Source: Microcaldota archaeon
Lineage (GTDB): Archaea; Micrarchaeota; Micrarchaeia; Anstonellales; Bilamarchaeaceae
DNA: 64,000 nucleotides
Assembly: GCA_016212525.1 (NCBI GenBank)
Contig: JACRGD010000007.1
Location: 220,778 to 284,777 of the forward strand
Direction of reading: 5' to 3'
In this document: positions 1-64,000 of the stretch, in pieces
How the letters are laid out: every line of letters starts with the position of its first letter
How positions within the stretch are numbered: the stretch's first letter is position 1
Made by a program: the position numbers and the translations under genes
The notes under the pieces: generated by a model
Databases searched by the model: none
What the model was told of the DNA's origin: nothing
The model's input: the letters and a program-made list of their open reading frames with translations, nothing else

Positions 1-346
1 AAGACTGAATTTCCAGCTGGGAGAGTTTGGGGAAAATCAGACTAAATTGGGAATTTAGATCTTCCGCTCTAACAAGATCGGAACTCTGAGGGATTTCGAT
101 TTCAAGCCTATGACCAATAGCAGTATCAAAAGCCTTGACATCCGCAGAAAGACCATCTTCGTGGAGTTGTTGCGAAAGAGCAGTCGGATCGATTTTCTTA
201 TCGACGCTCAAGGTAAGCAGGGTACCTCCCTGAAAATCAACACCCAGCTTTATCTGAGGTATGAAAAAAAGAGAAATCGCAATCATAAGCAACGCGGGTA
301 TAGCAAAAATTCGGTAGTTGCCTTTGTAGATATTGGGAAGTTCCAT
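1..346 (-). CDS. secF: Protein-export membrane protein SecF, N-terminal part (cut by window edge)
   Basis: Not in the ORF track because it runs off the left edge. Translating the minus strand from the ATG at 346 gives MELPNIYKGNYRIF, then a hydrophobic first membrane segment (about residues 13-31). Next comes KLGVDFQGGTLL, the conserved start of the first external domain of SecF, followed by a soluble region rich in charged residues. SecF works with SecD beside the SecYE channel and helps drive protein translocation across the cytoplasmic membrane. About 115 codons are visible and roughly 170 more are expected to the left. SecD usually lies next to SecF and may follow outside the window. The gene is divergent from pyrG. 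The D-F-x-G-G motif makes the family assignment strong. Confidence 0.85.
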   Translation of the reverse strand, partial: MELPNIYKGNYRIFAIPALLMIAISLFFIPQIKLGVDFQGGTLLTLSVDKKIDPTALSQQLHEDGLSADVKAFDTAIGHRLEIEIPQSSDLVRAEDLNSQFSLIFPKLSQLEIQS

Positions 347-459
347 ATAAATCAGCGTTAGAAATTGATACAAATCTTTACTTACAATTCTACACTAAAG
401 CATAAATACCATTTGGAAAAAGCAGAAATCCCTTTTATTTCATAGTCATGAGTCAAGTG

Positions 460-467
460 TTTAAAAA
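460..467 (+). promoter_or_regulatory. TATA box of pyrG
   Basis: The sequence tttaaaaa is centred about 26 nt before the ATG at 490. No Shine-Dalgarno motif stands before the ATG, so a leaderless transcript is likely. The same spacing recurs at dcd, metK, pyrH and the IMPase gene. Confidence 0.55.
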
Positions 468-489
468 ATGAATCCTGCAAATTAGTCCT

Positions 490-2091
490 ATGCAACAAAA
501 GACTCGTTTTATTGTGATCACTGGTTCAATAATGTCAGGCTTGGGCAAGGGAATTGTTTCATCAGCCATCTCAAAACTTCTCCAAGTGAGAAACTTCAAA
601 GTTGTTCCCATAAAATTCGACGGCTATCTAAATGTCGATTGCGGAACTATGAATCCATTTAGACATGGTGAAGTGTTCGTCTTAGAGGATGGAACAGAAG
701 TCGATATGGATTTTGGAACTTACGAGCGTTTTCTAAACCAGTCATTAAGCGGAAGATCATCGATAACCGGCGGAAAGCTTTTCCAGAGAATAATCGAGAG
801 AGAGCGAAAGGGCGAGTATCTAGGTAGAGACGTCCAGTTCGTGCCCCATCTAACAGACGAGATAAAAGACTGGGTACGAAATGTCGCCAAAGAATCCAAG
901 GCAGAAATCGTAATAATCGAAGTCGGCGGAACAGTGGGGGATCTTGAGAACGGCTATTTCCTTGAGGCCATGAGACAACTTAAGTTCGAAGAGGAGCATG
1001 TCTCATTCATACAGCTCACATACATACCCGCAGTAAATCCAGGCGAGCAAAAAACAAAGCCAACTCAGCATGCGACACGATTGCTCCAGAGCATCGGAAT
1101 CCAGCCAGACATAATTTTGTGCCGCGAGAGCGAACCGCTAAATGAGGAATCCAAAAAGAAGCTTGCGATTTATTGCAATGTTGCCGAAGAATGTGTATTC
1201 GATGACCCGAATCTGCATACGGTCTATGAACTGCCGCTGGTTCTTGAAAAGCAGAATTTCTATGAGCAGATAGCCAGGAAGCTGAAAATGCCCGAAGATC
1301 GAAAGCCCGAGCTCAAAGGCTGGGAAAAATTAGTACATAATATAGCGCATCCAAAAGAAAAGCCACTCAAAATTGCGATAGTCGGAAAATATACTGCAGT
1401 TAAAGATGCTTATGTGAGTGTCAAGGAAGCCCTTGTTCATGCTGCTGCTGCACAGAATGTAGGCCTTGAGATCGGATGGGTCGAAGCGAGCGATCTGGAA
1501 AAACTTTATGATGTTGCAGAGGCGCTCTCGCACTATGATGGAATTTTGGTTCCAGGCGGCTTTGGCGAGCGGGGAATCGAGGGTAAAATACGTGCAATCA
1601 AATTCGCACGGGAAAACAAAATTCCATTTATCGGATTGTGCCTTGGATTGCAGTTGATGGTTGTCGAATATGCAAGGCATGTTTGCGGACTAAAAGATGC
1701 CAATTCTACTGAATTCAACAAGACCACTACAAATCCAGTAGTAGACTTTTTACCAGAGCAAAAAAGGATATCACGCCTTGGAGGAACCATGAGACTGGGC
1801 GCGTATGAGTGCTCGCTCAAAAAAGGAACAGTCGCTCATAAGGCATATGGAAAAGACATGGTACTCGAGCGACACAGACACAGATACGAGATAAATCCAA
1901 GTTATGTTTCCCTGCTTTCTGAAAAAGGGTTAGTCATTTCCGGAATTCATCCGAAAAATGAGATAGTTGAGATCGCAGAATGGAAAGAAAGCTTTGGAGT
2001 CGCAACTCAGCCACACATTGAATTGACGAGCAGACTTGAGAACCCATCTCCATTGTTTGTCGAATTCATAAAAGCGGCAAGAAAGAAATAG
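490..2091 (+). CDS. pyrG: CTP synthase
   Basis: Converts UTP, ATP and glutamine to CTP, the last step of de novo pyrimidine nucleotide synthesis. The 533 residues match the normal family length. The synthetase domain (about 1-280) has the P-loop GSIMSGLGKG (12-21) and EVGGTVGD (144-151). The glutamine amidotransferase domain (about 293-530) has the nucleophile Cys384 in GLCLGLQ, with the catalytic pair His509 and Glu511 in HIE. Some signatures depart from the usual text: VDCGTMNPF where VDPGTMSPF is common, and HIE rather than HPE. All catalytic residues are nevertheless present. It stands alone on the plus strand behind a TATA box 26 nt upstream. UMP kinase (pyrH), an earlier step of the same pathway, lies at 47.4 kb. 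Confidence 0.97.
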   Translation: MQQKTRFIVITGSIMSGLGKGIVSSAISKLLQVRNFKVVPIKFDGYLNVDCGTMNPFRHGEVFVLEDGTEVDMDFGTYERFLNQSLSGRSSITGGKLFQRIIERERKGEYLGRDVQFVPHLTDEIKDWVRNVAKESKAEIVIIEVGGTVGDLENGYFLEAMRQLKFEEEHVSFIQLTYIPAVNPGEQKTKPTQHATRLLQSIGIQPDIILCRESEPLNEESKKKLAIYCNVAEECVFDDPNLHTVYELPLVLEKQNFYEQIARKLKMPEDRKPELKGWEKLVHNIAHPKEKPLKIAIVGKYTAVKDAYVSVKEALVHAAAAQNVGLEIGWVEASDLEKLYDVAEALSHYDGILVPGGFGERGIEGKIRAIKFARENKIPFIGLCLGLQLMVVEYARHVCGLKDANSTEFNKTTTNPVVDFLPEQKRISRLGGTMRLGAYECSLKKGTVAHKAYGKDMVLERHRHRYEINPSYVSLLSEKGLVISGIHPKNEIVEIAEWKESFGVATQPHIELTSRLENPSPLFVEFIKAARKK

Positions 2092-2132
2092 ATCGAAAAT
2101 AGCCCACTAGTTTTATTATTTAATTTAATAGT

Positions 2133-3527
2133 TTATTCACCAGGCGGAAGTGAAATTCCTGCAGAGGTCTGAATTAGTCTAGCGGAGCGAATCGGAGCGC
2201 TTGAGAGTACATGATACATCGAAAGAGGAGCAGAAGACCGGCTCGCAGTTGAAGCATGCATCGAGCCTCCAATAGAACTGCTCAGAGCCAGGACAACCGC
2301 AGCTGCCTGGGCAGATATAGATAAAAGAGTATGAGGGCCAGTCGATCTGGATTTCGAACCATGAGAGCTGGAAGAATTTGATTTAGCCTTAGAATGAGAT
2401 TTAGAAGCGGAATGATGCAATGAAGTTCCAGAGGACAGAGATGCTGAGTCTGGGTTTGCAGCAAAGGAAGAAGATAACGAAACGGCCCCGGATTCTTCTT
2501 CAATAGAGGGAACTTGAGAAGTAGGTTGGGATGTAGAAATCGGAGATAAAACGGATAGCGAAATTGCCAAAGTGCCAAGAGCCTGATTGAAAGATAATTG
2601 AGGAATAGCGACCGGAACTACGCCGTATGATGGAAGTTCAAATTCTTCATCAGCCGGAACAGTAGACGATGGAAAACTAGCAAAGGGAAGAGAACCCAAG
2701 GTTAACGAATTTGAAGGATGAACCAGAGGAATAGAAACAACCGGTGAGGGTTCGGGTTCTTCGAGAGAAAGAGGAACAAAAGGAGATAATCCAGAGGAAG
2801 GAGTTTGAGAAAGTTGCAATAGGGGGAGGGGCAATGATGCAGGTAATGCGGGAGGAACGCAAAGAGAAACCGAGATAAGCCCGGATTCTTCAAATTCCAA
2901 ATCGGGCAGTTCTAGTTTTGCAAGAGAAGTTCCAGAAACTGCACTGGTCGAAGGAGCCATGGATCCCGGACAAAACAGAGGACCATGATGGGTCGGAGAT
3001 GAATGATCCAACTCTAAATTAGCAGAATGCGATGAAGAAGACCTAACACGAAGACGATCAGGTACAGGTGCCATTGCGGAGATGGGATGAGATAAGTTCG
3101 CAAAGAAAGGATTCCGATCGATAAGAGATAACGGATCTATATGAACAAGAACTTTTCCACTTAGGCGGTAATAGTTCCAGCGAGCCCCGGTAACTGCAGT
3201 TTCATTACTAAATCCAGAACGAGAACGCCAACGGGGAGTTTTTGTCCATCCATAGCCATTCTGGAGGCTGCGACCACTAACGAAAGTACGAGGACCGCTA
3301 TAGACAGTGAATCCGAAATGTCCAAAATGACCAGAGCCAGAAAACGATTCGAAAGAAGTAGTTGAATCCGAGACAACATGGGTCTCGTGCGACTTTACAA
3401 TGCTCTCGGTAAGAGCAGTAGATCGAGGGATTTTTGTAATACTATGAGTAACCTGAGCATGGATAGGAGTAGGAGTTGTAGAGAGTGAAGCACACAAAAC
3501 CAAAGTTCTAAGATTAAGCGGTCTCAT
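2133..3527 (-). CDS. Serine-rich secreted protein of unknown function
   Basis: I do not recognise this 464-residue protein. It begins with an apparent Sec signal peptide: a short positive start, a hydrophobic core, and a likely cut after IHAQ near residue 25. Residues about 26-170 have mixed composition with aromatic residues (for example RWNYYRL). From about 170 on it is dominated by Ser, Pro and Leu, with acidic patches such as LEFEESG and DEEFELPS. A Ser/His/Lys run (SKSHSKAKSNSSSSHGSKSRS) sits near residue 375. No clear C-terminal membrane anchor is seen. A TATA-like TTTATATAG lies about 34 nt before the ATG, which supports a real monocistronic gene. It is probably exported to the surface. 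The low-complexity half also opens several shorter ORFs in other frames, which I treat as shadows. Confidence 0.6.
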   Translation of the reverse strand: MRPLNLRTLVLCASLSTTPTPIHAQVTHSITKIPRSTALTESIVKSHETHVVSDSTTSFESFSGSGHFGHFGFTVYSGPRTFVSGRSLQNGYGWTKTPRWRSRSGFSNETAVTGARWNYYRLSGKVLVHIDPLSLIDRNPFFANLSHPISAMAPVPDRLRVRSSSSHSANLELDHSSPTHHGPLFCPGSMAPSTSAVSGTSLAKLELPDLEFEESGLISVSLCVPPALPASLPLPLLQLSQTPSSGLSPFVPLSLEEPEPSPVVSIPLVHPSNSLTLGSLPFASFPSSTVPADEEFELPSYGVVPVAIPQLSFNQALGTLAISLSVLSPISTSQPTSQVPSIEEESGAVSLSSSFAANPDSASLSSGTSLHHSASKSHSKAKSNSSSSHGSKSRSTGPHTLLSISAQAAAVVLALSSSIGGSMHASTASRSSAPLSMYHVLSSAPIRSARLIQTSAGISLPPGE

Positions 3528-3588
3528 TTACATCAGATAAATAGCCGTTTTCTATATAAATCTATCGAACGGCAGTACGTTTCCTGTC

Positions 3589-4923
3589 TTATTTTTGAGC
3601 TCCTGGTGGATTTCGTTTTAGGAATTCGCCCACAGCCACGAGGAACTCGTTTATCTTATCTTTTGGGATTCCAGCCCCGGCCGCGATCTTATGCCCGCCA
3701 CCAAAACCACCAACGGACCTAGAGGTCTCGCCAAGCAATGCCCCAAGATTAAGACCCTCATCAACAAGGTACCGTGGCGATCGGCCGGAGATTTTGATCG
3801 AACCATCCTCTGCAAGTGCAAGGCCGAAAATAGGTTTTGTCCAGTCCTGCCGCAGAACCATACCGCAAACGATTCCAACGATCCCTTCATCGACAATTCC
3901 ACGGGCATCAAGGAAGTAAAACGGCCCCAGATCCTGAACCTTTGTTGAAGCGTACATTATTCCCTCGCGCAGAGTCTTCTTATGATAAAGAAGCAACTCG
4001 TGAGCCAAAGGATAACTCGATTCATCTTTGAGGCAAACACGAACTCCCAGCTCGCCCTTGCCATGTCTGCCACAGGCATTAAGCAGAGTGCTAAAATCAT
4101 TAGCCTCATACGTCTCGTTTAGAGGATTGTTGGGAAACACATAATTTTCACCAATCAGAGGCTTTTTGCGAAGTTGAACCGGACTAAGCAAAGATTCGAT
4201 AGCAGAAACAAGGCGACGTTTATCATTCGATTCAAGACGACCATATGACAACGGAGCGCCGTCTTTCTCAAATGGAATATTTTGGCGCAGGAGGAATTCC
4301 CTTGCCTTCTCTTCTGAGTATGCCAAGCCGGGCAGGATCGGATCGTCCGCAAACGCAAGGAATTGTATCAGAGCCCGTGAATAGCGACCGTAGAATCGCA
4401 AGTCGTTTTCAATCTTAATCCGAGACTGGGCAATACCGTCAGAAAGGATTTTCCGATTGAACCCAACCAACGGGTGTTGCATATCGCCCACCGCGCCAAC
4501 GATGGCCAATTCGACATTTTGGCCAAAAACACAATATGCAACTCCAGCTGCACTAATCTCGAAACTGCCATCGATCCCGTGCAGGAGAGGATTGACCTGG
4601 AATTTTTCGACGCCCTGGATCTGGTGATGATCAATTACCAGAACATCCCGAAGCTCGTTGACACGTTTGTTGCCCGAGCCCAGATCGACAAAAATCACTT
4701 CCTTTTCACATAAGATCTGATCAATAACCTGATCATCGAGCTTTTTGACGCAGAGCGAGCGGGCTTTTTTGCCAACGGACTTTAGGGCGCCGATAGCGAT
4801 TGAGCCGGAACTAATCCCATCGGCATCGTAGTGATGGACAACTAAAGGATCAAAAAAAGAGTACGCAAGGCGCTTGCCTTCTTTGGCACTTTCCAAAAAT
4901 GCAGATTCATCACGTGCAATCAT
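3589..4923 (-). CDS. DHH/DHHA1 phosphoesterase, RecJ-like (archaeal RecJ/GAN group)
   Basis: The 444-residue protein has a DHH domain with HHYDADG (30-36), a further acidic strand IFVDLGSG (about 77-84) and the signature DHH at 98-100. The DHHA1 domain ends with GGGHKIAAGAG (408-418). These motifs bind two metal ions and cleave phosphodiester bonds. Archaeal members include RecJ-like nucleases that associate with GINS and the replisome, as well as RNA and nanoRNA exonucleases, so the exact substrate cannot be told from sequence. It faces no obvious partner: the upstream neighbour is a broken small gene and the downstream one an ORFan. The ATG at 4923 gives a sensible N terminus just before the first domain strand. 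Confidence 0.85.
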   Translation of the reverse strand: MIARDESAFLESAKEGKRLAYSFFDPLVVHHYDADGISSGSIAIGALKSVGKKARSLCVKKLDDQVIDQILCEKEVIFVDLGSGNKRVNELRDVLVIDHHQIQGVEKFQVNPLLHGIDGSFEISAAGVAYCVFGQNVELAIVGAVGDMQHPLVGFNRKILSDGIAQSRIKIENDLRFYGRYSRALIQFLAFADDPILPGLAYSEEKAREFLLRQNIPFEKDGAPLSYGRLESNDKRRLVSAIESLLSPVQLRKKPLIGENYVFPNNPLNETYEANDFSTLLNACGRHGKGELGVRVCLKDESSYPLAHELLLYHKKTLREGIMYASTKVQDLGPFYFLDARGIVDEGIVGIVCGMVLRQDWTKPIFGLALAEDGSIKISGRSPRYLVDEGLNLGALLGETSRSVGGFGGGHKIAAGAGIPKDKINEFLVAVGEFLKRNPPGAQK

Positions 4924-4990
4924 AATAAACTAGTTATTTAATAGAACAAAGAATTTATTTGACAATTGGAACTGAACTGAGAGAGTAGGA

Positions 4991-5299
4991 TCAGAACGAA
5001 TTATCCAGATCGAAATTAGATTGAATCAATTTGAGCAAATCGGAATCAGAAATCAGACGCGTTTTTATGATCCTAACCTTTTTTACAGAAGCAGAATAAT
5101 TACCAGTTATTTCGAAAACAACCATGCCAAAATTTCCCTTTTGATCGTTAATTAGCCTGAAGTAATAATTAACATAGGGCCAGAGATCAATTGCTTTAAA
5201 AAAAGCATATTTTCGGGTTTTGGATTTGATGGATTAGAAGCATAGAAAGCAGAGTAAGTATCTTCCAAAATTTTGAGTGAAAAGAGTGCCATCAGTCAT
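4991..5299 (-). pseudogene. Small frameshifted gene of unknown function
   Basis: Absent from the ORF track, but the minus strand shows coding-like sequence split over two frames. From the ATG at 5292 one frame reads MALFSLKILEDTYSAFYASNPS... and closes early. Another frame then reads YAFFKAIDLWPYVNYYF, continues through GNFGMVVFEITGNYSASVKKV, and stops at 4991. Joined by a single-base shift near the run CTTTTTTTAAAGC they give about 100 residues of ordinary amphipathic protein. The later frame also reaches back to an ATG at 5299, but that path is broken by one TAA. It is either a decaying gene or an indel in the assembly. No family is recognised. Without it the 420-bp gap would be unusually long for this compact genome. 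Confidence 0.45.
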
Positions 5300-5345
5300 A
5301 CATTGGAAAAGTAAGGATTAAAACAGAGTTCGTAGTTCTCTTTTT

Positions 5346-5876
5346 ATGGCACAGGAAATACTCGCAAACTTTGTTCTGGGTTTGGTAAGAATTCTAATTG
5401 CAATGGTTTTTTCGGCATTTACAATTTACTCTTCACTAAAGCTGTTCGACAGTCTCACAAAAGGAATTGAAGAATGGGAAGAGATAAAAAAAGGCAATCT
5501 CTCAGTAGGAGTTTTCTTTGTCGCAATAGTAGTATCCGTATTCATGATCATGCTTCCGCGTATAGACATGCTACTAGTACTGGTTGCAGATCAGTACACA
5601 AACGGAATCAGTGCAGCGGTGATTTTGTTTGTCGGATTATTAAATTTCCTGCTCACGCTAGGAATTTCAACCTTTTTGATTTTCATCTCTTTGACATTAG
5701 TTGATCGATTGACGCCAACGCTTGATGAACTTGCAGAACTCAAAAGAGGAAATGTTGCAGTTGGAATAGTTCTGGCAATTACTCTGGTGCTAATGACAAT
5801 TGCAATGAAAGATCAAGTACTCAATACATTTGATTTGTTTAGTCTGCTTGGCCCGATAATTAGAAACGTAGCATAA
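5346..5876 (+). CDS. DUF350 family membrane protein
   Basis: The 176-residue integral membrane protein is made of two related halves. Each has a hydrophobic helix followed by a conserved stretch: SLKLFDSLTKGIEEWEEIKKGNLSVGV in the first half and SLTLVDRLTPTLDELAELKRGNVAVGI in the second. This duplicated pattern, with KGN.[SA]VG leading into the next helix, is typical of DUF350 proteins, whose function is unknown. About four to five membrane helices are expected. A TATA-like attaaaac lies about 25 nt before the ATG, consistent with a leaderless single-gene transcript. Convergent with the repeat protein downstream. Confidence 0.8.
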   Translation: MAQEILANFVLGLVRILIAMVFSAFTIYSSLKLFDSLTKGIEEWEEIKKGNLSVGVFFVAIVVSVFMIMLPRIDMLLVLVADQYTNGISAAVILFVGLLNFLLTLGISTFLIFISLTLVDRLTPTLDELAELKRGNVAVGIVLAITLVLMTIAMKDQVLNTFDLFSLLGPIIRNVA

Positions 5877-5886
5877 CCAGGAAGTA

Positions 5887-7455
5887 CTAGATAGAAAGCC
5901 GGGCAGCGACAGAACGGGCATCTGATGCGTCAGCAGACATTTTTGTCGCATTTCCGCGATAGAACTGATAAAGACTGGCCAGACCAGATAGTTTGAAATC
6001 CAAAAGCACAAGATCAGAAACTTTCTTTGAACCATCAGGAAATGAATGAGAGAGCCATATGAGCGCACATCCGCGATTGACAGTATTTTTCCAAAAACCA
6101 TTGGCAAGTTTGTTAAGCTGCCATGGATAAATTTTTTGGCCATCGAATCGAGCGTTTCGGACCTGTATTAAAATTTCCCGGTGCGAATAGGCAAATCCGC
6201 AGCAAACTTCCACAAGGTATACTGAATTTCCTCCAGCAGCATAAAGACCACTAAGTCCAGTTTCCCTAAAATCAGCAGTAACGATTTCACATGGGTCTTT
6301 AGGAACACCATCCACACTGCGTTTATGAAGCATCCATTTGAATGCGACAGCTTTAGTCGAATCTGGATCCCAGAAATCGTTTCCTACATGCGAGTCTATT
6401 TCCCAAGGATATATTCGGTCATTCATAAACCGATTGTTTTGAGCGTGTTTAGCTGCATCATCAAGGGAGTATGCATATCCTGCGGCAACAAGAATCCGAT
6501 TTAGATTTCGATCATAGCGCTGCAAAAGCGGACCCAAACCCAACTCATCAAAATGGGCAGTGGTAATTTGAACGGGTTTGATTTGTTTAACCGTTAGAAT
6601 ATGGTCGACTGAATCTTTGCAAAATCTACGCTCCTTGAGATATGGTGCTCTTCTGCGAATTACTTCATCGACAGCCTCAGAAGGTTTTGGTTTTTTGATA
6701 TATCCATTTTTGTAGAGTGCCAGTACAAAAGAACCCTTGTATTTAGCTGCAACCATGCCCGCAAGACCATGAATTCGAAAGTCATCCTTGTCTAATTCAA
6801 CTGCAGACTTACCGGTTTTATACATAATCCATCCCAATGCAGCGCGGACCATCGCTCGATCATCCCAAAAAGAGTTGCTTACTTTAGTTAGTTCCCAGGG
6901 ATATGCTTTTTCATCCGAAAAAGTAGCAGCTTTGAAGTGTTTCTTTATATCAGAGCCAGAATAGGCAAAGCCTGCTTCAACAAGCGCACCATAAATCGAA
7001 CCGGCAGCTGCAACCATACCTTCCAAATGATTAGCCTCAACCGACTCAGTAGTTACCCTTCGAGGGTCATTTCCGTTTTCAGCAACCAGTCGAGTTACAA
7101 CTGCAACCAAAAGTGCGGGTTTCTTACCCCAGGCTATGCGTTCCTTAACTTCGATGCAACCGGAAGAAAGAAGAGCAGCCGGACCGACAGCTGGATCAGA
7201 AAATGATTTTCGCGCAGCGCTCCTTGCCCTTTTGATCCCACCACCCATACCAAGAATCGCAATGCCTTTAGGAGTTAAGCGATACTCACCGTGTGAAATC
7301 GCCAATGCAGAAACCCACGAACCTTTAGAGGCTGTATTGGCATCGATTAGAGGAAGGTTTGTCGGTTTTGGTTTGGAAATAGGAGTATCTATCGAAGGGA
7401 GTCCCCTGGAGTCTATTGCCTTACGAATAAAAGGATAATAAACAGTTGCTGCCAC
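5887..7455 (-). CDS. Novel protein with three W/F-Y-S repeat modules
   Basis: I do not recognise this soluble 522-residue protein. It contains internal repeats. Each module has [FY]AYS (163-166, 327-330, 421-424), then about 18 residues later YPW[EQ][LI] (185-189, 349-353, 443-447), then FW (197-198, 361-362, 454-455), then an Ala/Trp-rich helix, then DF...GL (about 225, 395, 486). The spacing between modules is about 164 and 94 residues, so the middle region probably holds a partly decayed copy. The first 130 residues are unrelated and include a Gly/Arg patch GMGGGIKRARSAARK that could bind nucleic acid. It starts with GTG. A TATA-like GAAAATAAAA lies about 29 nt upstream, so the transcript is close to leaderless. 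It may be a repeat-type binding protein, but no function is claimed. Confidence 0.65.
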   Translation of the reverse strand: MAATVYYPFIRKAIDSRGLPSIDTPISKPKPTNLPLIDANTASKGSWVSALAISHGEYRLTPKGIAILGMGGGIKRARSAARKSFSDPAVGPAALLSSGCIEVKERIAWGKKPALLVAVVTRLVAENGNDPRRVTTESVEANHLEGMVAAAGSIYGALVEAGFAYSGSDIKKHFKAATFSDEKAYPWELTKVSNSFWDDRAMVRAALGWIMYKTGKSAVELDKDDFRIHGLAGMVAAKYKGSFVLALYKNGYIKKPKPSEAVDEVIRRRAPYLKERRFCKDSVDHILTVKQIKPVQITTAHFDELGLGPLLQRYDRNLNRILVAAGYAYSLDDAAKHAQNNRFMNDRIYPWEIDSHVGNDFWDPDSTKAVAFKWMLHKRSVDGVPKDPCEIVTADFRETGLSGLYAAGGNSVYLVEVCCGFAYSHREILIQVRNARFDGQKIYPWQLNKLANGFWKNTVNRGCALIWLSHSFPDGSKKVSDLVLLDFKLSGLASLYQFYRGNATKMSADASDARSVAARLSI

Positions 7456-7542
7456 GCTAAAACATTATCTTTAGTGCCGTTTTTATTTTCTCCGTTTTAT
7501 CTATTAATCATTAGTCAAAAGACAGACAGTATTTCTTAAGAA

Positions 7543-8991
7543 GTGACGAACATGAACATTCCAAAATCGAACTTTTCAGAATGGTACAACTCAATAACTA
7601 AAGATGCGCAGCTATGCGACATCAGATATGGCATCAAGGGATTTGTAGTCTTTATGCCATGGGCAGTAATGTCGATGAATAGGATGTACGCGATGTATGA
7701 AGATGCGCTCGAGCGACGCGATCATTTGCCAGCACTATTTCCAGCACTGATCCCCGAGTCATATCTGACGCGGGAAAGCGATCATGTCAAGGGTTTTGTT
7801 CCTGAAGTCTTTTGGGTAACAGAAGCAGGATTAAACAAGACTGAAGAGCGCTATGCCATGCGACCAACTTCTGAGACGGCAATGTATTCTATGTATTCAC
7901 TTTGGATTCATGGAACTCGGGATCTGCCACTTAAGATTTATCAGCGCTGTCAGGTCTGGCGATACGAAACCAAGGCAACTAAACCATTCATCCGATCGCG
8001 TGAGTTCCATTGGATCGAAGCCCACAACTGCTTCGCAACCCGCGAGCAGGCCATGGCGCAGGTCTATGAAGATATGGAGATGGCCCAAGAAATCATCCAT
8101 GGAAAATTCTGCATTCCGTTTATTTTCTTTAAGAGACCGCAGTGGGACAAATTTGCTGGAGCAGAAAACACATTTGCAGCTGACTCGTTAATGCCAGATG
8201 GAAGAACATTACAACTTCCCTCAACTCACATGCTCGGCCAGCATTTCTCCAAAGCATTTGACATCAAATATACCGATGAAGCGGGCAAATCAGAATACGT
8301 TTGGCAGACATGCTATGGCCCAGCTATTTCGAGAATTTATGCAGCCCTCATTGCCACACACGGAGATGATAAAGGACTGGTCTTGCCAGTTCGGCTGGCT
8401 CCGACTCAGGTCGTGATAGTCCCGATTCTCAAGGAAGAAACCAAAGCAAAGGTCTTGGAAAAGTGCAAAGAGATCAAGAAAGCACTTGAATGCTGCTTTG
8501 TAGTCAAGATCGATGATTCTGATAAAACTCCAGGCTTCAAATTCAATGAATGGGAGATGAAAGGAGTTCCGATTCGAATTGAACTTGGCATGCGGGATAT
8601 CGATGCTGGGATTGCAGTCGTAGCGAGACGGGATACGGGCGAGAAGATGAAGATCCCATTTGCTGAATTAGATGCAAAACTGGATGAAATCGCTCAAGCT
8701 ATCGATAAGAATCTCCTTTCAAAGGCGGACACATGGTTTGCCACACGACTTTCAAGTGCAACTAAAATGGATGAACTAAATGACATATTGGAAAAGAATC
8801 CTGGCTTTGTAAAAGTTCCATTTTGCACTGATGAAATGCAGGGCGAGAAATGCGCTGATCTGATTAAGGAGAAATGTCAGGCAAACGTTCGCGGATCTAA
8901 GTTTGGAAGCGACGAAGTTCCAAAGAGCGAGAAGTGCATTAGCTGTGGAGCTCATGCAACGATCTATCTGTATGCGGCGAGACAATACTGA
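7543..8991 (+). CDS. proS: Prolyl-tRNA synthetase, archaeal/eukaryal type
   Basis: Charges tRNA-Pro. It is a class II synthetase of 482 residues, the usual length of the archaeal form. The catalytic core shows RPTSETAMYSMY and the motif 2 region PFIRSREFHWIEAH. The ATP-binding motif 3 region includes GLVLPVRLAP just before the anticodon-binding domain (about 285-385). The C-terminal domain carries the Cys-rich zinc site (CADLIKEKC... KCISCG) and ends in the aromatic tail YLYAARQY, typical of archaeal ProRS. The ORF opens with GTG at 7543, but the ATG at 7552 (MNIPKSNFSEWY) is an equally good start. The damaged asparaginase gene begins 5 nt after its stop codon. Confidence 0.96.
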   Translation: MTNMNIPKSNFSEWYNSITKDAQLCDIRYGIKGFVVFMPWAVMSMNRMYAMYEDALERRDHLPALFPALIPESYLTRESDHVKGFVPEVFWVTEAGLNKTEERYAMRPTSETAMYSMYSLWIHGTRDLPLKIYQRCQVWRYETKATKPFIRSREFHWIEAHNCFATREQAMAQVYEDMEMAQEIIHGKFCIPFIFFKRPQWDKFAGAENTFAADSLMPDGRTLQLPSTHMLGQHFSKAFDIKYTDEAGKSEYVWQTCYGPAISRIYAALIATHGDDKGLVLPVRLAPTQVVIVPILKEETKAKVLEKCKEIKKALECCFVVKIDDSDKTPGFKFNEWEMKGVPIRIELGMRDIDAGIAVVARRDTGEKMKIPFAELDAKLDEIAQAIDKNLLSKADTWFATRLSSATKMDELNDILEKNPGFVKVPFCTDEMQGEKCADLIKEKCQANVRGSKFGSDEVPKSEKCISCGAHATIYLYAARQY

Positions 8992-8996
8992 TCATC

Positions 8997-9418
8997 ATGA
9001 CAGTTACTAAGATCAGAATTCTCCTAACAGGTGGAACGATTGACGATCGCCATCCAGATCCGATTCAAGACCAGAAACATATATTCCAAGAATGCTCAAA
9101 GAAGCAAGAGTCACGATCCCAGTAACAGTCGAATCGATTTGTCAGAAAGATAGCAGACAAATAACTGAAGAAGACCGAAAGAAGCTCGTCCAAGCGTGCA
9201 GGAATGCTCCAGAAAAATCGATAATCATAACTCACGGAACGTTTACGATGGCAGAGACGGCCAGATACCTCGGGGAGAAAATCAAAAATAAAACAGTTGT
9301 ACTAACAGGTTCTATGATTCCATTTATAGATCCGAACTCGGATGCGATGTTTAACCTGGGCTCAGATGTTGAAAAAGACCTTGAAACAGGAACATTCATT
9401 GAGGTGAAAGAGGACTAA
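8997..9418 (+). pseudogene. Asparaginase-family gene broken by a frameshift
   Basis: Two frames together encode a short asparaginase-type protein. Frame one starts at the ATG at 8997 and reads MTVTKIRILLTGGTIDD, which has the catalytic TGGTID motif, then soon runs to a stop. A second frame, open from about 9044, reads TYIPRMLKEARV and continues with KSIIITHGTFTMAETA and VVLTGSMIPF. These correspond to the second catalytic region (HGTDTM) and the VLTGAM strand of the family. The shift falls between about 9044 and 9080. The second motif reads HGTFTM, with Phe where an Asp is usual, so activity is doubtful even if repaired. The C terminus is also short. The 108-residue ORF at 9092 in the track is the tail of this gene. 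Confidence 0.75.
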
Positions 9419-9424
9419 GTTAGA

Positions 9425-10609
9425 TCACTCGACATGATTCGTTCTTAAAAGCATCAGCGTTCCGATCAATCCAACAATTGCACTAAACATGAATCCAGCA
9501 CCAAAACCAAAGATAGACCAAAGCACTCCGACAACTAGACTCGAAATAAAATCCCCAACACCATTAACAGTCGCCAGCGCCCCGTATCCAAGGGCTCGCC
9601 TTTCCTTTTCGACAAGTTCCCCAGCAACCGCGCCCTCGAGCGTATCTTCAGCTGCTATAAACGCACCGGAAAGAGCGAACAAAACACCATAGAGGATCGG
9701 GTCGATTGGACAAACTATGAAGCCGACAAAAGTCACAACTGCAAGTGCATAGCCGACAACGAGTATTTTCTTTTTTCCAAATTTATCGCCCAAAACACCA
9801 AACGGATAACACATAAGGGCATAGGCAACGTTGCGTATGCCAAAGAGCAAAACGGATGTTGCACTGGCAGCAACAAAACCCAGACTCGGAGTCAGTTGAG
9901 CTACTGCAAAAAATATGAGTAAAGTATGGGAAAAATCAGCTGCTCCAAAAAAGAACACGGCATAAAGAAAACTTCGAAATCGATCTGGAAGCTCGGTTAG
10001 CGACAACACAATGCCCTTTTTGTTATTCGAGGGGGCAACTTTGGAATCTTTAACGCTAAACCAAAACACGATCGCAGCAAACATTCCTGGGATAACTGCA
10101 AAAAAGAAAATCTGTCGAATGTCAAAATAGGATAGAAGAACATAGCCCAGAAGCGGACCCATAATTGCTCCGAGAGTATCGGCAGTACGATGAAATCCAA
10201 ATGCCTTTCCCAGATCCTTTTCTTCAACTGAACTCGAAAGAATTGCATCTTTTGGTGGCCCACGTATACCCCTGCCAATCCAGGCAAAAGCACGGGAAAA
10301 TAGCACCATCGGCCAAGTGCTCGAGAGGGCAACAAATGCAGGAAACATTCCAGTCGCCAGATAACCCAGAACTGCAAGTTCCTTTCGTTTTCCGAGTTTA
10401 TCCGAATAGTAACCGGAAAACAGCTTTGCAAAGCTCGAAAGGCCATCGCTTACACCCTCAATCAAACCAAGAGCATAAGCCGGAGCGCCAAGGATTGCAA
10501 GGAACGAGGGAAGCATTACAGTAACTGTTTCATGACTAAAGTCAGAAAGGAAACTCGTAAGTGATGCGCCAAGCACGGTTCGATTTAGCCAACTTGCCCT
10601 CTCATTCAT
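9425..10609 (-). CDS. Major facilitator superfamily (MFS) transporter
   Basis: The 394-residue protein has about twelve hydrophobic helices in two halves. The cytoplasmic loop between helices 2 and 3 carries GYYSDKLGKRKELAVLG, a good match to the MFS signature G-x-x-x-D-R-x-G-R-R. The matching loop in the second half reads GVLGDKFGKKKILVVG. The substrate cannot be predicted; the overall style resembles drug or metabolite effluxers. The gene ends just after the broken asparaginase gene and is convergent with it. The ATG at 10609 gives a normal soluble N-terminal tail before helix 1. Confidence 0.85.
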   Translation of the reverse strand: MNERASWLNRTVLGASLTSFLSDFSHETVTVMLPSFLAILGAPAYALGLIEGVSDGLSSFAKLFSGYYSDKLGKRKELAVLGYLATGMFPAFVALSSTWPMVLFSRAFAWIGRGIRGPPKDAILSSSVEEKDLGKAFGFHRTADTLGAIMGPLLGYVLLSYFDIRQIFFFAVIPGMFAAIVFWFSVKDSKVAPSNNKKGIVLSLTELPDRFRSFLYAVFFFGAADFSHTLLIFFAVAQLTPSLGFVAASATSVLLFGIRNVAYALMCYPFGVLGDKFGKKKILVVGYALAVVTFVGFIVCPIDPILYGVLFALSGAFIAAEDTLEGAVAGELVEKERRALGYGALATVNGVGDFISSLVVGVLWSIFGFGAGFMFSAIVGLIGTLMLLRTNHVE

Positions 10610-10657
10610 TGGAAAAGTAATACCTTTAGAGTTTAAATCTATTGAGAGTTTTCTTAT

Positions 10658-11035
10658 CTAGACAACCATTTTTTCTTCATATTGCTCAAACAGGCCACGA
10701 TAGATGACTTTTTTACCTGCAATATCGACAACGTAGTCGAAAACTCCAGATTCACCAATCTGAATCATGAATTCTTTGTAGCTCAGCTTGAGATTTTGAC
10801 GAAACCTAATAGCATCGATAATCTTTTGTCTAATAAATTGTCTCTGAATTAGCACATTTTGAGTCCTTATTTGAATGAATGAGGCATTCTGATCAAAAAC
10901 AATCAGAGAATGTGAGTTTACATCCACACGATAGCCCCAAACGCCAAGATTTCGAAGTTGTCTTATTGCATCGAGAAATGGAGTTTTGTCAGTTTTAGAA
11001 TCTTCAAGGATCTGAGATATAAGTCGTTCGTCCAT
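10658..11035 (-). CDS. DUF1398 (YbcV-like) family protein
   Basis: The 125-residue soluble protein has two parts resembling DUF1398. The first is a helix followed by LRNLGVWGYRVDVNSHSLIVFD, the second SYKEFMIQIGESGVFDYVVDIAGKKVIY. The second half matches the family pattern of a helix, then a GV-x-x-Y/W-x-V-D strand and a short basic turn. The family has no established function. The gene stands alone. Its core promoter, with TATA-like TTAAAAAATT about 23 nt before the ATG, is enclosed by a 9-bp inverted repeat, suggesting control by a dedicated regulator. Assignment is by pattern recognition only. Confidence 0.6.
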   Translation of the reverse strand: MDERLISQILEDSKTDKTPFLDAIRQLRNLGVWGYRVDVNSHSLIVFDQNASFIQIRTQNVLIQRQFIRQKIIDAIRFRQNLKLSYKEFMIQIGESGVFDYVVDIAGKKVIYRGLFEQYEEKMVV

Positions 11036-11038
11036 AAC

Positions 11039-11085
11039 AACTCGTTTCTGGCAAATTTTTTAAGGTGATAGCCGCCAAACGAGTT
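11039..11085 (-). promoter_or_regulatory. Inverted repeat flanking the TATA box of the DUF1398 gene
   Basis: aactcgttt at 11039-11047 and aaacgagtt at 11077-11085 form a perfect 9-bp inverted repeat with a 29-nt spacer. The spacer contains the minus-strand TATA-like element TTAAAAAATT, and the near arm lies 3 nt from the ATG at 11035. The arrangement suits an operator for a dimeric repressor, or two half-sites bridged by DNA bending. Confidence 0.5.
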
Positions 11086-11215
11086 ATGCCTTAGGATCTC
11101 GCTACAAAAAACATTGCCAACATAGCAGACATGAATCGAAACATACGCTCGAGGTCGACACAAGAGAAAAATTAAGCAAAAAAAGAATAGTAAGAATTAA
11201 ATTAGATCGAAGTTC

Positions 11216-12250
11216 ATGCAAATAAGTATGGATTTTATTTTAGACGACCCAAGTGAGATATTTGCCGGAGCACCAGATATATTAGTAGCAGTTGGAATTT
11301 TATTATTGGGATTTTTAATCGGCAAATCAGCCCAGTTCCTTATTCAGAATAGACTAAAAATAATAGCAAAAATAAGTACAGCAAATACAGAATATCTTCT
11401 CCTAAAATCTCTCGAGAAACCTCTTGAAACGCTAATATCGATAGTTACCATTTATGTTGCGTCAACTTCACTACGTAGCCTTTTTGAGCAAAAAGAAAAT
11501 ATGACAAACATACTGTTTATTCTAGTAACTTTAATAGCAGCAGGATTTGTAAGCAATATAATTTCGAATTTTATCTCGCGTATATTTCCGGTCAGAAATA
11601 CACGCTACTCAAGGTCCCCAAAAATAGTAGACAAAATATTAGTTACAATAGTCTACCTAATGGCAATATTAGTAATATTAGGCCATTTTAGCGTAGATAT
11701 AACTCCACTTATAGCAGCACTGGGAATCTTAGGTCTGGCGGTGAGTCTTTCACTTCAGGACAGCGTTGCAAATCTTTTTGCAGGGCTTTATCTAGTTTCA
11801 TCAAGCCCCATAAGAGTAGGAGATTATATCGAGATAACCTCGGAAAAAGTAAGTGGATATGTAGAGGACATAAACTGGAGAGAAACAAAGGTCAGAACCC
11901 TTGACAATACACTCATAGTTCTGCCCAACACAAAAATCTCGCAGTCAGTTGTAATCAATACCTCATTACCAGAAAAAGACATCACAGTCTCAATCGACTG
12001 TAAGGTGTCAAACAAATCAGACCTGGACCAGGTGGAAAAGATAACATTGGAGGTTGCTAAAAATCTTCAGCAAAATACAAAAGGCGCAGTGAAATCTTTT
12101 GAACCGATTTTAAGATACGACAACTTTGAAGATGCTAAAGTTCACTTTACAATAGTACTAATGGCAGAAGAGTACATGGACAGTTTCCAGCTAAGACATG
12201 AATTCATAAAGGCGTTAAAGAGAGAATTTGGAAAAAAAGGAATAGAATAG
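11216..12250 (+). CDS. mscS: Small-conductance mechanosensitive channel, MscS family
   Basis: The 344-residue membrane protein relieves osmotic stress by opening under membrane tension. It has several N-terminal helices (about residues 17-165). The pore-lining helix follows: ITPLIAALGILGLAVSLSLQDSVANLFAGLYLV (about 162-195), with the Ala/Gly packing pattern of MscS TM3. Next is the beta domain with RVGDYIEI and VEDINWRETKVRTLDNTLIVLPN, the best conserved MscS stretch. The C-terminal alpha/beta vestibule domain follows. The start at 11216 places a short external segment before helix 1. No partner gene is adjacent, which is usual for this family. Confidence 0.92.
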   Translation: MQISMDFILDDPSEIFAGAPDILVAVGILLLGFLIGKSAQFLIQNRLKIIAKISTANTEYLLLKSLEKPLETLISIVTIYVASTSLRSLFEQKENMTNILFILVTLIAAGFVSNIISNFISRIFPVRNTRYSRSPKIVDKILVTIVYLMAILVILGHFSVDITPLIAALGILGLAVSLSLQDSVANLFAGLYLVSSSPIRVGDYIEITSEKVSGYVEDINWRETKVRTLDNTLIVLPNTKISQSVVINTSLPEKDITVSIDCKVSNKSDLDQVEKITLEVAKNLQQNTKGAVKSFEPILRYDNFEDAKVHFTIVLMAEEYMDSFQLRHEFIKALKREFGKKGIE

Positions 12251-12268
12251 AAACCCACTGCTAACAGA

Positions 12269-12553
12269 TCATTGAATCTTTCCGCCACAGCCAGAGCAGA
12301 ACCGAGTCCCTAGAGGAAATTCCAGATTGCATTTTGTACAGCTGACAACGAGTTTTACACCGCAACCGGAGCAGAATTTCATACCATGTTCGATTGGCTT
12401 TTTGCATTTGGGACACCTGGGAGTCTTGTCCCCTTCGAGCACTTTTTTGGCACCCTGATCAATAGTATTTGAAATGCCAGAACTGGTTTTGTATTCGATA
12501 TCGTTCTTGAGCCGACTAGTAACCTGATTGAGGATATTATCAAAAATTCCCAT
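12269..12553 (-). CDS. Small double zinc-ribbon protein
   Basis: The 94-residue protein has an N-terminal helical region (about 1-40) followed by two zinc ribbons: CPKCKKPIEHGMKFCSGCG and CTKCNLEFPLGTRFCSGCG. Each has the CxxC-(n)-CxxC spacing. Such double ribbons usually mediate protein-protein or nucleic-acid contacts, and the target here is unknown. It sits between the MscS gene (convergent) and nurA (same strand, 41 nt apart). Confidence 0.7.
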   Translation of the reverse strand: MGIFDNILNQVTSRLKNDIEYKTSSGISNTIDQGAKKVLEGDKTPRCPKCKKPIEHGMKFCSGCGVKLVVSCTKCNLEFPLGTRFCSGCGGKIQ

Positions 12554-12594
12554 AAACAGGATATTGCGGGGAAAATTAAAAAAATAGATAAGAT

Positions 12595-13563
12595 TTATCG
12601 AAATGGACGATTATTCCGACGAAGCGATTTGAGATCTAGCATTTTAAAGCGATTTTCCAAATGGGCAATTTCCTTTGGATCGATACTGGCGCACATATCC
12701 GCCTCGATCAAGACTGCTGGATATGCAAAGCGATCACTAATGGAGCAGAGCGAATAAATAATCGATGCAAGGTCTGAAATAGGAGATAGGTCAGAAAAAA
12801 ATTCGACTCGCAGCGCAAGATCCTCTTTCGCCGGCTTTAGATAAAAGAAGGAAAGGCTTTTTGCAACTTCAGAGAGCTCTTTTGGAAGAGTATTTTTCTC
12901 AGAATAGGGAAAAATGTCTGTCCTAAATCCCTCATCTAGAAGATAGTCGCACATAACGCCATCAGAACACTCAAGATCAAATGAAGCAGAAAGTTTACGA
13001 GAACGTGAATCCTTGATTATGCCGCAGGGGATGCACGAGATGGACCGGCAGCGATCATAGAGTTTTTGATAAAGAGAAAGGACTTCCAGATAATCTTTGG
13101 ATAGGGAAGAATCAGAGGGAGGCCGATCTGAGGGAACGGGAATCAGAGAACCATCTAAAAGAAGCAGCGATGGCTTAAATTTCTCGAGCGTCTGAATCGC
13201 TACCGACAGCTCGGACTTAAGTCGAATCAAAGATTTGAAAGTAGCTGCTTCGTGCTCATCTAATGCAGAGCGGGCATCGAAATCAGGGGCTGCGTATTTC
13301 GATGGAACATAAGAATATGATTCAAGAGAACCATTAGCATATTTAAAAGTTACACCAACCGAGCGAACGATAGCCAAATCAAAACCATGCATACGATAAG
13401 AAATGATTCCGCCGTCGACCGCAGCTACCGAAACAGACAGAGGAGTCTTAGTAAGGGGAAATAAGGGAACCGATTTAGATGCCTTAATTGAAGCAATTTT
13501 CGACGCCAACACGCTCTGACCCTTTCGAATTTGATCAGCAAGAGAGTCAAATTTGTCTATCAT
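12595..13563 (-). CDS. nurA: NurA-domain nuclease
   Basis: The 322-residue protein has features of the NurA 5'-3' exonuclease that works with HerA helicase in archaeal DNA end resection. An acidic strand VAAVDGG (about 48-54) comes early, then LLLDGSLIP (about 133-141) with the second acidic residue, and GIIKDSRSRKLS further on. These fit the RNase H-like NurA core that binds two metal ions. No herA gene is within the window, although in many archaea the two are linked. It is divergent from dcd across 51 bp and appears to share one TATA box with it. The ATG at 13563 is 26.5 nt from the TATA centre, supporting a leaderless start. Confidence 0.75.
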   Translation of the reverse strand: MIDKFDSLADQIRKGQSVLASKIASIKASKSVPLFPLTKTPLSVSVAAVDGGIISYRMHGFDLAIVRSVGVTFKYANGSLESYSYVPSKYAAPDFDARSALDEHEAATFKSLIRLKSELSVAIQTLEKFKPSLLLLDGSLIPVPSDRPPSDSSLSKDYLEVLSLYQKLYDRCRSISCIPCGIIKDSRSRKLSASFDLECSDGVMCDYLLDEGFRTDIFPYSEKNTLPKELSEVAKSLSFFYLKPAKEDLALRVEFFSDLSPISDLASIIYSLCSISDRFAYPAVLIEADMCASIDPKEIAHLENRFKMLDLKSLRRNNRPFR

Positions 13564-13585
13564 CGAGATGATAATAAGAGGAAGA

Positions 13586-13593
13586 ATTTAAAG
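13586..13593. promoter_or_regulatory. Shared TATA box for nurA (-) and dcd (+)
   Basis: The only TATA-like element in the nurA/dcd spacer is atttaaag, whose core tttaaa is symmetric. Its centre (13589.5) is 26.5 nt from the nurA ATG on the minus strand and 25.5 nt from the second dcd ATG (13615) on the plus strand. Both spacings equal the leaderless spacing seen elsewhere in this window. One TBP site may therefore serve both directions. Confidence 0.55.
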
Positions 13594-13614
13594 GCCCAAA
13601 GGAAAGAAATGACC

Positions 13615-14133
13615 ATGATACTTTCTGACCAGGACATGCGAGAGATGATGAAAAAGGGCAAAATAAAAATAGAGCCGCTCGAAGATGATCAGATTGGAGG
13701 GGCCAGTGTTGATCTTACATTAAGCGATCAGTGGTATTTCTTCAAAAACAAGTATCTTGGAAAAAAGGCAGTTGATCTCTCAAAAGTCCCATTTCAGGAA
13801 GCTTTCGAGATGAAAAAAGCAAAAACAATCGAACTCATGCCACAGCAGATGTGCCTTGCAAAAACAGTCGAGAAGATAACACTTGCAGGGGACATAATGG
13901 GGAAACTCGAAGGTCGTAGCAGATTCGCAAGAATGGGCCTTATAATCCACATAACAAGTGCACTTGTTCAACCAGGAAGCAGCAACCACCAGGTTTTGGA
14001 AATAGTAAACCTGGCTCCATTCCCAATAAAAATACATAGCGGCATGAGAATATCTCAGGTCCTATTCGAACAACTCAAAACAAACACCAAAAAACCGTAT
14101 GCAAAATTCGGACAGATTGCAAGGAAACAGTGA
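13615..14133 (+). CDS. dcd: dCTP deaminase
   Basis: Deaminates dCTP to dUTP (or in bifunctional archaeal forms on to dUMP), feeding dTTP synthesis. From MILSDQDM the protein is about 172 residues, within the normal range. It shows GGASVDLTLSDQWYFF near the N terminus, the active-site GKLEGRSRFARMGLIIH, then the conserved HQVLEIVNLAPFPIKI and GMRISQVLFEQL. I chose ATG 13615 because the family begins MILSD and the TATA box is 25.5 nt upstream. ATG 13609 adds two residues. The longer track ORF from 13531 overlaps nurA and is not supported. The next gene starts 4 nt after the stop. Confidence 0.92.
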   Translation: MILSDQDMREMMKKGKIKIEPLEDDQIGGASVDLTLSDQWYFFKNKYLGKKAVDLSKVPFQEAFEMKKAKTIELMPQQMCLAKTVEKITLAGDIMGKLEGRSRFARMGLIIHITSALVQPGSSNHQVLEIVNLAPFPIKIHSGMRISQVLFEQLKTNTKKPYAKFGQIARKQ

Positions 14134-14137
14134 AAAA

Positions 14138-14791
14138 ATGGAAGATAAAGGCACAGTTAAGAAAAACAATTCTCTAATTTACATAAGCATTGCCGCATTT
14201 GTCATAATTGTACTTGTGGCAGCAGTAGTATATATGCCACAACTGGACAAAGTCAAATTCACAATATACGAACAACCGCTAATAAAAAATAAAGAGCTGC
14301 AGATAAAAAATGGGCAGATTTTTCAGTACGTATTTATATATAATAAAAGCACACCATTGCCAATTACGTACGGAGTTTATAGCAAATCACAATGCACGGC
14401 AATTAGGATATTTGGAAGCAGCAATAATAGCGACGAGATATGCATAAGGAAAGATGGGACAGAACAAAACGGATCCAATACGACATATAGCAACCCCTCG
14501 ATAATCATGTTCAAACCATGGATGCTTGCACTAAAGGACAACTGGAAGTGGGAAGCGAACATAACCATGGAATATCCGACAGTTACTGATGAAATAAGCA
14601 GAATAAATTACAGAGTAGTACGTAAAGAACCATATCGGGGAAGAATGGCATATTTTGTGGAAGAGAGCATAGATGGAGCCAATCCAGAATACGAATGGAT
14701 AGATCAGGACTTTAGAATACTTCTAAAAATGCAGGGCCCGGAGTACACAATAGAACTGGTAAATGCTACTGGAATCAGATTTAATGATTAG
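14138..14791 (+). CDS. Membrane-anchored extracytoplasmic protein, unknown function
   Basis: The track ORF begins inside dcd. The ATG at 14138, 4 nt after the dcd stop, is the likely start. The protein is about 217 residues: a short charged tail, one membrane helix (SLIYISIAAFVIIVLVAAVVYM, about 12-33), then an external domain of beta-rich appearance. That domain has several Asn-x-Ser/Thr sequons (NKST, NNSD, NGSN, NTTY, NITM) and two or three Cys. The end (EYEWIDQDFRILLKMQG) resembles a secreted beta-sheet domain but matches no family I can name. It is probably co-transcribed with dcd. Confidence 0.65.
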   Translation: MEDKGTVKKNNSLIYISIAAFVIIVLVAAVVYMPQLDKVKFTIYEQPLIKNKELQIKNGQIFQYVFIYNKSTPLPITYGVYSKSQCTAIRIFGSSNNSDEICIRKDGTEQNGSNTTYSNPSIIMFKPWMLALKDNWKWEANITMEYPTVTDEISRINYRVVRKEPYRGRMAYFVEESIDGANPEYEWIDQDFRILLKMQGPEYTIELVNATGIRFND

Positions 14792-14859
14792 AAATACCAA
14801 CACAATAAGTAGACATCAGAAACGAAACACGTAAGAGATTAAAATGGATAAAAAGAAGA

Positions 14860-15048
14860 TTAAACCACAGAGATATCTTTTTCTCTAAGGACGGTTAGAG
14901 GAACTACGCCTTTTTGAACTTCCGCATAGGCTATTTCTACAAATCCCATCCGCTCGGCAGTAACTTTAATAAGCGCAGGAGCACCCATAGAAAGCTGTAG
15001 TGCCCGGGCTCCGATGATTCTTGCAAGTTCGTATTTAGTTAATTCCAT
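14860..15048 (-). CDS. rpoK: DNA-directed RNA polymerase subunit K (Rpo6/RPB6 homologue)
   Basis: The 62-residue protein matches archaeal Rpo6 in length and sequence. It begins LTKYELARIIGARALQLSMGAP, the conserved helix that clamps the large subunit. This is followed by the strand region IAYAEVQKGVVPLTVLRE. It stabilises assembly of RNA polymerase and is shared with eukaryotic RPB6. A GGTGG motif precedes the ATG. In many archaea rpoK lies near ribosomal protein genes; here it is between an unknown membrane protein and the HEAT-OB protein. Confidence 0.93.
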   Translation of the reverse strand: MELTKYELARIIGARALQLSMGAPALIKVTAERMGFVEIAYAEVQKGVVPLTVLREKDISVV

Positions 15049-15092
15049 TAAAAGCCACCAATAACGCTAAAATTCGCAGATAATACTCTTCA

Positions 15093-16379
15093 CTACAAGA
15101 TAATATAAATATTTCCCTTTTTGCCAAGAAGCATAACAGTTTCACCAGTGGCATCATAGGACTTGGCCATTGCACCCGCAAGTTTGACTTTTAGACCAGG
15201 CCTAAGGACGTCAAGATTGATCCGGTCCTCAAAAAGATAGACCACTCCTTCATTTTCAGATGGATCGAGTAAAAGAAGTCGGATTAGAGAACCTGTTTCC
15301 TTTTTAGTCTTCTTATATTCCACAGAACCTACAGATTTGACAGTAAGAACATCAGTATTGATGTTGCGCATACCGTCTTTGATCTTGGCGATATTGGTAA
15401 GATTGATTTCCTTGAACTTCTTTCGTGCGAATTTGAACGCCAGTCCGATTTCTCTCTGAGCTTCATTGACCATGTGTTTCATTTCTTTCTTCATTACATC
15501 CTCGTCGCCATCGGACTGCATCATCACTTCATAGGCCTTCTTGAAGAAGGTGTCAGGTAGCTTAGAAATCCCCTGTTCTTCTTTTAGCTCAGCTACAAAC
15601 TGATAATCTTCCACATCAAGAAGCTGTTGGTGATAATCCTTCTCTGAGGGCTTTTGTGAAATCTCGGAAGCAGGAACAAGTTGATGAGTCTTCTTATGGC
15701 CCGGAGGAGAATCAATTTGAGACACTACTTCAACCGGAGAGGAGACCACAATTCCAGAAGTAGAGACCGGTTCTTTTGGAACGTCCAGCGTAGTCTGGAC
15801 AGAAATTGATGAATCGACGCTCCCGACCTGATCAAGGCCCGAAATAACTTCGAGATAGCTAGTGAGGAATTCCTGCATGACTTTTCGTCCTGCTTCCTGC
15901 TGCTGGTCAAGAGTTCCATGAGCAGATTGTGGAGTATTTGAGTTAGTAACAGTCTTAAGATAAATCTTCTCGATAGTAGGCATCATCTTGCTTCGGACTG
16001 CGGCAGCACGCTCTTTACCAAGGTGCTTCTCGAACAATTTTGTAATTGGCTGGAGCACTTTCTCTTTTGCATCATGAGCGCTTAGAGCAGGAGTACCAGG
16101 AACATCTGGCGCTGGAGGAGTTGATTGTGATTTATCAGAGAACATCTCTGCAAAGGACATAACTTCGGCTTCAGTCTGTTTACGCTTCTCGAGAATTTCA
16201 AGGGCAACATCACGGACAGATGGTTCTTTGTCATAACTTAATTCGACAAGTGCAAAGATGGCACCCGGGTCGTCGATTGTTCCAAGTGATTTTGCAGCAT
16301 GTTTCCTAACTTCAGGACTCTCATCGAAGGTGAGGGAAATGAGTTTGTTGATGTTTATTTGTTCAGACAATGATTCCAT
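15093..16379 (-). CDS. HEAT-repeat protein with C-terminal OB-like domain
   Basis: The N terminus of this 428-residue protein has about two HEAT repeats (ESPEVRKHAAKSLGTIDDPGAIFALVELSYDKEPSVRDVALEIL). A long polar, Pro/Ser-rich linker follows (about 80-270). A helical region then contains DGDEDVMKKEMKHMVNEAQREIG. The last about 95 residues look like an OB fold: TVKSVGSVEYKKTKKETGSLIRLLLLD..., VVYLFEDR, LRPGLKVKLAGAMAKSY, MLLGKKGNIYII. That pattern recalls RPA-like nucleic-acid-binding domains. I know of no named family with this order. A scaffold role in DNA or RNA metabolism is inference. It lies 44 nt upstream of rpoK on the same strand. Confidence 0.65.
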   Translation of the reverse strand: MESLSEQININKLISLTFDESPEVRKHAAKSLGTIDDPGAIFALVELSYDKEPSVRDVALEILEKRKQTEAEVMSFAEMFSDKSQSTPPAPDVPGTPALSAHDAKEKVLQPITKLFEKHLGKERAAAVRSKMMPTIEKIYLKTVTNSNTPQSAHGTLDQQQEAGRKVMQEFLTSYLEVISGLDQVGSVDSSISVQTTLDVPKEPVSTSGIVVSSPVEVVSQIDSPPGHKKTHQLVPASEISQKPSEKDYHQQLLDVEDYQFVAELKEEQGISKLPDTFFKKAYEVMMQSDGDEDVMKKEMKHMVNEAQREIGLAFKFARKKFKEINLTNIAKIKDGMRNINTDVLTVKSVGSVEYKKTKKETGSLIRLLLLDPSENEGVVYLFEDRINLDVLRPGLKVKLAGAMAKSYDATGETVMLLGKKGNIYIIL

Positions 16380-16411
16380 AGACCCACCGCTAGGGGAGTA
16401 AGCAGGACAAG

Positions 16412-17482
16412 TTATTTAATTATTTTCTCGATCGCATCCAGCGCGGCATCAATATTTTTGAGTTCGAAATTGCCCATATGAGCGATTCGCAGACCGGTTT
16501 TCTCGAATTTGCCTCGGGCACCAACTATCTTGATTCCGAATTCCTTAGATAGCCGCGATTTGATGGTTTTAGCCTGCTCCTCGGATTTTGCGACAAAGCC
16601 GGTTACAGTGTTTGATTCGAAACCCTTCTCGGCAATCATCTCAAAGCCCATTTTCGCAAGCCTAGAGCGAGTGTGTTCGGATGCCTCATGATGTCGCTTT
16701 ACCGCACCAGAAACACCGCCTTTTTGATCCAGAACATCAAATGCCTTTTGCAATGCCCAAAACAGGGAAACCGCAGGCGTGTTTGGAGTCTGACAATCCT
16801 TCTCGAATCGCTTTTTGTGACGTCTTAGATCGCAGTAGTAGCTCGGAATAGTAGTCCGTTTTGAGAACACTTCGACTGCTTCCTGGGAAAGACCAATTAA
16901 TGCCATTCCGGGAGGAGCGGCAATACCTTTTTGACTTCCGGTAACAAATGCATCAACGTGATATTCTTTCATATCGAATTCTGTTCCCGGCCACGCTGAA
17001 ATACCATCGACGATAGTGAGCATGCCTTTGGATTTGGCGTACTTGCAGATATCCTTGATCTGGTTCTTTACGCCCATACTAGTTTCATTATAGACAATAG
17101 CGATTGCCCGTGCATTGCTCTGATCGATTTGCGATTTGACCCGCTCGAGATTCCAGCCCTTGCCATCTTCGCCCCGATGAACGATTGCATTAGCATAGAC
17201 GCCAACAGTCGTAGCTTGATGATCGCCAAATTCACCATTTGGAAAACAGACAACCTTGTCCTCTTTAGTCAAGAGATTTAGAACCAGCGTTTCAAGACCA
17301 AGTGCACCTGAACCGGTTATAACATATGCTTCGTGAGCATTGAAATATTTTCTAAGCCGCATAACCAGATCCTTATATAAGACAGAGAACTCTTCGCTTC
17401 GATGAGTTATCATTTCCCTGGTTTGTGCCTCGGAAATTTCTTTCAAAACAGGAACTGGGCCGGGTGCTAGTAAGTTTACCAT
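16412..17482 (-). CDS. Class V aminotransferase (alanine-glyoxylate/serine-pyruvate type)
   Basis: The 356-residue PLP enzyme starts MVNLLAPGPVPV, the hallmark LxxGPxxV start of AGXT-like aminotransferases. It continues with ITHRSEEF, then YVITGSGALGLET (phosphate-binding loop), TIVDGISAWPG (PLP ring Asp) and FVTGSQKGIAAPPG with the PLP Lys near 190. The C-terminal domain ends LRIAHMGNFE, the usual R-I-x-H-M-G substrate contact. Archaeal members act as serine-pyruvate, alanine-glyoxylate or phosphoserine-related aminotransferases. The exact substrate is open. The start codon is embedded in one arm of a 10-bp inverted repeat, suggesting regulated expression. Confidence 0.9.
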   Translation of the reverse strand: MVNLLAPGPVPVLKEISEAQTREMITHRSEEFSVLYKDLVMRLRKYFNAHEAYVITGSGALGLETLVLNLLTKEDKVVCFPNGEFGDHQATTVGVYANAIVHRGEDGKGWNLERVKSQIDQSNARAIAIVYNETSMGVKNQIKDICKYAKSKGMLTIVDGISAWPGTEFDMKEYHVDAFVTGSQKGIAAPPGMALIGLSQEAVEVFSKRTTIPSYYCDLRRHKKRFEKDCQTPNTPAVSLFWALQKAFDVLDQKGGVSGAVKRHHEASEHTRSRLAKMGFEMIAEKGFESNTVTGFVAKSEEQAKTIKSRLSKEFGIKIVGARGKFEKTGLRIAHMGNFELKNIDAALDAIEKIIK

Positions 17483-17521
17483 AGTTTCACATCACATTAG
17501 AGAGTCGTAAAGTGAAACTAT
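17481..17521 (-). promoter_or_regulatory. 10-bp inverted repeat covering the aminotransferase start
   Basis: atagtttcac (17481-17490) and gtgaaactat (17512-17521) are perfect inverted copies separated by 21 nt. On the minus strand the near arm runs into the ATG at 17482, and the far arm overlaps a TATATAG element about 38 nt upstream. Two equal arms about three helical turns apart suit a dimeric regulator. If both arms are transcribed they could also form a hairpin over the start codon. Confidence 0.55.
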
Positions 17522-17663
17522 ATAGGAAGAGAAAGGATAAAAATATAGTGAACCGCACATACAATGCAGTCGCGAAATGATCTTTAGCTCACGCACTAAA
17601 GTCGCAAAGCGGGAGAGAAAACACGCGCACGTCTTCTCGCAAAATAATCGTAGTTTGCTAGGA

Positions 17664-18470
17664 TTAGGTGGATGCGGACAAATTTTGGGAATTGCGAACC
17701 GCAAGCGCAGCACGAAGATCGAGCAGAGTCTGAATTCCCCGCCGATGATACCACTGAGTTTCTTCAAGATCGCCCCGGGGAGGAATGGAGACGTCTCTCA
17801 AAGATCCTCCTGCAACTAATTCGTCTGGGAATCCATGAAGGGAAACTGCAGTGCCACTAAAGTACGGAACAAGACAATCGACAAGAACACTGGGGCACAC
17901 TGCACCATAGCGGCTGCTGGCAAAGCCAACCTGAAGAGATCTTGCATCAGGATCAAAAGTAATTATGCCACCACCTAGAACCTCATTAAAATGCAGTTCG
18001 GTTTGGGTAAGCAAAGACAGAAGAGGCAGTAGATTTTCATGAACTATACAGCTGGCATAACGAGTAGCTCGAGTGATACGATGAGTAGCTGCCCGGCCCA
18101 GAGTCCCAACAGTTTCCCAGTCCGCAAGATCCAAACGAACATTAGAAGTTAATAATGCAAATAAACGAACTTCAGAACTCTTTCGATCTCTGGCAGCAAT
18201 AATGAATTTACCAGAAACCCTTGGCCGCTCAGAACGATTTTTGTCGAGCATAAGATACTGGTGTGGATTTGAAGGAATGGGGATGCCATGCAATGGGATT
18301 TGGGGGTTATGAGTATCAAGTCTGACAGGAGATGCACAAACGATCATTGGTGGCTCGGTCCTAACACCATAGGGGTTTCTTGGTTTTGTCTCTGGAGAAG
18401 ACCCAATAACACGCGGGACAAGATTAGGATTCGTAAGTTTAGAAGATCTGGAAGAACCAGTAGCATGCAT
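17664..18470 (-). CDS. Unknown protein; possible Janus/PHPT1-like domain
   Basis: The protein has 268 residues with no signal peptide or membrane helix. Residues about 90-220 have features of the Janus/Ocnus (PHPT1 phosphohistidine phosphatase) fold. These are a strand KFIIAARD, a basic helix with His (RAATHRITRATRY), and a Gly-rich turn VLGGGIITFDPDARSLQVGFASSRYG. The last compares with GGGRI...KKIHVYGYSMAYG in PHPT1. The assignment is tentative, and the N-terminal 90 residues (Pro-rich) match nothing I know. A strong TATA (ATATTTAAATAT, 18494-18505) lies about 30 nt upstream, so the gene is transcribed alone. The 91-residue ORF overlapping its end is a shadow. Confidence 0.6.
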   Translation of the reverse strand: MHATGSSRSSKLTNPNLVPRVIGSSPETKPRNPYGVRTEPPMIVCASPVRLDTHNPQIPLHGIPIPSNPHQYLMLDKNRSERPRVSGKFIIAARDRKSSEVRLFALLTSNVRLDLADWETVGTLGRAATHRITRATRYASCIVHENLLPLLSLLTQTELHFNEVLGGGIITFDPDARSLQVGFASSRYGAVCPSVLVDCLVPYFSGTAVSLHGFPDELVAGGSLRDVSIPPRGDLEETQWYHRRGIQTLLDLRAALAVRNSQNLSAST

Positions 18471-18493
18471 AGGACATTAAATTATCGAGAAGA

Positions 18494-18505
18494 ATATTTA
18501 AATAT
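18494..18505 (-). promoter_or_regulatory. TATA box of the Janus-like gene
   Basis: The palindromic ATATTTAAATAT is centred about 30 nt upstream of the ATG at 18470 on the minus strand, implying a leader of only a few nucleotides. No second promoter-like element is seen in the 128-bp gap. Confidence 0.5.
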
Positions 18506-18598
18506 ATCTTTTAACATTAAGTCCCACAGCACCTAAGAAAAATTAAGACACCAAAAAACAAAGGCCAAACGAAGGGAAGAACCCAACTCAGAGAAAAA

Positions 18599-19639
18599 TC
18601 ACATATTAAGTTTTCCGCGGTATTTTATATAGGTGGCATAGTCAATATACTTTTTCTTAGCTATATAATCATGAGTTTTTGGAGCGAGGTTCTGGACTGA
18701 CTCAATCTTATCAGTAACTTCAAAGATGAACGAGTCGCTACCAGAGCCGGAACCATAGGAAGTAACAAGTATCTTGTCCTCGGGTTTTGCAATATCCAGA
18801 ACCGCAGCAAAACCAAGAGGCGATGCACCTGAATAAGTATTTCCTATAATCGGAGAAAGTAGCCCGGGTTTAAGTTGCTCAGAAGTTGCACCAAGTGCTT
18901 TTCCAGCTTCAACCGGGAACTTACCGTTGGGCTGGTGGAAAACAACATATTTGAAATCGGACATTTTCATTCCTGTTCTCTCCAAAATGCCTTTTGTCGC
19001 TCCAGTAACGTGTTTGAAATATGCAGGCTTTCCAGTGAAACGGCCGGCATGTGAGGGATATTGTGCATGTTGTCTTCTCCAGAAATCAGGAGTATCAGTA
19101 GTATATGAGAACGTAGCTTCGCAAACTGCAACGGACTCCTTATCTGAGCCGGTTATGAATGCCGCGCCACCTGAAGCTGCAGAGTATTCGAGCGCATCTG
19201 CGGGCCTTCCCTGTGCAGTATCTGCACCGATTGCAAGACCGTATTGGATCATTTTTGAATCGACCATTGCAAGAACCATCTGCAAACCCGCAGTTCCAGC
19301 TTTGCAGGCGAATTCAAGATCAGCCGCGGTCAGATTTGGAGTCGCATCAAGCGCTTCAGCAACCATAGTCGCAGTTGGTTTTACTGCGTATGGGTGCGAT
19401 TCGCTTCCAACGTAAAGAGCACCGATTTTTTTGGGATCGATTCTTGCGCGTGCGAGGGCGTTTCGGCCAGCTTCGACGGAAATTGTAGTTGTATCTTCAT
19501 CGATTCCGCCAACTGCCTTTTCAAATATTCCAAGGCCACCTTCGATTCGTTCCTGTTCTTCGCCCCAGACGCGGGCAATTTCAGAAGATTTAATTCGATA
19601 GACTGGAATGTAAACGCCATAACCAACAATGCCACTCAT
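18599..19639 (-). CDS. Hydroxymethylglutaryl-CoA synthase, archaeal type
   Basis: Condenses acetyl-CoA with acetoacetyl-CoA to HMG-CoA, the entry to the mevalonate pathway that makes archaeal isoprenoid lipids. The 346 residues equal the archaeal length. The catalytic Cys112 lies in [13 protein letters not shown]. Other family motifs are [11 protein letters not shown] at the start, [15 protein letters not shown], the His in [11 protein letters not shown] (about 235) and [17 protein letters not shown]. In many archaea this gene lies with a thiolase and a DUF35 zinc-ribbon/OB protein that together form a channelling complex. Here neither is adjacent; a DUF35 gene is at 40.5 kb. Confidence 0.93.
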
Positions 19640-19780
19640 AGGATCACTTTTGAAGTATGTTGATAAGATTTCCGCTTTTTAAAGCTTGAGTCAGAGGAGA
19701 TTAAAATACGATTTCTGACGAACTAACAAAGGAGCCAGGATGAATCAAGATACATGTTTTGAGTGCAACAAAGCGGAAAA

Positions 19781-19788
19781 ATTTAAAT
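19781..19788 (+). promoter_or_regulatory. TATA box of the 84-residue ORF
   Basis: atttaaat is centred 26 nt before the ATG at 19811, the spacing expected for a leaderless transcript. This supports the small ORF as a real gene and argues against an upstream 36-codon ORF. Confidence 0.5.
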
Positions 19789-19810
19789 CTTCACCTGCAA
19801 TATTTCGAGC

Positions 19811-20065
19811 ATGGCCAGTTATAATGTCGATCAGATCCTCACTGATCTAAGAGGGGCAGGACTTACTAACGATGATGCAATGGTTATTGCAGATGTTATT
19901 GTAACCAGGGGTTCTTGCTCGTGGGTAAATACCGATCCGGTAGATGAATCAATAATACTAAAACTCCGGGACGTTATTGCGCAGAGGAACTACAAAATCA
20001 GAATTAATGTAGATTCTATACCCACCAGAAGCAAATATGTCTGGGAAGCAAAAGCACTCCCGTAA
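19811..20065 (+). CDS. Small hypothetical protein
   Basis: The 84 residues begin MASYNVDQILTDLRGAGLTNDDAMVIADVIV, a pair of amphipathic helices. A strand-like segment with basic residues (RNYKIRINVDSIPTRSKYVWEAK) follows. I do not recognise the family. The TATA box 26 nt upstream supports expression. The Nudix gene follows in the same reading frame after one TAA, so the two are probably co-transcribed. Confidence 0.5.
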   Translation: MASYNVDQILTDLRGAGLTNDDAMVIADVIVTRGSCSWVNTDPVDESIILKLRDVIAQRNYKIRINVDSIPTRSKYVWEAKALP

Positions 20066-20083
20066 CATCAGATTTGTGATCGA

Positions 20084-20485
20084 TTGCAAACTTACAAAAA
20101 TCGCCCATTTGCTTGCGATAATCTACTTATAGAACGGAGAAAAATACTTCTCATAAAGCGAGGCAATGCACCATTTAAAGGAAGATGGGCATTTCCAGGC
20201 GGATTTATCGAACAGAACGAAACCGCAGAGCAGGGAACAGTAAGAGAGATGGAAGAGGAAACCGGAGTCAAGGTAAAGATTGTGAAACTGGTTGGAATTT
20301 ATTCTGATCCAAAGAGAGATCCTCGAAAAGTCATATCTGCAGCATTTTTAGTAAAGCAAATTGGCGGCGGAATTAGGGCGGGCGATGATGCAAAAGAAGC
20401 CCGCTGGTTCGATTTGGACAAATTACCAAAGTTAGCATCAGATCACAAAAAAATCCTCAAAGATGCACTAAAGAACAGAAAGTGA
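20084..20485 (+). CDS. Nudix hydrolase (ADP-ribose pyrophosphatase/MutT-like)
   Basis: The 133 residues carry a complete Nudix box, GGFIEQNETAEQGTVREMEEETGV, with the REMEE metal-binding core. This is preceded by GNAPFKGRWAFPGG, where W-x-x-P-G-G leads into the box. Archaeal Nudix enzymes with this N-terminal pattern often hydrolyse ADP-ribose or oxidised nucleotides; the substrate is not fixed here. The TTG at 20084 gives the track start. An ATT at 20072 is also possible, but no ATG or GTG lies in frame before the domain. It is downstream of the 84-residue ORF in the same frame. Confidence 0.85.
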   Translation: MQTYKNRPFACDNLLIERRKILLIKRGNAPFKGRWAFPGGFIEQNETAEQGTVREMEEETGVKVKIVKLVGIYSDPKRDPRKVISAAFLVKQIGGGIRAGDDAKEARWFDLDKLPKLASDHKKILKDALKNRK

Positions 20486-20598
20486 CATAAGAAAAAACGG
20501 AACAAAAAGAAGAATCTAAAACGTCCCCTTTTTATTAGTTATCTGAGATAGAAATACGCATTAAAAAAATACAAAAACTACTACTTAACAGGGATACT

Positions 20599-23085
20599 AT
20601 GACCGAGAATATTGTCAACCGAACAATCGAATCTGATATGAAAGAAAGCTACCTTGATTACGCGATGTCTGTCATAGTCGGCAGGGCAATTCCAGACATA
20701 CGAGATGGCCTAAAGCCAGTCCACCGCAGGATTCTTTATTCGATGTGGGAAAGCGGCCTGCGCTCGAATACTAAATTCAAAAAATGTGCAACGGTCGTTG
20801 GAAACGTGCTTGGTAGATACCACCCGCACGGAGATATGGCAGTTTATGATTCATTAGTAAGAATGGCCCAGGGATTCTCGCTTAGATATACGCTCGTAAA
20901 AGGTCAGGGAAATTTTGGTAGCCAAGATGGAGATAATCCAGCAGCATATAGATATACAGAATGCAAACTCGAATCGATTGCAGAAACCATGCTTGTCGAC
21001 ATTGAAAAGGAAACGATCGATAGTACAGACAATTTCGATGGTACATTAAAGGAACCAACAGTTCTTCCGGCAAAAATCCCGAATCTTCTGATTAATGGAT
21101 CATCAGGAATCGCAGTTGGAATGGCAACAAACATGCCACCACATAACCTTCGCGAAGTAATCGAAGCTACAATAGGAGCAATTGAAGGAGATAGTGATGA
21201 GGGCATTATGTCCAAGGTTAGCGGCCCGGATTTTCCAACTGGCGGAATAATAGTTGGTCGTGCGGGAATTATTAGCGCCCAGAGAACCGGTCGAGGTATC
21301 ATAAAATTAAGATCAAAAACCCAGAAAGATGAGAAAAAACATACGATAGTTGTAAGCGAGATTCCGTACCAGATTACAAAAACCGCAGTCATAGAATCAA
21401 TAGTCGAAGCAGTAAAGAACAAGAAAATAGAGGGCATTTCAGGAGTCCATGACCGATCGGACAAAGACGGCATGGAAATAATAATTGATGTCAAAAAAGG
21501 CCATGATATAGACGTTGTTCAGAACCAGTTGTTCGCTCACACGCAGTTACAGGGTACATTTGGAATTATCAATTTGGCATTAGTTAATAAGCAGCCAAAG
21601 GTACTCCCATTAACAGAACTCATTAGGGAATTCCTCGCATTTAGACAACACATCGTACGAAAGAGATCCGAGTTCGAACTTAAAGAAGCCGCAGCACGCG
21701 CGCACGTTTTAGAAGGACTTACAAAGGCCCTTGAAAACATAGATCCGATCGTTGCATTTTTAAGAAAGTCAAAAGATTTAGAAGAAGCAAGAAACGGACT
21801 TATGAAAGACTACTCATTTTCAGAAATACAGGCAAACGCAATTCTGGAGATGAGATTGTCCAAATTAATCTCACTTGAACGGGCAAAAATCGAAGCCGAA
21901 TACAAGGAATTGTTAGCACTCATAACCAATCTTAAGAGCATTCTTTCAGATGAGAAGAAGGTACTTGAAATCATCAAGAAGGAATTAACCGAGATAAAAG
22001 ACAAATATGGTGATGATCGAAAAACCCAGATCATAGACGATGATGGAGATCAGACAATTGAAGATCTGATTCCAAACAAAGACATCGTAGTCATGGTCAG
22101 CACCCGCGGATATGTCAAACGCGTGGAGCTGGGCGAGTATCGATCGCAGCACCGCGGCGGAAAGGGAGTAATCGGAACTGAAACAAAAGAAGAAGACACG
22201 GTTCAGGATGTCATCGTAACAAAGAATCACAACTACCTTTTGCTCTTTACCGATAAGGGAAGAATATTCTGGCTAAAAGCATACCAGATTCCAGAGAGCT
22301 CCAGGTATGCAACAGGAAAGACACTCGTAAGCCTGCTCAATTTGCAGGAAGAAAAAGTTACCTCATGGATCAGCGTAGATCGATTCGACAGCGGCGAATT
22401 CTTGATGATGGTTACCCGAAACGGAATCGTCAAGAGAACCGCGCTCGATAACTTTAGCAACGTTCGAAAATCAGGCATAATCGCCATAACCCTCAAAGAA
22501 GGAGACGGCCTGATCGAAGTCATAAAGACTGACGGAAAACAGGAAGTCATAATCGCAACCAAGAAAGGCCAGGCAATTCGGTTCAAGGAAGAAGAAGCCC
22601 GCGAACTTGGACGAACCGGACAGGGAGTAATTGGAATCAGATTTAGCGAAGAAAAGGACGAAGTCGTCGGAATAACCACGACCAAACTTCCAACGATACT
22701 GACGATCACGGAAAACGGATTCGGAAAGCGAACCCACATCGATGAGTATAGGGTTCAGGGCCGAGGCGGAACCGGAGTCATAAACATCAAGGTCGAAGGA
22801 AGAAACGGCAACGTTGTCGGCGTACGAAACGTAGTCGATGATGATGAATTCATCGCCATCAGCTCCAAAGGCCAGGCAATTAGAACGCCGGTCAGAGACG
22901 TCTCGGTAATTGGAAGAAATACACTGGGAGTTAGAATCATCCGGCTCGATGAAGGTGAGATAGTTGCCACGTTCGCAGTAGTTGCCAAGGAAACAGTCGA
23001 AGCTGCAGCAGTGGAGGCAGCTAAACTGGAAGATAATAAACCAAAAGACCTGCCACCACCGATGGTCGAGGGCAAAGCGCCATAA
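20599..23085 (+). CDS. gyrA: DNA gyrase subunit A
   Basis: Breakage-reunion subunit of gyrase, which introduces negative supercoils with GyrB. The 828 residues equal bacterial GyrA. The catalytic Tyr119 is in AAYRYTE. The winged-helix region has VVGNVLGRYHPHGDMAVYDS. The C-terminal beta-pinwheel contains a GyrA box QHRGGKG (517-523), which distinguishes gyrase from topoisomerase IV. Repeated blade motifs such as GxGVI and GRGGTGVI continue to the end. Met80 stands where many bacteria have Ser (the Ser83 site of E. coli numbering). Archaeal gyrase is thought to derive from bacteria. gyrB, often adjacent, is not in this window. The mrp gene follows after 13 nt. Confidence 0.96.
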   Translation: MTENIVNRTIESDMKESYLDYAMSVIVGRAIPDIRDGLKPVHRRILYSMWESGLRSNTKFKKCATVVGNVLGRYHPHGDMAVYDSLVRMAQGFSLRYTLVKGQGNFGSQDGDNPAAYRYTECKLESIAETMLVDIEKETIDSTDNFDGTLKEPTVLPAKIPNLLINGSSGIAVGMATNMPPHNLREVIEATIGAIEGDSDEGIMSKVSGPDFPTGGIIVGRAGIISAQRTGRGIIKLRSKTQKDEKKHTIVVSEIPYQITKTAVIESIVEAVKNKKIEGISGVHDRSDKDGMEIIIDVKKGHDIDVVQNQLFAHTQLQGTFGIINLALVNKQPKVLPLTELIREFLAFRQHIVRKRSEFELKEAAARAHVLEGLTKALENIDPIVAFLRKSKDLEEARNGLMKDYSFSEIQANAILEMRLSKLISLERAKIEAEYKELLALITNLKSILSDEKKVLEIIKKELTEIKDKYGDDRKTQIIDDDGDQTIEDLIPNKDIVVMVSTRGYVKRVELGEYRSQHRGGKGVIGTETKEEDTVQDVIVTKNHNYLLLFTDKGRIFWLKAYQIPESSRYATGKTLVSLLNLQEEKVTSWISVDRFDSGEFLMMVTRNGIVKRTALDNFSNVRKSGIIAITLKEGDGLIEVIKTDGKQEVIIATKKGQAIRFKEEEARELGRTGQGVIGIRFSEEKDEVVGITTTKLPTILTITENGFGKRTHIDEYRVQGRGGTGVINIKVEGRNGNVVGVRNVVDDDEFIAISSKGQAIRTPVRDVSVIGRNTLGVRIIRLDEGEIVATFAVVAKETVEAAAVEAAKLEDNKPKDLPPPMVEGKAP

Positions 23086-23098
23086 ACGGGGCAAAGAA

Positions 23099-23905
23099 AT
23101 GAACAATGACAAACCCAAGCAAGAACTTCCAGTCAATCCGTTCGAGGATCAGAAAACCCGGATTTCAAATCGCAAGTACGTTCGGATAGGAGTGCATAGC
23201 GGCAAGGGCGGAGTCGGAAAAACTTTTCTTTCAGTCAATATTGCATACAGCCTTGCAGATGCGGGCTATCGGGTTGGACTGCTCGATGCAGACATAGATT
23301 GCCCAAATGTGGCCAAGTTTTTGGGAATCGAAGGAAAAATAGCGACTAAAAATCAGGCGATGACAATGATCGAGCCGGTCTTGAGCAACGGAGTCAAAAT
23401 AATATCTACTGCCCTGCTAAACCCGCAGAGCGAAGCGCCAATAATCATCCGGGGACCGATCAAACACAACATGCTCGTGAACTTTCTTAGTTCGACCAAC
23501 TGGGGCGAATTGGACTATCTCATAATTGACTTGCCACCTGGAACTGCAGATGTTCCGCTCTCGGCAATGCAGCTCTCGGCCCTAGATGCTTTGATTCTTA
23601 TCACAACACCAACCAAAGAAGCGATACTCGACACGGCCAGGGCAAAAAACATGGCTCAGAAACTTGGAATTCAGATTCTTGGATTTGTAGAGAACATGTC
23701 TGGCTCGATATTTGGAACTAAATCAGCAGAGATCGAAAAACGGCTGGGAATAGAGTGTCTTGGATCGATCGAGCTCTCGCTGGAAATTGCACAGACGAAC
23801 GAGCAAGGAGAGATTGCGTTTTTGAAGATTGGAAGCCTAAGGGAAATAAGAGAAAAGATAAAACAGACCATAGAAAAAGAAAAGATGAAATCTAATATAT
23901 CTTAG
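23099..23905 (+). CDS. Mrp/NBP35-family iron-sulfur carrier ATPase
   Basis: The P-loop protein has the deviant Walker A GKGGVGKT in IGVHSGKGGVGKTFLSVNIA. It continues with LLDADIDCPNVAKFLG (switch I), YLIIDLPPGTADV (Walker B, typical of Mrp) and GFVENMSG. Mrp proteins deliver Fe-S clusters to target enzymes. I set the start at ATG 23099, 13 nt after gyrA, because the track ORF from 22982 lies inside gyrA and its first 39 residues are of shadow composition. The protein is then 268 residues. The usual CxxC near the C terminus is not visible, so it may bind its cluster differently. It ends with a 4-nt overlap with the convergent dtdA. Confidence 0.9.
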   Translation: MNNDKPKQELPVNPFEDQKTRISNRKYVRIGVHSGKGGVGKTFLSVNIAYSLADAGYRVGLLDADIDCPNVAKFLGIEGKIATKNQAMTMIEPVLSNGVKIISTALLNPQSEAPIIIRGPIKHNMLVNFLSSTNWGELDYLIIDLPPGTADVPLSAMQLSALDALILITTPTKEAILDTARAKNMAQKLGIQILGFVENMSGSIFGTKSAEIEKRLGIECLGSIELSLEIAQTNEQGEIAFLKIGSLREIREKIKQTIEKEKMKSNIS

Positions 23906-24693
23906 ACCAACCGTACTTCGATTCCAAACTTAGCTGCAAAACCAATCATTTTCTCCCGGTGTTTCGCATTGACTTCGTCTTTGGAAATAATAACCAGCTC
24001 AACCTTCTCGACGCTCTTCTCGATTGCCTGCCTAAATAAATCCTCATCTAGTTCATCAAGAACGAATTTAGGGGCAATGTGTCCCACTGCCAGACCCTCG
24101 GATTCGTCGAGTTGGATTTTGTTAAACAGTTTGGGATAGTGCCCGCCACCAACACCAAAGAAGGTTTTGTAGGTTTTGGGTTTGGCATCTAGAACACGGA
24201 CGATAGATGCGGCTATTAGAGAAGCAGCATTCTTGTCGTTCCATTCTGATTCGGTGCTTCCCAATTCGACAAAGATAATAGGCAGATTGCATGTTGGCCC
24301 ATGATGATCGGCTTCAAGAGAGAATTTGTAGCCGATAGAGTGGCCGGATCGCTCAAGTTCGATCGAAAGGGATTTCATAAGGCTTGCCGGAGCGACATTT
24401 AGGCATTTTGGAGATCCCCCAAGATCAGCCTTTGACCAATTACCCGGATAATGAATAGTGAATATTTTTTCTTCGATTTTGCTTCGATGAGTACTAAGAA
24501 CAACTAAGGTTTCATCAGCAGGAAAGTCAGTTGGAACTTCGAGAACTGAGGGCGCCTGAGTATCTATCAGGAGGACGCCGTTTCGAGACCAGTGTAACGG
24601 GTGCGATGGATCAGGAGTAAATCCGTGTTCCTCAATAAGGCATTTTGCAATATTGGCACTTGCAGGATTATGTTTCGTAAAAAGAAGGATCAA
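23902..24693 (-). CDS. dtdA: D-aminoacyl-tRNA deacylase, archaeal DTD2 type
   Basis: Removes D-amino acids mischarged on tRNA, a chiral proofreading step. The 263-residue protein has the family signatures: STHRSKIEEKIFTIHYPGNWSKADLGG, SLEADHHGPTCNLPIIFVELGSTESEWND and GVGGGHYPKLFNKI. The HHGP and GGGHY motifs hold the likely zinc-binding and catalytic residues. It overlaps the stop of the polyprenol kinase-like gene by 4 nt, so it is translationally coupled. It is the last gene of a probable five-gene run including pilus and lipid-carrier genes. Family assignment is confident. Confidence 0.93.
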   Translation of the reverse strand: MILLFTKHNPASANIAKCLIEEHGFTPDPSHPLHWSRNGVLLIDTQAPSVLEVPTDFPADETLVVLSTHRSKIEEKIFTIHYPGNWSKADLGGSPKCLNVAPASLMKSLSIELERSGHSIGYKFSLEADHHGPTCNLPIIFVELGSTESEWNDKNAASLIAASIVRVLDAKPKTYKTFFGVGGGHYPKLFNKIQLDESEGLAVGHIAPKFVLDELDEDLFRQAIEKSVEKVELVIISKDEVNAKHREKMIGFAAKFGIEVRLV

Positions 24694-25262
24694 ATAATCA
24701 CCAGAAAGAAAATAGTTGCAGCGATGGGAATAGTAATATTATCATCAAATGGGATGGGAAGACTCTCTACGATTGTACAAACGAGCGAAAGAGCGAGGGT
24801 CAAATAGATATCTCCCAGAAAGAAATAACTTGCAAGCGAAGCGAAGAAGAACGCAGCGCTTCCAAGAAGCGATTTTTTTGGATTATAAAATAGACGAATT
24901 TTGCCAAATCCGCCATAGCGGCCAATTAGAGTAGATAGAGAATCACCAAGAGCCAAAACAGTTATTACTGCAGCTATCTGAGGAACGGAAGTAAGGAAGG
25001 TGGCACAGATCAAAATCCCCGCAGCATAACATGCAGAACCCCAACCAGGAAAGAGAACATCGGGTCGCTCGAATTGGGATTCGAACCATTCGACCCAGAA
25101 AATTGATTTGCCTAGCAGCCGCTGATTGATCAGAATTGTGCCGATAAGAATTATGACAAAGTCTGCGGCGATTAGGTATTTCCTGCCCAGGAGCAGGAGG
25201 GCAGAAAGGGCACAGAATCCGATTAGGATGTGGAATAGCTGACGTTTTGTTTCCCGATCCAT
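24690..25262 (-). CDS. Polyprenol/dolichol kinase-like CTP-dependent membrane kinase
   Basis: The 190-residue protein has about six membrane helices. Motifs typical of the dolichol kinase/phytol kinase/CTP-diacylglycerol kinase family are ETKRQLFHILIGF at the start, PGWGSACYAAG, ALGDSLSTLIGRYGG, GKIRLFYNPKKSLLGS and the terminal VESLPIPFDDNITIPI. Members phosphorylate a polyprenol or other lipid alcohol using CTP. The C-terminal DN-x-T-x-P pattern is well conserved here. Overlap by 40 nt with the PAP2 gene before it and 4 nt with dtdA after it implies one transcript. The link to PAP2 suggests a role in recycling the lipid carrier for glycan assembly. Confidence 0.82.
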   Translation of the reverse strand: MDRETKRQLFHILIGFCALSALLLLGRKYLIAADFVIILIGTILINQRLLGKSIFWVEWFESQFERPDVLFPGWGSACYAAGILICATFLTSVPQIAAVITVLALGDSLSTLIGRYGGFGKIRLFYNPKKSLLGSAAFFFASLASYFFLGDIYLTLALSLVCTIVESLPIPFDDNITIPIAATIFFLVII

Positions 25263-25747
25263 TTTTCCACCTTCTCAAAAATGACATGAGTGAGATAAAA
25301 AACCAACAATCCAATAGCGAGTGATGCAGAAACATCCTCGAAAGTATGAACACCTATATTCACACGCGAAAAAGCAACGATAAACGCAAACAAGAAGAAA
25401 ACCCAGAACTCTTTTTTGTTAAGAAAGGCCAGCATCAGAGCGAATGCAGTGGCTGCGTGTATACTGGGAAAAGAACTATCTGGAGGGCAGTATGAGAGGG
25501 TACCTTTACAAGGCCTGTCAATAGGAAGCATCTCCTTGACAGATAGGCAAACGATCAGGGTGGCAAAAAGCACACAAATTAACTTGAATCGCTTGATGCC
25601 ACGGCGCTCGAAAAAAAAGACCAGACCCAAAAGTAAAAGAGAGTAGGTAAATGGATTATTTATCCAATGACCGAACTCTGAGACTAAAGGGATATAGAAG
25701 CCATAGATGTCTTTGGTTATAAGATCCATCAATACAAATCCAGCCAA
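25223..25747 (-). CDS. PAP2-superfamily membrane lipid phosphatase
   Basis: The 174-residue protein has about five to six helices and the full PAP2 active site: KEMLPIDRP (Lys71, Arg78), PSIH (94-97) and SRVNIGVHTFEDV with His134 and Asp138. Such enzymes dephosphorylate lipid phosphates, in particular polyprenyl diphosphate. Immediately after it, with a 40-nt overlap in a different frame, comes the polyprenol kinase-like gene. A phosphatase/kinase pair would set the phosphorylation state of the same carrier, an inference from context. The upstream pilus gene ends 34 nt before. Confidence 0.88.
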   Translation of the reverse strand: MAGFVLMDLITKDIYGFYIPLVSEFGHWINNPFTYSLLLLGLVFFFERRGIKRFKLICVLFATLIVCLSVKEMLPIDRPCKGTLSYCPPDSSFPSIHAATAFALMLAFLNKKEFWVFFLFAFIVAFSRVNIGVHTFEDVSASLAIGLLVFYLTHVIFEKVEKWIGKQNVSYSTS

Positions 25748-25781
25748 AGTGATTAAAGAGATAATGGATGGATTTGGAAGT

Positions 25782-27362
25782 TCACGCAGGAACCAGATAG
25801 AACGTCAGAAGAGAAAGAAGAGACAGAAAAGCAAAATAAAGTGGTGAGAGCGAACGCCGCTCTTCAAACGACGAGATTGCCAAGGCAGAGATAGCGCCAT
25901 AGATGACAAAATACGAAGGAAGGAGACTGGCCACAAGCGAAACGGACGAGGATGCTCCATCAAATAGAACGGAATTTGTTGTATTGGAAAAAAGACCAAG
26001 GACAGTCTTCATTATCAATGGGATAAGAACTGCACCAAGAACTATAGTGTATTTCTGCATCGAGAGAAGAGAGGATCGCTCTTTCTTTAGCTGCTCGATT
26101 TCCAAAATATCCCGCGCTACAAGAGAAACCCGATCGAAATTCCCCAGCGAGAGCATTTGCGAGAGACTCTTTAGCGCAAGGCCGATTGTCGGCGATGGAT
26201 TGCGCGCATAGAAATCATCAAGAACACTCTGCGCCTTGAGATTGGACTGAAGCTGACTTAACGAGCGCTTGGATTCGATAGAAAGAACTCCAAAGCCGGA
26301 TTGACTCATCGAGACAAAGATCGATTCGAGCTTCGAACCTTTAGGCAGGGCGGAAATCGAAAGAAGAGCATCAGGTAGAAATCGTTCCATCTCTTCTATT
26401 TTTCGACTTTCAAAAAAGTCAGAGTGGGAAAGGATCAGAGGAATAAGAATTGCCACAACGATGCCAACTAATAGAAATGAAGGCAGAAGGAAGTGAAAAA
26501 CCAGAACCAGCAGAGGTGCAAGCAGAAGATAGCCATTGAAGCCGGAGGAAGTGGATGATGAGAGAATCGTTTTTGGTATGAGTGAACGACTGACTAAAAG
26601 AAGCACAACACCCACAAGCGGAAAAACAAGAAGGAACGAGAGCTCGATTTCTAATTTGCCAACTTTTGCAAAACCAAGAAGCGAGTAGATTAGCAGGAAG
26701 GTAGGTACGATAGCTAAAACGCAAACGAAAATCAAGGTGAAAATAGAGACTTTGGATGCGGCTTCCCGCATTCGCACGGACTGGACGGACATCATATCAG
26801 AAGCAATCTTTTTTATGGCAAGGCTCATACTCCCACTCTCGTAGGCAGAAAGCAGAACTCCGGTTGCCCTCTTTATCAGATAGGAATCGAAAGTAAGTGC
26901 CCATTTGGCCAGAAGAGGCCGGATTGATATGCCGGCCTTGGACTGATTAAGAAGTGAATTCATCATGGGCCCGATTATTGCAAATTCATCCGCACATCGC
27001 TCGAGAGCGCCATTAAAATCAAGACCCAACTCCAGATAAGTCGAAAATAAAGAGAGGAAAAGAGGCAGCTCGTTTTCGATCGCAAGAACTTTGTTTTTCC
27101 AACGCAGATAGGGCAGAGAAAGGATCAGAAGTGAACTAAGAACCAATGCCAAAAGACCAATCCAAATTTGGAAGTTGAAAATGAGAAAGGCCAGAAGTGA
27201 ACAAACTACCGAACCAAGAACAAGAAATGATGCATATCTGTACCGATCGAACTCGCCTCGAGTTATCGAATATGGAAGCGCCATGGGAAATTGGGGCATA
27301 AGATCCACTAAAGAGGGAAGAAGTGAATCGGAATTGGCAGGGAATTTATCTGGAGAAATCAC
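25782..27362 (-). CDS. Type IV pilus-like assembly membrane protein (TadC/GspF type)
   Basis: The 526-residue polytopic protein has two GspF-like domains. The first, about residues 95-215, follows two helices: ENELPLFLSLFSTYLELGLDFNGAL, then GSMSLAIKKIASDM. The second is about 310-430, with EEMERFLPDALLSISALPKGSKLE. Each is followed by membrane helices. It forms the membrane platform of a type IV filament machine, on which the ATPase acts. It overlaps the ATPase gene by 4 nt. No pilin gene with a class III signal peptide is seen next to it. The matching prepilin peptidase is at 55.6 kb. Confidence 0.83.
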   Translation of the reverse strand: MISPDKFPANSDSLLPSLVDLMPQFPMALPYSITRGEFDRYRYASFLVLGSVVCSLLAFLIFNFQIWIGLLALVLSSLLILSLPYLRWKNKVLAIENELPLFLSLFSTYLELGLDFNGALERCADEFAIIGPMMNSLLNQSKAGISIRPLLAKWALTFDSYLIKRATGVLLSAYESGSMSLAIKKIASDMMSVQSVRMREAASKVSIFTLIFVCVLAIVPTFLLIYSLLGFAKVGKLEIELSFLLVFPLVGVVLLLVSRSLIPKTILSSSTSSGFNGYLLLAPLLVLVFHFLLPSFLLVGIVVAILIPLILSHSDFFESRKIEEMERFLPDALLSISALPKGSKLESIFVSMSQSGFGVLSIESKRSLSQLQSNLKAQSVLDDFYARNPSPTIGLALKSLSQMLSLGNFDRVSLVARDILEIEQLKKERSSLLSMQKYTIVLGAVLIPLIMKTVLGLFSNTTNSVLFDGASSSVSLVASLLPSYFVIYGAISALAISSFEERRSLSPLYFAFLSLLSLLTFYLVPA

Positions 27363-28702
27363 TCATCATCATCCTCGCGAATAGATGGAACAAAATCGAA
27401 GAATTCCTGCTGGTATGAATCAAAAAAAGATCGATAATCCAAGGGAGCTGCCTTGAGAAACTGAATGCGTTTTGTTAGCTGCTCATCCAGCTCAGACTTT
27501 GAAATTTTTAGTGAGTCAAGAAGCTTTTGAACTATTCGCGAATCAGAAGACAACACGCCATTTTGAATCAGAGGATGAACTTTTGAACTATGGAATTCTG
27601 ACAATTCAACGATTCTCCGGATTTCGGTGAGTTTTTTCGAAGATGAATCATAGATCATGAGCCTGCGCTGGACCAGAATGGCATCGATCGCCTCTAAATC
27701 CTGCTCCAAAACACCAAAACCCCCAAGACGCAAAATTGCTTCTTTGGCCGATTTGGCATGCATGGTCGCATAGCTACCTCTGGCCTGACCCGCAAGCAAA
27801 ACCTCCATCAGTGCAGTTGCTTCAAGAGAGCTTCTAATCTCGCCAACGACCATCCGATCAGGCCGCATACGAAGTGAATCATAAACCAGATCAGTAAGTC
27901 CGATACCCATTTGCTTATTCGAAACAAGCCGCAAAAGGTGTTCATGGGGAAGATTGACTTCAGGCGTTTCCTCGATGATAAGAATGCGCTCGGATTTAGG
28001 AACAAAGGAAAAGAGCGAATTGAGCGTGGTGGTCTTACCGCTCGCAGTATTTCCGGCGATCAAAAGCGAACAGTCGCATTGCATAATGAGCGAAAGAAGG
28101 GCGAGCGTTTCAAAATCACACAACTCGTGATCGACCAGCTCGCGAGGTGAAAACGGCCGGTCGCGGAATTTTCTGATGGTTATTTCACCGCTCGAAAGCG
28201 GAGGCAGAGAGGCATGGAGTCTTGAGCCATCAGAGAGAACCGCATCGAGTCGAGGATTCTGGAGAGTAATGTGACGACCAAGATTCCGACCAAGTTTGTT
28301 TACCACGTCAGTTATCATCTGCAACGTTTCAAACTGCGCGTTTGTCTGCTGCCAGCCAAGATCACGAAGGTAAACATACGCAGGTTTGTTTGGGCCAATT
28401 ATACTGATCTCTTCGATAGATGGGTCTTCAAGCAGAAAGTCGATAAATGCATTTCCAAAAATATGTGAAAGCGCATACGAATGGAGATATTCCTTTTGTG
28501 ATTGATCCAGATAGACGCTCGACTGCTGGGCACTTGATCGGATCAGATCAGAAATTATCTGCTCGCGCATAGATGGATCTTTATCCCGGCTTTCCTTCTT
28601 GGCTGCCTCTTCAATTTGACAGATAAGTTTTTCCTCATCTTCACTAAGAGGCGGCAAGCGCAGATCATACTGTGCAGAACCACGAACATGCCAGCCTAAC
28701 AT
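27359..28702 (-). CDS. Type II/IV secretion-type ATPase (TadA/VirB11-like) for pilus assembly
   Basis: The 447-residue soluble ATPase has an N-terminal regulatory domain (about 1-190), including SIEEISIIGPNKPAYVYL and RLDAVLSDGSRLHASLPP. The RecA-like domain has Walker A GNTASGKTT (217-225). The Asp box is IIEETPEV, Walker B is RPDRMVVGEIR, and the His box is ARGSYATMHAKSA. It powers pilin extension or retraction. The order with the GspF-like gene is the archaeal Tad/Arl-style pair. A short Ala/Lys-rich gap separates it from the unrelated ORFan upstream. Confidence 0.9.
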   Translation of the reverse strand: MLGWHVRGSAQYDLRLPPLSEDEEKLICQIEEAAKKESRDKDPSMREQIISDLIRSSAQQSSVYLDQSQKEYLHSYALSHIFGNAFIDFLLEDPSIEEISIIGPNKPAYVYLRDLGWQQTNAQFETLQMITDVVNKLGRNLGRHITLQNPRLDAVLSDGSRLHASLPPLSSGEITIRKFRDRPFSPRELVDHELCDFETLALLSLIMQCDCSLLIAGNTASGKTTTLNSLFSFVPKSERILIIEETPEVNLPHEHLLRLVSNKQMGIGLTDLVYDSLRMRPDRMVVGEIRSSLEATALMEVLLAGQARGSYATMHAKSAKEAILRLGGFGVLEQDLEAIDAILVQRRLMIYDSSSKKLTEIRRIVELSEFHSSKVHPLIQNGVLSSDSRIVQKLLDSLKISKSELDEQLTKRIQFLKAAPLDYRSFFDSYQQEFFDFVPSIREDDDE

Positions 28703-28818
28703 AAAGAAAATTTGTACTTAAGGACACTTTTTAATTTAGAAGGAAAATTCGTTGGGATAGAGGGCAAAAAAAGGATACAAAAAAAGAAAAAATGTGGAGA
28801 TAAAGGAAAAATCAGAGA

Positions 28819-29829
28819 CTATCTAAACCAGGCGGGAACTGCGCGAGGCAGGATTTCTGAACCGGGATTGGTTGATTGTGGACCGCCTAGATTGTAGCCA
28901 GTTAAAGGAGGAGGCTCTCTTGGAAGACCAGTGGCAAGAATGTGGGCAAGCACACCAAAACAAACCAAAGTTTCCCGATCTGGCTGCGCTGTTCCCGGGG
29001 CTCTAGTAAAGTACCATTGGAAATAAGTATTTGGAGCTCGCCACTGGGCCTGATTAGTTCCCCGACCTGGAGGAAGAGGATCCAGACGACCAGCAGCTAG
29101 ATCGGCCTGACGTACACCCAGAATTGCAAAGCGGGCCTGCTCACGAAATTCCATGAAAAGACTCGTGTTTCTTCTTGAACCGGCTATATGAGCTACATCA
29201 CGCGCAAAATCAGTGTCGGTAGGACATGCGATCCCGCTTGAGTAACCCCGATTCATCTGGTCAGTAAGACGGATCATTCGAGGGTTGCTCGAGGGTTGTA
29301 ACGAAGCAGAATCCGCAGCTCCCAGAACCTGGGCAGTAGGACTTCGACTATCGCGTGATGCAGTTATTGTTTGATCAGTATGCGGCGCACCCATGAGGGC
29401 ATTTAGGAATTCCTGAACATTGCCACCAGTCTCGCCACTATGAGTTCGCCCCAGATGTGCTCGATAGGTGGCATAAAGCTGGACCATTGGATGAGTAGGA
29501 TCGACGGGATGTTCTAATCTTCTTTGTAGTGCCGTCATCGCCTGCTGATGGAATCTATATCTGGCACGAGCAGTTGCTTCCCCACCGCACTCGATTGGAT
29601 TCTCACGAAGAGATTGAATCATAGCAGCAATCTGATTTGCATCGCGGCTAAAGATGGCATCGACAAATTGCTGAACAGTAACGCTGCTTTGAACCGCAAC
29701 AGGAGTAGTGATAGTTGGAACCGTCTGGGCCAGCATAGAGCCCGAGGCAACTGGACGTCGTGGCACAGTAGTTGAAAAATCAGATTTTGGAGGTTGTTCT
29801 TCTTCCCGAACTCGGTGAGTGTTTACCAT
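28819..29829 (-). CDS. Unknown 336-residue soluble protein
   Basis: I do not recognise it. The first 55 residues are polar and Pro/Thr/Val-rich, probably disordered. Residues about 56-140 are helical (VQQFVDAIFSRDANQIAAMIQSLREN). The rest is mixed with many Arg and Pro and includes ANTYFQWYFTRAPGT and LVCFGVLAHILATGLPREPPPL. There is no signal peptide or membrane helix. A TATA-like TCTTTTTAAT lies 26 nt before the ATG, so it is transcribed on its own as a leaderless mRNA, like the other ORFans in this window. Confidence 0.55.
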   Translation of the reverse strand: MVNTHRVREEEQPPKSDFSTTVPRRPVASGSMLAQTVPTITTPVAVQSSVTVQQFVDAIFSRDANQIAAMIQSLRENPIECGGEATARARYRFHQQAMTALQRRLEHPVDPTHPMVQLYATYRAHLGRTHSGETGGNVQEFLNALMGAPHTDQTITASRDSRSPTAQVLGAADSASLQPSSNPRMIRLTDQMNRGYSSGIACPTDTDFARDVAHIAGSRRNTSLFMEFREQARFAILGVRQADLAAGRLDPLPPGRGTNQAQWRAPNTYFQWYFTRAPGTAQPDRETLVCFGVLAHILATGLPREPPPLTGYNLGGPQSTNPGSEILPRAVPAWFR

Positions 29830-29901
29830 ATTGAAAGATAGAAAGAGAAGATTAAAAAGATACGCAAAAGGAAAAAATAGAATACAAATGGAAAGAAAAA
29901 A

Positions 29902-30888
29902 TTAGTTTGATTTGTGTTTTGCCTTTATCCATTCGAACGTATTTGTAAGACCCTGATCGATCGAAACTTTGGGCTTCCATCCAAGTGCAAGAACCTTATC
30001 GACGCTTGGAATGCGTTTTTGGACGTCGTCCTTATAGGCCTTAACACTCTTAGTTCGGAGCGGCTTCCCTGAAGGACCGCACATTTTCCAGATACGCTCG
30101 AGAAGATCCATAACTGAAAGCGCATCGGGATGGGCAACATTATAGTCGTTGTTATCGGTTCGCTTATCGAACGAAAGGGTCGCAACGGCATTGGCAAGAT
30201 CAGTTACATAAGTATACGCCCGAACCTGAGTTCCAGCGCCAAAGATCTCTACTGGATCCTGCTTATCATAGTAGACCTTTTTGATCAAGTCTGGAATGAC
30301 ATGTGCCATACCAGGTTCGTTGTGAGGAACTTCACCTGGACCGTATGCATTAAACGGCCTAAAGGTCGTGTATTTCATGCCATATTGATCATGGAATGCA
30401 GTTGAGTAGTATTCACCGACAAGTTTGGAAAATCCATAGTGACTAATCGGAGGAGGAGCAGTGAAAATATCCTCTTCGCGCGAGGGGAATTTCTCGGTTC
30501 GCTCGAACACCATGGACGAGGAAATATAGATCATCTTCTCAAATGCCCTTGCTTTGCGCGCCTCGTCTAAGAGGTTCGAGTACATGAGAGTGTTGTCTCT
30601 AAGAATCTCAGCAGGATATTTGTGGAAATAACCAATTCCACCAATGCGCGCTGCGAAATGGAAACAATATTCAACATCCGTCAGAAGACCCGCAACAGCC
30701 TTGGCATCGCAGAGATCAACCTGCTTGAATTTGACTTTTTTGAAATCGAGATTTGTAATTTCGCCCTTACTTAAATTGTCAGCAACAGTTACATCATGCC
30801 CTGCTTCGACCAATTGTCGAACTACATTACTTCCGATAAATCCCGCGCCACCAGTTACAAGTACATTAGACATAAGAACACCAGACAT
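29902..30888 (-). CDS. NAD-dependent nucleotide-sugar epimerase/dehydratase (extended SDR)
   Basis: The 328-residue extended short-chain dehydrogenase/reductase has the Rossmann motif VTGGAGFIGSNVV at the N terminus. Other SDR motifs are the active-site Y-x-x-x-K in YGFSK, SSSMVFE, and FRPFNAYGPGE for nucleotide-sugar binding. The segment GGIGYFHKYPAEILRDNT resembles GDP-mannose 3,5-epimerase and GDP-fucose-type enzymes more than UDP-glucose 4-epimerase. Substrate remains uncertain. An internal ATG at 30873 (MSNVLVTGG) is an alternative start; the ATG at 30888 has a TATA-like element 23 nt upstream. It lies next to the nucleotide-sugar dehydrogenase in a glycan cluster. Confidence 0.9.
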   Translation of the reverse strand: MSGVLMSNVLVTGGAGFIGSNVVRQLVEAGHDVTVADNLSKGEITNLDFKKVKFKQVDLCDAKAVAGLLTDVEYCFHFAARIGGIGYFHKYPAEILRDNTLMYSNLLDEARKARAFEKMIYISSSMVFERTEKFPSREEDIFTAPPPISHYGFSKLVGEYYSTAFHDQYGMKYTTFRPFNAYGPGEVPHNEPGMAHVIPDLIKKVYYDKQDPVEIFGAGTQVRAYTYVTDLANAVATLSFDKRTDNNDYNVAHPDALSVMDLLERIWKMCGPSGKPLRTKSVKAYKDDVQKRIPSVDKVLALGWKPKVSIDQGLTNTFEWIKAKHKSN

Positions 30889-30924
30889 GTTTCAGATAGT
30901 TACAAAATAATTACAAAATAAAAA

Positions 30925-32139
30925 TCATGAATCATTTACCCTAAACACAGAAGACTTTTTTCCAAAGACATTCCATACATCAATAACTACTGCGTCTTTT
31001 TTGATGTACTTTAGATAATAGTCCAAAGGTTTCTTATATTCATCATGGGCGGTCGCAATAACAACGAAATCCGCATCCTTTAGAAGAGACTCATACTCCT
31101 TTCCATGGAAGTAGACATCATGGACATGAACATCTGCAAGCTCCTTTTGGAAGAGTTTTTTGACCTTGTGTGAAAGAGATGCCCGATCATCATCAATATT
31201 TGCCTTAAATGCAAGGCCTAAAATCACACATTTCTTTCCTTTAGGTGGCTTAAGTGCCTTTGCTTTCTGAATTAAGTATGCAGGCAAAGTTTCGTTGATC
31301 TTCCAGGAGGTTGAAATCAAGTCAGCAAAAGGAATTTTCTCCATCAAAAAGAAACCGTCCTTAAAGAGACATGGACCAGCAGCAAAACCAGGAATTTTTG
31401 GACCGCCACGAGAATAGTTTTTGTTTGACAGTTCGACTATCTCGTACGCATTCGCACCCCATTCTTCAGAAATAACCAGGAATTCGTTGGCAATTGCAAA
31501 GTTGATGTATCGATACATGTTGGTAAAGAGCTTTAGCAATTCGGCGTTGATGGCAGAAGTCGGATAAACCTCAGTCTTCATTTTTTTGAAGAACGCAACT
31601 GCTTTTTCGGTGCTCTTTGGATCAATTCCACCTACGATTTCTGGGAGCTTGTCTAATTCCACCATTGCTTTTCCCTCGGCAATTCGTTCGGGGCAAAATG
31701 CAACAAATAAATTTTCTCCGACCTTAAAATTTCGTTTTTGCTCTATGTAGTTCTTGACGTGCTCGGTGGAACCAGGAGAGACAGTGCTTCGCAGGATAAG
31801 AGTCTGACCCTCTCTCAAATGAGGAATCATTGCGTCTAATGATCCATGTATCTGTGAGAAAACTGGATTTAGATACTCGTCAACAGGAGTTCCCAGAGTC
31901 ATGACGATAACATCGACCTCTGAAATTTTAGAAAAGTCAGTAGTCGCCCAGAACGTCTTGTTTATAACTTTCTGAAGTTCTGCCTGAGCACCTTCTTCCT
32001 TAAATGGCATTTTGCCGCCGTTAATGAGGTCGATCTTTTTCGCGTCGATGTCAATTCCGTAGGTCGGGATACCTTTGCTAGCAAAGTAAATTGCTAATGG
32101 AAGGCCCACCCGTCCGATTCCAATAACACATGCTTTCAT
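30925..32139 (-). CDS. UDP-sugar dehydrogenase (UDP-glucose/UDP-ManNAc dehydrogenase family)
   Basis: The 404-residue protein oxidises a UDP- or GDP-sugar to the uronic acid in two NAD steps. The N-terminal NAD domain has VIGIGRVGLPLAIYFASKG. The middle has TLGTPVDEY and LRSTVSPGSTEHV, then ELLKLFTNMYRYINFAIANE. The catalytic Cys is in GPCLFKDGFFL. The C-terminal domain has LGLAFKANIDDDRASLSHKV, the usual G-L-x-F-K-x-x-x-D-D-x-R-x-S-x-S site. Some positions differ from the consensus (for example CLFKDGF rather than CLPKDPY). It lies 36 nt upstream of the epimerase gene and is probably co-transcribed with it. Confidence 0.93.
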   Translation of the reverse strand: MKACVIGIGRVGLPLAIYFASKGIPTYGIDIDAKKIDLINGGKMPFKEEGAQAELQKVINKTFWATTDFSKISEVDVIVMTLGTPVDEYLNPVFSQIHGSLDAMIPHLREGQTLILRSTVSPGSTEHVKNYIEQKRNFKVGENLFVAFCPERIAEGKAMVELDKLPEIVGGIDPKSTEKAVAFFKKMKTEVYPTSAINAELLKLFTNMYRYINFAIANEFLVISEEWGANAYEIVELSNKNYSRGGPKIPGFAAGPCLFKDGFFLMEKIPFADLISTSWKINETLPAYLIQKAKALKPPKGKKCVILGLAFKANIDDDRASLSHKVKKLFQKELADVHVHDVYFHGKEYESLLKDADFVVIATAHDEYKKPLDYYLKYIKKDAVVIDVWNVFGKKSSVFRVNDS

Positions 32140-32186
32140 GATTTCACCGTAGGTTGTAGTTGTTATGTTCTAGTAGATTAAAATTA

Positions 32187-32897
32187 TTAGCGTAAATATG
32201 CAAGTTTGATCATCTTTAGAAATAAACTAAAGTACCGGTCGAATGTTTTAGAGAGCTTAAATTTTGCAGTCCCTGCAGTCCGGTCCTGCCAGCTTACTGG
32301 AATTTGAACTACCTTGTATTTGGCAAGCAGCATACGAACCATCAGTTCTGCACCGACTTCAAAACCATTGGAATCGGCTCCGATAGTTTTGACCTTAGAA
32401 GATCTAAAGGCCTTAAAATTATTTGAAGTGTCATTAATAGAGGTCCAGAACATTAGCATAACGGAGTAGTTAAAGAGCCGATTACAGATGTTTTTGAGAA
32501 TTGGATAGTCGATGACTTTCGAACCGCTCATGAACCTTGAGCCGACAATCACATCATAACCCTGCTGGAATTTTTCCCACATGGGTCTAATGAAGCGAGG
32601 ATCATCAGAAAGATCGGCCATCATTATGACAGTTAGTTCGCCGTTTGCCTTTGCAATACCCTCTCGAATCGAAATTCCAAATCCATATGGAGGCGATCTG
32701 GCGATTAATTTTACCCGTGGATCTGATTTTGAAAAATCCAAAACTGCCTGCTGGGTACCATCATTACTTCCGTCATCGACAATAAGGATTTCGTAATCCA
32801 AAGAATCGGACTTTAGCTCTGAAGTGAGAGTGGAGAGAGAAGTTTTGATGCATTCTGCTTCGTTTCGGGTTGGCAAAATCACTGAAATCTGAACCAT
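32187..32897 (-). CDS. GT2 glycosyltransferase, dolichol-phosphate mannosyltransferase-like
   Basis: The protein starts MVQISVILPTRNEAECIKTSL at ATG 32897; the track adds eight residues. It has the GT2 fold with DDGSNDGTQ (nucleotide site) and VIMMADLSDDPRF, which corresponds to the D-x-D metal site. GSRFMSGS and QIPVSWQDRTAGTAKFKL follow, typical of DPM1/Alg5-like enzymes that load a sugar onto a polyprenyl phosphate. A C-terminal hydrophobic segment is short, so it is mainly soluble or peripheral. The order with the epimerase and dehydrogenase suggests synthesis of a lipid-linked uronate or hexose for surface glycans. Confidence 0.9.
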   Translation of the reverse strand: MVQISVILPTRNEAECIKTSLSTLTSELKSDSLDYEILIVDDGSNDGTQQAVLDFSKSDPRVKLIARSPPYGFGISIREGIAKANGELTVIMMADLSDDPRFIRPMWEKFQQGYDVIVGSRFMSGSKVIDYPILKNICNRLFNYSVMLMFWTSINDTSNNFKAFRSSKVKTIGADSNGFEVGAELMVRMLLAKYKVVQIPVSWQDRTAGTAKFKLSKTFDRYFSLFLKMIKLAYLR

Positions 32898-33015
32898 GAT
32901 ATCACAAGCGATAGCTAACACAACTTATTGACATTAGCGATAGATAGCTCTGAATCATAAGGACGCCGCCAATATTTATATGCATTCTTGTGTAGGACTG
33001 GAAATAAAATAGAAG

Positions 33016-34845
33016 TCAAAATTCCTTGATCTTATAGAGCCTAAAGTAATCAGTACCTCCATATGAAAAGGTTTTCTCAAGGGTAAAGTGGTTATAGAGG
33101 TCGGGGCTTAGCGGCTCGAGACTCATCTGATAGGGAGTTGCAATCAACAGATCATATATGGGCGCACCCTCACGAGGAGCAGGATCGAGCGAACTCTTTG
33201 CATTTCCAAACTTAACACCGTTTGCAATCCAATAACGCGAATAATCAGGAGTGTTAGGAACGCTTAGCGGATCGAAAAATCCGGCAACCTTGCCTTGCTC
33301 ATCGAATTGGAATTCGTTTGGTATCCACCGGTTCGACCAAAGCAGATATTTGACATGATATTTTACCAGCAACTGACTTCGCATAAGATCATTGTTTCCA
33401 TATACGATCACTGCCTGGTCGGCCATGCGCTGATGCATATCAATGTATGGACTTGCATGCGCACGACGATAAGATAGCACTTTTCTTCCAGCAACCGCAT
33501 TCATCATAAAACCGTCTTCATTATCGGTTAGTATGATATCATTGACATCAGTATTGGATCTAAGGTAAGCTCTTAGATCGGCAATCGGAGGAGGCAATGG
33601 ATTGATTGCATGCTGGAGATACTGATCTTTCTCCTGCATACGCGTCCACTGGGAATTAAGATAATAGGCTGAAAATAGAAGAATAGCAATAAGCAAGACG
33701 ATCGATAGATTGCCCCCCTGACCATACTTTCGATCGATCGAGATCAGACCGAAGTAGAACGTCAGCATAAGGACTATCGGATATATTTGATCCGACATCA
33801 TGAAATTGACCAGATGGAAATTAAACAGAGGCACAGTTATGGCTGGATGAATAATAACGAGCAGCCAGAGGACAAACAAAACAAGGACGAATTTTTCCTT
33901 AAGTTCATTTCGATTCGAAACCAGATGGTAAAGGCCAAACAGATAGATTATAGAAAACAATGGACCTAGGCCAGATTTAAGTGGAAATAGAACAGCCGAA
34001 ATAAGATCAATTATACCTCCCCAAAGATATGCTGAAACATGCATATCAGGAACTGTTATATTCTGGATATCATTAGGAGTGCTTCCGTGGTAGACAAATA
34101 GGGGCTTGTACCAGAACAAAAGAGAGATCAGAAAACCCAAAATAAATACTCCTGCCCAGAGCTTTAATTTATCCATTCCTTCTTTTGATATAGTAATGGT
34201 AGTAAGAGCAGAAAAATCAGTTATGAAAAGAGGCAAAAGGAAAACTATTGCCGATGCCCCAAAGATAAGGAAACTAATGAAGAATGCCTGTGTATTTGAA
34301 AGAGCACAAAGGCCCAAAAGCAGGGCAGTTAAAATAGCCCGTTTCATATCTGGAGAGCGAATAAATTCATAGATACATAAAACAAATGCAGGAACTAGCA
34401 GATAAGCTGCAAAAGGACTGTATTTGAAAATAGGAAAACCAGAAGCAAAATAGAACAATGCTAAAATCGGAGCGAATGTCAAATCACCAAAGAATCGGAG
34501 GCAGATCAGATAAATTACAACAAGAACCAGCACCGCTATCAAAATACTAAATAAGATAAGACCCTGCATCGGATCCAAGCCCAAAAGTTTGGAGAATAGT
34601 GAAACACTAAGATGATAAAACCAGGGAACCCAGGGAACTTCATCGCTCATCTGGGCGCTCGAAAGAGGATTACCGCCTTCGAAGATATGCATGACTCCCC
34701 CAAGACCATTATAATAGTCACCACCATAAATGGGCGAGGGAAGGCTTTGGAATTTTGAGACCAGATTGTAGTGAAGATAGAGAATAAAAAGTGCCCCGAG
34801 AAGATAGAGAACATTGGATTTTGTAAGATATTTTGAGAGCTCCAT
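33016..34845 (-). CDS. Polytopic membrane protein, probable GT-C-type glycosyltransferase
   Basis: From the internal ATG at 34845 the protein is about 609 residues. The track adds 25 Cys-rich residues from 34920 that look non-native. About eleven to twelve membrane helices fill residues 10-430, and a soluble external domain of about 180 residues ends the protein. After helix 1 comes SPIYGGDYYNGLGG, whose acidic residues sit where GT-C enzymes place the catalytic Asp/Glu. The C-terminal part (ILTDNEDGFMMNAVAGRKVLSYRRAH) resembles the external domains of archaeal AglB-like or other GT-C proteins that work on lipid-linked sugars. It may transfer sugars outside the membrane. Family assignment is from architecture. 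Confidence 0.65.
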   Translation of the reverse strand: MELSKYLTKSNVLYLLGALFILYLHYNLVSKFQSLPSPIYGGDYYNGLGGVMHIFEGGNPLSSAQMSDEVPWVPWFYHLSVSLFSKLLGLDPMQGLILFSILIAVLVLVVIYLICLRFFGDLTFAPILALFYFASGFPIFKYSPFAAYLLVPAFVLCIYEFIRSPDMKRAILTALLLGLCALSNTQAFFISFLIFGASAIVFLLPLFITDFSALTTITISKEGMDKLKLWAGVFILGFLISLLFWYKPLFVYHGSTPNDIQNITVPDMHVSAYLWGGIIDLISAVLFPLKSGLGPLFSIIYLFGLYHLVSNRNELKEKFVLVLFVLWLLVIIHPAITVPLFNFHLVNFMMSDQIYPIVLMLTFYFGLISIDRKYGQGGNLSIVLLIAILLFSAYYLNSQWTRMQEKDQYLQHAINPLPPPIADLRAYLRSNTDVNDIILTDNEDGFMMNAVAGRKVLSYRRAHASPYIDMHQRMADQAVIVYGNNDLMRSQLLVKYHVKYLLWSNRWIPNEFQFDEQGKVAGFFDPLSVPNTPDYSRYWIANGVKFGNAKSSLDPAPREGAPIYDLLIATPYQMSLEPLSPDLYNHFTLEKTFSYGGTDYFRLYKIKEF

Positions 34846-34909
34846 AAGCAGAATAATAGGTGCGAAAGATAAATATACAGAACACACTGCGTGAAAAAAG
34901 CAGTAACTA

Positions 34910-34978
34910 TAGCACACCACGAAACCAATACGACGGATTCTGAGTCTTTCTCATTCAGTCCTAAGTCGTAGTGTGCTA
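34910..34978 (-). other. Possible structured RNA or operator element
   Basis: Between two minus-strand genes lies a 69-nt segment with nested inverted repeats. tagcacac (34910-34917) pairs with gtgtgcta (34971-34978). Inside it tacgac (34929-34934) pairs with gtcgta (34965-34970). The two right arms are contiguous, while the left arms are split by 11 nt. The core can fold further (GGACTGA against TCAGAATCC). No tRNA T-arm or known sRNA motif is seen. It may be a 3'-UTR structure of the upstream gene or a leader element of the GT-C gene. Confidence 0.35.
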
Positions 34979-35017
34979 CCTTAGCGAATCGCAAAACAAT
35001 TACGGTTCGCTGTAAAT

Positions 35018-36349
35018 CTATTTTCGTATAGCACGCAAAAGAAAAACAACCAGAATAAATCCCAATGGCAGGAGATAGAGGAAAGACGATGCCAAAAATT
35101 CAGTGTTCCCAAAATATGAATCGATAGAATTTTCCCTCAGCAGGTATTGATCTTTTTGAAGAATTGATCGACCATCATCAGAATTATTTCCATAACTGAG
35201 CATGCGACTATAAATAAGGCGACTAAATGAAAAGTTATCGGCAAAAGAATCAGTCAAATTTACAGAAAGAACATTTGGACCTAGGTATCCAGGACCGCCA
35301 TAAGAAAAATTAACATGGTAGATAAATGAATATGAGTAGTTTTGACGCTCGAGCGGAATCGGAAGCGTGAGATTTTCAAATTCTGCGACTCCGGTAGCTT
35401 CAGTTGGATGGGACCAAAGAATCTGATAATCCAGATTTGATGGACCGCCCGCATCAGATTGATTTTGAGAGACTGCATCAAAAGACCTAAGAGTTCGCCT
35501 TTGGGACAGATTACCATTGACATAATTATCTATATTATATAGAGGAGACTGACTAAGCACCACCAGATCGAACCGGTTATTTCGATACCATTGTTCAGGC
35601 AAAATGGGCGAGAGAAGAAAAACCAGTTTTTGTCTTCCGGCAACAGAGAAATTGCGGGTGGAATTTATGGGAACTGAGACAGAATAGAGCTCAAGATTAT
35701 TGTTGCATCCTAGCCCATCAAACTCGCGATCGTTTACCTCATAGATTATTGTTGCATTGCCAGATAAGTTGACAATTAGAGGCTCAAGACCCGAAGAGGT
35801 TTCCATTTCAGAGAGCAACTCGGGAGGAACCAAAACAATCGGAGAATTAACGGGCACAATTCGCGAGACATTGCGAAAAGTCAGGGATAGATTAAGAGAG
35901 TAGTTGACTGAACTGGAGGTTTCGTATTCAAGACAACTATCCAGATCAAGATCACATTCAACTCCCGCAGTAGGCCCATAACCAGCATCGCAGATTTTAC
36001 CAGAACCGTCAGACGCAGAGAGATGACCTAAGTTCGTTCCGGTGGCAATTAGAATAGAAAGATCAGATCGCGAATGCGTCAGATTGTCAAGAAGAAGACT
36101 GGGCCCCAAGACATAACCACTGGCACTCTGATTAAGCTGAATCGAACGCGAACCCAACAGGATCGACATTATCACGCTCGATGAAGAGGAATTGAAAAAG
36201 GAATTCGAAAGCGAAGAAGACAAAGCGAGATTGTGGGAAGAAACAGCAGATATTTCTGAAGATGGATCAATTGAAAATGAAATAGCATTTGCAACAAAAA
36301 TAATGAGGAAAATCGATCTCAAAGAAAGAAAACGAAAAATACCGGACAT
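35018..36349 (-). CDS. Surface-exposed protein with N-terminal signal and C-terminal anchor
   Basis: The 443-residue protein has a signal peptide (SIFLIIFVANAISFS, about 12-26) and a C-terminal membrane helix (FLYLLPLGFILVVFLL, about 422-438). A short basic cytoplasmic tail follows. The external part contains more than a dozen Asn-x-Ser/Thr sequons, for example NQSA, NYSL, NVSR, NSTR, NFSV, NLTL and NNSD, and a few Cys. The pattern fits an N-glycosylated surface protein of unknown function. It is 5 nt downstream of the next membrane protein and probably in the same operon as pheS. Confidence 0.65.
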   Translation of the reverse strand: MSGIFRFLSLRSIFLIIFVANAISFSIDPSSEISAVSSHNLALSSSLSNSFFNSSSSSVIMSILLGSRSIQLNQSASGYVLGPSLLLDNLTHSRSDLSILIATGTNLGHLSASDGSGKICDAGYGPTAGVECDLDLDSCLEYETSSSVNYSLNLSLTFRNVSRIVPVNSPIVLVPPELLSEMETSSGLEPLIVNLSGNATIIYEVNDREFDGLGCNNNLELYSVSVPINSTRNFSVAGRQKLVFLLSPILPEQWYRNNRFDLVVLSQSPLYNIDNYVNGNLSQRRTLRSFDAVSQNQSDAGGPSNLDYQILWSHPTEATGVAEFENLTLPIPLERQNYSYSFIYHVNFSYGGPGYLGPNVLSVNLTDSFADNFSFSRLIYSRMLSYGNNSDDGRSILQKDQYLLRENSIDSYFGNTEFLASSFLYLLPLGFILVVFLLRAIRK

Positions 36350-36354
36350 ATCAA

Positions 36355-38262
36355 TCAGAGATAATCATCCAGTTCGTCAATAGGAACAAAACTCAAAAGG
36401 CCATTTTGAATTTTTAGGTTCAAAAGTGCAGTTTCTTTAGAAGAAAGTCCGCTATAGGCAGAATGTATGTCCCGCTTGTCTTCGATCACAACCAGCACTT
36501 TTTTGGAAGATTTGATATTGCCAAAACTCAGATCATAGTTAGGAGTTACAAAAACACCCAAACGCTCCTGGAAGGAAATACCATTTTCGATTAGTTTTTC
36601 CCGAACCAAACGGAGCAGGACATTTTGTCGAACTGAACCCTCGGTCTTTAGCTGATAGTAATTGCGATAAGTCTGAAGAAGACCCTTTTGCACAAGATCT
36701 TTTAGGAGGGCCTCGACATTTCCATCAGTAACGTCTGCACCACCAGTAACATGCCTCTTTAGGCCAAAGGAAAATTCGGAGGGAGTTATCGGAAATGAAT
36801 CGAGTTTCATATCTTTGCGGGCGTTGTTGAATGCCGTGATAGCTTCGCTCGAGGAAATAGGCTGTTCTTTGCGGACATATGTAATCGAATCGACAAATCG
36901 AAGACGATATGAGGGGGATTTTGAAAGTCGTGCTGCAAGATAGACAAGAAGCACGATCAAACCGACAGGAAGGCCGTATTTTAGATAGAAATCCAGTAGA
37001 GGCTCGGAATTGTTTTCAACTTCCACGCTAACAGACTGCCTGCCGATCTGGAAGTTAAATGAGGTTTTTCCTTTTGGCAGTTGAGCATCGACAGTAAGAA
37101 CTCCACCGGAAACATAGAATTTCTTTGGAGAAGTCGAATTATCAAGTGAAACAAATACTTCAGAACTCTCGAGGGGAACACCATCCCGAAGGATAAGGAA
37201 TTTGTAGGCGATACCATTCTGTCCAATATGGCGTACTTCTAGATTATTAACATGTAAAATGCCGCTATAGAGCACACCCGAAGAATCGAAAACTCGCACA
37301 ACGTAAGATCCGGCATCGGGAAAATCAAGACGTTTTACGACAACGTTTTCCTCGGTAACCGGAGAGAGAGCCTCGGTAAATATTTCTGAACCTTCCTTTG
37401 AAACAGAGATGCGTGGAATTCCAACCGACTTATTTAAGGCAAAAGAGAGGGAAGTTTTTTCGTTTGGATAGATGCTTGATGGATCAAAGGAGATGGAAGG
37501 AGAAACAACCCGAAGTTGTTTTGAATCATAAATACCCTTTTTACCATCAGTAAATGAGTAGATAACCCTCAGGTATCTTCCACCTAAGAACTCAAGAGAA
37601 GAGGTGTCTTTTTTATTTGAAAGCAGAGTCAAGGTCTTTGAATTTCTAAGAGACCAGTTTTGATAGAGCAAAAATAAGGGGAGGGAAAAGTTCTGGTTCG
37701 TAAATGAGTCTTCAGAAAACACAGAAATCTGAGGTTTGAGAGAGGAGTTAAGAGAATCAAACCAGTTTTTCCGGACTGTACCACCAGAACTGATGAGAAG
37801 ATTGGGATCTCCAAAGTAAACAAGACTTACATTCTTAGGCCGTGTTTGGAATTGCAAAAGAAGATTTTGGGGCATTGCGCCAGTAGGGACGATAACAATC
37901 GAGTCACGGGGCAAAACAGAACTATTGGAAATAGAGATCACATAACCATAGGACTCAAGAGACTTTAGTTGATCGTAAATTTTTGAAGCAGAAAGATCGG
38001 AAATTGAATCAGAACGTGATAGTACAACAACAGTCTTTTGAGGCTCAAGATCTGAGGATAACAGAGTCAGATTACCAGATCCCCAATAATTATAGACAAT
38101 ATAAGCCTCGGATCCGGCAACATCAGAAGAAAGAACCGAAAATTCAGAGGGAGGGGGGGAAGAACCGGAGGAAGAAGTTGAATAGATGAAAAACCCAAGG
38201 AAAATAAGAACTACGCAGATAAGAACCCCTACGATCCCAAGTGCGATAGTTCTCAAATTCAT
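36355..38262 (-). CDS. Two-membrane-segment surface protein with cytoplasmic tail
   Basis: The 635-residue protein starts with a signal anchor (ALGIVGVLICVVLIFLGFFIY, about 7-27). A long external region with Ig-like or carbohydrate-binding character follows. A second membrane helix is at about 440-455 (YGLPVGLIVLLVYLAARL). The last about 170 residues lie in the cytoplasm and include a winged-helix-like stretch (VEALLKDLVQKGLLQTYRNYYQLK) and KVLVVIEDKRDIHS. No family is recognised. The topology would allow sensing outside and output inside. Its ATG overlaps the pheS stop by 4 nt. Confidence 0.65.
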   Translation of the reverse strand: MNLRTIALGIVGVLICVVLIFLGFFIYSTSSSGSSPPPSEFSVLSSDVAGSEAYIVYNYWGSGNLTLLSSDLEPQKTVVVLSRSDSISDLSASKIYDQLKSLESYGYVISISNSSVLPRDSIVIVPTGAMPQNLLLQFQTRPKNVSLVYFGDPNLLISSGGTVRKNWFDSLNSSLKPQISVFSEDSFTNQNFSLPLFLLYQNWSLRNSKTLTLLSNKKDTSSLEFLGGRYLRVIYSFTDGKKGIYDSKQLRVVSPSISFDPSSIYPNEKTSLSFALNKSVGIPRISVSKEGSEIFTEALSPVTEENVVVKRLDFPDAGSYVVRVFDSSGVLYSGILHVNNLEVRHIGQNGIAYKFLILRDGVPLESSEVFVSLDNSTSPKKFYVSGGVLTVDAQLPKGKTSFNFQIGRQSVSVEVENNSEPLLDFYLKYGLPVGLIVLLVYLAARLSKSPSYRLRFVDSITYVRKEQPISSSEAITAFNNARKDMKLDSFPITPSEFSFGLKRHVTGGADVTDGNVEALLKDLVQKGLLQTYRNYYQLKTEGSVRQNVLLRLVREKLIENGISFQERLGVFVTPNYDLSFGNIKSSKKVLVVIEDKRDIHSAYSGLSSKETALLNLKIQNGLLSFVPIDELDDYL

Positions 38263-39632
38263 AAATCTAACCTTGATTTCTTGAGGAATTCCACATCGTT
38301 CTTATAGAAGGACCTTATATCTTCAAGACCCAGACTGAGCATTAATGGACGCTCAAGACTAAGTCCCCAGGCCAAAACAGGATAGACACCAGCTAGCGGA
38401 ATGCTGACTTCTGGCCTAAAGATACCTGCGCCGCCTAATTCGAGCCATTGTTTTCTTGGTTCGAAATAAACTTCAATTTCCAGACTCGGTTCAGTGTAGG
38501 GGAAGAAACTTGGCCTAAATCGGATTTTTTCAAAGCCCAGTTTTCGATAGAATTCTTTTAGGATACCAAGAAGATCGGTGAACGTTGCGCCTTCCCAGGC
38601 TATTATACCCTCGACCTGATGAAATTCTGCGAGGTGTTTGTAATCAGTGGCTTCATTTCTAAAGACCCGGCCCACGGCAAAATATTTTCTGGGCTTTTTA
38701 TCCTTTGCCTCGGAAAGGTAGCGGGCCGAGAGGGCAGTTGTATGAGTTCGAAGAACCATTTTTGTGGCTTCTTTTTCACTCCATTGATATTTCCAACCCT
38801 CTTCATGGGCATTCTTGATTCGCTCGACCAGTTTCCGGTCATTTGGAAGCGGCATCGAACCATTTAGATAGAAAGTATCTGCCAGCTCACGTGCCGGATG
38901 GTCCTGGGGTTGGAAAAGGGCATCGAAATTCCAGAACGAACTTTCGACAATATCCCCTTCCATTTCTTCAAAGCCAAGTTCGGACATAATTTTGCGGATT
39001 TTTTCTGAAAGGGCAGAAATCGGATGCGCCTTTGCAACAGGAGCATCAGCAGCAGGAGCAGAGATGTCAAATTCATCTGCGGGTTCTTCCATTGTTTTTC
39101 CAGTAAAGGAAACTGAAGTAAATGCCTTGTTTTCAAGTTCTATTAATTCGTATTTTCTAAGCTCATTACAGATAGCAAGATCAGAATCAACAGGAGAATA
39201 TGCTTTAGGTTCAGATGCAACCAAACGGGCAACACGAAGCAAGGATGAAAGTTCTCCTTGGACCACATCGCTTGGCTTTGCTGGGAGTAGTTTTCCCCCA
39301 GAACCAACACTCACGAATTTTCGATCTTTTGCCCATTTGAAATAAGGCTGTTCCTCAGGAGTAAGATCTGAAATGCTCATACCGTTTTCGGCCTTAATAA
39401 AAATGAGATATGGGGGCAAAGTATCGTCTTTGAGATAGCCTGCGAGTTTGGAGGTTGCATTCCAACGGGACCCAGATGACTGAGACGTAGTTACATATCC
39501 CCCAGCTTTTAGAGATTCGATAGCACGCCGAACCGTATCAGGCGAGAGATTGAGCGCCTGAGCAATGGCATCAATAGTAGCAGTTTTATTCTTAGAAACG
39601 AACTGATAAATTTCCCATTCTCCTTTGTACAT
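38259..39632 (-). CDS. pheS: Phenylalanyl-tRNA synthetase alpha subunit, archaeal type
   Basis: The 457-residue catalytic subunit charges tRNA-Phe with PheT. The N-terminal winged helices (about 1-90, for example IDAIAQALNLSPDTVRRAIESLKAGGYV) are those of the archaeal/eukaryal enzyme. The class II core has ESSFWNFDALFQPQDHPARE (motif 1 region), RTHTTALSARYL, YFAVGRVFRNEATDYKHLAEFHQVEG (motif 2), and GAGIFRPEVSIPLAG... GLSLERPLML (motif 3). It is embedded between secreted proteins with 4-nt and zero-nt junctions, an unusual setting. pheT is not in the window. Confidence 0.96.
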   Translation of the reverse strand: MYKGEWEIYQFVSKNKTATIDAIAQALNLSPDTVRRAIESLKAGGYVTTSQSSGSRWNATSKLAGYLKDDTLPPYLIFIKAENGMSISDLTPEEQPYFKWAKDRKFVSVGSGGKLLPAKPSDVVQGELSSLLRVARLVASEPKAYSPVDSDLAICNELRKYELIELENKAFTSVSFTGKTMEEPADEFDISAPAADAPVAKAHPISALSEKIRKIMSELGFEEMEGDIVESSFWNFDALFQPQDHPARELADTFYLNGSMPLPNDRKLVERIKNAHEEGWKYQWSEKEATKMVLRTHTTALSARYLSEAKDKKPRKYFAVGRVFRNEATDYKHLAEFHQVEGIIAWEGATFTDLLGILKEFYRKLGFEKIRFRPSFFPYTEPSLEIEVYFEPRKQWLELGGAGIFRPEVSIPLAGVYPVLAWGLSLERPLMLSLGLEDIRSFYKNDVEFLKKSRLDL

Positions 39633-40439
39633 TTATTCTCCTCCTTTACGTTTAGAAGTAGCTATGTAAAGCGAAGAAACTAAAACCATTACAATTAGAC
39701 CGATTATCCAGATTCCGGATGGACCGGTAATTGTAGAACCGATAAATCGCATGTTTTGAGAGAAGAAATCTGCAACTTCCTTGTCCAGATTGTCTTCGAC
39801 CTCAAAAAGAAGTGAATATTTGACAAGAACGATGTCGTTCCAGGTTAAAGAAGATGGATCGGTTGGCTTTGGATTAACATCAGTTATGACGGCGTTCTGA
39901 GGCAGCTCAAAGGTCAAAAAAACCTTGTTTTCAAGAAGTAAATTATCACCACTAGAGACAAATGAAAGAGAAGAGGGATTTAGCAAGTATCTCCTGGTTC
40001 TTGGTTTGTAGGTGTAAGTAGTAAAAAGACCAGTGCCAGGGATAGGGCGATCGGATTCATTTTCCAGAACAAGAGGAGTTACCTCATAATCTAGAATCAG
40101 TTCACCATGACAGATACCCTGAAGCGTATTGCAACGGGTTCGGGGCTGGGGACGAAGACGAAAATCCCGGATATTTACTTTTGCCAGGTTCACATGAAAT
40201 TTAATATCGTTAAGATTGGTTGAATTGTACCAGTAGGCCAGATCGTTCTTACTAATGGCACTATCATAAAGAGAGTACGAATAATTTCCCAAAACCGCGA
40301 ATTTTATACTCTCATGGACACGGGCACTTCCGTCTTCCTGAATATTATTCACAATAACATCGGCACGTTCTAGTATGAATTGTGCACTTGAGAGTGAAAT
40401 TAGAAAGAGCAATAGAGTTGCGATAAGGCCCTTATTCAT
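39633..40439 (-). CDS. Secreted/anchored protein of unknown function
   Basis: The 268-residue protein has a signal peptide (LIATLLLFLISLSSAQ, cut near 20). Its external domain opens with ADVIVNNIQEDGSARVHESIKFAVLGNYSYSLYDSAI, followed by several strands. A C-terminal membrane helix (IWIIGLIVMVLVSSLYIATS) and a basic tail end it. The pattern of a strand with a D-G-S-A-x-V-x-E motif resembles predicted membrane proteins of the DUF2207 type, but this is a weak guess. The pheS start codon lies directly after its stop, so the two are co-transcribed. Confidence 0.6.
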   Translation of the reverse strand: MNKGLIATLLLFLISLSSAQFILERADVIVNNIQEDGSARVHESIKFAVLGNYSYSLYDSAISKNDLAYWYNSTNLNDIKFHVNLAKVNIRDFRLRPQPRTRCNTLQGICHGELILDYEVTPLVLENESDRPIPGTGLFTTYTYKPRTRRYLLNPSSLSFVSSGDNLLLENKVFLTFELPQNAVITDVNPKPTDPSSLTWNDIVLVKYSLLFEVEDNLDKEVADFFSQNMRFIGSTITGPSGIWIIGLIVMVLVSSLYIATSKRKGGE

Positions 40440-40564
40440 GAGAATTTCTCAGAATGAAAATATATAAATGAACGGGTTTGGATTACAAAGAAGCATATCG
40501 GCGGATGTCGAATCGCAATCCGAATGCTTTAATAAGACATTTTGACAAGCAACAATTGATAATC

Positions 40565-40966
40565 ATGAGACAATCCATTCCATTAACCTGGAGACGAATT
40601 CCTGAACGATACAGAATACTTGGAGTCAAGTGCGACACCTGCAAGACAACGTACTTCCCAAAGAGAAATGTTTGCCCGACCTGTCGAAGAAAGGGAAAAT
40701 TAAATGAGATCAAATTCGCAGGAAAGGGAAAGGTCATATCATTTACAGAAGTTTCTGCACCGCCAGAAGGATTTGAAGATCAGACACCATATGTTTTGGC
40801 AATAATCGAACTGGACGAGGGGGCACGACTTACAGCACAGATCGTAGATGCCCGTGGAACTGACGTGAAGATAGGCTCGAAAGTTGAGAAGGTCTTTAGA
40901 AAGATTCAGAGTGAAGATCCAGAAGGACTCATTCACTACGGATTTAAGTTCAAACTTGTTGGCTAG
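40565..40966 (+). CDS. DUF35 zinc-ribbon/OB-fold protein
   Basis: The N-terminal rubredoxin-like zinc ribbon is CDTCKTTYFPKRNVCPTCR, preceded by PLTWRRIPERYRILG. The OB fold follows (GKVISFTEVSAPPEGFEDQTPYVLAIIELDEGARL). DUF35 proteins bridge thiolase and HMG-CoA synthase in archaea and channel acetoacetyl-CoA between them. I start at ATG 40565, since the family begins just before PLTWR. TTG 40478 and ATG 40505 give longer N termini, and a TATA box (tatataaa, 40461-40468) fits an ATG 40505 start with a short leader. HMG-CoA synthase lies at 18.6 kb and no thiolase is seen, so the complex would be assembled in trans. Confidence 0.85.
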   Translation: MRQSIPLTWRRIPERYRILGVKCDTCKTTYFPKRNVCPTCRRKGKLNEIKFAGKGKVISFTEVSAPPEGFEDQTPYVLAIIELDEGARLTAQIVDARGTDVKIGSKVEKVFRKIQSEDPEGLIHYGFKFKLVG

Positions 40967-41042
40967 CCAGATTATCAGTCTTATTTTTTTATTAGTTTGA
41001 TTAGTAGCTAACGAAAATTAATCGGAGCAATTTAGATCGGGT

Positions 41043-42023
41043 TCATGTTGCTCTCTCAAACCGGGCACAAACGGCAAAGGGTTTTTCAACTCCCTCGGAC
41101 ATTTTACCATAATCAAAACCAGAAGTTAGAACAAAACGTTTATCTACAAAAGAAACAAGGTCTCGATACTCAAGAATCTTTGGTCTGCGCTCTAGTACGG
41201 GTGCCGCGGCCTCACTAGTCAAAACAAATTGCCTCAGAAGATCTTCAAGGTAGTTAATTGCAAACGGCCTCGATAGTTCACCTGCTGCAGATCTTTGCAA
41301 GAACATTACGGCCAAATGTGCATTTGATCTTCTGCTCCCGTCAGGCACTATTTCATTAGTCCCATTAGAACAGACCACTCTAGGATCATAATTCGGACGT
41401 TTGTTTGGATTATCATATATTCGTACTATTCCTTTATCTAAACGCTCTGCTGCCTCGAGCAAATTTCCAGCATCTTCTGCACTAAGGTTCTTTAGTATGT
41501 CAATAATTAGTTCTATCATTTCTCCGCATCTTGCAAGGTCTACGACAATTGGTGAGTGATTAGAGTGGCAAATCAGAAGAATCTCTTCTCCAGGTAAAAG
41601 TTGATTGGCTGCTTGTGCGGTGGACCTGCCAATATCAGTGTATTCTATTGAAAATGGATAAATGAGCATTGTCCTACCATTATTCCTATCAAATAACCCT
41701 CCCGGAAGGGACTCTTCCATATCGCCTTGAAAAAAAGGGCAAAATACTTCAAACTCTCCCATTTCTCTTATATCAAGTACGCTCGCAGTTAGACCCACTC
41801 TAAAAAGATGAGATCTTAATGCCCCTCTAAATCCCCCTACGATTCCTACGTGTCCGACAGAAGCCGAAATGAGACCCTTCACTTTTTCCATCAGAACCGG
41901 GTGAGCCGAATAGGGAAAAACTGAATCTGCTCCTTCAAGAGGGAGAAGCTGCCAGGCTGCCTTAGCGCTTGCGGGCAACGGGGGTTTTGAGTTTCTCGAA
42001 TGAATTGTGTGAACTAAAGACAT
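41043..42023 (-). CDS. SAM-dependent methyltransferase-like protein
   Basis: The 326-residue soluble protein has a layout resembling a class I methyltransferase. A glycine loop after a strand, VGHVGIVGGFRG, stands where motif I is expected. ASVLDIREMG puts an Asp at the end of the next strand. QGDMEESLPGGLFD then compares with the GD-x-E-x-L-P...FD signature. LIYPFSIEYTDIGRSTAQAANQLLPGEEILLICHSNHSPIV follows, like the L-x-P-G-G-x-L-x-x-x-x-H region. The glycine loop is degenerate (GGFRG), so SAM binding is unproven. It is next to the Nudix-like/toxin cassette, separated by 76 bp with a 7-bp inverted repeat. The target is unknown. Confidence 0.5.
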   Translation of the reverse strand: MSLVHTIHSRNSKPPLPASAKAAWQLLPLEGADSVFPYSAHPVLMEKVKGLISASVGHVGIVGGFRGALRSHLFRVGLTASVLDIREMGEFEVFCPFFQGDMEESLPGGLFDRNNGRTMLIYPFSIEYTDIGRSTAQAANQLLPGEEILLICHSNHSPIVVDLARCGEMIELIIDILKNLSAEDAGNLLEAAERLDKGIVRIYDNPNKRPNYDPRVVCSNGTNEIVPDGSRRSNAHLAVMFLQRSAAGELSRPFAINYLEDLLRQFVLTSEAAAPVLERRPKILEYRDLVSFVDKRFVLTSGFDYGKMSEGVEKPFAVCARFERAT

Positions 42024-42099
42024 ATGTATATAGTTAATCCACAGTTAAACATAAAATACAATCTGTCAGCGGGTGACTTTTACCTAATATAGAGACAGA

Positions 42100-42468
42100 T
42101 CAAATCTTCTTTTCTTTTACCCATTCAAAACTTTCAAAACCCTTAGCGAGAAATATTTTTTCTTCTTTTATTTTTATCTCAAATTCGTAAACTGGGAGCA
42201 TCAATTCTTCTTCGTTCCAGACTATCAAGCGAGTACCCGTCTCGCGGGTGGTCAAAACGTCTCCAGAAAGTCCAGTCTGTGCGTGCAAACCACTAAGAAT
42301 TTGATTTATCGGCTCGCTCCGATTGCTCGGAAGGACAAATGGCAGATCACAAACGAGTTTGGAGGAAACTTTCCTGCATAGCGTCAGGATCTTTCCATCT
42401 TTATTAGTAACCTTGGCAACAAGAACGGCCCTGGGTCGATTGCTCGTATACCATTGATCGCGATCCAT
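42100..42468 (-). CDS. Nudix-fold protein lacking the Nudix box (second of pair)
   Basis: The protein of about 122 residues starts MDRDQWYTSN. AGGTG just upstream of the ATG at 42468 acts as ribosome-binding site; the track GTG at 42477 is part of that motif. The fold is Nudix-like: AVLVAKVTNKDGKILTLCRK, then LPFVLPSNRSEPINQILSGLHAQTGLSG where the Nudix helix should be, then FESFEWVKE. The expected R-E-x-x-E-E is absent, so hydrolysis is unlikely and it may sense or bind a nucleotide. It aligns with the gene before it and probably arose by duplication. Confidence 0.6.
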   Translation of the reverse strand: MDRDQWYTSNRPRAVLVAKVTNKDGKILTLCRKVSSKLVCDLPFVLPSNRSEPINQILSGLHAQTGLSGDVLTTRETGTRLIVWNEEELMLPVYEFEIKIKEEKIFLAKGFESFEWVKEKKI

Positions 42469-42477
42469 AATGAGCAC

Positions 42478-42915
42478 CTATTTTTTTACATAAGGAGGCG
42501 GAGCTGGTCGAATTAACCATTCGCAGTTTTTAGTTAGCTTTTCCCGCTTTGCATCATCGAGAGTTAACCACTTGAATCCGGCAAATTCAGGCGCGGGCTT
42601 TGCAAAGCGCTCGCGTGCTGTGATCTTAAAGACAAGAACCGGCACAAATGCCTTACGTCTTTTTGTCCCGACATTATAGCGGGACTCGTAAATAGGCTCG
42701 TGAACTTGGGCATCGATTCCGGTTTGTCTAACAAACTCACTAGAGATTTCTGCAAAAGGACTTCGACCAGATGGAACCAAAATACAGGGTAACTCAAGAC
42801 GCTCGAATCCCATATGATCTCGACGAATGAGAAAGAGATAACGATTTCCATCTTCCAGTGCTCCGACGGCAAGGGCCTTTGGAACTGCAGTAAAAGTTGG
42901 AACTCGGCGTCTCAT
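42478..42915 (-). CDS. Nudix-fold protein lacking the Nudix box (first of pair)
   Basis: The real start is ATG 42915 (MRRRVPTF). GGGAGGT lies 6 nt before it, and the nine extra residues in the track are non-coding. The protein of about 145 residues follows the Nudix fold: KALAVGALEDGNRYLFLIRRDH, ELPCILVPSGRSPFAEISSEFVRQTGIDA, and FAGFKWLTLDDAKRE at the usual C-terminal position. The helix corresponding to the Nudix box keeps only a Glu/Arg and the closing TGI. It is downstream of the RelE toxin by 31 nt and 9 nt upstream of its paralogue. Confidence 0.6.
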   Translation of the reverse strand: MRRRVPTFTAVPKALAVGALEDGNRYLFLIRRDHMGFERLELPCILVPSGRSPFAEISSEFVRQTGIDAQVHEPIYESRYNVGTKRRKAFVPVLVFKITARERFAKPAPEFAGFKWLTLDDAKREKLTKNCEWLIRPAPPPYVKK

Positions 42916-42946
42916 ATTCTTACCTCCCAAAGAGAAAAACAATCAG

Positions 42947-43228
42947 CTAATCGAGCCATTTGTATCCCTTGCTCCGATGGAGAATTGAAGTTATTTTCAC
43001 CTCAGATGTCCCTATATGATAAATGGCACGGTAATCACCCACCCTTACACGATAAAGAGGCGGATCGAAACTACCTTCGAGTTTCTTTATATCCGCACCA
43101 CTTCTCGATTGATAGGGATCTTTAGTTAACTGCTCAAATGCATTCTTGAATCGCTTCTGAGTTTGGTTATCCAGATTGTAGAAGTCTTTTCGTGCAGACT
43201 CGGAAATAAGTATAGACCAGAGAGTCAT
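42947..43228 (-). CDS. RelE/ParE-family toxin
   Basis: The 93-residue protein shows the RelE fold: ISESARKDFYNLDNQTQKRFKNAFEQL, then KLEGSFDPPLYRVRVGDYRAIYHI and ILHRSKGY. The core R-V-x-V-G-D-Y-R-x-I-Y and the terminal H-R-x-x-x-Y carry the residues that in related toxins contact and cleave mRNA on the ribosome. Its ATG overlaps the antitoxin stop by 4 nt (ATGA), giving coupled translation. Two Nudix-like genes follow closely. Confidence 0.88.
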   Translation of the reverse strand: MTLWSILISESARKDFYNLDNQTQKRFKNAFEQLTKDPYQSRSGADIKKLEGSFDPPLYRVRVGDYRAIYHIGTSEVKITSILHRSKGYKWLD

Positions 43229-43407
43229 AAGGTGTCAACAGAGTGAAATTTTTCATTCTGTAAAATCCATTTTTGTTGTTCTAAAAATCCATGATAACGA
43301 GCGATCTCCATCAGGTTCTTCAGTATATCTTCATAGGTAGAACCTTTGGTTCCAAACTGCTTGAGCAGTTCGCGCGTCTCAGAGGTTATGGAAATAGTAG
43401 TATTCAT
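43225..43407 (-). CDS. Antitoxin, RHH/DUF7557-like
   Basis: The 60-residue protein begins MNTTISITSETRELLKQFGTKGSTYEDILKNLME, a strand followed by two helices as in ribbon-helix-helix or VapB/DUF7557-type antitoxins. The C-terminal tail (about 38-60) would bind the toxin. It is first in the cassette. Its promoter holds three near-identical 10-bp repeats, consistent with cooperative antitoxin binding and autoregulation. Confidence 0.75.
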   Translation of the reverse strand: MNTTISITSETRELLKQFGTKGSTYEDILKNLMEIARYHGFLEQQKWILQNEKFHSVDTL

Positions 43408-43434
43408 ATAATCACATATAATAGAATATAATAG
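43405..43434 (-). promoter_or_regulatory. Three tandem 10-bp repeats at the antitoxin promoter
   Basis: On the plus strand the repeats are catataatca, catataatag and aatataatag (43405-43414, 43415-43424, 43425-43434). The period of exactly 10 bp puts each copy on the same DNA face. They cover the start codon (43407) and the AT-rich core promoter. This arrangement is typical of operators bound by ribbon-helix-helix antitoxins. Confidence 0.6.
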
Positions 43435-43460
43435 TCATATTTAATTATTTAATCCTTTCG

Positions 43461-43880
43461 TTAAGACAATTTTCTTAGAGCTTCCAACGCAGCATCTTTC
43501 TTTTCAAAAGGAACAAACAAATGATCGTGAAAATATCCGCTAAAGGCATTAACAACGATTTCCTTTGCTGCAAGTGCACCCGTAACTTTGGAAAAAAGAC
43601 CGACAGACATCATATCTGAATTCACATTAAGAGTTAGTTTGGCAAATGGACCTGCAACCTGCTTGAGCGAATATGGCTCGACAATCGATTTAAGTGGTTC
43701 ATAAAAAACAATTGTCATGCCCTCATTTTCTCTAAACACACAGACAATATATTGCATATAGTTGGCAAGAGTAAAGAGTGCATCCTGATTCACAGTTGCA
43801 AAATAATACTTCTGCGAATCGAGCTTGGGATCGAGATTTTTCAGGATTTCAGAAAGATTTGAAACGGGCATAGGAAACAT
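43461..43880 (-). CDS. ACT-domain protein
   Basis: The 139-residue protein appears to contain two ACT-like halves. The first has YYFATVNQDALFTLANYMQYIVCVFRENEGMTIVF. The second has FAKLTLNVNSDMMSVGLFSKVTGALAAKEIVVNAFSGYFHDHLFVPFEK, with the G-L-x-x-K/R-V-x-x-A-L-x-x-x-x-I-x-V pattern of ACT domains. This layout resembles small stand-alone ACT proteins thought to sense amino acids. It ends 53 nt from the antitoxin start and begins 12 nt after the polB stop, so it is probably co-transcribed with polB. ATG 43871 is an alternative start. Confidence 0.75.
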   Translation of the reverse strand: MFPMPVSNLSEILKNLDPKLDSQKYYFATVNQDALFTLANYMQYIVCVFRENEGMTIVFYEPLKSIVEPYSLKQVAGPFAKLTLNVNSDMMSVGLFSKVTGALAAKEIVVNAFSGYFHDHLFVPFEKKDAALEALRKLS

Positions 43881-43892
43881 CTCATAAAGGAA

Positions 43893-46307
43893 TTAGAAAA
43901 AACTATCGAGGCTCTGCTGCTTTCCGCCAACCTTTAGGCTATATTCATCATAACCCAGTTCTTTCATGATTTTCATGACCGCAGGCATCAACTGATTATC
44001 GAGATAGTAATCGACATCATAATCTTTGGCCATCTCAAGGGGAACTGCCTTATCGGAAATCGTTTTTCCGCTCTTTCCGATGACATATGAAATAATAGTT
44101 CCCTTAGTTACTACTGTTCCGGTTGCTGCAAGTTTCTTTGCCGCAGTTGTTTCTGGACTTATTATATCATAGCCGGCAAGATCTTTGGTTATCTGGGTGC
44201 TAATTGCAAGCCTCTCAAGAGGAACTTTTCCGCTGCGCAACTCGTTAATAGTATCTTTAATTATTTTTGCAGCCTTCTCCTTACTACCTTCCTTGAGAAT
44301 TGCCTCGAGGACCTTTAGCTGAGTTTCTTTTGCAACTGCAGACCAATCGCGCCGAACCAATTCGAAACCACGGATCTTGGTCCTGCCGTCTTCACCTAAA
44401 AGAGCGTATTTTTTCTTTGCACCAGTACCATCATCGTCGGAATTTTTTTTGCTTACAAACACGCCCCGAGGATAGAAACCTTCGAGTTCCAGCTCCATCT
44501 TATCGGGAAGGTGATCGTTCACATCATTCATGAATTTGATGACATCGTCCTTATTTTTGTAGATGAGAAAAACCGAATCGGTGTCTGCATAGAGCACCTG
44601 GAAACCAGACGCCTCCGCCCGGGCGATTGTTTCGGCAATATGCATTCTGCCCCAGGCAGTAACGCTCTCGGCACACGGCCGAGAATACCAACGGGATCGG
44701 GCATAACCAAGATAACCGTAGAAAGAGTTTGCAAGAATTTTAAGGGCGTGAGATCGAGCGCTTAGACGTGTGTAAAGGTCAGTGGATTTATCGACAGTCT
44801 TAAGTTCATCTTTGATTTTTCCTCGCATCTCGACTAGGTAATCGAGCACATGGGGAACAAGACCCTTTTCCTTCTTTGAGAATTTGGCATCAGTTGGAGA
44901 TTTGAAATATTCACTTTCAGTTGAAGCATCAGCTGGATCGCTAAGAAGTGTCCCTGGATCTATATTATATGAGATTATAATCGAGGGATACAGACCACGA
45001 AAATCCAGAACTGCCATATTTTCGTAAATTCCAGGCTCGGGCAATTTGACAAACGCACCCTGAATCGGAGCTTCGAGCCGCTCACTAATCGTGTCGCCTC
45101 CGGGCTTAGAGGGAATCAATTGATTCCAATCGGATGCATTGTACATCAGCAGGTTTTCGACCAGTTGCCCACTTGTCGAGAGAGTAGTTTCATAGAGAGG
45201 CATTTTTGCAACGCTCGAAAGCTCGGCCTGAATCGGAACAAACCGTTTGCCTAGTTCCAGCGTCAGATCAGAATCGATAAGCGAATATTCACAAAGCAAA
45301 TCGATGTCATTGCTGTCCCAGATTTTCCAGATCTCATCCTTTTTCATTTTGACTTTTTTGCGCTTAAGTACGTCCTCGGAAACCGAATCCAGAGACATGC
45401 TCTGTGCTTTTATCAGACCGATGAAGGAAAAGAACTTGACTATAGGAAACAGGTCCACGTGGATTCGGCCATCTAACCGCATGCCCTTTATGTTGCCCTT
45501 ATTGACGAACTTGATTGATTTGCCAAATCTACCCATGTTGAAATTTGCATTTGTTTTCTGAGCCCGCATCTTAAGATAAGGCAGATCGAAATTCGAGGAG
45601 TTATAACCCAAAAGTAAATCTGGATTTTCCTTCTTTATAGCAGTAGTGAGCGCCTCGAGCATTTCCTTTTCAGTTTTGACTACCTGAACGAAATCTTTGG
45701 AGCAGGGTTTGTAGGTTATAACTCCCTTGGAGTTTTCTCCTACATAACTAATCATGACTGCCGGATCTTTCTCTTCATTAGGAATACCGGTTGGATTGTA
45801 AGTTTCAATGTCGAAAGACATCAAAGAGAGGGTCGGATCACCAGTAGTCACAGACAGTATCTTCTTTATTTCACGGCCCTCACGTTCATAGTGAATTACA
45901 TGAAGCGGAGTTAATTGCATATCGAAAACAAAACGACGTGCAAATGGAATGTTATATTCGAAGCAGGTAAAGCCGATTTTGGACTTTATGATTGGAACAT
46001 CGGAGGGCTGCTCGCAATAAAGCTTAATGAGGGATTTTTTCTTAAGACCAACTTTCTTTTCGATCATCTCTGCACGTTTTGGCTTTGAGATCGAACCATC
46101 TTTGCGAATTCCGGTTAGAGCAAGTAAGTTTGGTATGTCAGATTCAGCCGCATCAACCAGGAAATAAGGATCGTGCTGAATGTAAAGACGAACTGTTTTT
46201 TTGCCCTTTACTACAAGAGTTATGTAAGTTTTACCTCCCTTAACGGTGTAGCCGGCATCGAGAAAATAGGCTTTTTTAACCTTGAGAGTTTGAGAATTAG
46301 CAGACAT
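43893..46307 (-). CDS. polB: Family B DNA polymerase
   Basis: The 804-residue replicative or repair polymerase has the 3'-5' exonuclease motifs FDIET (165-169), YNSSNFD (235-241) and YSLID (341-345). The polymerase motifs are DFRGLYPSII (435-444), the finger helix KILANSFYGYLGY, and YADTDS for the second catalytic Asp. Length and order match archaeal PolB. The motif DFRGLYPS is a variant of the common DFRSLYPS. The C-terminal GGKQQSLDSFF resembles a PIP box (Q-x-x-L-x-x-F-F) for binding the PCNA clamp. Both active sites look intact. Confidence 0.96.
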   Translation of the reverse strand: MSANSQTLKVKKAYFLDAGYTVKGGKTYITLVVKGKKTVRLYIQHDPYFLVDAAESDIPNLLALTGIRKDGSISKPKRAEMIEKKVGLKKKSLIKLYCEQPSDVPIIKSKIGFTCFEYNIPFARRFVFDMQLTPLHVIHYEREGREIKKILSVTTGDPTLSLMSFDIETYNPTGIPNEEKDPAVMISYVGENSKGVITYKPCSKDFVQVVKTEKEMLEALTTAIKKENPDLLLGYNSSNFDLPYLKMRAQKTNANFNMGRFGKSIKFVNKGNIKGMRLDGRIHVDLFPIVKFFSFIGLIKAQSMSLDSVSEDVLKRKKVKMKKDEIWKIWDSNDIDLLCEYSLIDSDLTLELGKRFVPIQAELSSVAKMPLYETTLSTSGQLVENLLMYNASDWNQLIPSKPGGDTISERLEAPIQGAFVKLPEPGIYENMAVLDFRGLYPSIIISYNIDPGTLLSDPADASTESEYFKSPTDAKFSKKEKGLVPHVLDYLVEMRGKIKDELKTVDKSTDLYTRLSARSHALKILANSFYGYLGYARSRWYSRPCAESVTAWGRMHIAETIARAEASGFQVLYADTDSVFLIYKNKDDVIKFMNDVNDHLPDKMELELEGFYPRGVFVSKKNSDDDGTGAKKKYALLGEDGRTKIRGFELVRRDWSAVAKETQLKVLEAILKEGSKEKAAKIIKDTINELRSGKVPLERLAISTQITKDLAGYDIISPETTAAKKLAATGTVVTKGTIISYVIGKSGKTISDKAVPLEMAKDYDVDYYLDNQLMPAVMKIMKELGYDEYSLKVGGKQQSLDSFF

Positions 46308-46348
46308 ATATGGATATTAGAATGGAAGAATAAAAAAAGAGAGCCGGA

Positions 46349-47197
46349 TCAAAACGAATTCGAAATTACAGCATCCCGATAGTGCAAACCTGGAGAAAGA
46401 TATGTTTCCACACGCTCCTCAAAAAACGGAGGGGGGATCAGGTGCACATTTGAAAAAGCACTACGGGCATTTGCCCAAACATGCGGCTCAAAAATAGAAA
46501 TAAGAGACTCCAAAAGAGACCGATCGAGAGAGATGACCCCTGCCAAGACAGCAGATTCCAAAAGAGCAAGTGACTGAGAAGTGAACGAAAAACATGATGG
46601 GTCATCAGAACCAGGCCAATTTCCTAGAACCTCGACATGACGATCCAGAGCAGCTAGATAGGACCCGGATACGATCAGATGATTGAATGGTTTGAATTGA
46701 TAGTTTAACAAAGCACGAACCAGATCATATGGAGAATAAATTGTATCACAAAATTCAGCAACACGGCAAGTTTCGTTGACGATAGCAAGTGCAGAAGGAG
46801 CTAAAGTAGGAGATAAGTAATCATCAGAGAAAAGTGAATCAAAGCGCCGTTGCTGGTCGGGTGAAAGCGAGGCACCAGAAAAAAAGAAGCGCCATGCATC
46901 GGGAATGGCACCAGTCCGAAAGTAAAAATCAAGACAGGTAAGAAGGTGAGAAAATACATCTTCTGGAAGCTTGCGCTTTAATCTAAGGGCATATGCAATA
47001 GTCGTAGGATTGCCAAAAGAAGCAAGACGAAAGAATGAAAGCCGATCCAGAGGCGAAACTAAAACTCCAGAGCCCGAACCAAGAGTAGAGAGGTCGAGCT
47101 GGGGATTGTAACGAGCAGTTCCCCTAAAGAGACATTTAGTCTCGCGTACCCTTGACACAAACTGATAGAGTTCAGGTTTGGTAGCAAGAAAAGACAT
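46349..47197 (-). CDS. Unknown 282-residue protein
   Basis: I do not recognise it. It is soluble, mainly helical, and rich in Leu, Phe, Ser and Pro, for example ALRLKRKLPEDVFSHLLTCLDFYFRTGAIPDAWRFFF and LLESAVLAGVISLDRSLLESLISIFEPHVW. There are a few isolated Cys and no metal-binding cluster. A TATA-like TTTATTAATG sits about 29 nt before the ATG at 47197, so the gene is a separate transcription unit. It is one of six ORFans on this strand. Confidence 0.55.
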   Translation of the reverse strand: MSFLATKPELYQFVSRVRETKCLFRGTARYNPQLDLSTLGSGSGVLVSPLDRLSFFRLASFGNPTTIAYALRLKRKLPEDVFSHLLTCLDFYFRTGAIPDAWRFFFSGASLSPDQQRRFDSLFSDDYLSPTLAPSALAIVNETCRVAEFCDTIYSPYDLVRALLNYQFKPFNHLIVSGSYLAALDRHVEVLGNWPGSDDPSCFSFTSQSLALLESAVLAGVISLDRSLLESLISIFEPHVWANARSAFSNVHLIPPPFFEERVETYLSPGLHYRDAVISNSF

Positions 47198-47327
47198 ACT
47201 GCAAAATCAATCGTTTACAACATTAATAAACATTTGTAATTTACGGGAATTGATGTCTATTCTTTTTATAGACAGAATGTACAGATGAGGAAGACAGAGA
47301 TACTAGCCATTTGAAAAAAGACGCTAG

Positions 47328-47335
47328 AAATAAAA
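47328..47335 (+). promoter_or_regulatory. TATA box of pyrH
   Basis: aaataaaa is centred 26.5 nt before the ATG at 47358, again giving a leaderless transcript. Confidence 0.45.
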
Positions 47336-47357
47336 ACATCAGCGATAGATTAAGATC

Positions 47358-48038
47358 ATGAAAATTGTACTCTCAGTTGGCGGAAGCATGATCAACCCGG
47401 ACGGAAAACCGGATGTCACATTTCTTAGGGAAATAACAAAGATAATAAAGGAATCAAAACATGAATTTGGAATTCTCTGTGGCGGCGGAATCGTGGCACG
47501 CGCATACGCGAATGCAGCACGGGAACTTGGCGCTAGCGAGTACGATTCGGACAATATAGCTATCATCTCCACCAAGCAAAACGCAGCGATCCTGGTAGCT
47601 GCCCTGCTCAACGGAGGAGTCGAGGTCGAGAACAAAGTCTTTGACAATTTCGATGATGCAAAGCGAACGGGCAAAAAAGTAGTTGTTATGGGCGGAACGA
47701 TACCCGGAATAACTACGGATACAGACGCAGTTCTTCTGGCCGAATCCATGGGAGCCAAAAGATTACTTAACTTGAGCAACGTCGATGCGATTTATGACTC
47801 AGATCCTCGTAAAAACCCCAAAGCCAAGCGATTTTCGAAGATGACTTACGAGGAACTTATAAGCCTTGCAACAGCCAGCGACAAGAGAATGGCCGGAACC
47901 AATTTCGTTTTCGACTTGCTCGCATGCAAACTAATCGCACGATCCAAGATCGAGACGCACTTTGTCGCTGGAAAAGACCTAAATGGGATAAAGGCAGCGA
48001 TAGAAGGCAAAACACACGAGGGAACGGTAGTAAAATAG
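47358..48038 (+). CDS. pyrH: UMP kinase, archaeal type
   Basis: Phosphorylates UMP to UDP, upstream of CTP synthase in pyrimidine nucleotide synthesis. The 226-residue amino-acid-kinase-fold protein starts MKIVLSVGGSMINPDGKPD. It then shows GILCGGGIVARAYANAAR, VVVMGGTIPGITTDTDAVLLAESMGAKRLLNLSNVDAIYDSDPRKNP, and KRMAGTNFVFDLLACKLIARSKI. Length and text match archaeal UMP kinases rather than the longer bacterial enzyme. Confidence 0.95.
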   Translation: MKIVLSVGGSMINPDGKPDVTFLREITKIIKESKHEFGILCGGGIVARAYANAARELGASEYDSDNIAIISTKQNAAILVAALLNGGVEVENKVFDNFDDAKRTGKKVVVMGGTIPGITTDTDAVLLAESMGAKRLLNLSNVDAIYDSDPRKNPKAKRFSKMTYEELISLATASDKRMAGTNFVFDLLACKLIARSKIETHFVAGKDLNGIKAAIEGKTHEGTVVK

Positions 48039-48097
48039 AACAGGAAAATAGGCCATTGAAATAAGAAGAAAGTAAGATAAATAAATTAAGAAAAGAA

Positions 48098-48811
48098 TTA
48101 GCCCTTGAGATATTTGGTGATCTCCTTGTCGGAAAGGGACACCGATTTCTTTGTTTTTGAGCTGATATACGAGATTTCTATATTTTCAGCTGAGATTTTC
48201 TCTTCGTGAGAGCCTTTTATCGCATCGATAGCGAGTTTGATCGCATCTTCGACAGTTATTGTGTCCTTGTAGCTCTTCTCGAGTATCTCATCAACTTCTT
48301 TCTTGTTTGCACCAATTGAATCTGCCTTAAATGCAGTCATTGCACCGCTTGGCTCGGCTTCAAAGAGCTTTGGACCAGTCGAATCGACACCGGCAATAAG
48401 AAGAGAAACACCAAATGGTCGGATTCCGCCATATTGGGTGTAGACCTGCATAGTGTCGCAGACGCTTCGCGCGATCAGATCGACATCCGGAGGCTCATTG
48501 TAAGTAATCCTGTGCTTTTGAGCATCGACACGGGCGCCATCAACCAGTCTTCGTGCATCGGCAATAAGACCACTTGCAGTTACTGCAATGTGAGAATCGA
48601 CCTGGAAAATTTTCTTAAGAGAAGAGGGAACAACCAGCTTCGAATGAATAGACTTATAGGCAACTAGGGCCACACCATCTTTAGCGCAGATACCGATGGC
48701 AGTTGCGCCTCTCTTGACTGCTTCCTTGGCATACTCCACCTGGAAAAGTCTTCCATCTGGAGAGAAAACAGTAATTGCTCGATCGTATGCTTGGGGGGAT
48801 ACTCCGTACAT
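48098..48811 (-). CDS. psmA: Proteasome subunit alpha
   Basis: Forms the outer rings of the 20S proteasome. The 237 residues begin MYGVSPQAYDRAITVFSPDGRLFQVEYAKEAVKRGATAIGI, the gate-forming tail and first strand of alpha subunits. GSHEEKISAENIEISYIS follows at the C terminus. Alpha subunits lack the catalytic Thr, as here. An AGGTGA motif stands before the ATG, so this gene uses Shine-Dalgarno initiation rather than a leaderless start. The beta subunit is not in the window. Confidence 0.97.
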   Translation of the reverse strand: MYGVSPQAYDRAITVFSPDGRLFQVEYAKEAVKRGATAIGICAKDGVALVAYKSIHSKLVVPSSLKKIFQVDSHIAVTASGLIADARRLVDGARVDAQKHRITYNEPPDVDLIARSVCDTMQVYTQYGGIRPFGVSLLIAGVDSTGPKLFEAEPSGAMTAFKADSIGANKKEVDEILEKSYKDTITVEDAIKLAIDAIKGSHEEKISAENIEISYISSKTKKSVSLSDKEITKYLKG

Positions 48812-48954
48812 TAAATTTCACCTCGATAATTAAGAATAGATTTTGTTGTTATTTGAAATTACACGAGGGAATTTATAAAGGCGATGGAAGAAGAGAGGAC
48901 GAAGTGGGATGAAAAAGGAAACGATAAAAAAGATAAGATAAAATAAAAAATAAG

Positions 48955-51819
48955 TTACTTTCTTGAATTGGTCTTTGATCGACCAAATAAGAAATATGCC
49001 CCAGCACCAATCAAAAGTAACACAATAACTCCCAAGATCAAAGGCAATGATGAACCAGAAGATTGTGGGGGTGCAGGAGTCGGTTGGACTAGAGGGACTG
49101 GTTTTGGTGCAGGAGCCGGAGCAGCCGGAACGGTTGCAGAGCGAATCTCTGATCGTGCACGCTCAGACATCACCTTTGCAGTCTCATAATCGCCCGAGTT
49201 AAACGATGCAAGTGCAATCTCATAGATAGATTGGGCAGAAGAAACATTCTTACCCGCACGAACAGCCATAGAGAGTTCGGACCTGAGACTATCAAGCGAT
49301 GCAGTTGCATCTGCCCTGGCAGCGGCAATCGGATCCGGAGCTGGTGTCTGGGGCTCTGGAGCAGGCGGAGGCGGCTGGATCTGAACTACCACCTCGGAGG
49401 GAGCAGGCGTTCCGATCGAAGGTGTAGTACTAGGCAATACACACATTTCCCATGAAATCGAAAGCGGAGATACTCTTGCATAGGTATTGGATTGAGACCA
49501 AACTTCATATTTTGCAGTTTGAGGAATTACAAATGTTGCTTTTCCATTTTCATCAGTCGATTTAGAATCAATCTGACCTACATAAGGATCAACTTCCAGA
49601 ATACGAATAGTTATACCAGAGACAGCAGAACCAGAAGAAGTTGTAGTAACTTCCAATTGATTATCTGGACAGAGCTTACTAGTATCAATACTCAAAGATC
49701 GCCTGGAAGAACTTGAACCAGAGGAAGAACTTGAAGATGCACTAGATAAACTGGAGGCACCACCAAAGACAGTTGGACTCGAACCCGAGAAATGGGGCAG
49801 ACTCAACCATATTCGGTTTGTGCTTGTATTTACAAAGCAGGTCGAACTACGATTAGTCATAGAACACGCAAGACCTCCAGCAGTCGTATTAAAGAGCGAC
49901 TGATTGTAGTCTGCAAATGCAGATGGAACACCTGTTCCGTCAGGATATGTAGTGGAGTTCCACAGACTTCCCCAGTCATCATTAAAGACCTCAGTCATAC
50001 TTACATTGACACCGGCCGAATCGTTCAGTGAATCGTTGTAAGCCATTTCAACATACAATCTCTCATACACGGTAGAGGGTATGGCACCTCCAAATCGGAA
50101 GTTTCTTCTAAAGCTAGTTGAATTAATAGTGGAATTGTCATTAGTCGAGAAGTCCGAATCTGGAGGACCCGAAGCAGACATATCTACGCCTACATAGTAA
50201 ACGGAAACACCGCTAGTACTATCCCGAATAAGAACATTTGTTCGAGCCGAAGTCGCGATAGTAAGAGGATTGAAAGACCCCCCATCATCACCAGTATTAA
50301 GAGACCTGAGCCTACAACCACCATTCCAAACAAAGGAAGTGTCTGGTTGGGGAAGATCACAAGTGGAATTGTGAACAAACAGATGAATATCTATACCAGT
50401 ATTTACTCTTGAAAGATTTTGCGGATCGCGCGGCCTGAAGTTAGTAAGATTTACACTAAGACCCGAAGAATTGAAGGTGTATTCACGAGGAGCAAACTGA
50501 GAGTTATATATTCTCAAGGTACCGTTTGTTCCATTTAGCATAGGAATATTCACATAACCAGATTGGTTTGGAGCTGCAAAAAAGGTATACTGTGTCCAGT
50601 TGTAAAAGCTATAATTGAACACGATCTCAGACATACCTCCCTTGGGGCCCTCACCTTGACCCTGGAAAGTATCCATAAGGCGGATAGAAACTAAGGACGT
50701 ATTTATTGCAGACATATCGCTGCCAGCCACATAGTTTCCACCCAGACGCTGCATAGTACAATTAAGATCAGAAATATTTGAGGTGGAAATAGTGATATTT
50801 TGGAAACATCCAAAGTATTCAGTACCCGAAGTCGTCTCAACGCTATTGTTCGATGCCAAAGCTAACATAAGATAGCCAAGGCCTGAAGAAACACCAACTA
50901 CAGACATATTATAGAAACCAGTTTCTGAATTGAGATTATAGACAGTGTTGTTAAATTCAGGAACTCCCCGATTTGACATAGGGGGCATCATTAGAGGAAC
51001 ACGACCTCCTACAAGAGGATATAGATAAATTCGCGAAAAGTTAAGAGCCGTGCTATTGGTTGTTGCACCAAGTGTACCATTAACCAGTACAACAAGGGTC
51101 GTGGCATTTACACGAGCATTGAAGTAACCACCAGCATTATCTGAAATATTTGCATCAGTAACTGAGAAACTGATAGGTGGAGAACGAGTCATGCTCTGCT
51201 CGCCTCCCGAATCATTCATCATCAGAACAATAGTATAATTTTTACCTGTTGGAACGGGAATCAACCGATTAGTAACATAGCTATTAAAGAATTGATCAAT
51301 GGGAGATCCGATCCCATTATCAAAAAGAATTCCGCTAAAAGCAACATCAGCAGTTGAATTAAATGCAGTGATATTTATGATTGCGGCTGGTGAGGTCGTA
51401 ATCGTGGTCAGTTCAGAAGCGCTTGAATTTAGAGCAGAGGCAAGCATCTGCATCGGAAATTCTGGGAAGAAGGGACCTGCCTCAAGAACATTAAGGGAAC
51501 TATTTGACTCGTTATAAACATAAACACGGAGCCGATAATTAAGACCCGGAGTTCCTGGATCATCATAGGTTAGACTAAATATGCCAGTGGTCGAATTGGA
51601 ATTGTTTGAAGATACCAGAGAAATGGCTTCACCCCGCATACCAGTTCTATTTACCAGATAAAGCGAAACATTTGCAGAAACATTTGAAAATGTCGAATTT
51701 TGTATCTTACCATAAAGAGTGTAATTAGTTGAATACGAAGAAGACATCAAGGAAAGAAGAACCAAAAGACCCAAAAACACAAATCCAAAAGTAGATTTGT
51801 TAGTAAATTTAGCGAACAT
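48955..51819 (-). CDS. Large sequon-rich surface protein
   Basis: The 954-residue protein has a signal peptide (FGFVFLGLLVLLSLMSSSYS, about 11-30) and a C-terminal membrane helix (LPLILGVIVLLLIGAGAYFLFG) followed by a basic tail. The external part has dozens of Asn-x-Ser/Thr sites and few Cys. A Ser run (SSASSSSSSGSSSSRRS) is near residue 700. An Ig-like domain follows (VSGITIRILEVDPYVGQIDSKSTDENGKATFVIP). A Pro-rich stalk (QPPPPAPEPQTPAPDP), a helical segment (AAARADATASLDSLRSELSMAVRAGKNVSSAQS) and another Pro stretch lead to the anchor. It is probably a major glycosylated cell-surface or S-layer-like protein; the family is not named. Confidence 0.75.
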   Translation of the reverse strand: MFAKFTNKSTFGFVFLGLLVLLSLMSSSYSTNYTLYGKIQNSTFSNVSANVSLYLVNRTGMRGEAISLVSSNNSNSTTGIFSLTYDDPGTPGLNYRLRVYVYNESNSSLNVLEAGPFFPEFPMQMLASALNSSASELTTITTSPAAIINITAFNSTADVAFSGILFDNGIGSPIDQFFNSYVTNRLIPVPTGKNYTIVLMMNDSGGEQSMTRSPPISFSVTDANISDNAGGYFNARVNATTLVVLVNGTLGATTNSTALNFSRIYLYPLVGGRVPLMMPPMSNRGVPEFNNTVYNLNSETGFYNMSVVGVSSGLGYLMLALASNNSVETTSGTEYFGCFQNITISTSNISDLNCTMQRLGGNYVAGSDMSAINTSLVSIRLMDTFQGQGEGPKGGMSEIVFNYSFYNWTQYTFFAAPNQSGYVNIPMLNGTNGTLRIYNSQFAPREYTFNSSGLSVNLTNFRPRDPQNLSRVNTGIDIHLFVHNSTCDLPQPDTSFVWNGGCRLRSLNTGDDGGSFNPLTIATSARTNVLIRDSTSGVSVYYVGVDMSASGPPDSDFSTNDNSTINSTSFRRNFRFGGAIPSTVYERLYVEMAYNDSLNDSAGVNVSMTEVFNDDWGSLWNSTTYPDGTGVPSAFADYNQSLFNTTAGGLACSMTNRSSTCFVNTSTNRIWLSLPHFSGSSPTVFGGASSLSSASSSSSSGSSSSRRSLSIDTSKLCPDNQLEVTTTSSGSAVSGITIRILEVDPYVGQIDSKSTDENGKATFVIPQTAKYEVWSQSNTYARVSPLSISWEMCVLPSTTPSIGTPAPSEVVVQIQPPPPAPEPQTPAPDPIAAARADATASLDSLRSELSMAVRAGKNVSSAQSIYEIALASFNSGDYETAKVMSERARSEIRSATVPAAPAPAPKPVPLVQPTPAPPQSSGSSLPLILGVIVLLLIGAGAYFLFGRSKTNSRK

Positions 51820-51929
51820 GAGTAGACAAAAAAGATGAACTTATTAAAGCTTTTGAAAGAAAGTGAGATAAAATGGGAGATGAAGGAGAGACTTACTAAA
51901 TGCATAGTCCGATGCTCGAAAAAGTAGGA

Positions 51930-52823
51930 CTACATAGATCGTAATCTCTTGATCCGGTCATCAATCGGTGGATGCGTCGCAAATAGATTAAGCAATTTGT
52001 TGGGAAATGGATCGAAAAGGTAAAGCGAGGCAGTGGCACTAGAAGCTGACTGAGTAGGCATCGATTTAGCCTTTATTTTTTCAAGTGCCTTTGCCAGACC
52101 GTCAGGATAACGGGTTAACCGCACACCGTTTGCATCTGCCAGATATTCTCTTTGTCTGGAAATGGCAAGTTTAACCAATTCGGCAAAGATAGGTGCAAGG
52201 ATTGCAAAAACCAGGGCAAGGAGAATCAATACTCCGCCTCCGCCGCGATCACGCCTCGACCCACCACCATAGAACATCATTCGCCAGCCCATATCTCCGA
52301 CGATGGCAATAGCACCCGCAAAAACAACTGCAATCATAGTGAAGCGAATATCGTAATTTGCAATGTGCGACATCTCATGAGCCAGAACCCCTTCCAATTC
52401 TTCACGGTTCATTATTTCAAGCAAACCCGAAGTCACCGCAAGAGCAGAATGTTGAGGATCTCGGCCGGTTGCAAATGCGTTGGGAGCAGGATCATTTACC
52501 AGATAAATCTGAGGCATCGGAACTCCAGAAGCCAGAGAAAGACCCTCCACAACATTGAAAATATATGGATATTCTGCTTTGGTAATTGACTTCGCGCCGC
52601 TCATAGTGAGGATGATCTTGTCGCCAGCATAGAAGGACACTACTGAATAGACCAGAAGGAATCCAAACCCAAGAATCGGACCACAGACACCAAGATCAAA
52701 AGTATATGATAGAAATAGTATGAGCGCGAAAAAAAGACCGAAAAGTAAAATTAAAAGAATGAGAGAATTTCTCTTATTTGCATCGATAGCATCAAAGAAA
52801 CTAACTCGTTCACCCAATTCCAA
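51930..52823 (-). CDS. htpX: HtpX-type zinc metalloprotease (M48 family)
   Basis: Membrane-bound protease that degrades misfolded membrane proteins. The 297 residues contain two N-terminal helices and the zinc motif HEMSH (149-153), followed by further hydrophobic segments. REYLADANGVRLTRYPDGLAKALEKI supplies the third zinc ligand Glu, and FATHPPIDDRIKRLRS is at the C terminus. It follows lemA by 15 nt, a common pairing of the two genes in prokaryotes. Confidence 0.95.
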   Translation of the reverse strand: MELGERVSFFDAIDANKRNSLILLILLFGLFFALILFLSYTFDLGVCGPILGFGFLLVYSVVSFYAGDKIILTMSGAKSITKAEYPYIFNVVEGLSLASGVPMPQIYLVNDPAPNAFATGRDPQHSALAVTSGLLEIMNREELEGVLAHEMSHIANYDIRFTMIAVVFAGAIAIVGDMGWRMMFYGGGSRRDRGGGGVLILLALVFAILAPIFAELVKLAISRQREYLADANGVRLTRYPDGLAKALEKIKAKSMPTQSASSATASLYLFDPFPNKLLNLFATHPPIDDRIKRLRSM

Positions 52824-52838
52824 CCCCTCGCAAAATCA

Positions 52839-53405
52839 TTAGAATTGTACTTTTGGAGCTATCTTTTCGGTTTCGGCTGCCTTGAAATATTCGGCCGCTT
52901 TAAATCCAAGCATCGGAGCGATTACGTTCTGAGGGAACATTGCGATTGCAGTATTGAATTCCAAAACCGCATCGTTGTATGCAGTTCGAATGTAAGAGAT
53001 CTTGTTCTCAGTTCCTGCCAATTCTTCCTGAAGCATTCTGAAATTTGCATCTGCCTTAAGTTGAGGATAGCTTTCTGCCAGGGCGAAAACGGACTTTAAG
53101 GTTGAAGTTAGCATATTGTCTGCCGCAGCCCTCTGTTCTGCTCCGCCAGAAGTGATCATGGATCGGTATTTGGTTACATTCTCGAGAACTTCTTTCTCAT
53201 GTTTTGCGTAACCCTTTACGGTTTCGACCAAATTAGGAATAAGATCATATCTTCTTTTGAGCTGAACATCGATCTGCGCCCAGGCATTATCGACACGATT
53301 CTTAAGGGAAACCATACGATTGAAGATACCTATGGCAATCAATGCCAGAACACCTAGAGGAACCAAAATGCAAACTGCTGCGAGTATAAGATCTAATGCT
53401 GCCAT
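52839..53405 (-). CDS. lemA: LemA family membrane protein
   Basis: The 188-residue protein has an N-terminal membrane helix (about 5-28). The LemA core follows: RMVSLKNRVDNAWAQIDVQLKRRYDLIPNLVETVKGYAKHEKEVLENVTKYRS, then FRMLQEELAGTENKISYIRTAYNDAVLEFNTAIAMFPQNVIA. The body is a four-helix coiled bundle. The function is unknown, but the fixed link to HtpX suggests a role in membrane quality control. Confidence 0.95.
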   Translation of the reverse strand: MAALDLILAAVCILVPLGVLALIAIGIFNRMVSLKNRVDNAWAQIDVQLKRRYDLIPNLVETVKGYAKHEKEVLENVTKYRSMITSGGAEQRAAADNMLTSTLKSVFALAESYPQLKADANFRMLQEELAGTENKISYIRTAYNDAVLEFNTAIAMFPQNVIAPMLGFKAAEYFKAAETEKIAPKVQF

Positions 53406-53447
53406 TTTTTACACCTAGAAGGAATAAACATCGCTGGTTTTTAAGGG

Positions 53448-53702
53448 TTATTGAACTTCTAGTGAAGACAGACGTGCTAAAAAAACATCTTCTTGAATGG
53501 CAACCTCAAGCTTCTTGCGTTTTGACAAATGACCAGAGAGCAGGATTACAGAAGCTCCGAAAAAGTCGGAAAGAAGGTCCAGAAGTTCCCGGTTTGCACG
53601 GTTATTTTGTGCAGGAGATTTGAGATTGATTTTGAGATATCCTTCTTCTCGCAAGATCCGAACTTTCTTTGAATTAGGAGTTACCCGAACTTCGATTTTC
53701 AT
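53448..53702 (-). CDS. DUF167 (UPF0235) family protein
   Basis: From ATG 53702 the protein is 84 residues: MKIEVRVTPNSKKVRILREEGYLKINLKSPAQNNRANRELLDLLSDFFG, then VILLSGHLSKRKKLEV. The V-x-P-x-x-K...L-x-x-P-x-x-x-x-x-A-N-x-x-L pattern is typical of DUF167, a small conserved family of uncertain function. Its start lies inside the thioredoxin-like gene (overlap 29 nt), so translation is coupled. The track start at 53720 adds six residues. Confidence 0.85.
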   Translation of the reverse strand: MKIEVRVTPNSKKVRILREEGYLKINLKSPAQNNRANRELLDLLSDFFGASVILLSGHLSKRKKLEVAIQEDVFLARLSSLEVQ

Positions 53703-54354
53703 AATACGCACTTCGAACAAGAGAACCTAGGCGATCCGGAGCTATCGGCCCGGAGTAGGTTTTTCCGTTTATAACAACGCTTGGATAAGAGTTTACACCA
53801 TACTCCCGCGCAAATGCATCAGCAACAGAACTTCCCAGATCCCCATCAAAAGAGAATAGTTTTAGAGAGATATTTTGGTTGTGTAACTCATCACGAACCC
53901 GCAGGATATCGGATCCCTGCTGCTTACAACTTTCGCAAGCTTTGTTAGAATAGAAATTAATCAAAAGAATACTCTTATCAGAGCAGAAATTCTTGGCTTT
54001 TTGAGAAAGAAGATATGATTCGGCTTCGAGAAGAAAATACTTCTTCTTGAGTTCGATATCCTGTGCTTGTTTTACATCTTCAATATAGGTTAATTTGTAA
54101 CCTACGCGCTCGATTTCGGAATTCAGATCTGATAATTCAGAAATGTACAAAGGGCAGAATGAACTGGAATTGCCATCGAAAAGCAACAGAACCTTTAGAG
54201 AATCTACCCTGGAAGAAACGTTGGAAAGCTCGGTTGAAATGCCCGAAAAATTTGAATTTGTAGTCAATCCCCCCAAAAAGATTCCGATCAAAAAAGTAAA
54301 AGCTGAGAGCACAAATGCAATTGCATAGACTTCATAAGATATTTTTCGTTCCAT
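53674..54354 (-). CDS. Membrane-anchored thioredoxin-like protein
   Basis: The 226-residue protein has a signal anchor (VYAIAFVLSAFTFLIGIFLGGL, about 9-30). A coiled helical stem follows (about 40-120). The last about 100 residues form a thioredoxin fold with C-E-S-C (140-143), YGVNSYPSVVINGKTYSG (the cis-Pro region) and a final helix. It would act outside the membrane in disulfide exchange. Two extra Cys (about 67 and 124) lie in the stem. It is placed 9 nt after the GT2 gene. Confidence 0.83.
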   Translation of the reverse strand: MERKISYEVYAIAFVLSAFTFLIGIFLGGLTTNSNFSGISTELSNVSSRVDSLKVLLLFDGNSSSFCPLYISELSDLNSEIERVGYKLTYIEDVKQAQDIELKKKYFLLEAESYLLSQKAKNFCSDKSILLINFYSNKACESCKQQGSDILRVRDELHNQNISLKLFSFDGDLGSSVADAFAREYGVNSYPSVVINGKTYSGPIAPDRLGSLVRSAYYENRSSGNS

Positions 54355-54363
54355 TGAACAGAC

Positions 54364-55560
54364 CTACCAGGAAGTTGGTTCTCGCTTTAGTTCTTTAAAA
54401 AGCCAGAGTAAATTGTAACAAACCATAAGATACCAGTAAACAAACAGAAAGGAAAGGATGTAACGTAATTTCACTTTTTCATCATCAAAACTCTTGATAG
54501 AAAGATAAGTGAAAAAGGTCCCCACGATAAAGAGAAATGCCCAGATAAAAGTAAACGTACCAACACCCAATCCAAGACTGTCCAGCCAGATATATTTGAG
54601 ATAATATGGAGTAGAAACAAAAGAGTAGAGAGTAAGACTGAGAATTGTGAAGAATGCAATTATACTAAGGAAATTTAGCGGAATAAAGTACATCCCAAAG
54701 TCGCCATAACTGGGTTTTATCATGGAACTATAACGCCAGTAGTTTCTCATTCCACCCCGTTGCCAGCGGACTCTCTGAGTAACAAGGTCGCCCATTTTAG
54801 AGGGAGGCTCAGTGTAGACCTCAGCAGTTACAGAACTTTTTATCTTAAAGTTATGGGATTGAATACGAAGTGCGATCTCCTGATCTTCAACTAAGTTTTT
54901 TTCATCAAAGTTTCCGACAATTGAAAAAACCTTAGTCCTAAACATGGAAAAGGGACCTGGAGTTACAGGAACACTATCCATAAAACTCAGAATACGACGA
55001 GAGAAAAGAATCATAAGATATTCGATTCGCTGGATTTCCTTAATGAAACAGTTGCTGGGTCGAATCTTTACGGCAGGAGAAACTGCCATTACATCAGGAT
55101 CAGAAAAAAGCTTTAACATCTCAGTTATGGTATTTTTAGTAAGGTAGGAATCTGCATCCATGGTCGCTATGAATTCTCCTTTTGCAAACTTGAGACCGAA
55201 ATTCAGTGGAGATGCTTTTTTACCCCCGCCGTTTGGTTTTGTAAGAGCAATAACACCCAAGGTGGAAAAACTCTTTGCAATTTCATAAGTATTATCAGTA
55301 GAGCCATCGTCAACGACAATTATTTCAAGTTTCTCCTTTGGGTAATCAACAGCCAGGATACTCTCAAGACATTCCCGAAGATAGAGGCCCTCATTATAGG
55401 CGGGAATTACAATTGAAATATACGGATACGACTTTGAGGCAGGTGGATCTGAATAGTAGCTCTTCCAGTACTTAAAAAAAGTAACCAGAAAGACATATAG
55501 GACAAATAAGGAGAAAAAAGTTGTCAGATATGTCAGGACTAGGGAAATTTCCATAACCAA
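54364..55560 (-). CDS. Membrane GT2 glycosyltransferase (processive/BcsA-like)
   Basis: The 398-residue protein has a signal-anchor helix (about 5-28), a GT2 catalytic domain and about three C-terminal membrane helices. Motifs are YISIVIPAYNEG, VVDDGSTDNT, the D-x-D in FIATMDADSYL, a TPGPFSMFR loop, VEDQEIALRI (the ED catalytic base region) and QRVRWQRGG (the Q-x-x-R-W processivity motif). These are typical of membrane-embedded polymerising or chain-extending transferases. The substrate is unknown. It is in a cluster with the prepilin peptidase and thioredoxin-like protein. Confidence 0.88.
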   Translation of the reverse strand: MVMEISLVLTYLTTFFSLFVLYVFLVTFFKYWKSYYSDPPASKSYPYISIVIPAYNEGLYLRECLESILAVDYPKEKLEIIVVDDGSTDNTYEIAKSFSTLGVIALTKPNGGGKKASPLNFGLKFAKGEFIATMDADSYLTKNTITEMLKLFSDPDVMAVSPAVKIRPSNCFIKEIQRIEYLMILFSRRILSFMDSVPVTPGPFSMFRTKVFSIVGNFDEKNLVEDQEIALRIQSHNFKIKSSVTAEVYTEPPSKMGDLVTQRVRWQRGGMRNYWRYSSMIKPSYGDFGMYFIPLNFLSIIAFFTILSLTLYSFVSTPYYLKYIWLDSLGLGVGTFTFIWAFLFIVGTFFTYLSIKSFDDEKVKLRYILSFLFVYWYLMVCYNLLWLFKELKREPTSW

Positions 55561-55569
55561 ACCCTGGCT

Positions 55570-56418
55570 TTAGATGAGGATTAAACCTCTGGCAAAGACC
55601 ATAGACAGAACCAGTCCAATCAGAACGAATGGGAGGAACGGCAGGAGTTTTGTATAGACCCAGACTTCACCAACCTTTGCATCCTGAAGATTTTTTATGT
55701 CTGATTCCTTAAGCACGCGGGGGATTTTGTATTTAGACATGAGGTCCTTATTCATCAATTCAATCGCAACTACATCTTCAGGCTCAAGCTGCGAAACCGG
55801 CAATTCTTCGGAAAGGGCACGCGTGAGTGAATCCCGGAACATAAGAAAGAAAAACGACGAGAGAAGCAAAATACTTATGAAAACGAAATACAGAGGAGAG
55901 AAAATAAAGGAGTTGACATACAAGTAAGCAAAAACCCCATAAGGGATTAGTAAAAGGGCGTAAGCAAGTTTTGGTTTGGCCTCAAGCTTGTAAAGTTTCC
56001 AGCCGAAGTAGAGAAGCGCATAAATAGAGAATACAACGCCAGAAAAGATAAGCAGCGAGAAGATAAATGGAAAATTGAATGGTAGATTTAGGAAAGATGG
56101 ATGTATTGGCAATAAAAGTATCAGTGCTACTAAGACAAACACGTCTGCCCCGCCTAATTGACCAACTCGGTAGAAAATATAGCCGATTCCGCCAACGATG
56201 GCTGCAAGTGCAACCGAGAACCAGAATAGGTTTTCCTCAAAAAAGAACAAATTGACTAAGAACGCTATTCCCAAAAACGCATAAAGCAACCGGTCCGGAA
56301 CGTTTTTTTTATTAAAAACATCATAATAAGAGGCCACTGCAGTTCCCAAGATGGCAACGACAATTCTTACTAATTCACCGGGAAGGGCCAATTTACCGAA
56401 TAATATTTGTTCTAACAT
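55570..56418 (-). CDS. Archaeal prepilin peptidase (A24 family)
   Basis: The 282-residue protein has about seven membrane helices. It cleaves class III signal peptides of pilin-like proteins. The two catalytic aspartates are Asp33 in SYYDVFNKKNVPDRL and Asp92 in the GxGD-like motif GGAD (89-92). The pilus ATPase and platform genes lie at 25.8-28.7 kb, so the machine is split over the window. No class III signal peptide pilin was found in the window. It precedes the GT2 gene by 9 nt and is probably co-transcribed. Confidence 0.85.
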   Translation of the reverse strand: MLEQILFGKLALPGELVRIVVAILGTAVASYYDVFNKKNVPDRLLYAFLGIAFLVNLFFFEENLFWFSVALAAIVGGIGYIFYRVGQLGGADVFVLVALILLLPIHPSFLNLPFNFPFIFSLLIFSGVVFSIYALLYFGWKLYKLEAKPKLAYALLLIPYGVFAYLYVNSFIFSPLYFVFISILLLSSFFFLMFRDSLTRALSEELPVSQLEPEDVVAIELMNKDLMSKYKIPRVLKESDIKNLQDAKVGEVWVYTKLLPFLPFVLIGLVLSMVFARGLILI

Positions 56419-56502
56419 ATAGGCACCAATACGACAATAGATAGTTGAAACTAAAAGAGTTTAAAAGGGAGACCCAAGCTCCAAGTAAATTGGAAGTAGT
56501 GA

Positions 56503-57645
56503 TCAGGAACTAAGAATCCCCATCACAAGAGCAAAAACCTCATCAACGGTTATTGCCCGCATACACTCACCATCGCAGGGATATGAATCGAACTGATTTA
56601 GATGAACATTGATAGATGGAGGATGCACTGCCTTATAGAGGGCAAAATGCTTTTGAGGAGGGAAAGGTCCAAAGCGAACAGGAGTATTTGGACCAAACAG
56701 ACCAATAGTACGCGTTCCCATTGCAGCAGAAACATGCATTGGCCCAGTATCGTTCGAAATCATCAGGGAATATTTTGAAGTTAGATAGAAGAGAGAACCT
56801 TGCGAGATGCCAAAGATCGAGAAAACGTTTGATTTGTTCTTTAACATCGAGATAATTTCGAGATTACCCTGAGCCTCTTTTCCAAACCCAGTAAGAATGA
56901 CTATGCAGTCTCTTTTTTCTTTTATGCGATCGATCAGTTTTGCAAAATTTTCCTTTGGCCATGCACGATTATTCGCAGTTGGCCCACAGAAGGCATGAAT
57001 TCCAATTATCGGAAGATCAGATGAAATACCCAGATCAGAAAACTTAGAATCTATAGCAGCAACGTCAGAGGGAGAATATTTTAGAGACACCAGCATGGAG
57101 GGCCATACAGATATTCCTAGTGGCGAGATTAGATCGAAAATAGATAAAGTGGCATGTTGTTTATCATTATAAGAAATCGCAAGGTCATATAGTCTAGAGC
57201 GATCACCAAACGAGTAACCAATTGAAAATTTGGAGCAGAAAAAAGCAGTTATTGCAGAAACTGCAAAATGGGGTTCTGTATCGATGCACAAGTCATATTT
57301 CCAAAGATTTTTGAGCATAAAAAAGAACAAGGAACCTCCAGTTACAGATTCGATTCGATCTATGAAGATTTGATTAAGAAAAACGTCCTTGTTTTTAGGA
57401 GTGCAAAGCAGCGTAAGTTCGCTATCAGGAAATGAATTCTTGAGACTTTTTAGAGTCGGTAAAACCAATATACTTTCGCCCACTGCCCAAAAGCGGATGA
57501 CAAGAATTTTCTTAAATGACTTTTTCATAATTTGAGTTGAAGAAGATGGAGGTTGTCTTGTTTTGAAAATACCAAGCACAAAACAGACAAAAGGAAGAAG
57601 ATTTTTTTCAACAAAACGATCGATGGCCAGAGACAAAGAGATCAC
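56503..57645 (-). CDS. Family 9 glycosyltransferase (heptosyltransferase-like)
   Basis: The 380-residue protein matches GT9: KKILVIRFWAVGESILVLPTLKSLKNSFPDSELTLLCT at the start of the core. Later it has IIGIHAFCGPTANNRAWPKENFAKLIDRI, CIVILTGFGKEAQ, and SLMISNDTGPMHVSAAMGTRTIGLFGPN, the donor-binding S-N-D-T-G-x-M-H-x-A-A-A-x-G motif. GT9 enzymes act in bacterial lipopolysaccharide core synthesis. In archaea they are rarer and probably build surface glycans. ATG 57528 (MKKSFKK) is a possible later start that removes 39 hydrophobic residues. Confidence 0.88.
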   Translation of the reverse strand: MISLSLAIDRFVEKNLLPFVCFVLGIFKTRQPPSSSTQIMKKSFKKILVIRFWAVGESILVLPTLKSLKNSFPDSELTLLCTPKNKDVFLNQIFIDRIESVTGGSLFFFMLKNLWKYDLCIDTEPHFAVSAITAFFCSKFSIGYSFGDRSRLYDLAISYNDKQHATLSIFDLISPLGISVWPSMLVSLKYSPSDVAAIDSKFSDLGISSDLPIIGIHAFCGPTANNRAWPKENFAKLIDRIKEKRDCIVILTGFGKEAQGNLEIISMLKNKSNVFSIFGISQGSLFYLTSKYSLMISNDTGPMHVSAAMGTRTIGLFGPNTPVRFGPFPPQKHFALYKAVHPPSINVHLNQFDSYPCDGECMRAITVDEVFALVMGILSS

Positions 57646-57748
57646 AGCAATACGAAAAAATGGAAGTGAAGACTAAAAAGCCTATCATCAAACAACTAAT
57701 CGAACACACAAAACAAGTATTCCGATTGGAATAAGATTAACAGATTTT

Positions 57749-57756
57749 TTTAAATA
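57749..57756 (+). promoter_or_regulatory. TATA box of metK
   Basis: tttaaata is centred 25.5 nt before the ATG at 57778 but only 19.5 nt before the ATG at 57772. This supports the later ATG as a leaderless start. Confidence 0.55.
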
Positions 57757-57777
57757 CACCTGAGGAAGAATATGATT

Positions 57778-58935
57778 ATGAGCAGAAAACACCTATTTTC
57801 ATCCGAATCAGTAACCGAAGGACATCCAGATAAGATATGCGATCAGGTTTCGGATGCCATTCTAGACGAACTTTTGAAACAAGATCCAAAATCCAGAGTG
57901 GCAGTAGAAACTGCAACGACGGCAGGACTTATCGCAGTAATGGGAGAGATCACAACCAAAGGATACGTGGAGTTCCAGAAGCTGGTTCGAGACGTCATAA
58001 AAGACATAGGATATACCAAACCAGAATACTTATTTGACTATCGAACTTGCGGAGTTTTAGCTTCAATAACTGCACAGTCACCAGATATCGCAATGGGAGT
58101 CAATGAATCGAGTACGCATGAGCAGGGTGCAGGAGATCAGGGAATTACTTTCGGTTATGCAACACGCGAAACTAAAGAACTTATGCCAATTTCGATTATG
58201 CTTGCACACAAACTCGCAAGAAAACTCGCTCAAGTGCGAAAAAACGGAACGCTTCCATACCTGCGACCTGATGGAAAAACCCAGGTTACTATGGAGTATG
58301 TGGATGGAATTCCAAAAAGAATTCATACAGTAGTTATCGCCGCACAACACGACGAGGGAATAACCAGTGATAAAATAAGCAAGGAGATCAAAGCCCACGT
58401 AATCGAACCAGTTTGTAAGGACCTAATCGATAAGGATACCAAGGTCTTCATTAACGGGACAGGACGATTCGTTATCGGTGGACCAGCGGCAGACACTGGA
58501 GTCACCGGCAGGAAGATAATTCTCGATACATATGGCGGAAGGGGACATCATGGAGGAGGATGTTTTTCTGGTAAAGATCCATCTAAGGTGGACCGCTCGG
58601 GTGCATACATGGCTAGATATGTTGCAAAGAACGTCGTTGCGGCAGGTCTGGCAGACACGTGTACAGTCCAGATTGGTTACGTCATTGGAGTTGCAAAACC
58701 TGTCTCAGTATATGTCGATGCTCAAGGCACAAACAAAGTCCCGATCGAAAAGATCGAGCAGATTGTCGCAGATAACTTCTCATTTAAACCAGCAGATATG
58801 ATAAAAAAGCTAGATTTGTTGCGGCCAATCTATCGAAAGACCGCAGCATATGGACACTTTGGCAGGGAAGAGCCGGAATTCAGCTGGGAAAAAATAGATA
58901 TGGCAGAAAAACTAAGAGCTGAAGCTGGAATATAG
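57778..58935 (+). CDS. metK: S-adenosylmethionine synthetase, bacterial type
   Basis: Makes SAM from methionine and ATP. The protein of 385 residues starts [27 protein letters not shown], the bacterial/eukaryal MetK opening. [60 protein letters not shown] and YGHFGR follow. Archaea usually carry a different, COG1812-type synthetase, so this is probably a bacterial acquisition. Its substitutions ([14 protein letters not shown]) differ from the common bacterial GGAFSGKDP, RSAAY. It acts with AhcY and perhaps the PfkB kinase nearby. Confidence 0.95.
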
Positions 58936-59050
58936 CCTTCCAAGATCTTTCCGACTTCAGTTTTCTAGGTTTTCTTACTATTTTCCAAGCAGTCATCGTC
59001 TTAGGAAACCCCAGGGATGAAAGCCGATTGGGAGTTCCAAATCCAGAAAA

Positions 59051-60046
59051 TTAACTTGGGTCAGTATATGAGTGTGGTTCAAATCCCGATTTTTCATAGG
59101 CACTTTCAACAAGTTCTTGGGCCCGAATAGCTTGTACAAGAGTTACTCGGGGTTCACGTTCATGCCTAACTAATTCTATAAAGTCACTTAACTCGGCAGA
59201 TATTCCCGGAAGATGAGCTGATGCAAAGTCAGATGAAGAATGTCGATATATGACATGGTCTCCATCGGAATCCCTAAGAGTACAGCATCTAAATGGCAAT
59301 ACCTCCAAAGATGCATCAGTTCCAATAACCCGAAAATGTGCATTGAATAGATCTGAAGATGCCCAAAGATATCCAAGTTTCGCATTTAGACCATTTCTCA
59401 AGCGGACAGTTAATTCGGATTCATCATCCGCTCCAGTAGAGAAGTTTCTTTGCATAATGATTGCATCTAAAACCTGATCGATACCAAAAAGAGTATCAAG
59501 ACGATCTAAACCATGAATACCGTTTGTGAGGGTTATACCGCGTCCAAAATTTTTTCGATCTAGATACTGGAGAGGAAACGCAGCACTACCAAATTGAAAA
59601 ACCTCCTCAACAGAAAGAATTCTCCCTAAATCACCGTTTCTAATTACTTGAGCTGCACCAACAAATTCAGGATGATAATGTCCACTCATTCCGACCATAA
59701 GGGGAGTTTTTCCCAAGAATGCGTCTCGTATCTTATGTGCATCAGCCAAAGTTGTCGCCATGGGTTTCTCCAATAAAACAGGTATTCCACGACTTGCAGC
59801 GCCAGCTGCACACTCCAAATGTTGTGCAGTGGGAAGTGCAATTATCAATGCGTCGATCCGTTTTTTATCAAGTAAATTTTCAAATGAGGCGAATGTATTT
59901 ATCCTACCAACCGATTCGGTTTTACTCCGGTCTGGCTCGGCGATGGCAACTAGAGTTACATTATCGTTAGAGGCCACAGCTCTAGCATGGATTGAACCAA
60001 TAAAACCATAACCGGCAATACCAACTCTCAATTTAGCTTTAGCCAT
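59051..60046 (-). CDS. Gfo/Idh/MocA-family oxidoreductase
   Basis: The NAD(P)-binding Rossmann domain begins MAKAKLRVGIAGYGFIGSIHARAVASNDNVTLVAIAEPD (ATG 60046; the track adds three residues). This is followed by the family signature DALIIALPTAQHLECAAGAASRGIPVLLEKPMATTLADA, with the E-K-P motif. The C-terminal domain of about 200 residues contains NGIHGLDRLDTLFG, where His probably contributes to catalysis. These enzymes oxidise or reduce sugars, inositol or related compounds. Neighbour genes include an IMPase-like protein and a sugar aminotransferase. Confidence 0.9.
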   Translation of the reverse strand: MAKAKLRVGIAGYGFIGSIHARAVASNDNVTLVAIAEPDRSKTESVGRINTFASFENLLDKKRIDALIIALPTAQHLECAAGAASRGIPVLLEKPMATTLADAHKIRDAFLGKTPLMVGMSGHYHPEFVGAAQVIRNGDLGRILSVEEVFQFGSAAFPLQYLDRKNFGRGITLTNGIHGLDRLDTLFGIDQVLDAIIMQRNFSTGADDESELTVRLRNGLNAKLGYLWASSDLFNAHFRVIGTDASLEVLPFRCCTLRDSDGDHVIYRHSSSDFASAHLPGISAELSDFIELVRHEREPRVTLVQAIRAQELVESAYEKSGFEPHSYTDPS

Positions 60047-60055
60047 ATAAAACAA

Positions 60056-60355
60056 ATAAGTTAAATGCGACTAAAAAGATATTAAATGATCGTTTATGAG
60101 TTTTTGTGTAGATCATCCTACAATTCATTCGACTAAACAAACAACAAAATACAAAACTGAGCTCGAGCGCTATTAGTCTCATAAATCCAGATTTTGAGCA
60201 TAAATTCCTCATTGAGTTCTCTTCCTCACCCTCAACCTTTCCAAATAAGCTCTTGAATTTTGAAAAAAACAATCTCAATAAAGCTTTCGTGAAAATACCA
60301 TCGATTCGAAAACGTCGTAAAAGAACAATAGCTGGAATCGACCGAACATAAAGTG
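60056..60355. other. Intergenic gap without recognised gene
   Basis: About 300 bp between two divergent genes hold AT-rich sequence. I see no ORF above background, tRNA, repeat or clear C/D-box RNA. The minus-strand promoter of the oxidoreductase lies at the left end and the TATA box of the IMPase gene at the right end. Weak ORFs on the minus strand (60039-60453) are read as chance frames. Confidence 0.4.
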
Positions 60356-60365
60356 TTTATAAATA
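60356..60365 (+). promoter_or_regulatory. TATA box of the IMPase-like gene
   Basis: tttataaata is centred about 27 nt before the ATG at 60387. It is one of the best TATA matches in the window and implies a leaderless transcript. Confidence 0.6.
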
Positions 60366-60386
60366 GGAACAAACGTACAGCTGATA

Positions 60387-61301
60387 ATGGCATCCACGTC
60401 ATTAAGAAAAAATCAAATAGAAACCGCTCAGAAAGCCCTATTAGCAGGTGCAAGACACGTTCGAACTCTCTTTGGAAGAAGCATGACTGAGTTGGGTGTA
60501 GAGTACAAACCTAAAGACGGAGATACACCCCGAACGATCATAGATCGAGAATCCGAGGGAGCAATACTAAAGGTTCTCCACAATGCGGCATCATTCAAAG
60601 GATACGCAATCAGTGCAGAAGAAGCAGGAGCGGTGACTTCTGGCATATCTGGGCGTGTTTGGATAGATCCATTTGATGGCACCAGCAATGCGGCAATACG
60701 ACTCAAAATGTCGACACTTGGCATATGTGTTACTGAACCGCAAACAGATGGAACTGTGCGAACGGTTCTTGGAGTGATAGTACAACCATTTGAAATGTTA
60801 ATGACTTATGCGGCAGTTGGAGAGGGCGCATTCTCAGTTGATTTAGCCGTAGAAGCAGATGGACGATTTTACACAAATTCAGATCCAAGAAGACTCGAAA
60901 GACGAATAATGAGCAAGCCAAACGAACGATTTGTCTGGATTGATGGTTTATTCAACGATAAAACAAGTCAACGCAAGGGAGGCTGGTTGACAGACATATC
61001 CGAACTGGCACAGAATGTACGCAGCGGCGGAAGCAACATCGACTATTCCTTAAAACTGGCCAATGGACAGGGAGACATACAATTAACTGATGCAATAGGG
61101 GGACATTTCGACTTGAGCGGAATTCCCATAATAAGAGAATTTGGTGGACGATTCATGGATTTGGACGCAAAAGAACCCCAACCAGGTTGCCATATTGCCA
61201 TTGCGTGTTTAGATCCAACAATCGCAGACCGGTTACTCGAGATAACAAACAACCATTACGGAAAATCGAGCAGATTGGGAGCGTACAAAGGATTTAGATA
61301 G
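60387..61301 (+). CDS. Inositol monophosphatase/FBPase-like phosphatase
   Basis: The 304-residue protein follows the IMPase fold with metal-binding motifs: AISAEEAG (Glu-Glu pair), WIDPFDGTSNAA (the W-x-D-P-x-D-G-T signature) and HFDLSGIPIIREFGGRFMDL (the third Asp site). Members dephosphorylate inositol-1-phosphate, fructose-1,6-bisphosphate, NADP or 3'-phosphoadenosine phosphate. The text departs from typical IMPases (DPFDGTSNAA rather than DPLDGTTNF), so the substrate is open. It stands alone behind a strong TATA box. Confidence 0.85.
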   Translation: MASTSLRKNQIETAQKALLAGARHVRTLFGRSMTELGVEYKPKDGDTPRTIIDRESEGAILKVLHNAASFKGYAISAEEAGAVTSGISGRVWIDPFDGTSNAAIRLKMSTLGICVTEPQTDGTVRTVLGVIVQPFEMLMTYAAVGEGAFSVDLAVEADGRFYTNSDPRRLERRIMSKPNERFVWIDGLFNDKTSQRKGGWLTDISELAQNVRSGGSNIDYSLKLANGQGDIQLTDAIGGHFDLSGIPIIREFGGRFMDLDAKEPQPGCHIAIACLDPTIADRLLEITNNHYGKSSRLGAYKGFR

Positions 61302-61325
61302 TGAGTGAGGAATTGGGATGTCAAT

Positions 61326-62237
61326 TCAGATTCGCATCAGTTCACAATATTTCCCATAGAGCGAATCGATTTCTTTCTTGGAGCTTTTGACCAATCGATC
61401 CACCGAAAAGTCACCAACAGCCAAAGAGCCCATTACATTCGCATAGGCCATGGCAGACTTGAGTTGGAGTAGAGTTGGAGAAATCGCATTGACTGAGGCC
61501 AAATAACCAACAAGACCACCCGCAAAGGAATCACCCGCACCAGTAGGATCGACAATGTCTTCAAGTGGAAACGCCGGAAACGGAACAATATGCTCATTGA
61601 AAAAGAGGAGACTACCGTGCTCGCCCTTTTTGATAATTACAATCTTTGGACCCATCGATTTGATTTTGAGTCCGCACTTTACCAGATTGTGCTCGCCAGT
61701 TAGCATACGAACTTCAGCATCGTTGAGAACAACACCATTGACTTTTGCAAACACTTTTTTGATCGTCTCGAGTTCAGTTTTGACATAGTGTTCGATCGTG
61801 TCCATGAAAATCAGCTTCGCATTTTTCATTCTCGAAATCGCTTCTATCTGTTTTTGTGGAGGCATAGTTGCAAGATAGAGGAAGGAGCTCTGCTGCGCAT
61901 CAGAGGAAAATTGCGGGTCAAATTCTGCAAGAACATTCAATTCAGTCTTATTTGCATGACGGTGATAGAGATCATAAGAAAAAGAGGAATCAAAATGGAA
62001 CGTCTTGCCTTCTTTCTTTACAATAACGCTTCCCAGGTCTGCCCTTTTGGAAAGCAACTCCCGATAAGAAGAGGGAAAATCCCCGCCAACTATGCTTGAA
62101 ACAAAGGTCGGGGCAAAGAAAGCGGAGGAGATCGAAAAATAGCTGGCAGCGCCGCCCAAAACCATCTCGACTTTCTTAAACGGAGTTTCAGTAGTATCAA
62201 GGGCAATTGAACCGGCACAAGTAATCGGAGAAGGCAT
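61326..62237 (-). CDS. PfkB-family kinase, possible adenosine kinase
   Basis: The 303-residue ribokinase-fold protein has MVLGGAASYFSISSAFF near the N terminus, GVVLNDAEVRMLTGE in the middle, and the anion-hole/catalytic motif DPTGAGDSFAGGLVGYLA. The family phosphorylates sugars or nucleosides. Its position, divergent from ahcY with 46 bp between them, suggests it uses the adenosine released by AhcY. That would make it an adenosine kinase; this is inference from context. No ribokinase-specific sequence was noted. Confidence 0.85.
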   Translation of the reverse strand: MPSPITCAGSIALDTTETPFKKVEMVLGGAASYFSISSAFFAPTFVSSIVGGDFPSSYRELLSKRADLGSVIVKKEGKTFHFDSSFSYDLYHRHANKTELNVLAEFDPQFSSDAQQSSFLYLATMPPQKQIEAISRMKNAKLIFMDTIEHYVKTELETIKKVFAKVNGVVLNDAEVRMLTGEHNLVKCGLKIKSMGPKIVIIKKGEHGSLLFFNEHIVPFPAFPLEDIVDPTGAGDSFAGGLVGYLASVNAISPTLLQLKSAMAYANVMGSLAVGDFSVDRLVKSSKKEIDSLYGKYCELMRI

Positions 62238-62283
62238 AAAGATCAGCTCGGATTAGATCAAAACATAGAATCATCTAAGAGAA

Positions 62284-63570
62284 ATGATTAAAACAGTCTC
62301 TTGCATAAATTGTCTGATGACAAGGAATTATTGCGTTAAAGATATTACTTTGGCGGATCAGGGTAAACTCAACATAGAGTATGCAGAGCTAAATATGCCA
62401 GCATTACTTTCCATCCGCGATCGATTCAAAAAGGAACAGCCATTTAGAGGCATGACGATCGCAATGGCATTGCACGTAACAAAGGAGACCGCAGTACTTG
62501 TTCGCACTTTAATCGCAGGCGGAGCCAAAGTTGCGCTTGCAAGCTGCAATCCTCTTTCTACACAGGACGATGTGGCAGCAGCACTTGCAAAAGAAGGGGT
62601 ATGCGTCTATGCTATCAAAGGCGAAACAAAGGAACAGTATTATGAATTCCTAAACCACGTGCTCGATCAAAAGCCGAACATAACGATAGACGATGGATGC
62701 GACCTGGTAAATATAATACACACAAAAAGAAAGGGCCTCATACCAACGATAATCGGAGGATGCGAAGAAACGACAACTGGAGTCATAAGACTTCATGCGA
62801 TGGAAAAGGACGGCGTTTTGAAATACCCAGTGGTCGCAGTTAACGATAACAAAACAAAGCATCTGCTTGACAACTATTACGGCACGGGACAGTCTTCGAT
62901 AGACGGAATCATCCGGGCAACAAACACACTCGTTGCAGGCAAACAGTTCGTAGTATGTGGCTATGGAGATTGCGGAAAGGGAGTCGCAAAAATCGCAAAG
63001 GGAATGGGAGCAAATGTAATAGTAACCGAAGTCCACCCATTCAGGGCGCTTCAAGCGAGCTTAGATGGTTTTGTGGTTATGCCGATGACCAAAGCAGCAG
63101 CAAAAGGAGACATCTTCCTAACAGTCACTGGCAATAAAGGAATCATAAGACTCGAACACATCAAGCAAATGAAAAATGGTGCAATACTGGCAAATGCTGG
63201 ACATTTTGACATTGAAATCGACGTCTCTGCGCTCGAAGCAAAGGCAAAAAAGAGAAAAATCAGACCGTTTTTGGATGAATACGTACTGGATGAAAAGAAA
63301 ATATACCTCTGTGGAGAAGGAAGACTAGTCAACCTTGCCGCAGCTGAGGGTCACCCAAGCGAAGTCATGGCAACCTCATTTGCAGGTCAGGCACTTTCAT
63401 GCGAATACCTAATTAAAAACAAAGGAAAACTAGGAACCAAAGTCATAACTCTTCCAGAACAGATAGACGATCAGATAGCCAAATTGCAGATCGAAGCGAT
63501 GGGAATCGAAATCGATCAGCTTACTGCAGATCAGAAGAAATATCTCTCGGGATGGGAAGAGGGAACTTAG
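62284..63570 (+). CDS. ahcY: S-adenosylhomocysteine hydrolase
   Basis: Splits SAH to homocysteine and adenosine, relieving product inhibition of methyltransferases. The protein has 428 residues. The N-terminal domain reads DQGKLNIEYAELNMPALLSIRDRF and GMTIAMALHVTKETAVLVRTL; later comes ALASCNPLSTQDDVAAAL. The NAD domain has VCGYGDCGKGVAKIAKGMGANVIVTEV, where GYGDVGKG is the usual text. ILANAGHFDIEID, LVNLAAAEGHPSEVM and the short end YLSGWEEGT, typical of archaeal and some bacterial forms, follow. ATG 62317 (MTRNYCVKDITLAD) may be the true start, since family members begin near VKD. Confidence 0.95.
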   Translation: MIKTVSCINCLMTRNYCVKDITLADQGKLNIEYAELNMPALLSIRDRFKKEQPFRGMTIAMALHVTKETAVLVRTLIAGGAKVALASCNPLSTQDDVAAALAKEGVCVYAIKGETKEQYYEFLNHVLDQKPNITIDDGCDLVNIIHTKRKGLIPTIIGGCEETTTGVIRLHAMEKDGVLKYPVVAVNDNKTKHLLDNYYGTGQSSIDGIIRATNTLVAGKQFVVCGYGDCGKGVAKIAKGMGANVIVTEVHPFRALQASLDGFVVMPMTKAAAKGDIFLTVTGNKGIIRLEHIKQMKNGAILANAGHFDIEIDVSALEAKAKKRKIRPFLDEYVLDEKKIYLCGEGRLVNLAAAEGHPSEVMATSFAGQALSCEYLIKNKGKLGTKVITLPEQIDDQIAKLQIEAMGIEIDQLTADQKKYLSGWEEGT

Positions 63571-63592
63571 TCAGATGCGCGGGTGTTAGATC

Positions 63593-64000
63593 TTGAAAAA
63601 CATACCATATGGACGACATCATTTGGACCAGCAGGACATAGATGCAGTAGTCGAAGTACTCAAAAGCGACTGGCTAACTACAGGCCCAAAAATCGAAGAA
63701 TTTGAAAAGACACTAAACCAATATATAGGATCCAAAAATGCAATAGCAGTGAATTCCGGAACAAGCGCACTAGATATTGCAGTAGCCGCACTTGAGCTGC
63801 CAGCTAAAAGCGAGATAATAACTACTCCGCTTACATTTGCAGCATCGGCAAATTGTGCACTATATAATAACTGTGTTCCGATATTTGCAGACATACAGGC
63901 AGACACATTCAATATTGACCCCACAGAGATCGAGAAAAAAATCAACAAGAAGACAAAGGCGATCATCTACGTAGATTATGCAGGACTGCCTTGCGACATA
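63593..64000 (+). CDS. DegT/DnrJ/EryC1 aminotransferase, PseC-like (cut by window edge)
   Basis: Not in the ORF track because it runs off the right edge. From TTG 63593 the plus strand reads (M/L)KNIPYGRHHLDQQDIDAVVEVLKSDWLTTGPKIEEFE, then AVNSGTSALDIAVAAL, ITTPLTFAASANCALY, PIFADI, IDPTEIEKKI, and YVDYAGLPCDI. These are the standard N-terminal blocks of sugar aminotransferases. The opening IPYGR...SDWLTTGP resembles PseC, which aminates a UDP-4-keto-sugar on the way to pseudaminic acid. The PLP Lys lies beyond the window. It starts 22 nt after ahcY and may be co-transcribed. Confidence 0.85.
   Translation, partial: MKNIPYGRHHLDQQDIDAVVEVLKSDWLTTGPKIEEFEKTLNQYIGSKNAIAVNSGTSALDIAVAALELPAKSEIITTPLTFAASANCALYNNCVPIFADIQADTFNIDPTEIEKKINKKTKAIIYVDYAGLPCDI

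Follow-up and report, generated by a model that had tools for sequence, protein, structure and literature searches.

Organization of the locus

The window analyzed here, a stretch of 64,000 nucleotides, comes from contig C5 of a Ca. Micrarchaeota genome (G000; 1.47 Mb, 89.6% complete) and carries a run of four genes on its minus strand. They are arranged in the order antitoxin (60 aa), RelE/ParE toxin (93 aa; RelE hereafter), NudA (145 aa) and NudB (122 aa), the last two being our names for a pair of Nudix-like proteins (Table 1). The antitoxin and RelE reading frames overlap by 4 nt (ATGA), 31 nt separate RelE from NudA, and 9 nt lie between NudA and NudB. This gene order, the three junctions and the GGGAGGT and AGGTG ribosome-binding sites had been described in an initial annotation of the DNA, and all of them were borne out when we re-read the sequence. 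Translation of NudA and NudB starts at ATG codons (42915 and 42468, respectively), and the TTG and GTG starts given in the list of open reading frames are upstream artefacts. The short spacing of the four genes suggests that they are co-transcribed here; it speaks for co-transcription and not for a common function.

Table 1. Features of the four-gene run and its conserved neighbor (positions are those of the window)
Feature	Position	Strand	Basis or remark
Antitoxin, 60 aa	43225..43407	-	Weak DUF7557 likeness, E 3.3e-4 (below curated cut-off); conserved RelE partner in five other genomes
RelE/ParE-family toxin, 93 aa	42947..43228	-	Pfam ParE_toxin 2.6e-11; PHROG RelE-like toxin 5.1e-14
GGGAGGT ribosome-binding site of NudA	42922..42928	-	Sequence
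NudA, 145 aa, Nudix-fold, putatively non-catalytic, micrarchaeal family	42478..42915	-	AlphaFold, Foldseek, relatives
Degenerate Nudix box of NudA, residues 45-67	42715..42783	-	SSEFVRQTGI replaces ..REUxEExGU
NudA family signature hairpin, residues 81-88, NVGTKRRK	42652..42675	-	Family consensus NAGSRKRK
AGGTG ribosome-binding site of NudB	42475..42479	-	Overlaps NudA stop codon
NudB, 122 aa, divergent paralogue	42100..42468	-	C-terminal helix and basic hairpin missing
Degenerate Nudix box of NudB, residues 45-67	42268..42336	-	Residue alignment
ChsH2-type zinc-ribbon/OB-fold gene (DUF35 family)	40478..40966	+	Pfam OB_ChsH2_C 3.2e-19; synteny

Three further minus-strand genes flank the run. 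A 326-aa gene (41043-42023) has no sequence match in Pfam, NCBIfam or the PDB; two more paralogues of it are present in its own genome, and relatives occur in five other genomes of the taxonomic family. On the other side lie a 139-aa protein with two ACT-type domains (43461-43880), which is found at other places in most genomes of the genus, and a 282-aa gene upstream of PolB (46349-47197) that has neither a Pfam match nor a significant match in NCBIfam.

An ordinary toxin-antitoxin pair

RelE matched the Pfam ParE_toxin family (PF05016) with 44.4 bits, well above the curated cut-off of 23, and also matched the PHROG profile for RelE-like toxins. Its antitoxin lies directly upstream, and the pair is kept in five other genomes, with a RelE identity of 54-62% in four of these nearest pairs and of 41% in the fifth. 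By these sequence features, the two genes constitute an ordinary type II toxin-antitoxin pair. They share with other RelE/ParE systems the small ParE_toxin-family toxin, the small antitoxin upstream of it and the 4-nt overlap, and differ from them solely in that unrelated Nudix genes follow. As in other RelE pairs, the toxin would cleave mRNA at the ribosome, and the antitoxin would bind both the toxin and its own operator. When the surroundings of the pair were inspected for marks of mobile insertion, the flanking repeats proved to be short and chance-like, and no clear terminal repeats were found.

NudA and NudB possess a Nudix fold

AlphaFold modeled NudA and NudB with pLDDT values of 90.9 and 86.6, respectively, and the top matches listed in Foldseek searches of the PDB were Nudix or MutT-type structures for both proteins, with best E-values of 3.7e-8 (NudA) and 2.3e-6 (NudB). 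Both models thus display the alpha/beta/alpha Nudix fold that the initial annotation had proposed. In sequence searches, the Pfam NUDIX profile matched NudA below threshold (E 0.11) and gave no match with NudB; it recognized 19 of 24 NudA-family members, with a best E-value of 1.8e-6. The family profile of NudA, compared with solved structures, matched the Nudix chain 3ees (E 3.8e-4). The two proteins also align with each other, as noted previously: their Smith-Waterman score of 68 was reached by none of 2000 shuffles (26.8 +/- 4.5), and NudB matched the NudA-family profile with 34.6 bits.

Loss of the enzyme site

Nudix hydrolases carry the motif GX5EX7REUXEEXGU with its metal-binding glutamates, and neither NudA nor NudB has it. 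At the positions of its R, E, E and E residues, NudA possesses S, E, R and Q, and NudB S, G, A and Q, so that our residue alignment confirmed the reported absence of R-E-x-x-E-E from both proteins. This loss extends well beyond the window. Among 50 NudA-family members, the arginine is present in 1, the following glutamates in 11 and 14, and the last glutamate in none; the full R-E-x-x-E-E was found in 0/50 of them, compared with 9/9 canonical micrarchaeal Nudix proteins that had turned up in the same searches. As read from these alignments, the Nudix enzyme site has been lost across the whole family, and the lost box residues make it most likely that its members are catalytically inactive.

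Small Nudix hydrolases (MutT, Ap4A hydrolase, BdRppH) resemble NudA in their fold, the closest being 3ees by profile and 3i7u and 5zro by structure, but they differ from it in that NudA lacks the Nudix box and has its conserved sites elsewhere. An atypical hydrolase that binds its metal through other residues (e.g., D22, D68, H72, E73) would be compatible with the conservation of D22 (49/50) and D68 (48/50) and with the observation that position 64 is mostly occupied by Gln (34/50) and does not drift freely. However, the glutamates of the metal-binding helix are dispensable in the family, the last one being absent from all 50 members, and the invariant pattern has moved away from the box, into a basic hairpin; we consider such an enzyme unlikely.

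A conserved micrarchaeal family with a basic hairpin

Near-invariant positions of the 50 NudA-family members comprise D22 and R25 (49/50 each), F28 (50/50), N81 (49/50), G83 (50/50), W116 (50/50) and W133 (49/50). Positions 85, 86, 88 and 129 are occupied by Arg or Lys in every member, which yields the hairpin pattern R/K85-R/K86-x-R/K88; in the AlphaFold model of NudA, this basic stretch forms the loop between the strands 69-81 and 90-100. Except for W116 and the basic residue at position 85, the canonical micrarchaeal Nudix proteins do not possess the pattern. The median pI of the family is 10.1 (range 8.8-11.0), as compared to values of 5.2-9.7 in the canonical set.

A profile scan of 301 Micrarchaeota genomes detected the family in 56 of them at E <= 6.3e-33; these represent 22 genera and include 15 of the 17 genomes of the genus to which the host belongs. 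A clear gap in E-values follows, the next first matches lying at 7e-13 and above and probably representing ordinary Nudix proteins. A pattern scan of limited sensitivity through a collection of genomes from 84,980 species, seeded with a closer set of relatives (A2) and not with the deep alignment (A1), retrieved 17 relatives, all of them archaeal, so that the family may range more widely than these. The named relatives that carry the gene are bins labeled Candidatus Micrarchaeota, 'Candidatus ainarchaeum' or archaeon. Neither Pfam nor NCBIfam has a name for the family, and the literature collection that we searched contained no account of a comparable Nudix family in Micrarchaeota. We also considered whether the Nudix genes derive from a virus or phage and rejected this, as NudA had no match among phage records and PHROG gave only a noise-level match. 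The NudA family is real and conserved, and has no name in the libraries searched; its function we infer from the features described above.

Since NudA is 63% identical to its best match within the genus and most family-invariant sites are kept across many genera, the protein is under purifying selection. Its conserved, positively charged surface reflects this selection and not decay. This surface leads us to regard RNA, or a polyphosphate or nucleotide, as the most likely ligand of NudA, although proteins or small ligands could also be the targets of such a basic hairpin.

NudB is a divergent paralogue

NudB lacks the hairpin signature and ends before the C-terminal helix of the family. Its branch in the tree is very long (4.47 changes per column), and a search of 146 related genomes yielded no orthologue: every match was a NudA-family gene or a tandem copy thereof. 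A frameshift at the C-terminus does not account for the shortened protein, because the EWL helix of the family is not continued in any downstream frame. Nor could NudB be equated with the second tandem copies present upstream of NudA in three other genomes (G007, G009, G010), which form a supported clade of their own (99/99) without NudB, whose branch is too long for its placement to be trusted. Since these second copies form their own clade, the NudA-family gene seems to have been duplicated more than once. The tandem pairs are located at 564-1418 (L084), 4551-5432 (L085) and 5992-6752 (L095) of their respective loci, and their second copies have partly lost the basic hairpin.

NudB is a very divergent, C-terminally shortened paralogue of NudA that is seen only in this genome, where it may either pair with NudA as a subunit or be a copy in decay. 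That both proteins are functionless, decaying copies of a Nudix hydrolase would fit the very long branch of NudB, its missing C-terminal helix and its lack of the family signature, but it is hard to reconcile with the purifying selection acting on NudA; we judge this improbable for the pair, and such decay can hold for NudB alone. Since NudB has retained an open reading frame and a ribosome-binding site despite its lost signature, it may have a role that lies outside our main explanation.

Gene order in relatives separates the Nudix genes from the toxin

In the genus, the NudA gene is convergent with a ChsH2-type gene and mostly lies downstream of a gene for a Trp/Tyr-type tRNA synthetase. The window keeps the ChsH2-type neighbor, with NudB and the 326-aa gene standing between it and NudA. 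The synthetase gene of the host is located about 82 kb from NudA, and in the flanks examined no relative has the upstream ACT-domain and PolB genes next to one another. Gene order has therefore been rearranged on both sides of NudA. At L119 and L124, two loci from another family of the order, the gene downstream of and convergent with the Nudix gene belongs to an unnamed cluster (c9); members of this cluster follow the Nudix gene in several loci of the genus, and one of them has no Pfam match.

The initial annotation had proposed that the four genes act as one unit, in which NudA and NudB sense a nucleotide signal (e.g., ADP-ribose) and modulate RelE, or contribute to a defense-type module together with a downstream 'methyltransferase-like' gene. 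The tight, co-directional spacing and the good ribosome-binding sites would agree with this, as would the ability of degenerate Nudix domains to sense ADP-ribose, which is described for NrtR (PMC10311068), the protein that the annotation had named as an example of nucleotide binding by such domains. However, when 50 NudA-family loci were searched with RelE and antitoxin profiles, the pair was found only in the window and at 0/49 other loci. Conversely, the five nearest toxin pairs elsewhere (0/5) had no Nudix-family gene in the flanks examined, one of these contigs being only 5.4 kb long. The four-gene block is hence not a conserved gene order among the 49 Nudix loci and the five toxin-pair loci compared, all from fragmented metagenome bins. 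In relatives, the Nudix-like genes are essentially never near RelE, an outcome that the annotation itself had named as speaking against its proposal. The one exception is a weak RelE-like open reading frame in genome G032 (L121, 9473-9742, minus strand; E 0.0013), which has no antitoxin match and is separated by about 3 kb from a gene of the NudA family.

NudA, moreover, sits at the usual locus of its family, and no NrtR-like DNA-binding domain is visible in either Nudix protein. NrtR shares a Nudix-like domain with them, which it uses for ligand sensing, and carries in addition a fused C-terminal HTH-like DNA-binding domain (PMC10311068), whereas the models of NudA and NudB show nothing beyond the Nudix domain, so that neither protein qualifies as an NrtR-type regulator. 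The defense module fared no better: PADLOC models gave noise-level scores only with the five proteins compared, and the downstream 'methyltransferase-like' gene, for which neither Pfam nor a sequence search of the PDB gave a match, shows no linkage to NudA in relatives. We therefore rejected a functional toxin-Nudix unit on synteny and regard it as highly improbable; a functional coupling may have evolved in this species alone, for which the absence of linkage in relatives leaves room. Of what was proposed at the outset, the gene calls stand, as do the Nudix fold and the missing box; the functional unit with RelE does not. As judged from these comparisons, the neighborhood of the toxin pair and the Nudix genes is accidental. 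Since no other NudA-family locus has the pair and the nearest pairs elsewhere are without a Nudix-family gene, the toxin pair is most likely a local arrival at the NudA locus.

Two probably independent systems and a possible RNA-binding Nudix family

Taken together, our data make it likely that this locus juxtaposes two independent systems, an ordinary toxin pair and a member of a non-catalytic Nudix family whose probable ligands are RNA or nucleotides. NudA would hydrolyze nothing; like CFIm25 and other non-catalytic Nudix proteins, it would be a binding protein, holding RNA or a polyphosphorylated nucleotide by its invariant basic beta-hairpin, and NudB would be a fast-diverging paralogue serving as its partner subunit or undergoing decay. 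CFIm25 of human and of Entamoeba, in which several of the glutamates are missing, has kept the Nudix fold and is an RNA-binding protein (PMC3695940). CFIm25 (NUDT21), a subunit of cleavage factor Im, resembles NudA in its fold and in the loss of catalytic glutamates. It differs in being eukaryotic, in possessing an N-terminal extension and in binding RNA during 3' processing, whereas NudA is short and archaeal, and has an invariant basic hairpin, with RNA binding predicted from its basic charge and conservation. More tentatively, the NudA family could represent a new class of non-catalytic Nudix proteins from archaea that bind structured RNA (rRNA, tRNA, capped mRNA ends) via this hairpin, a counterpart of CFIm25 and possibly a lineage-specific ribosome-associated or RNA-processing factor.

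The toxin part of our findings is ordinary, and the locus illustrates that operon-like spacing in small archaeal genomes can put unrelated genes together. In the NudA family, which is conserved in part of a phylum of uncultured archaea, the Nudix fold is without its enzyme site and bears a basic surface that is new and strictly conserved. If NudA does bind RNA, the Nudix fold would have been recruited as a non-enzymatic RNA binder also in archaea with small genomes, as it has been in eukaryotic CFIm25.
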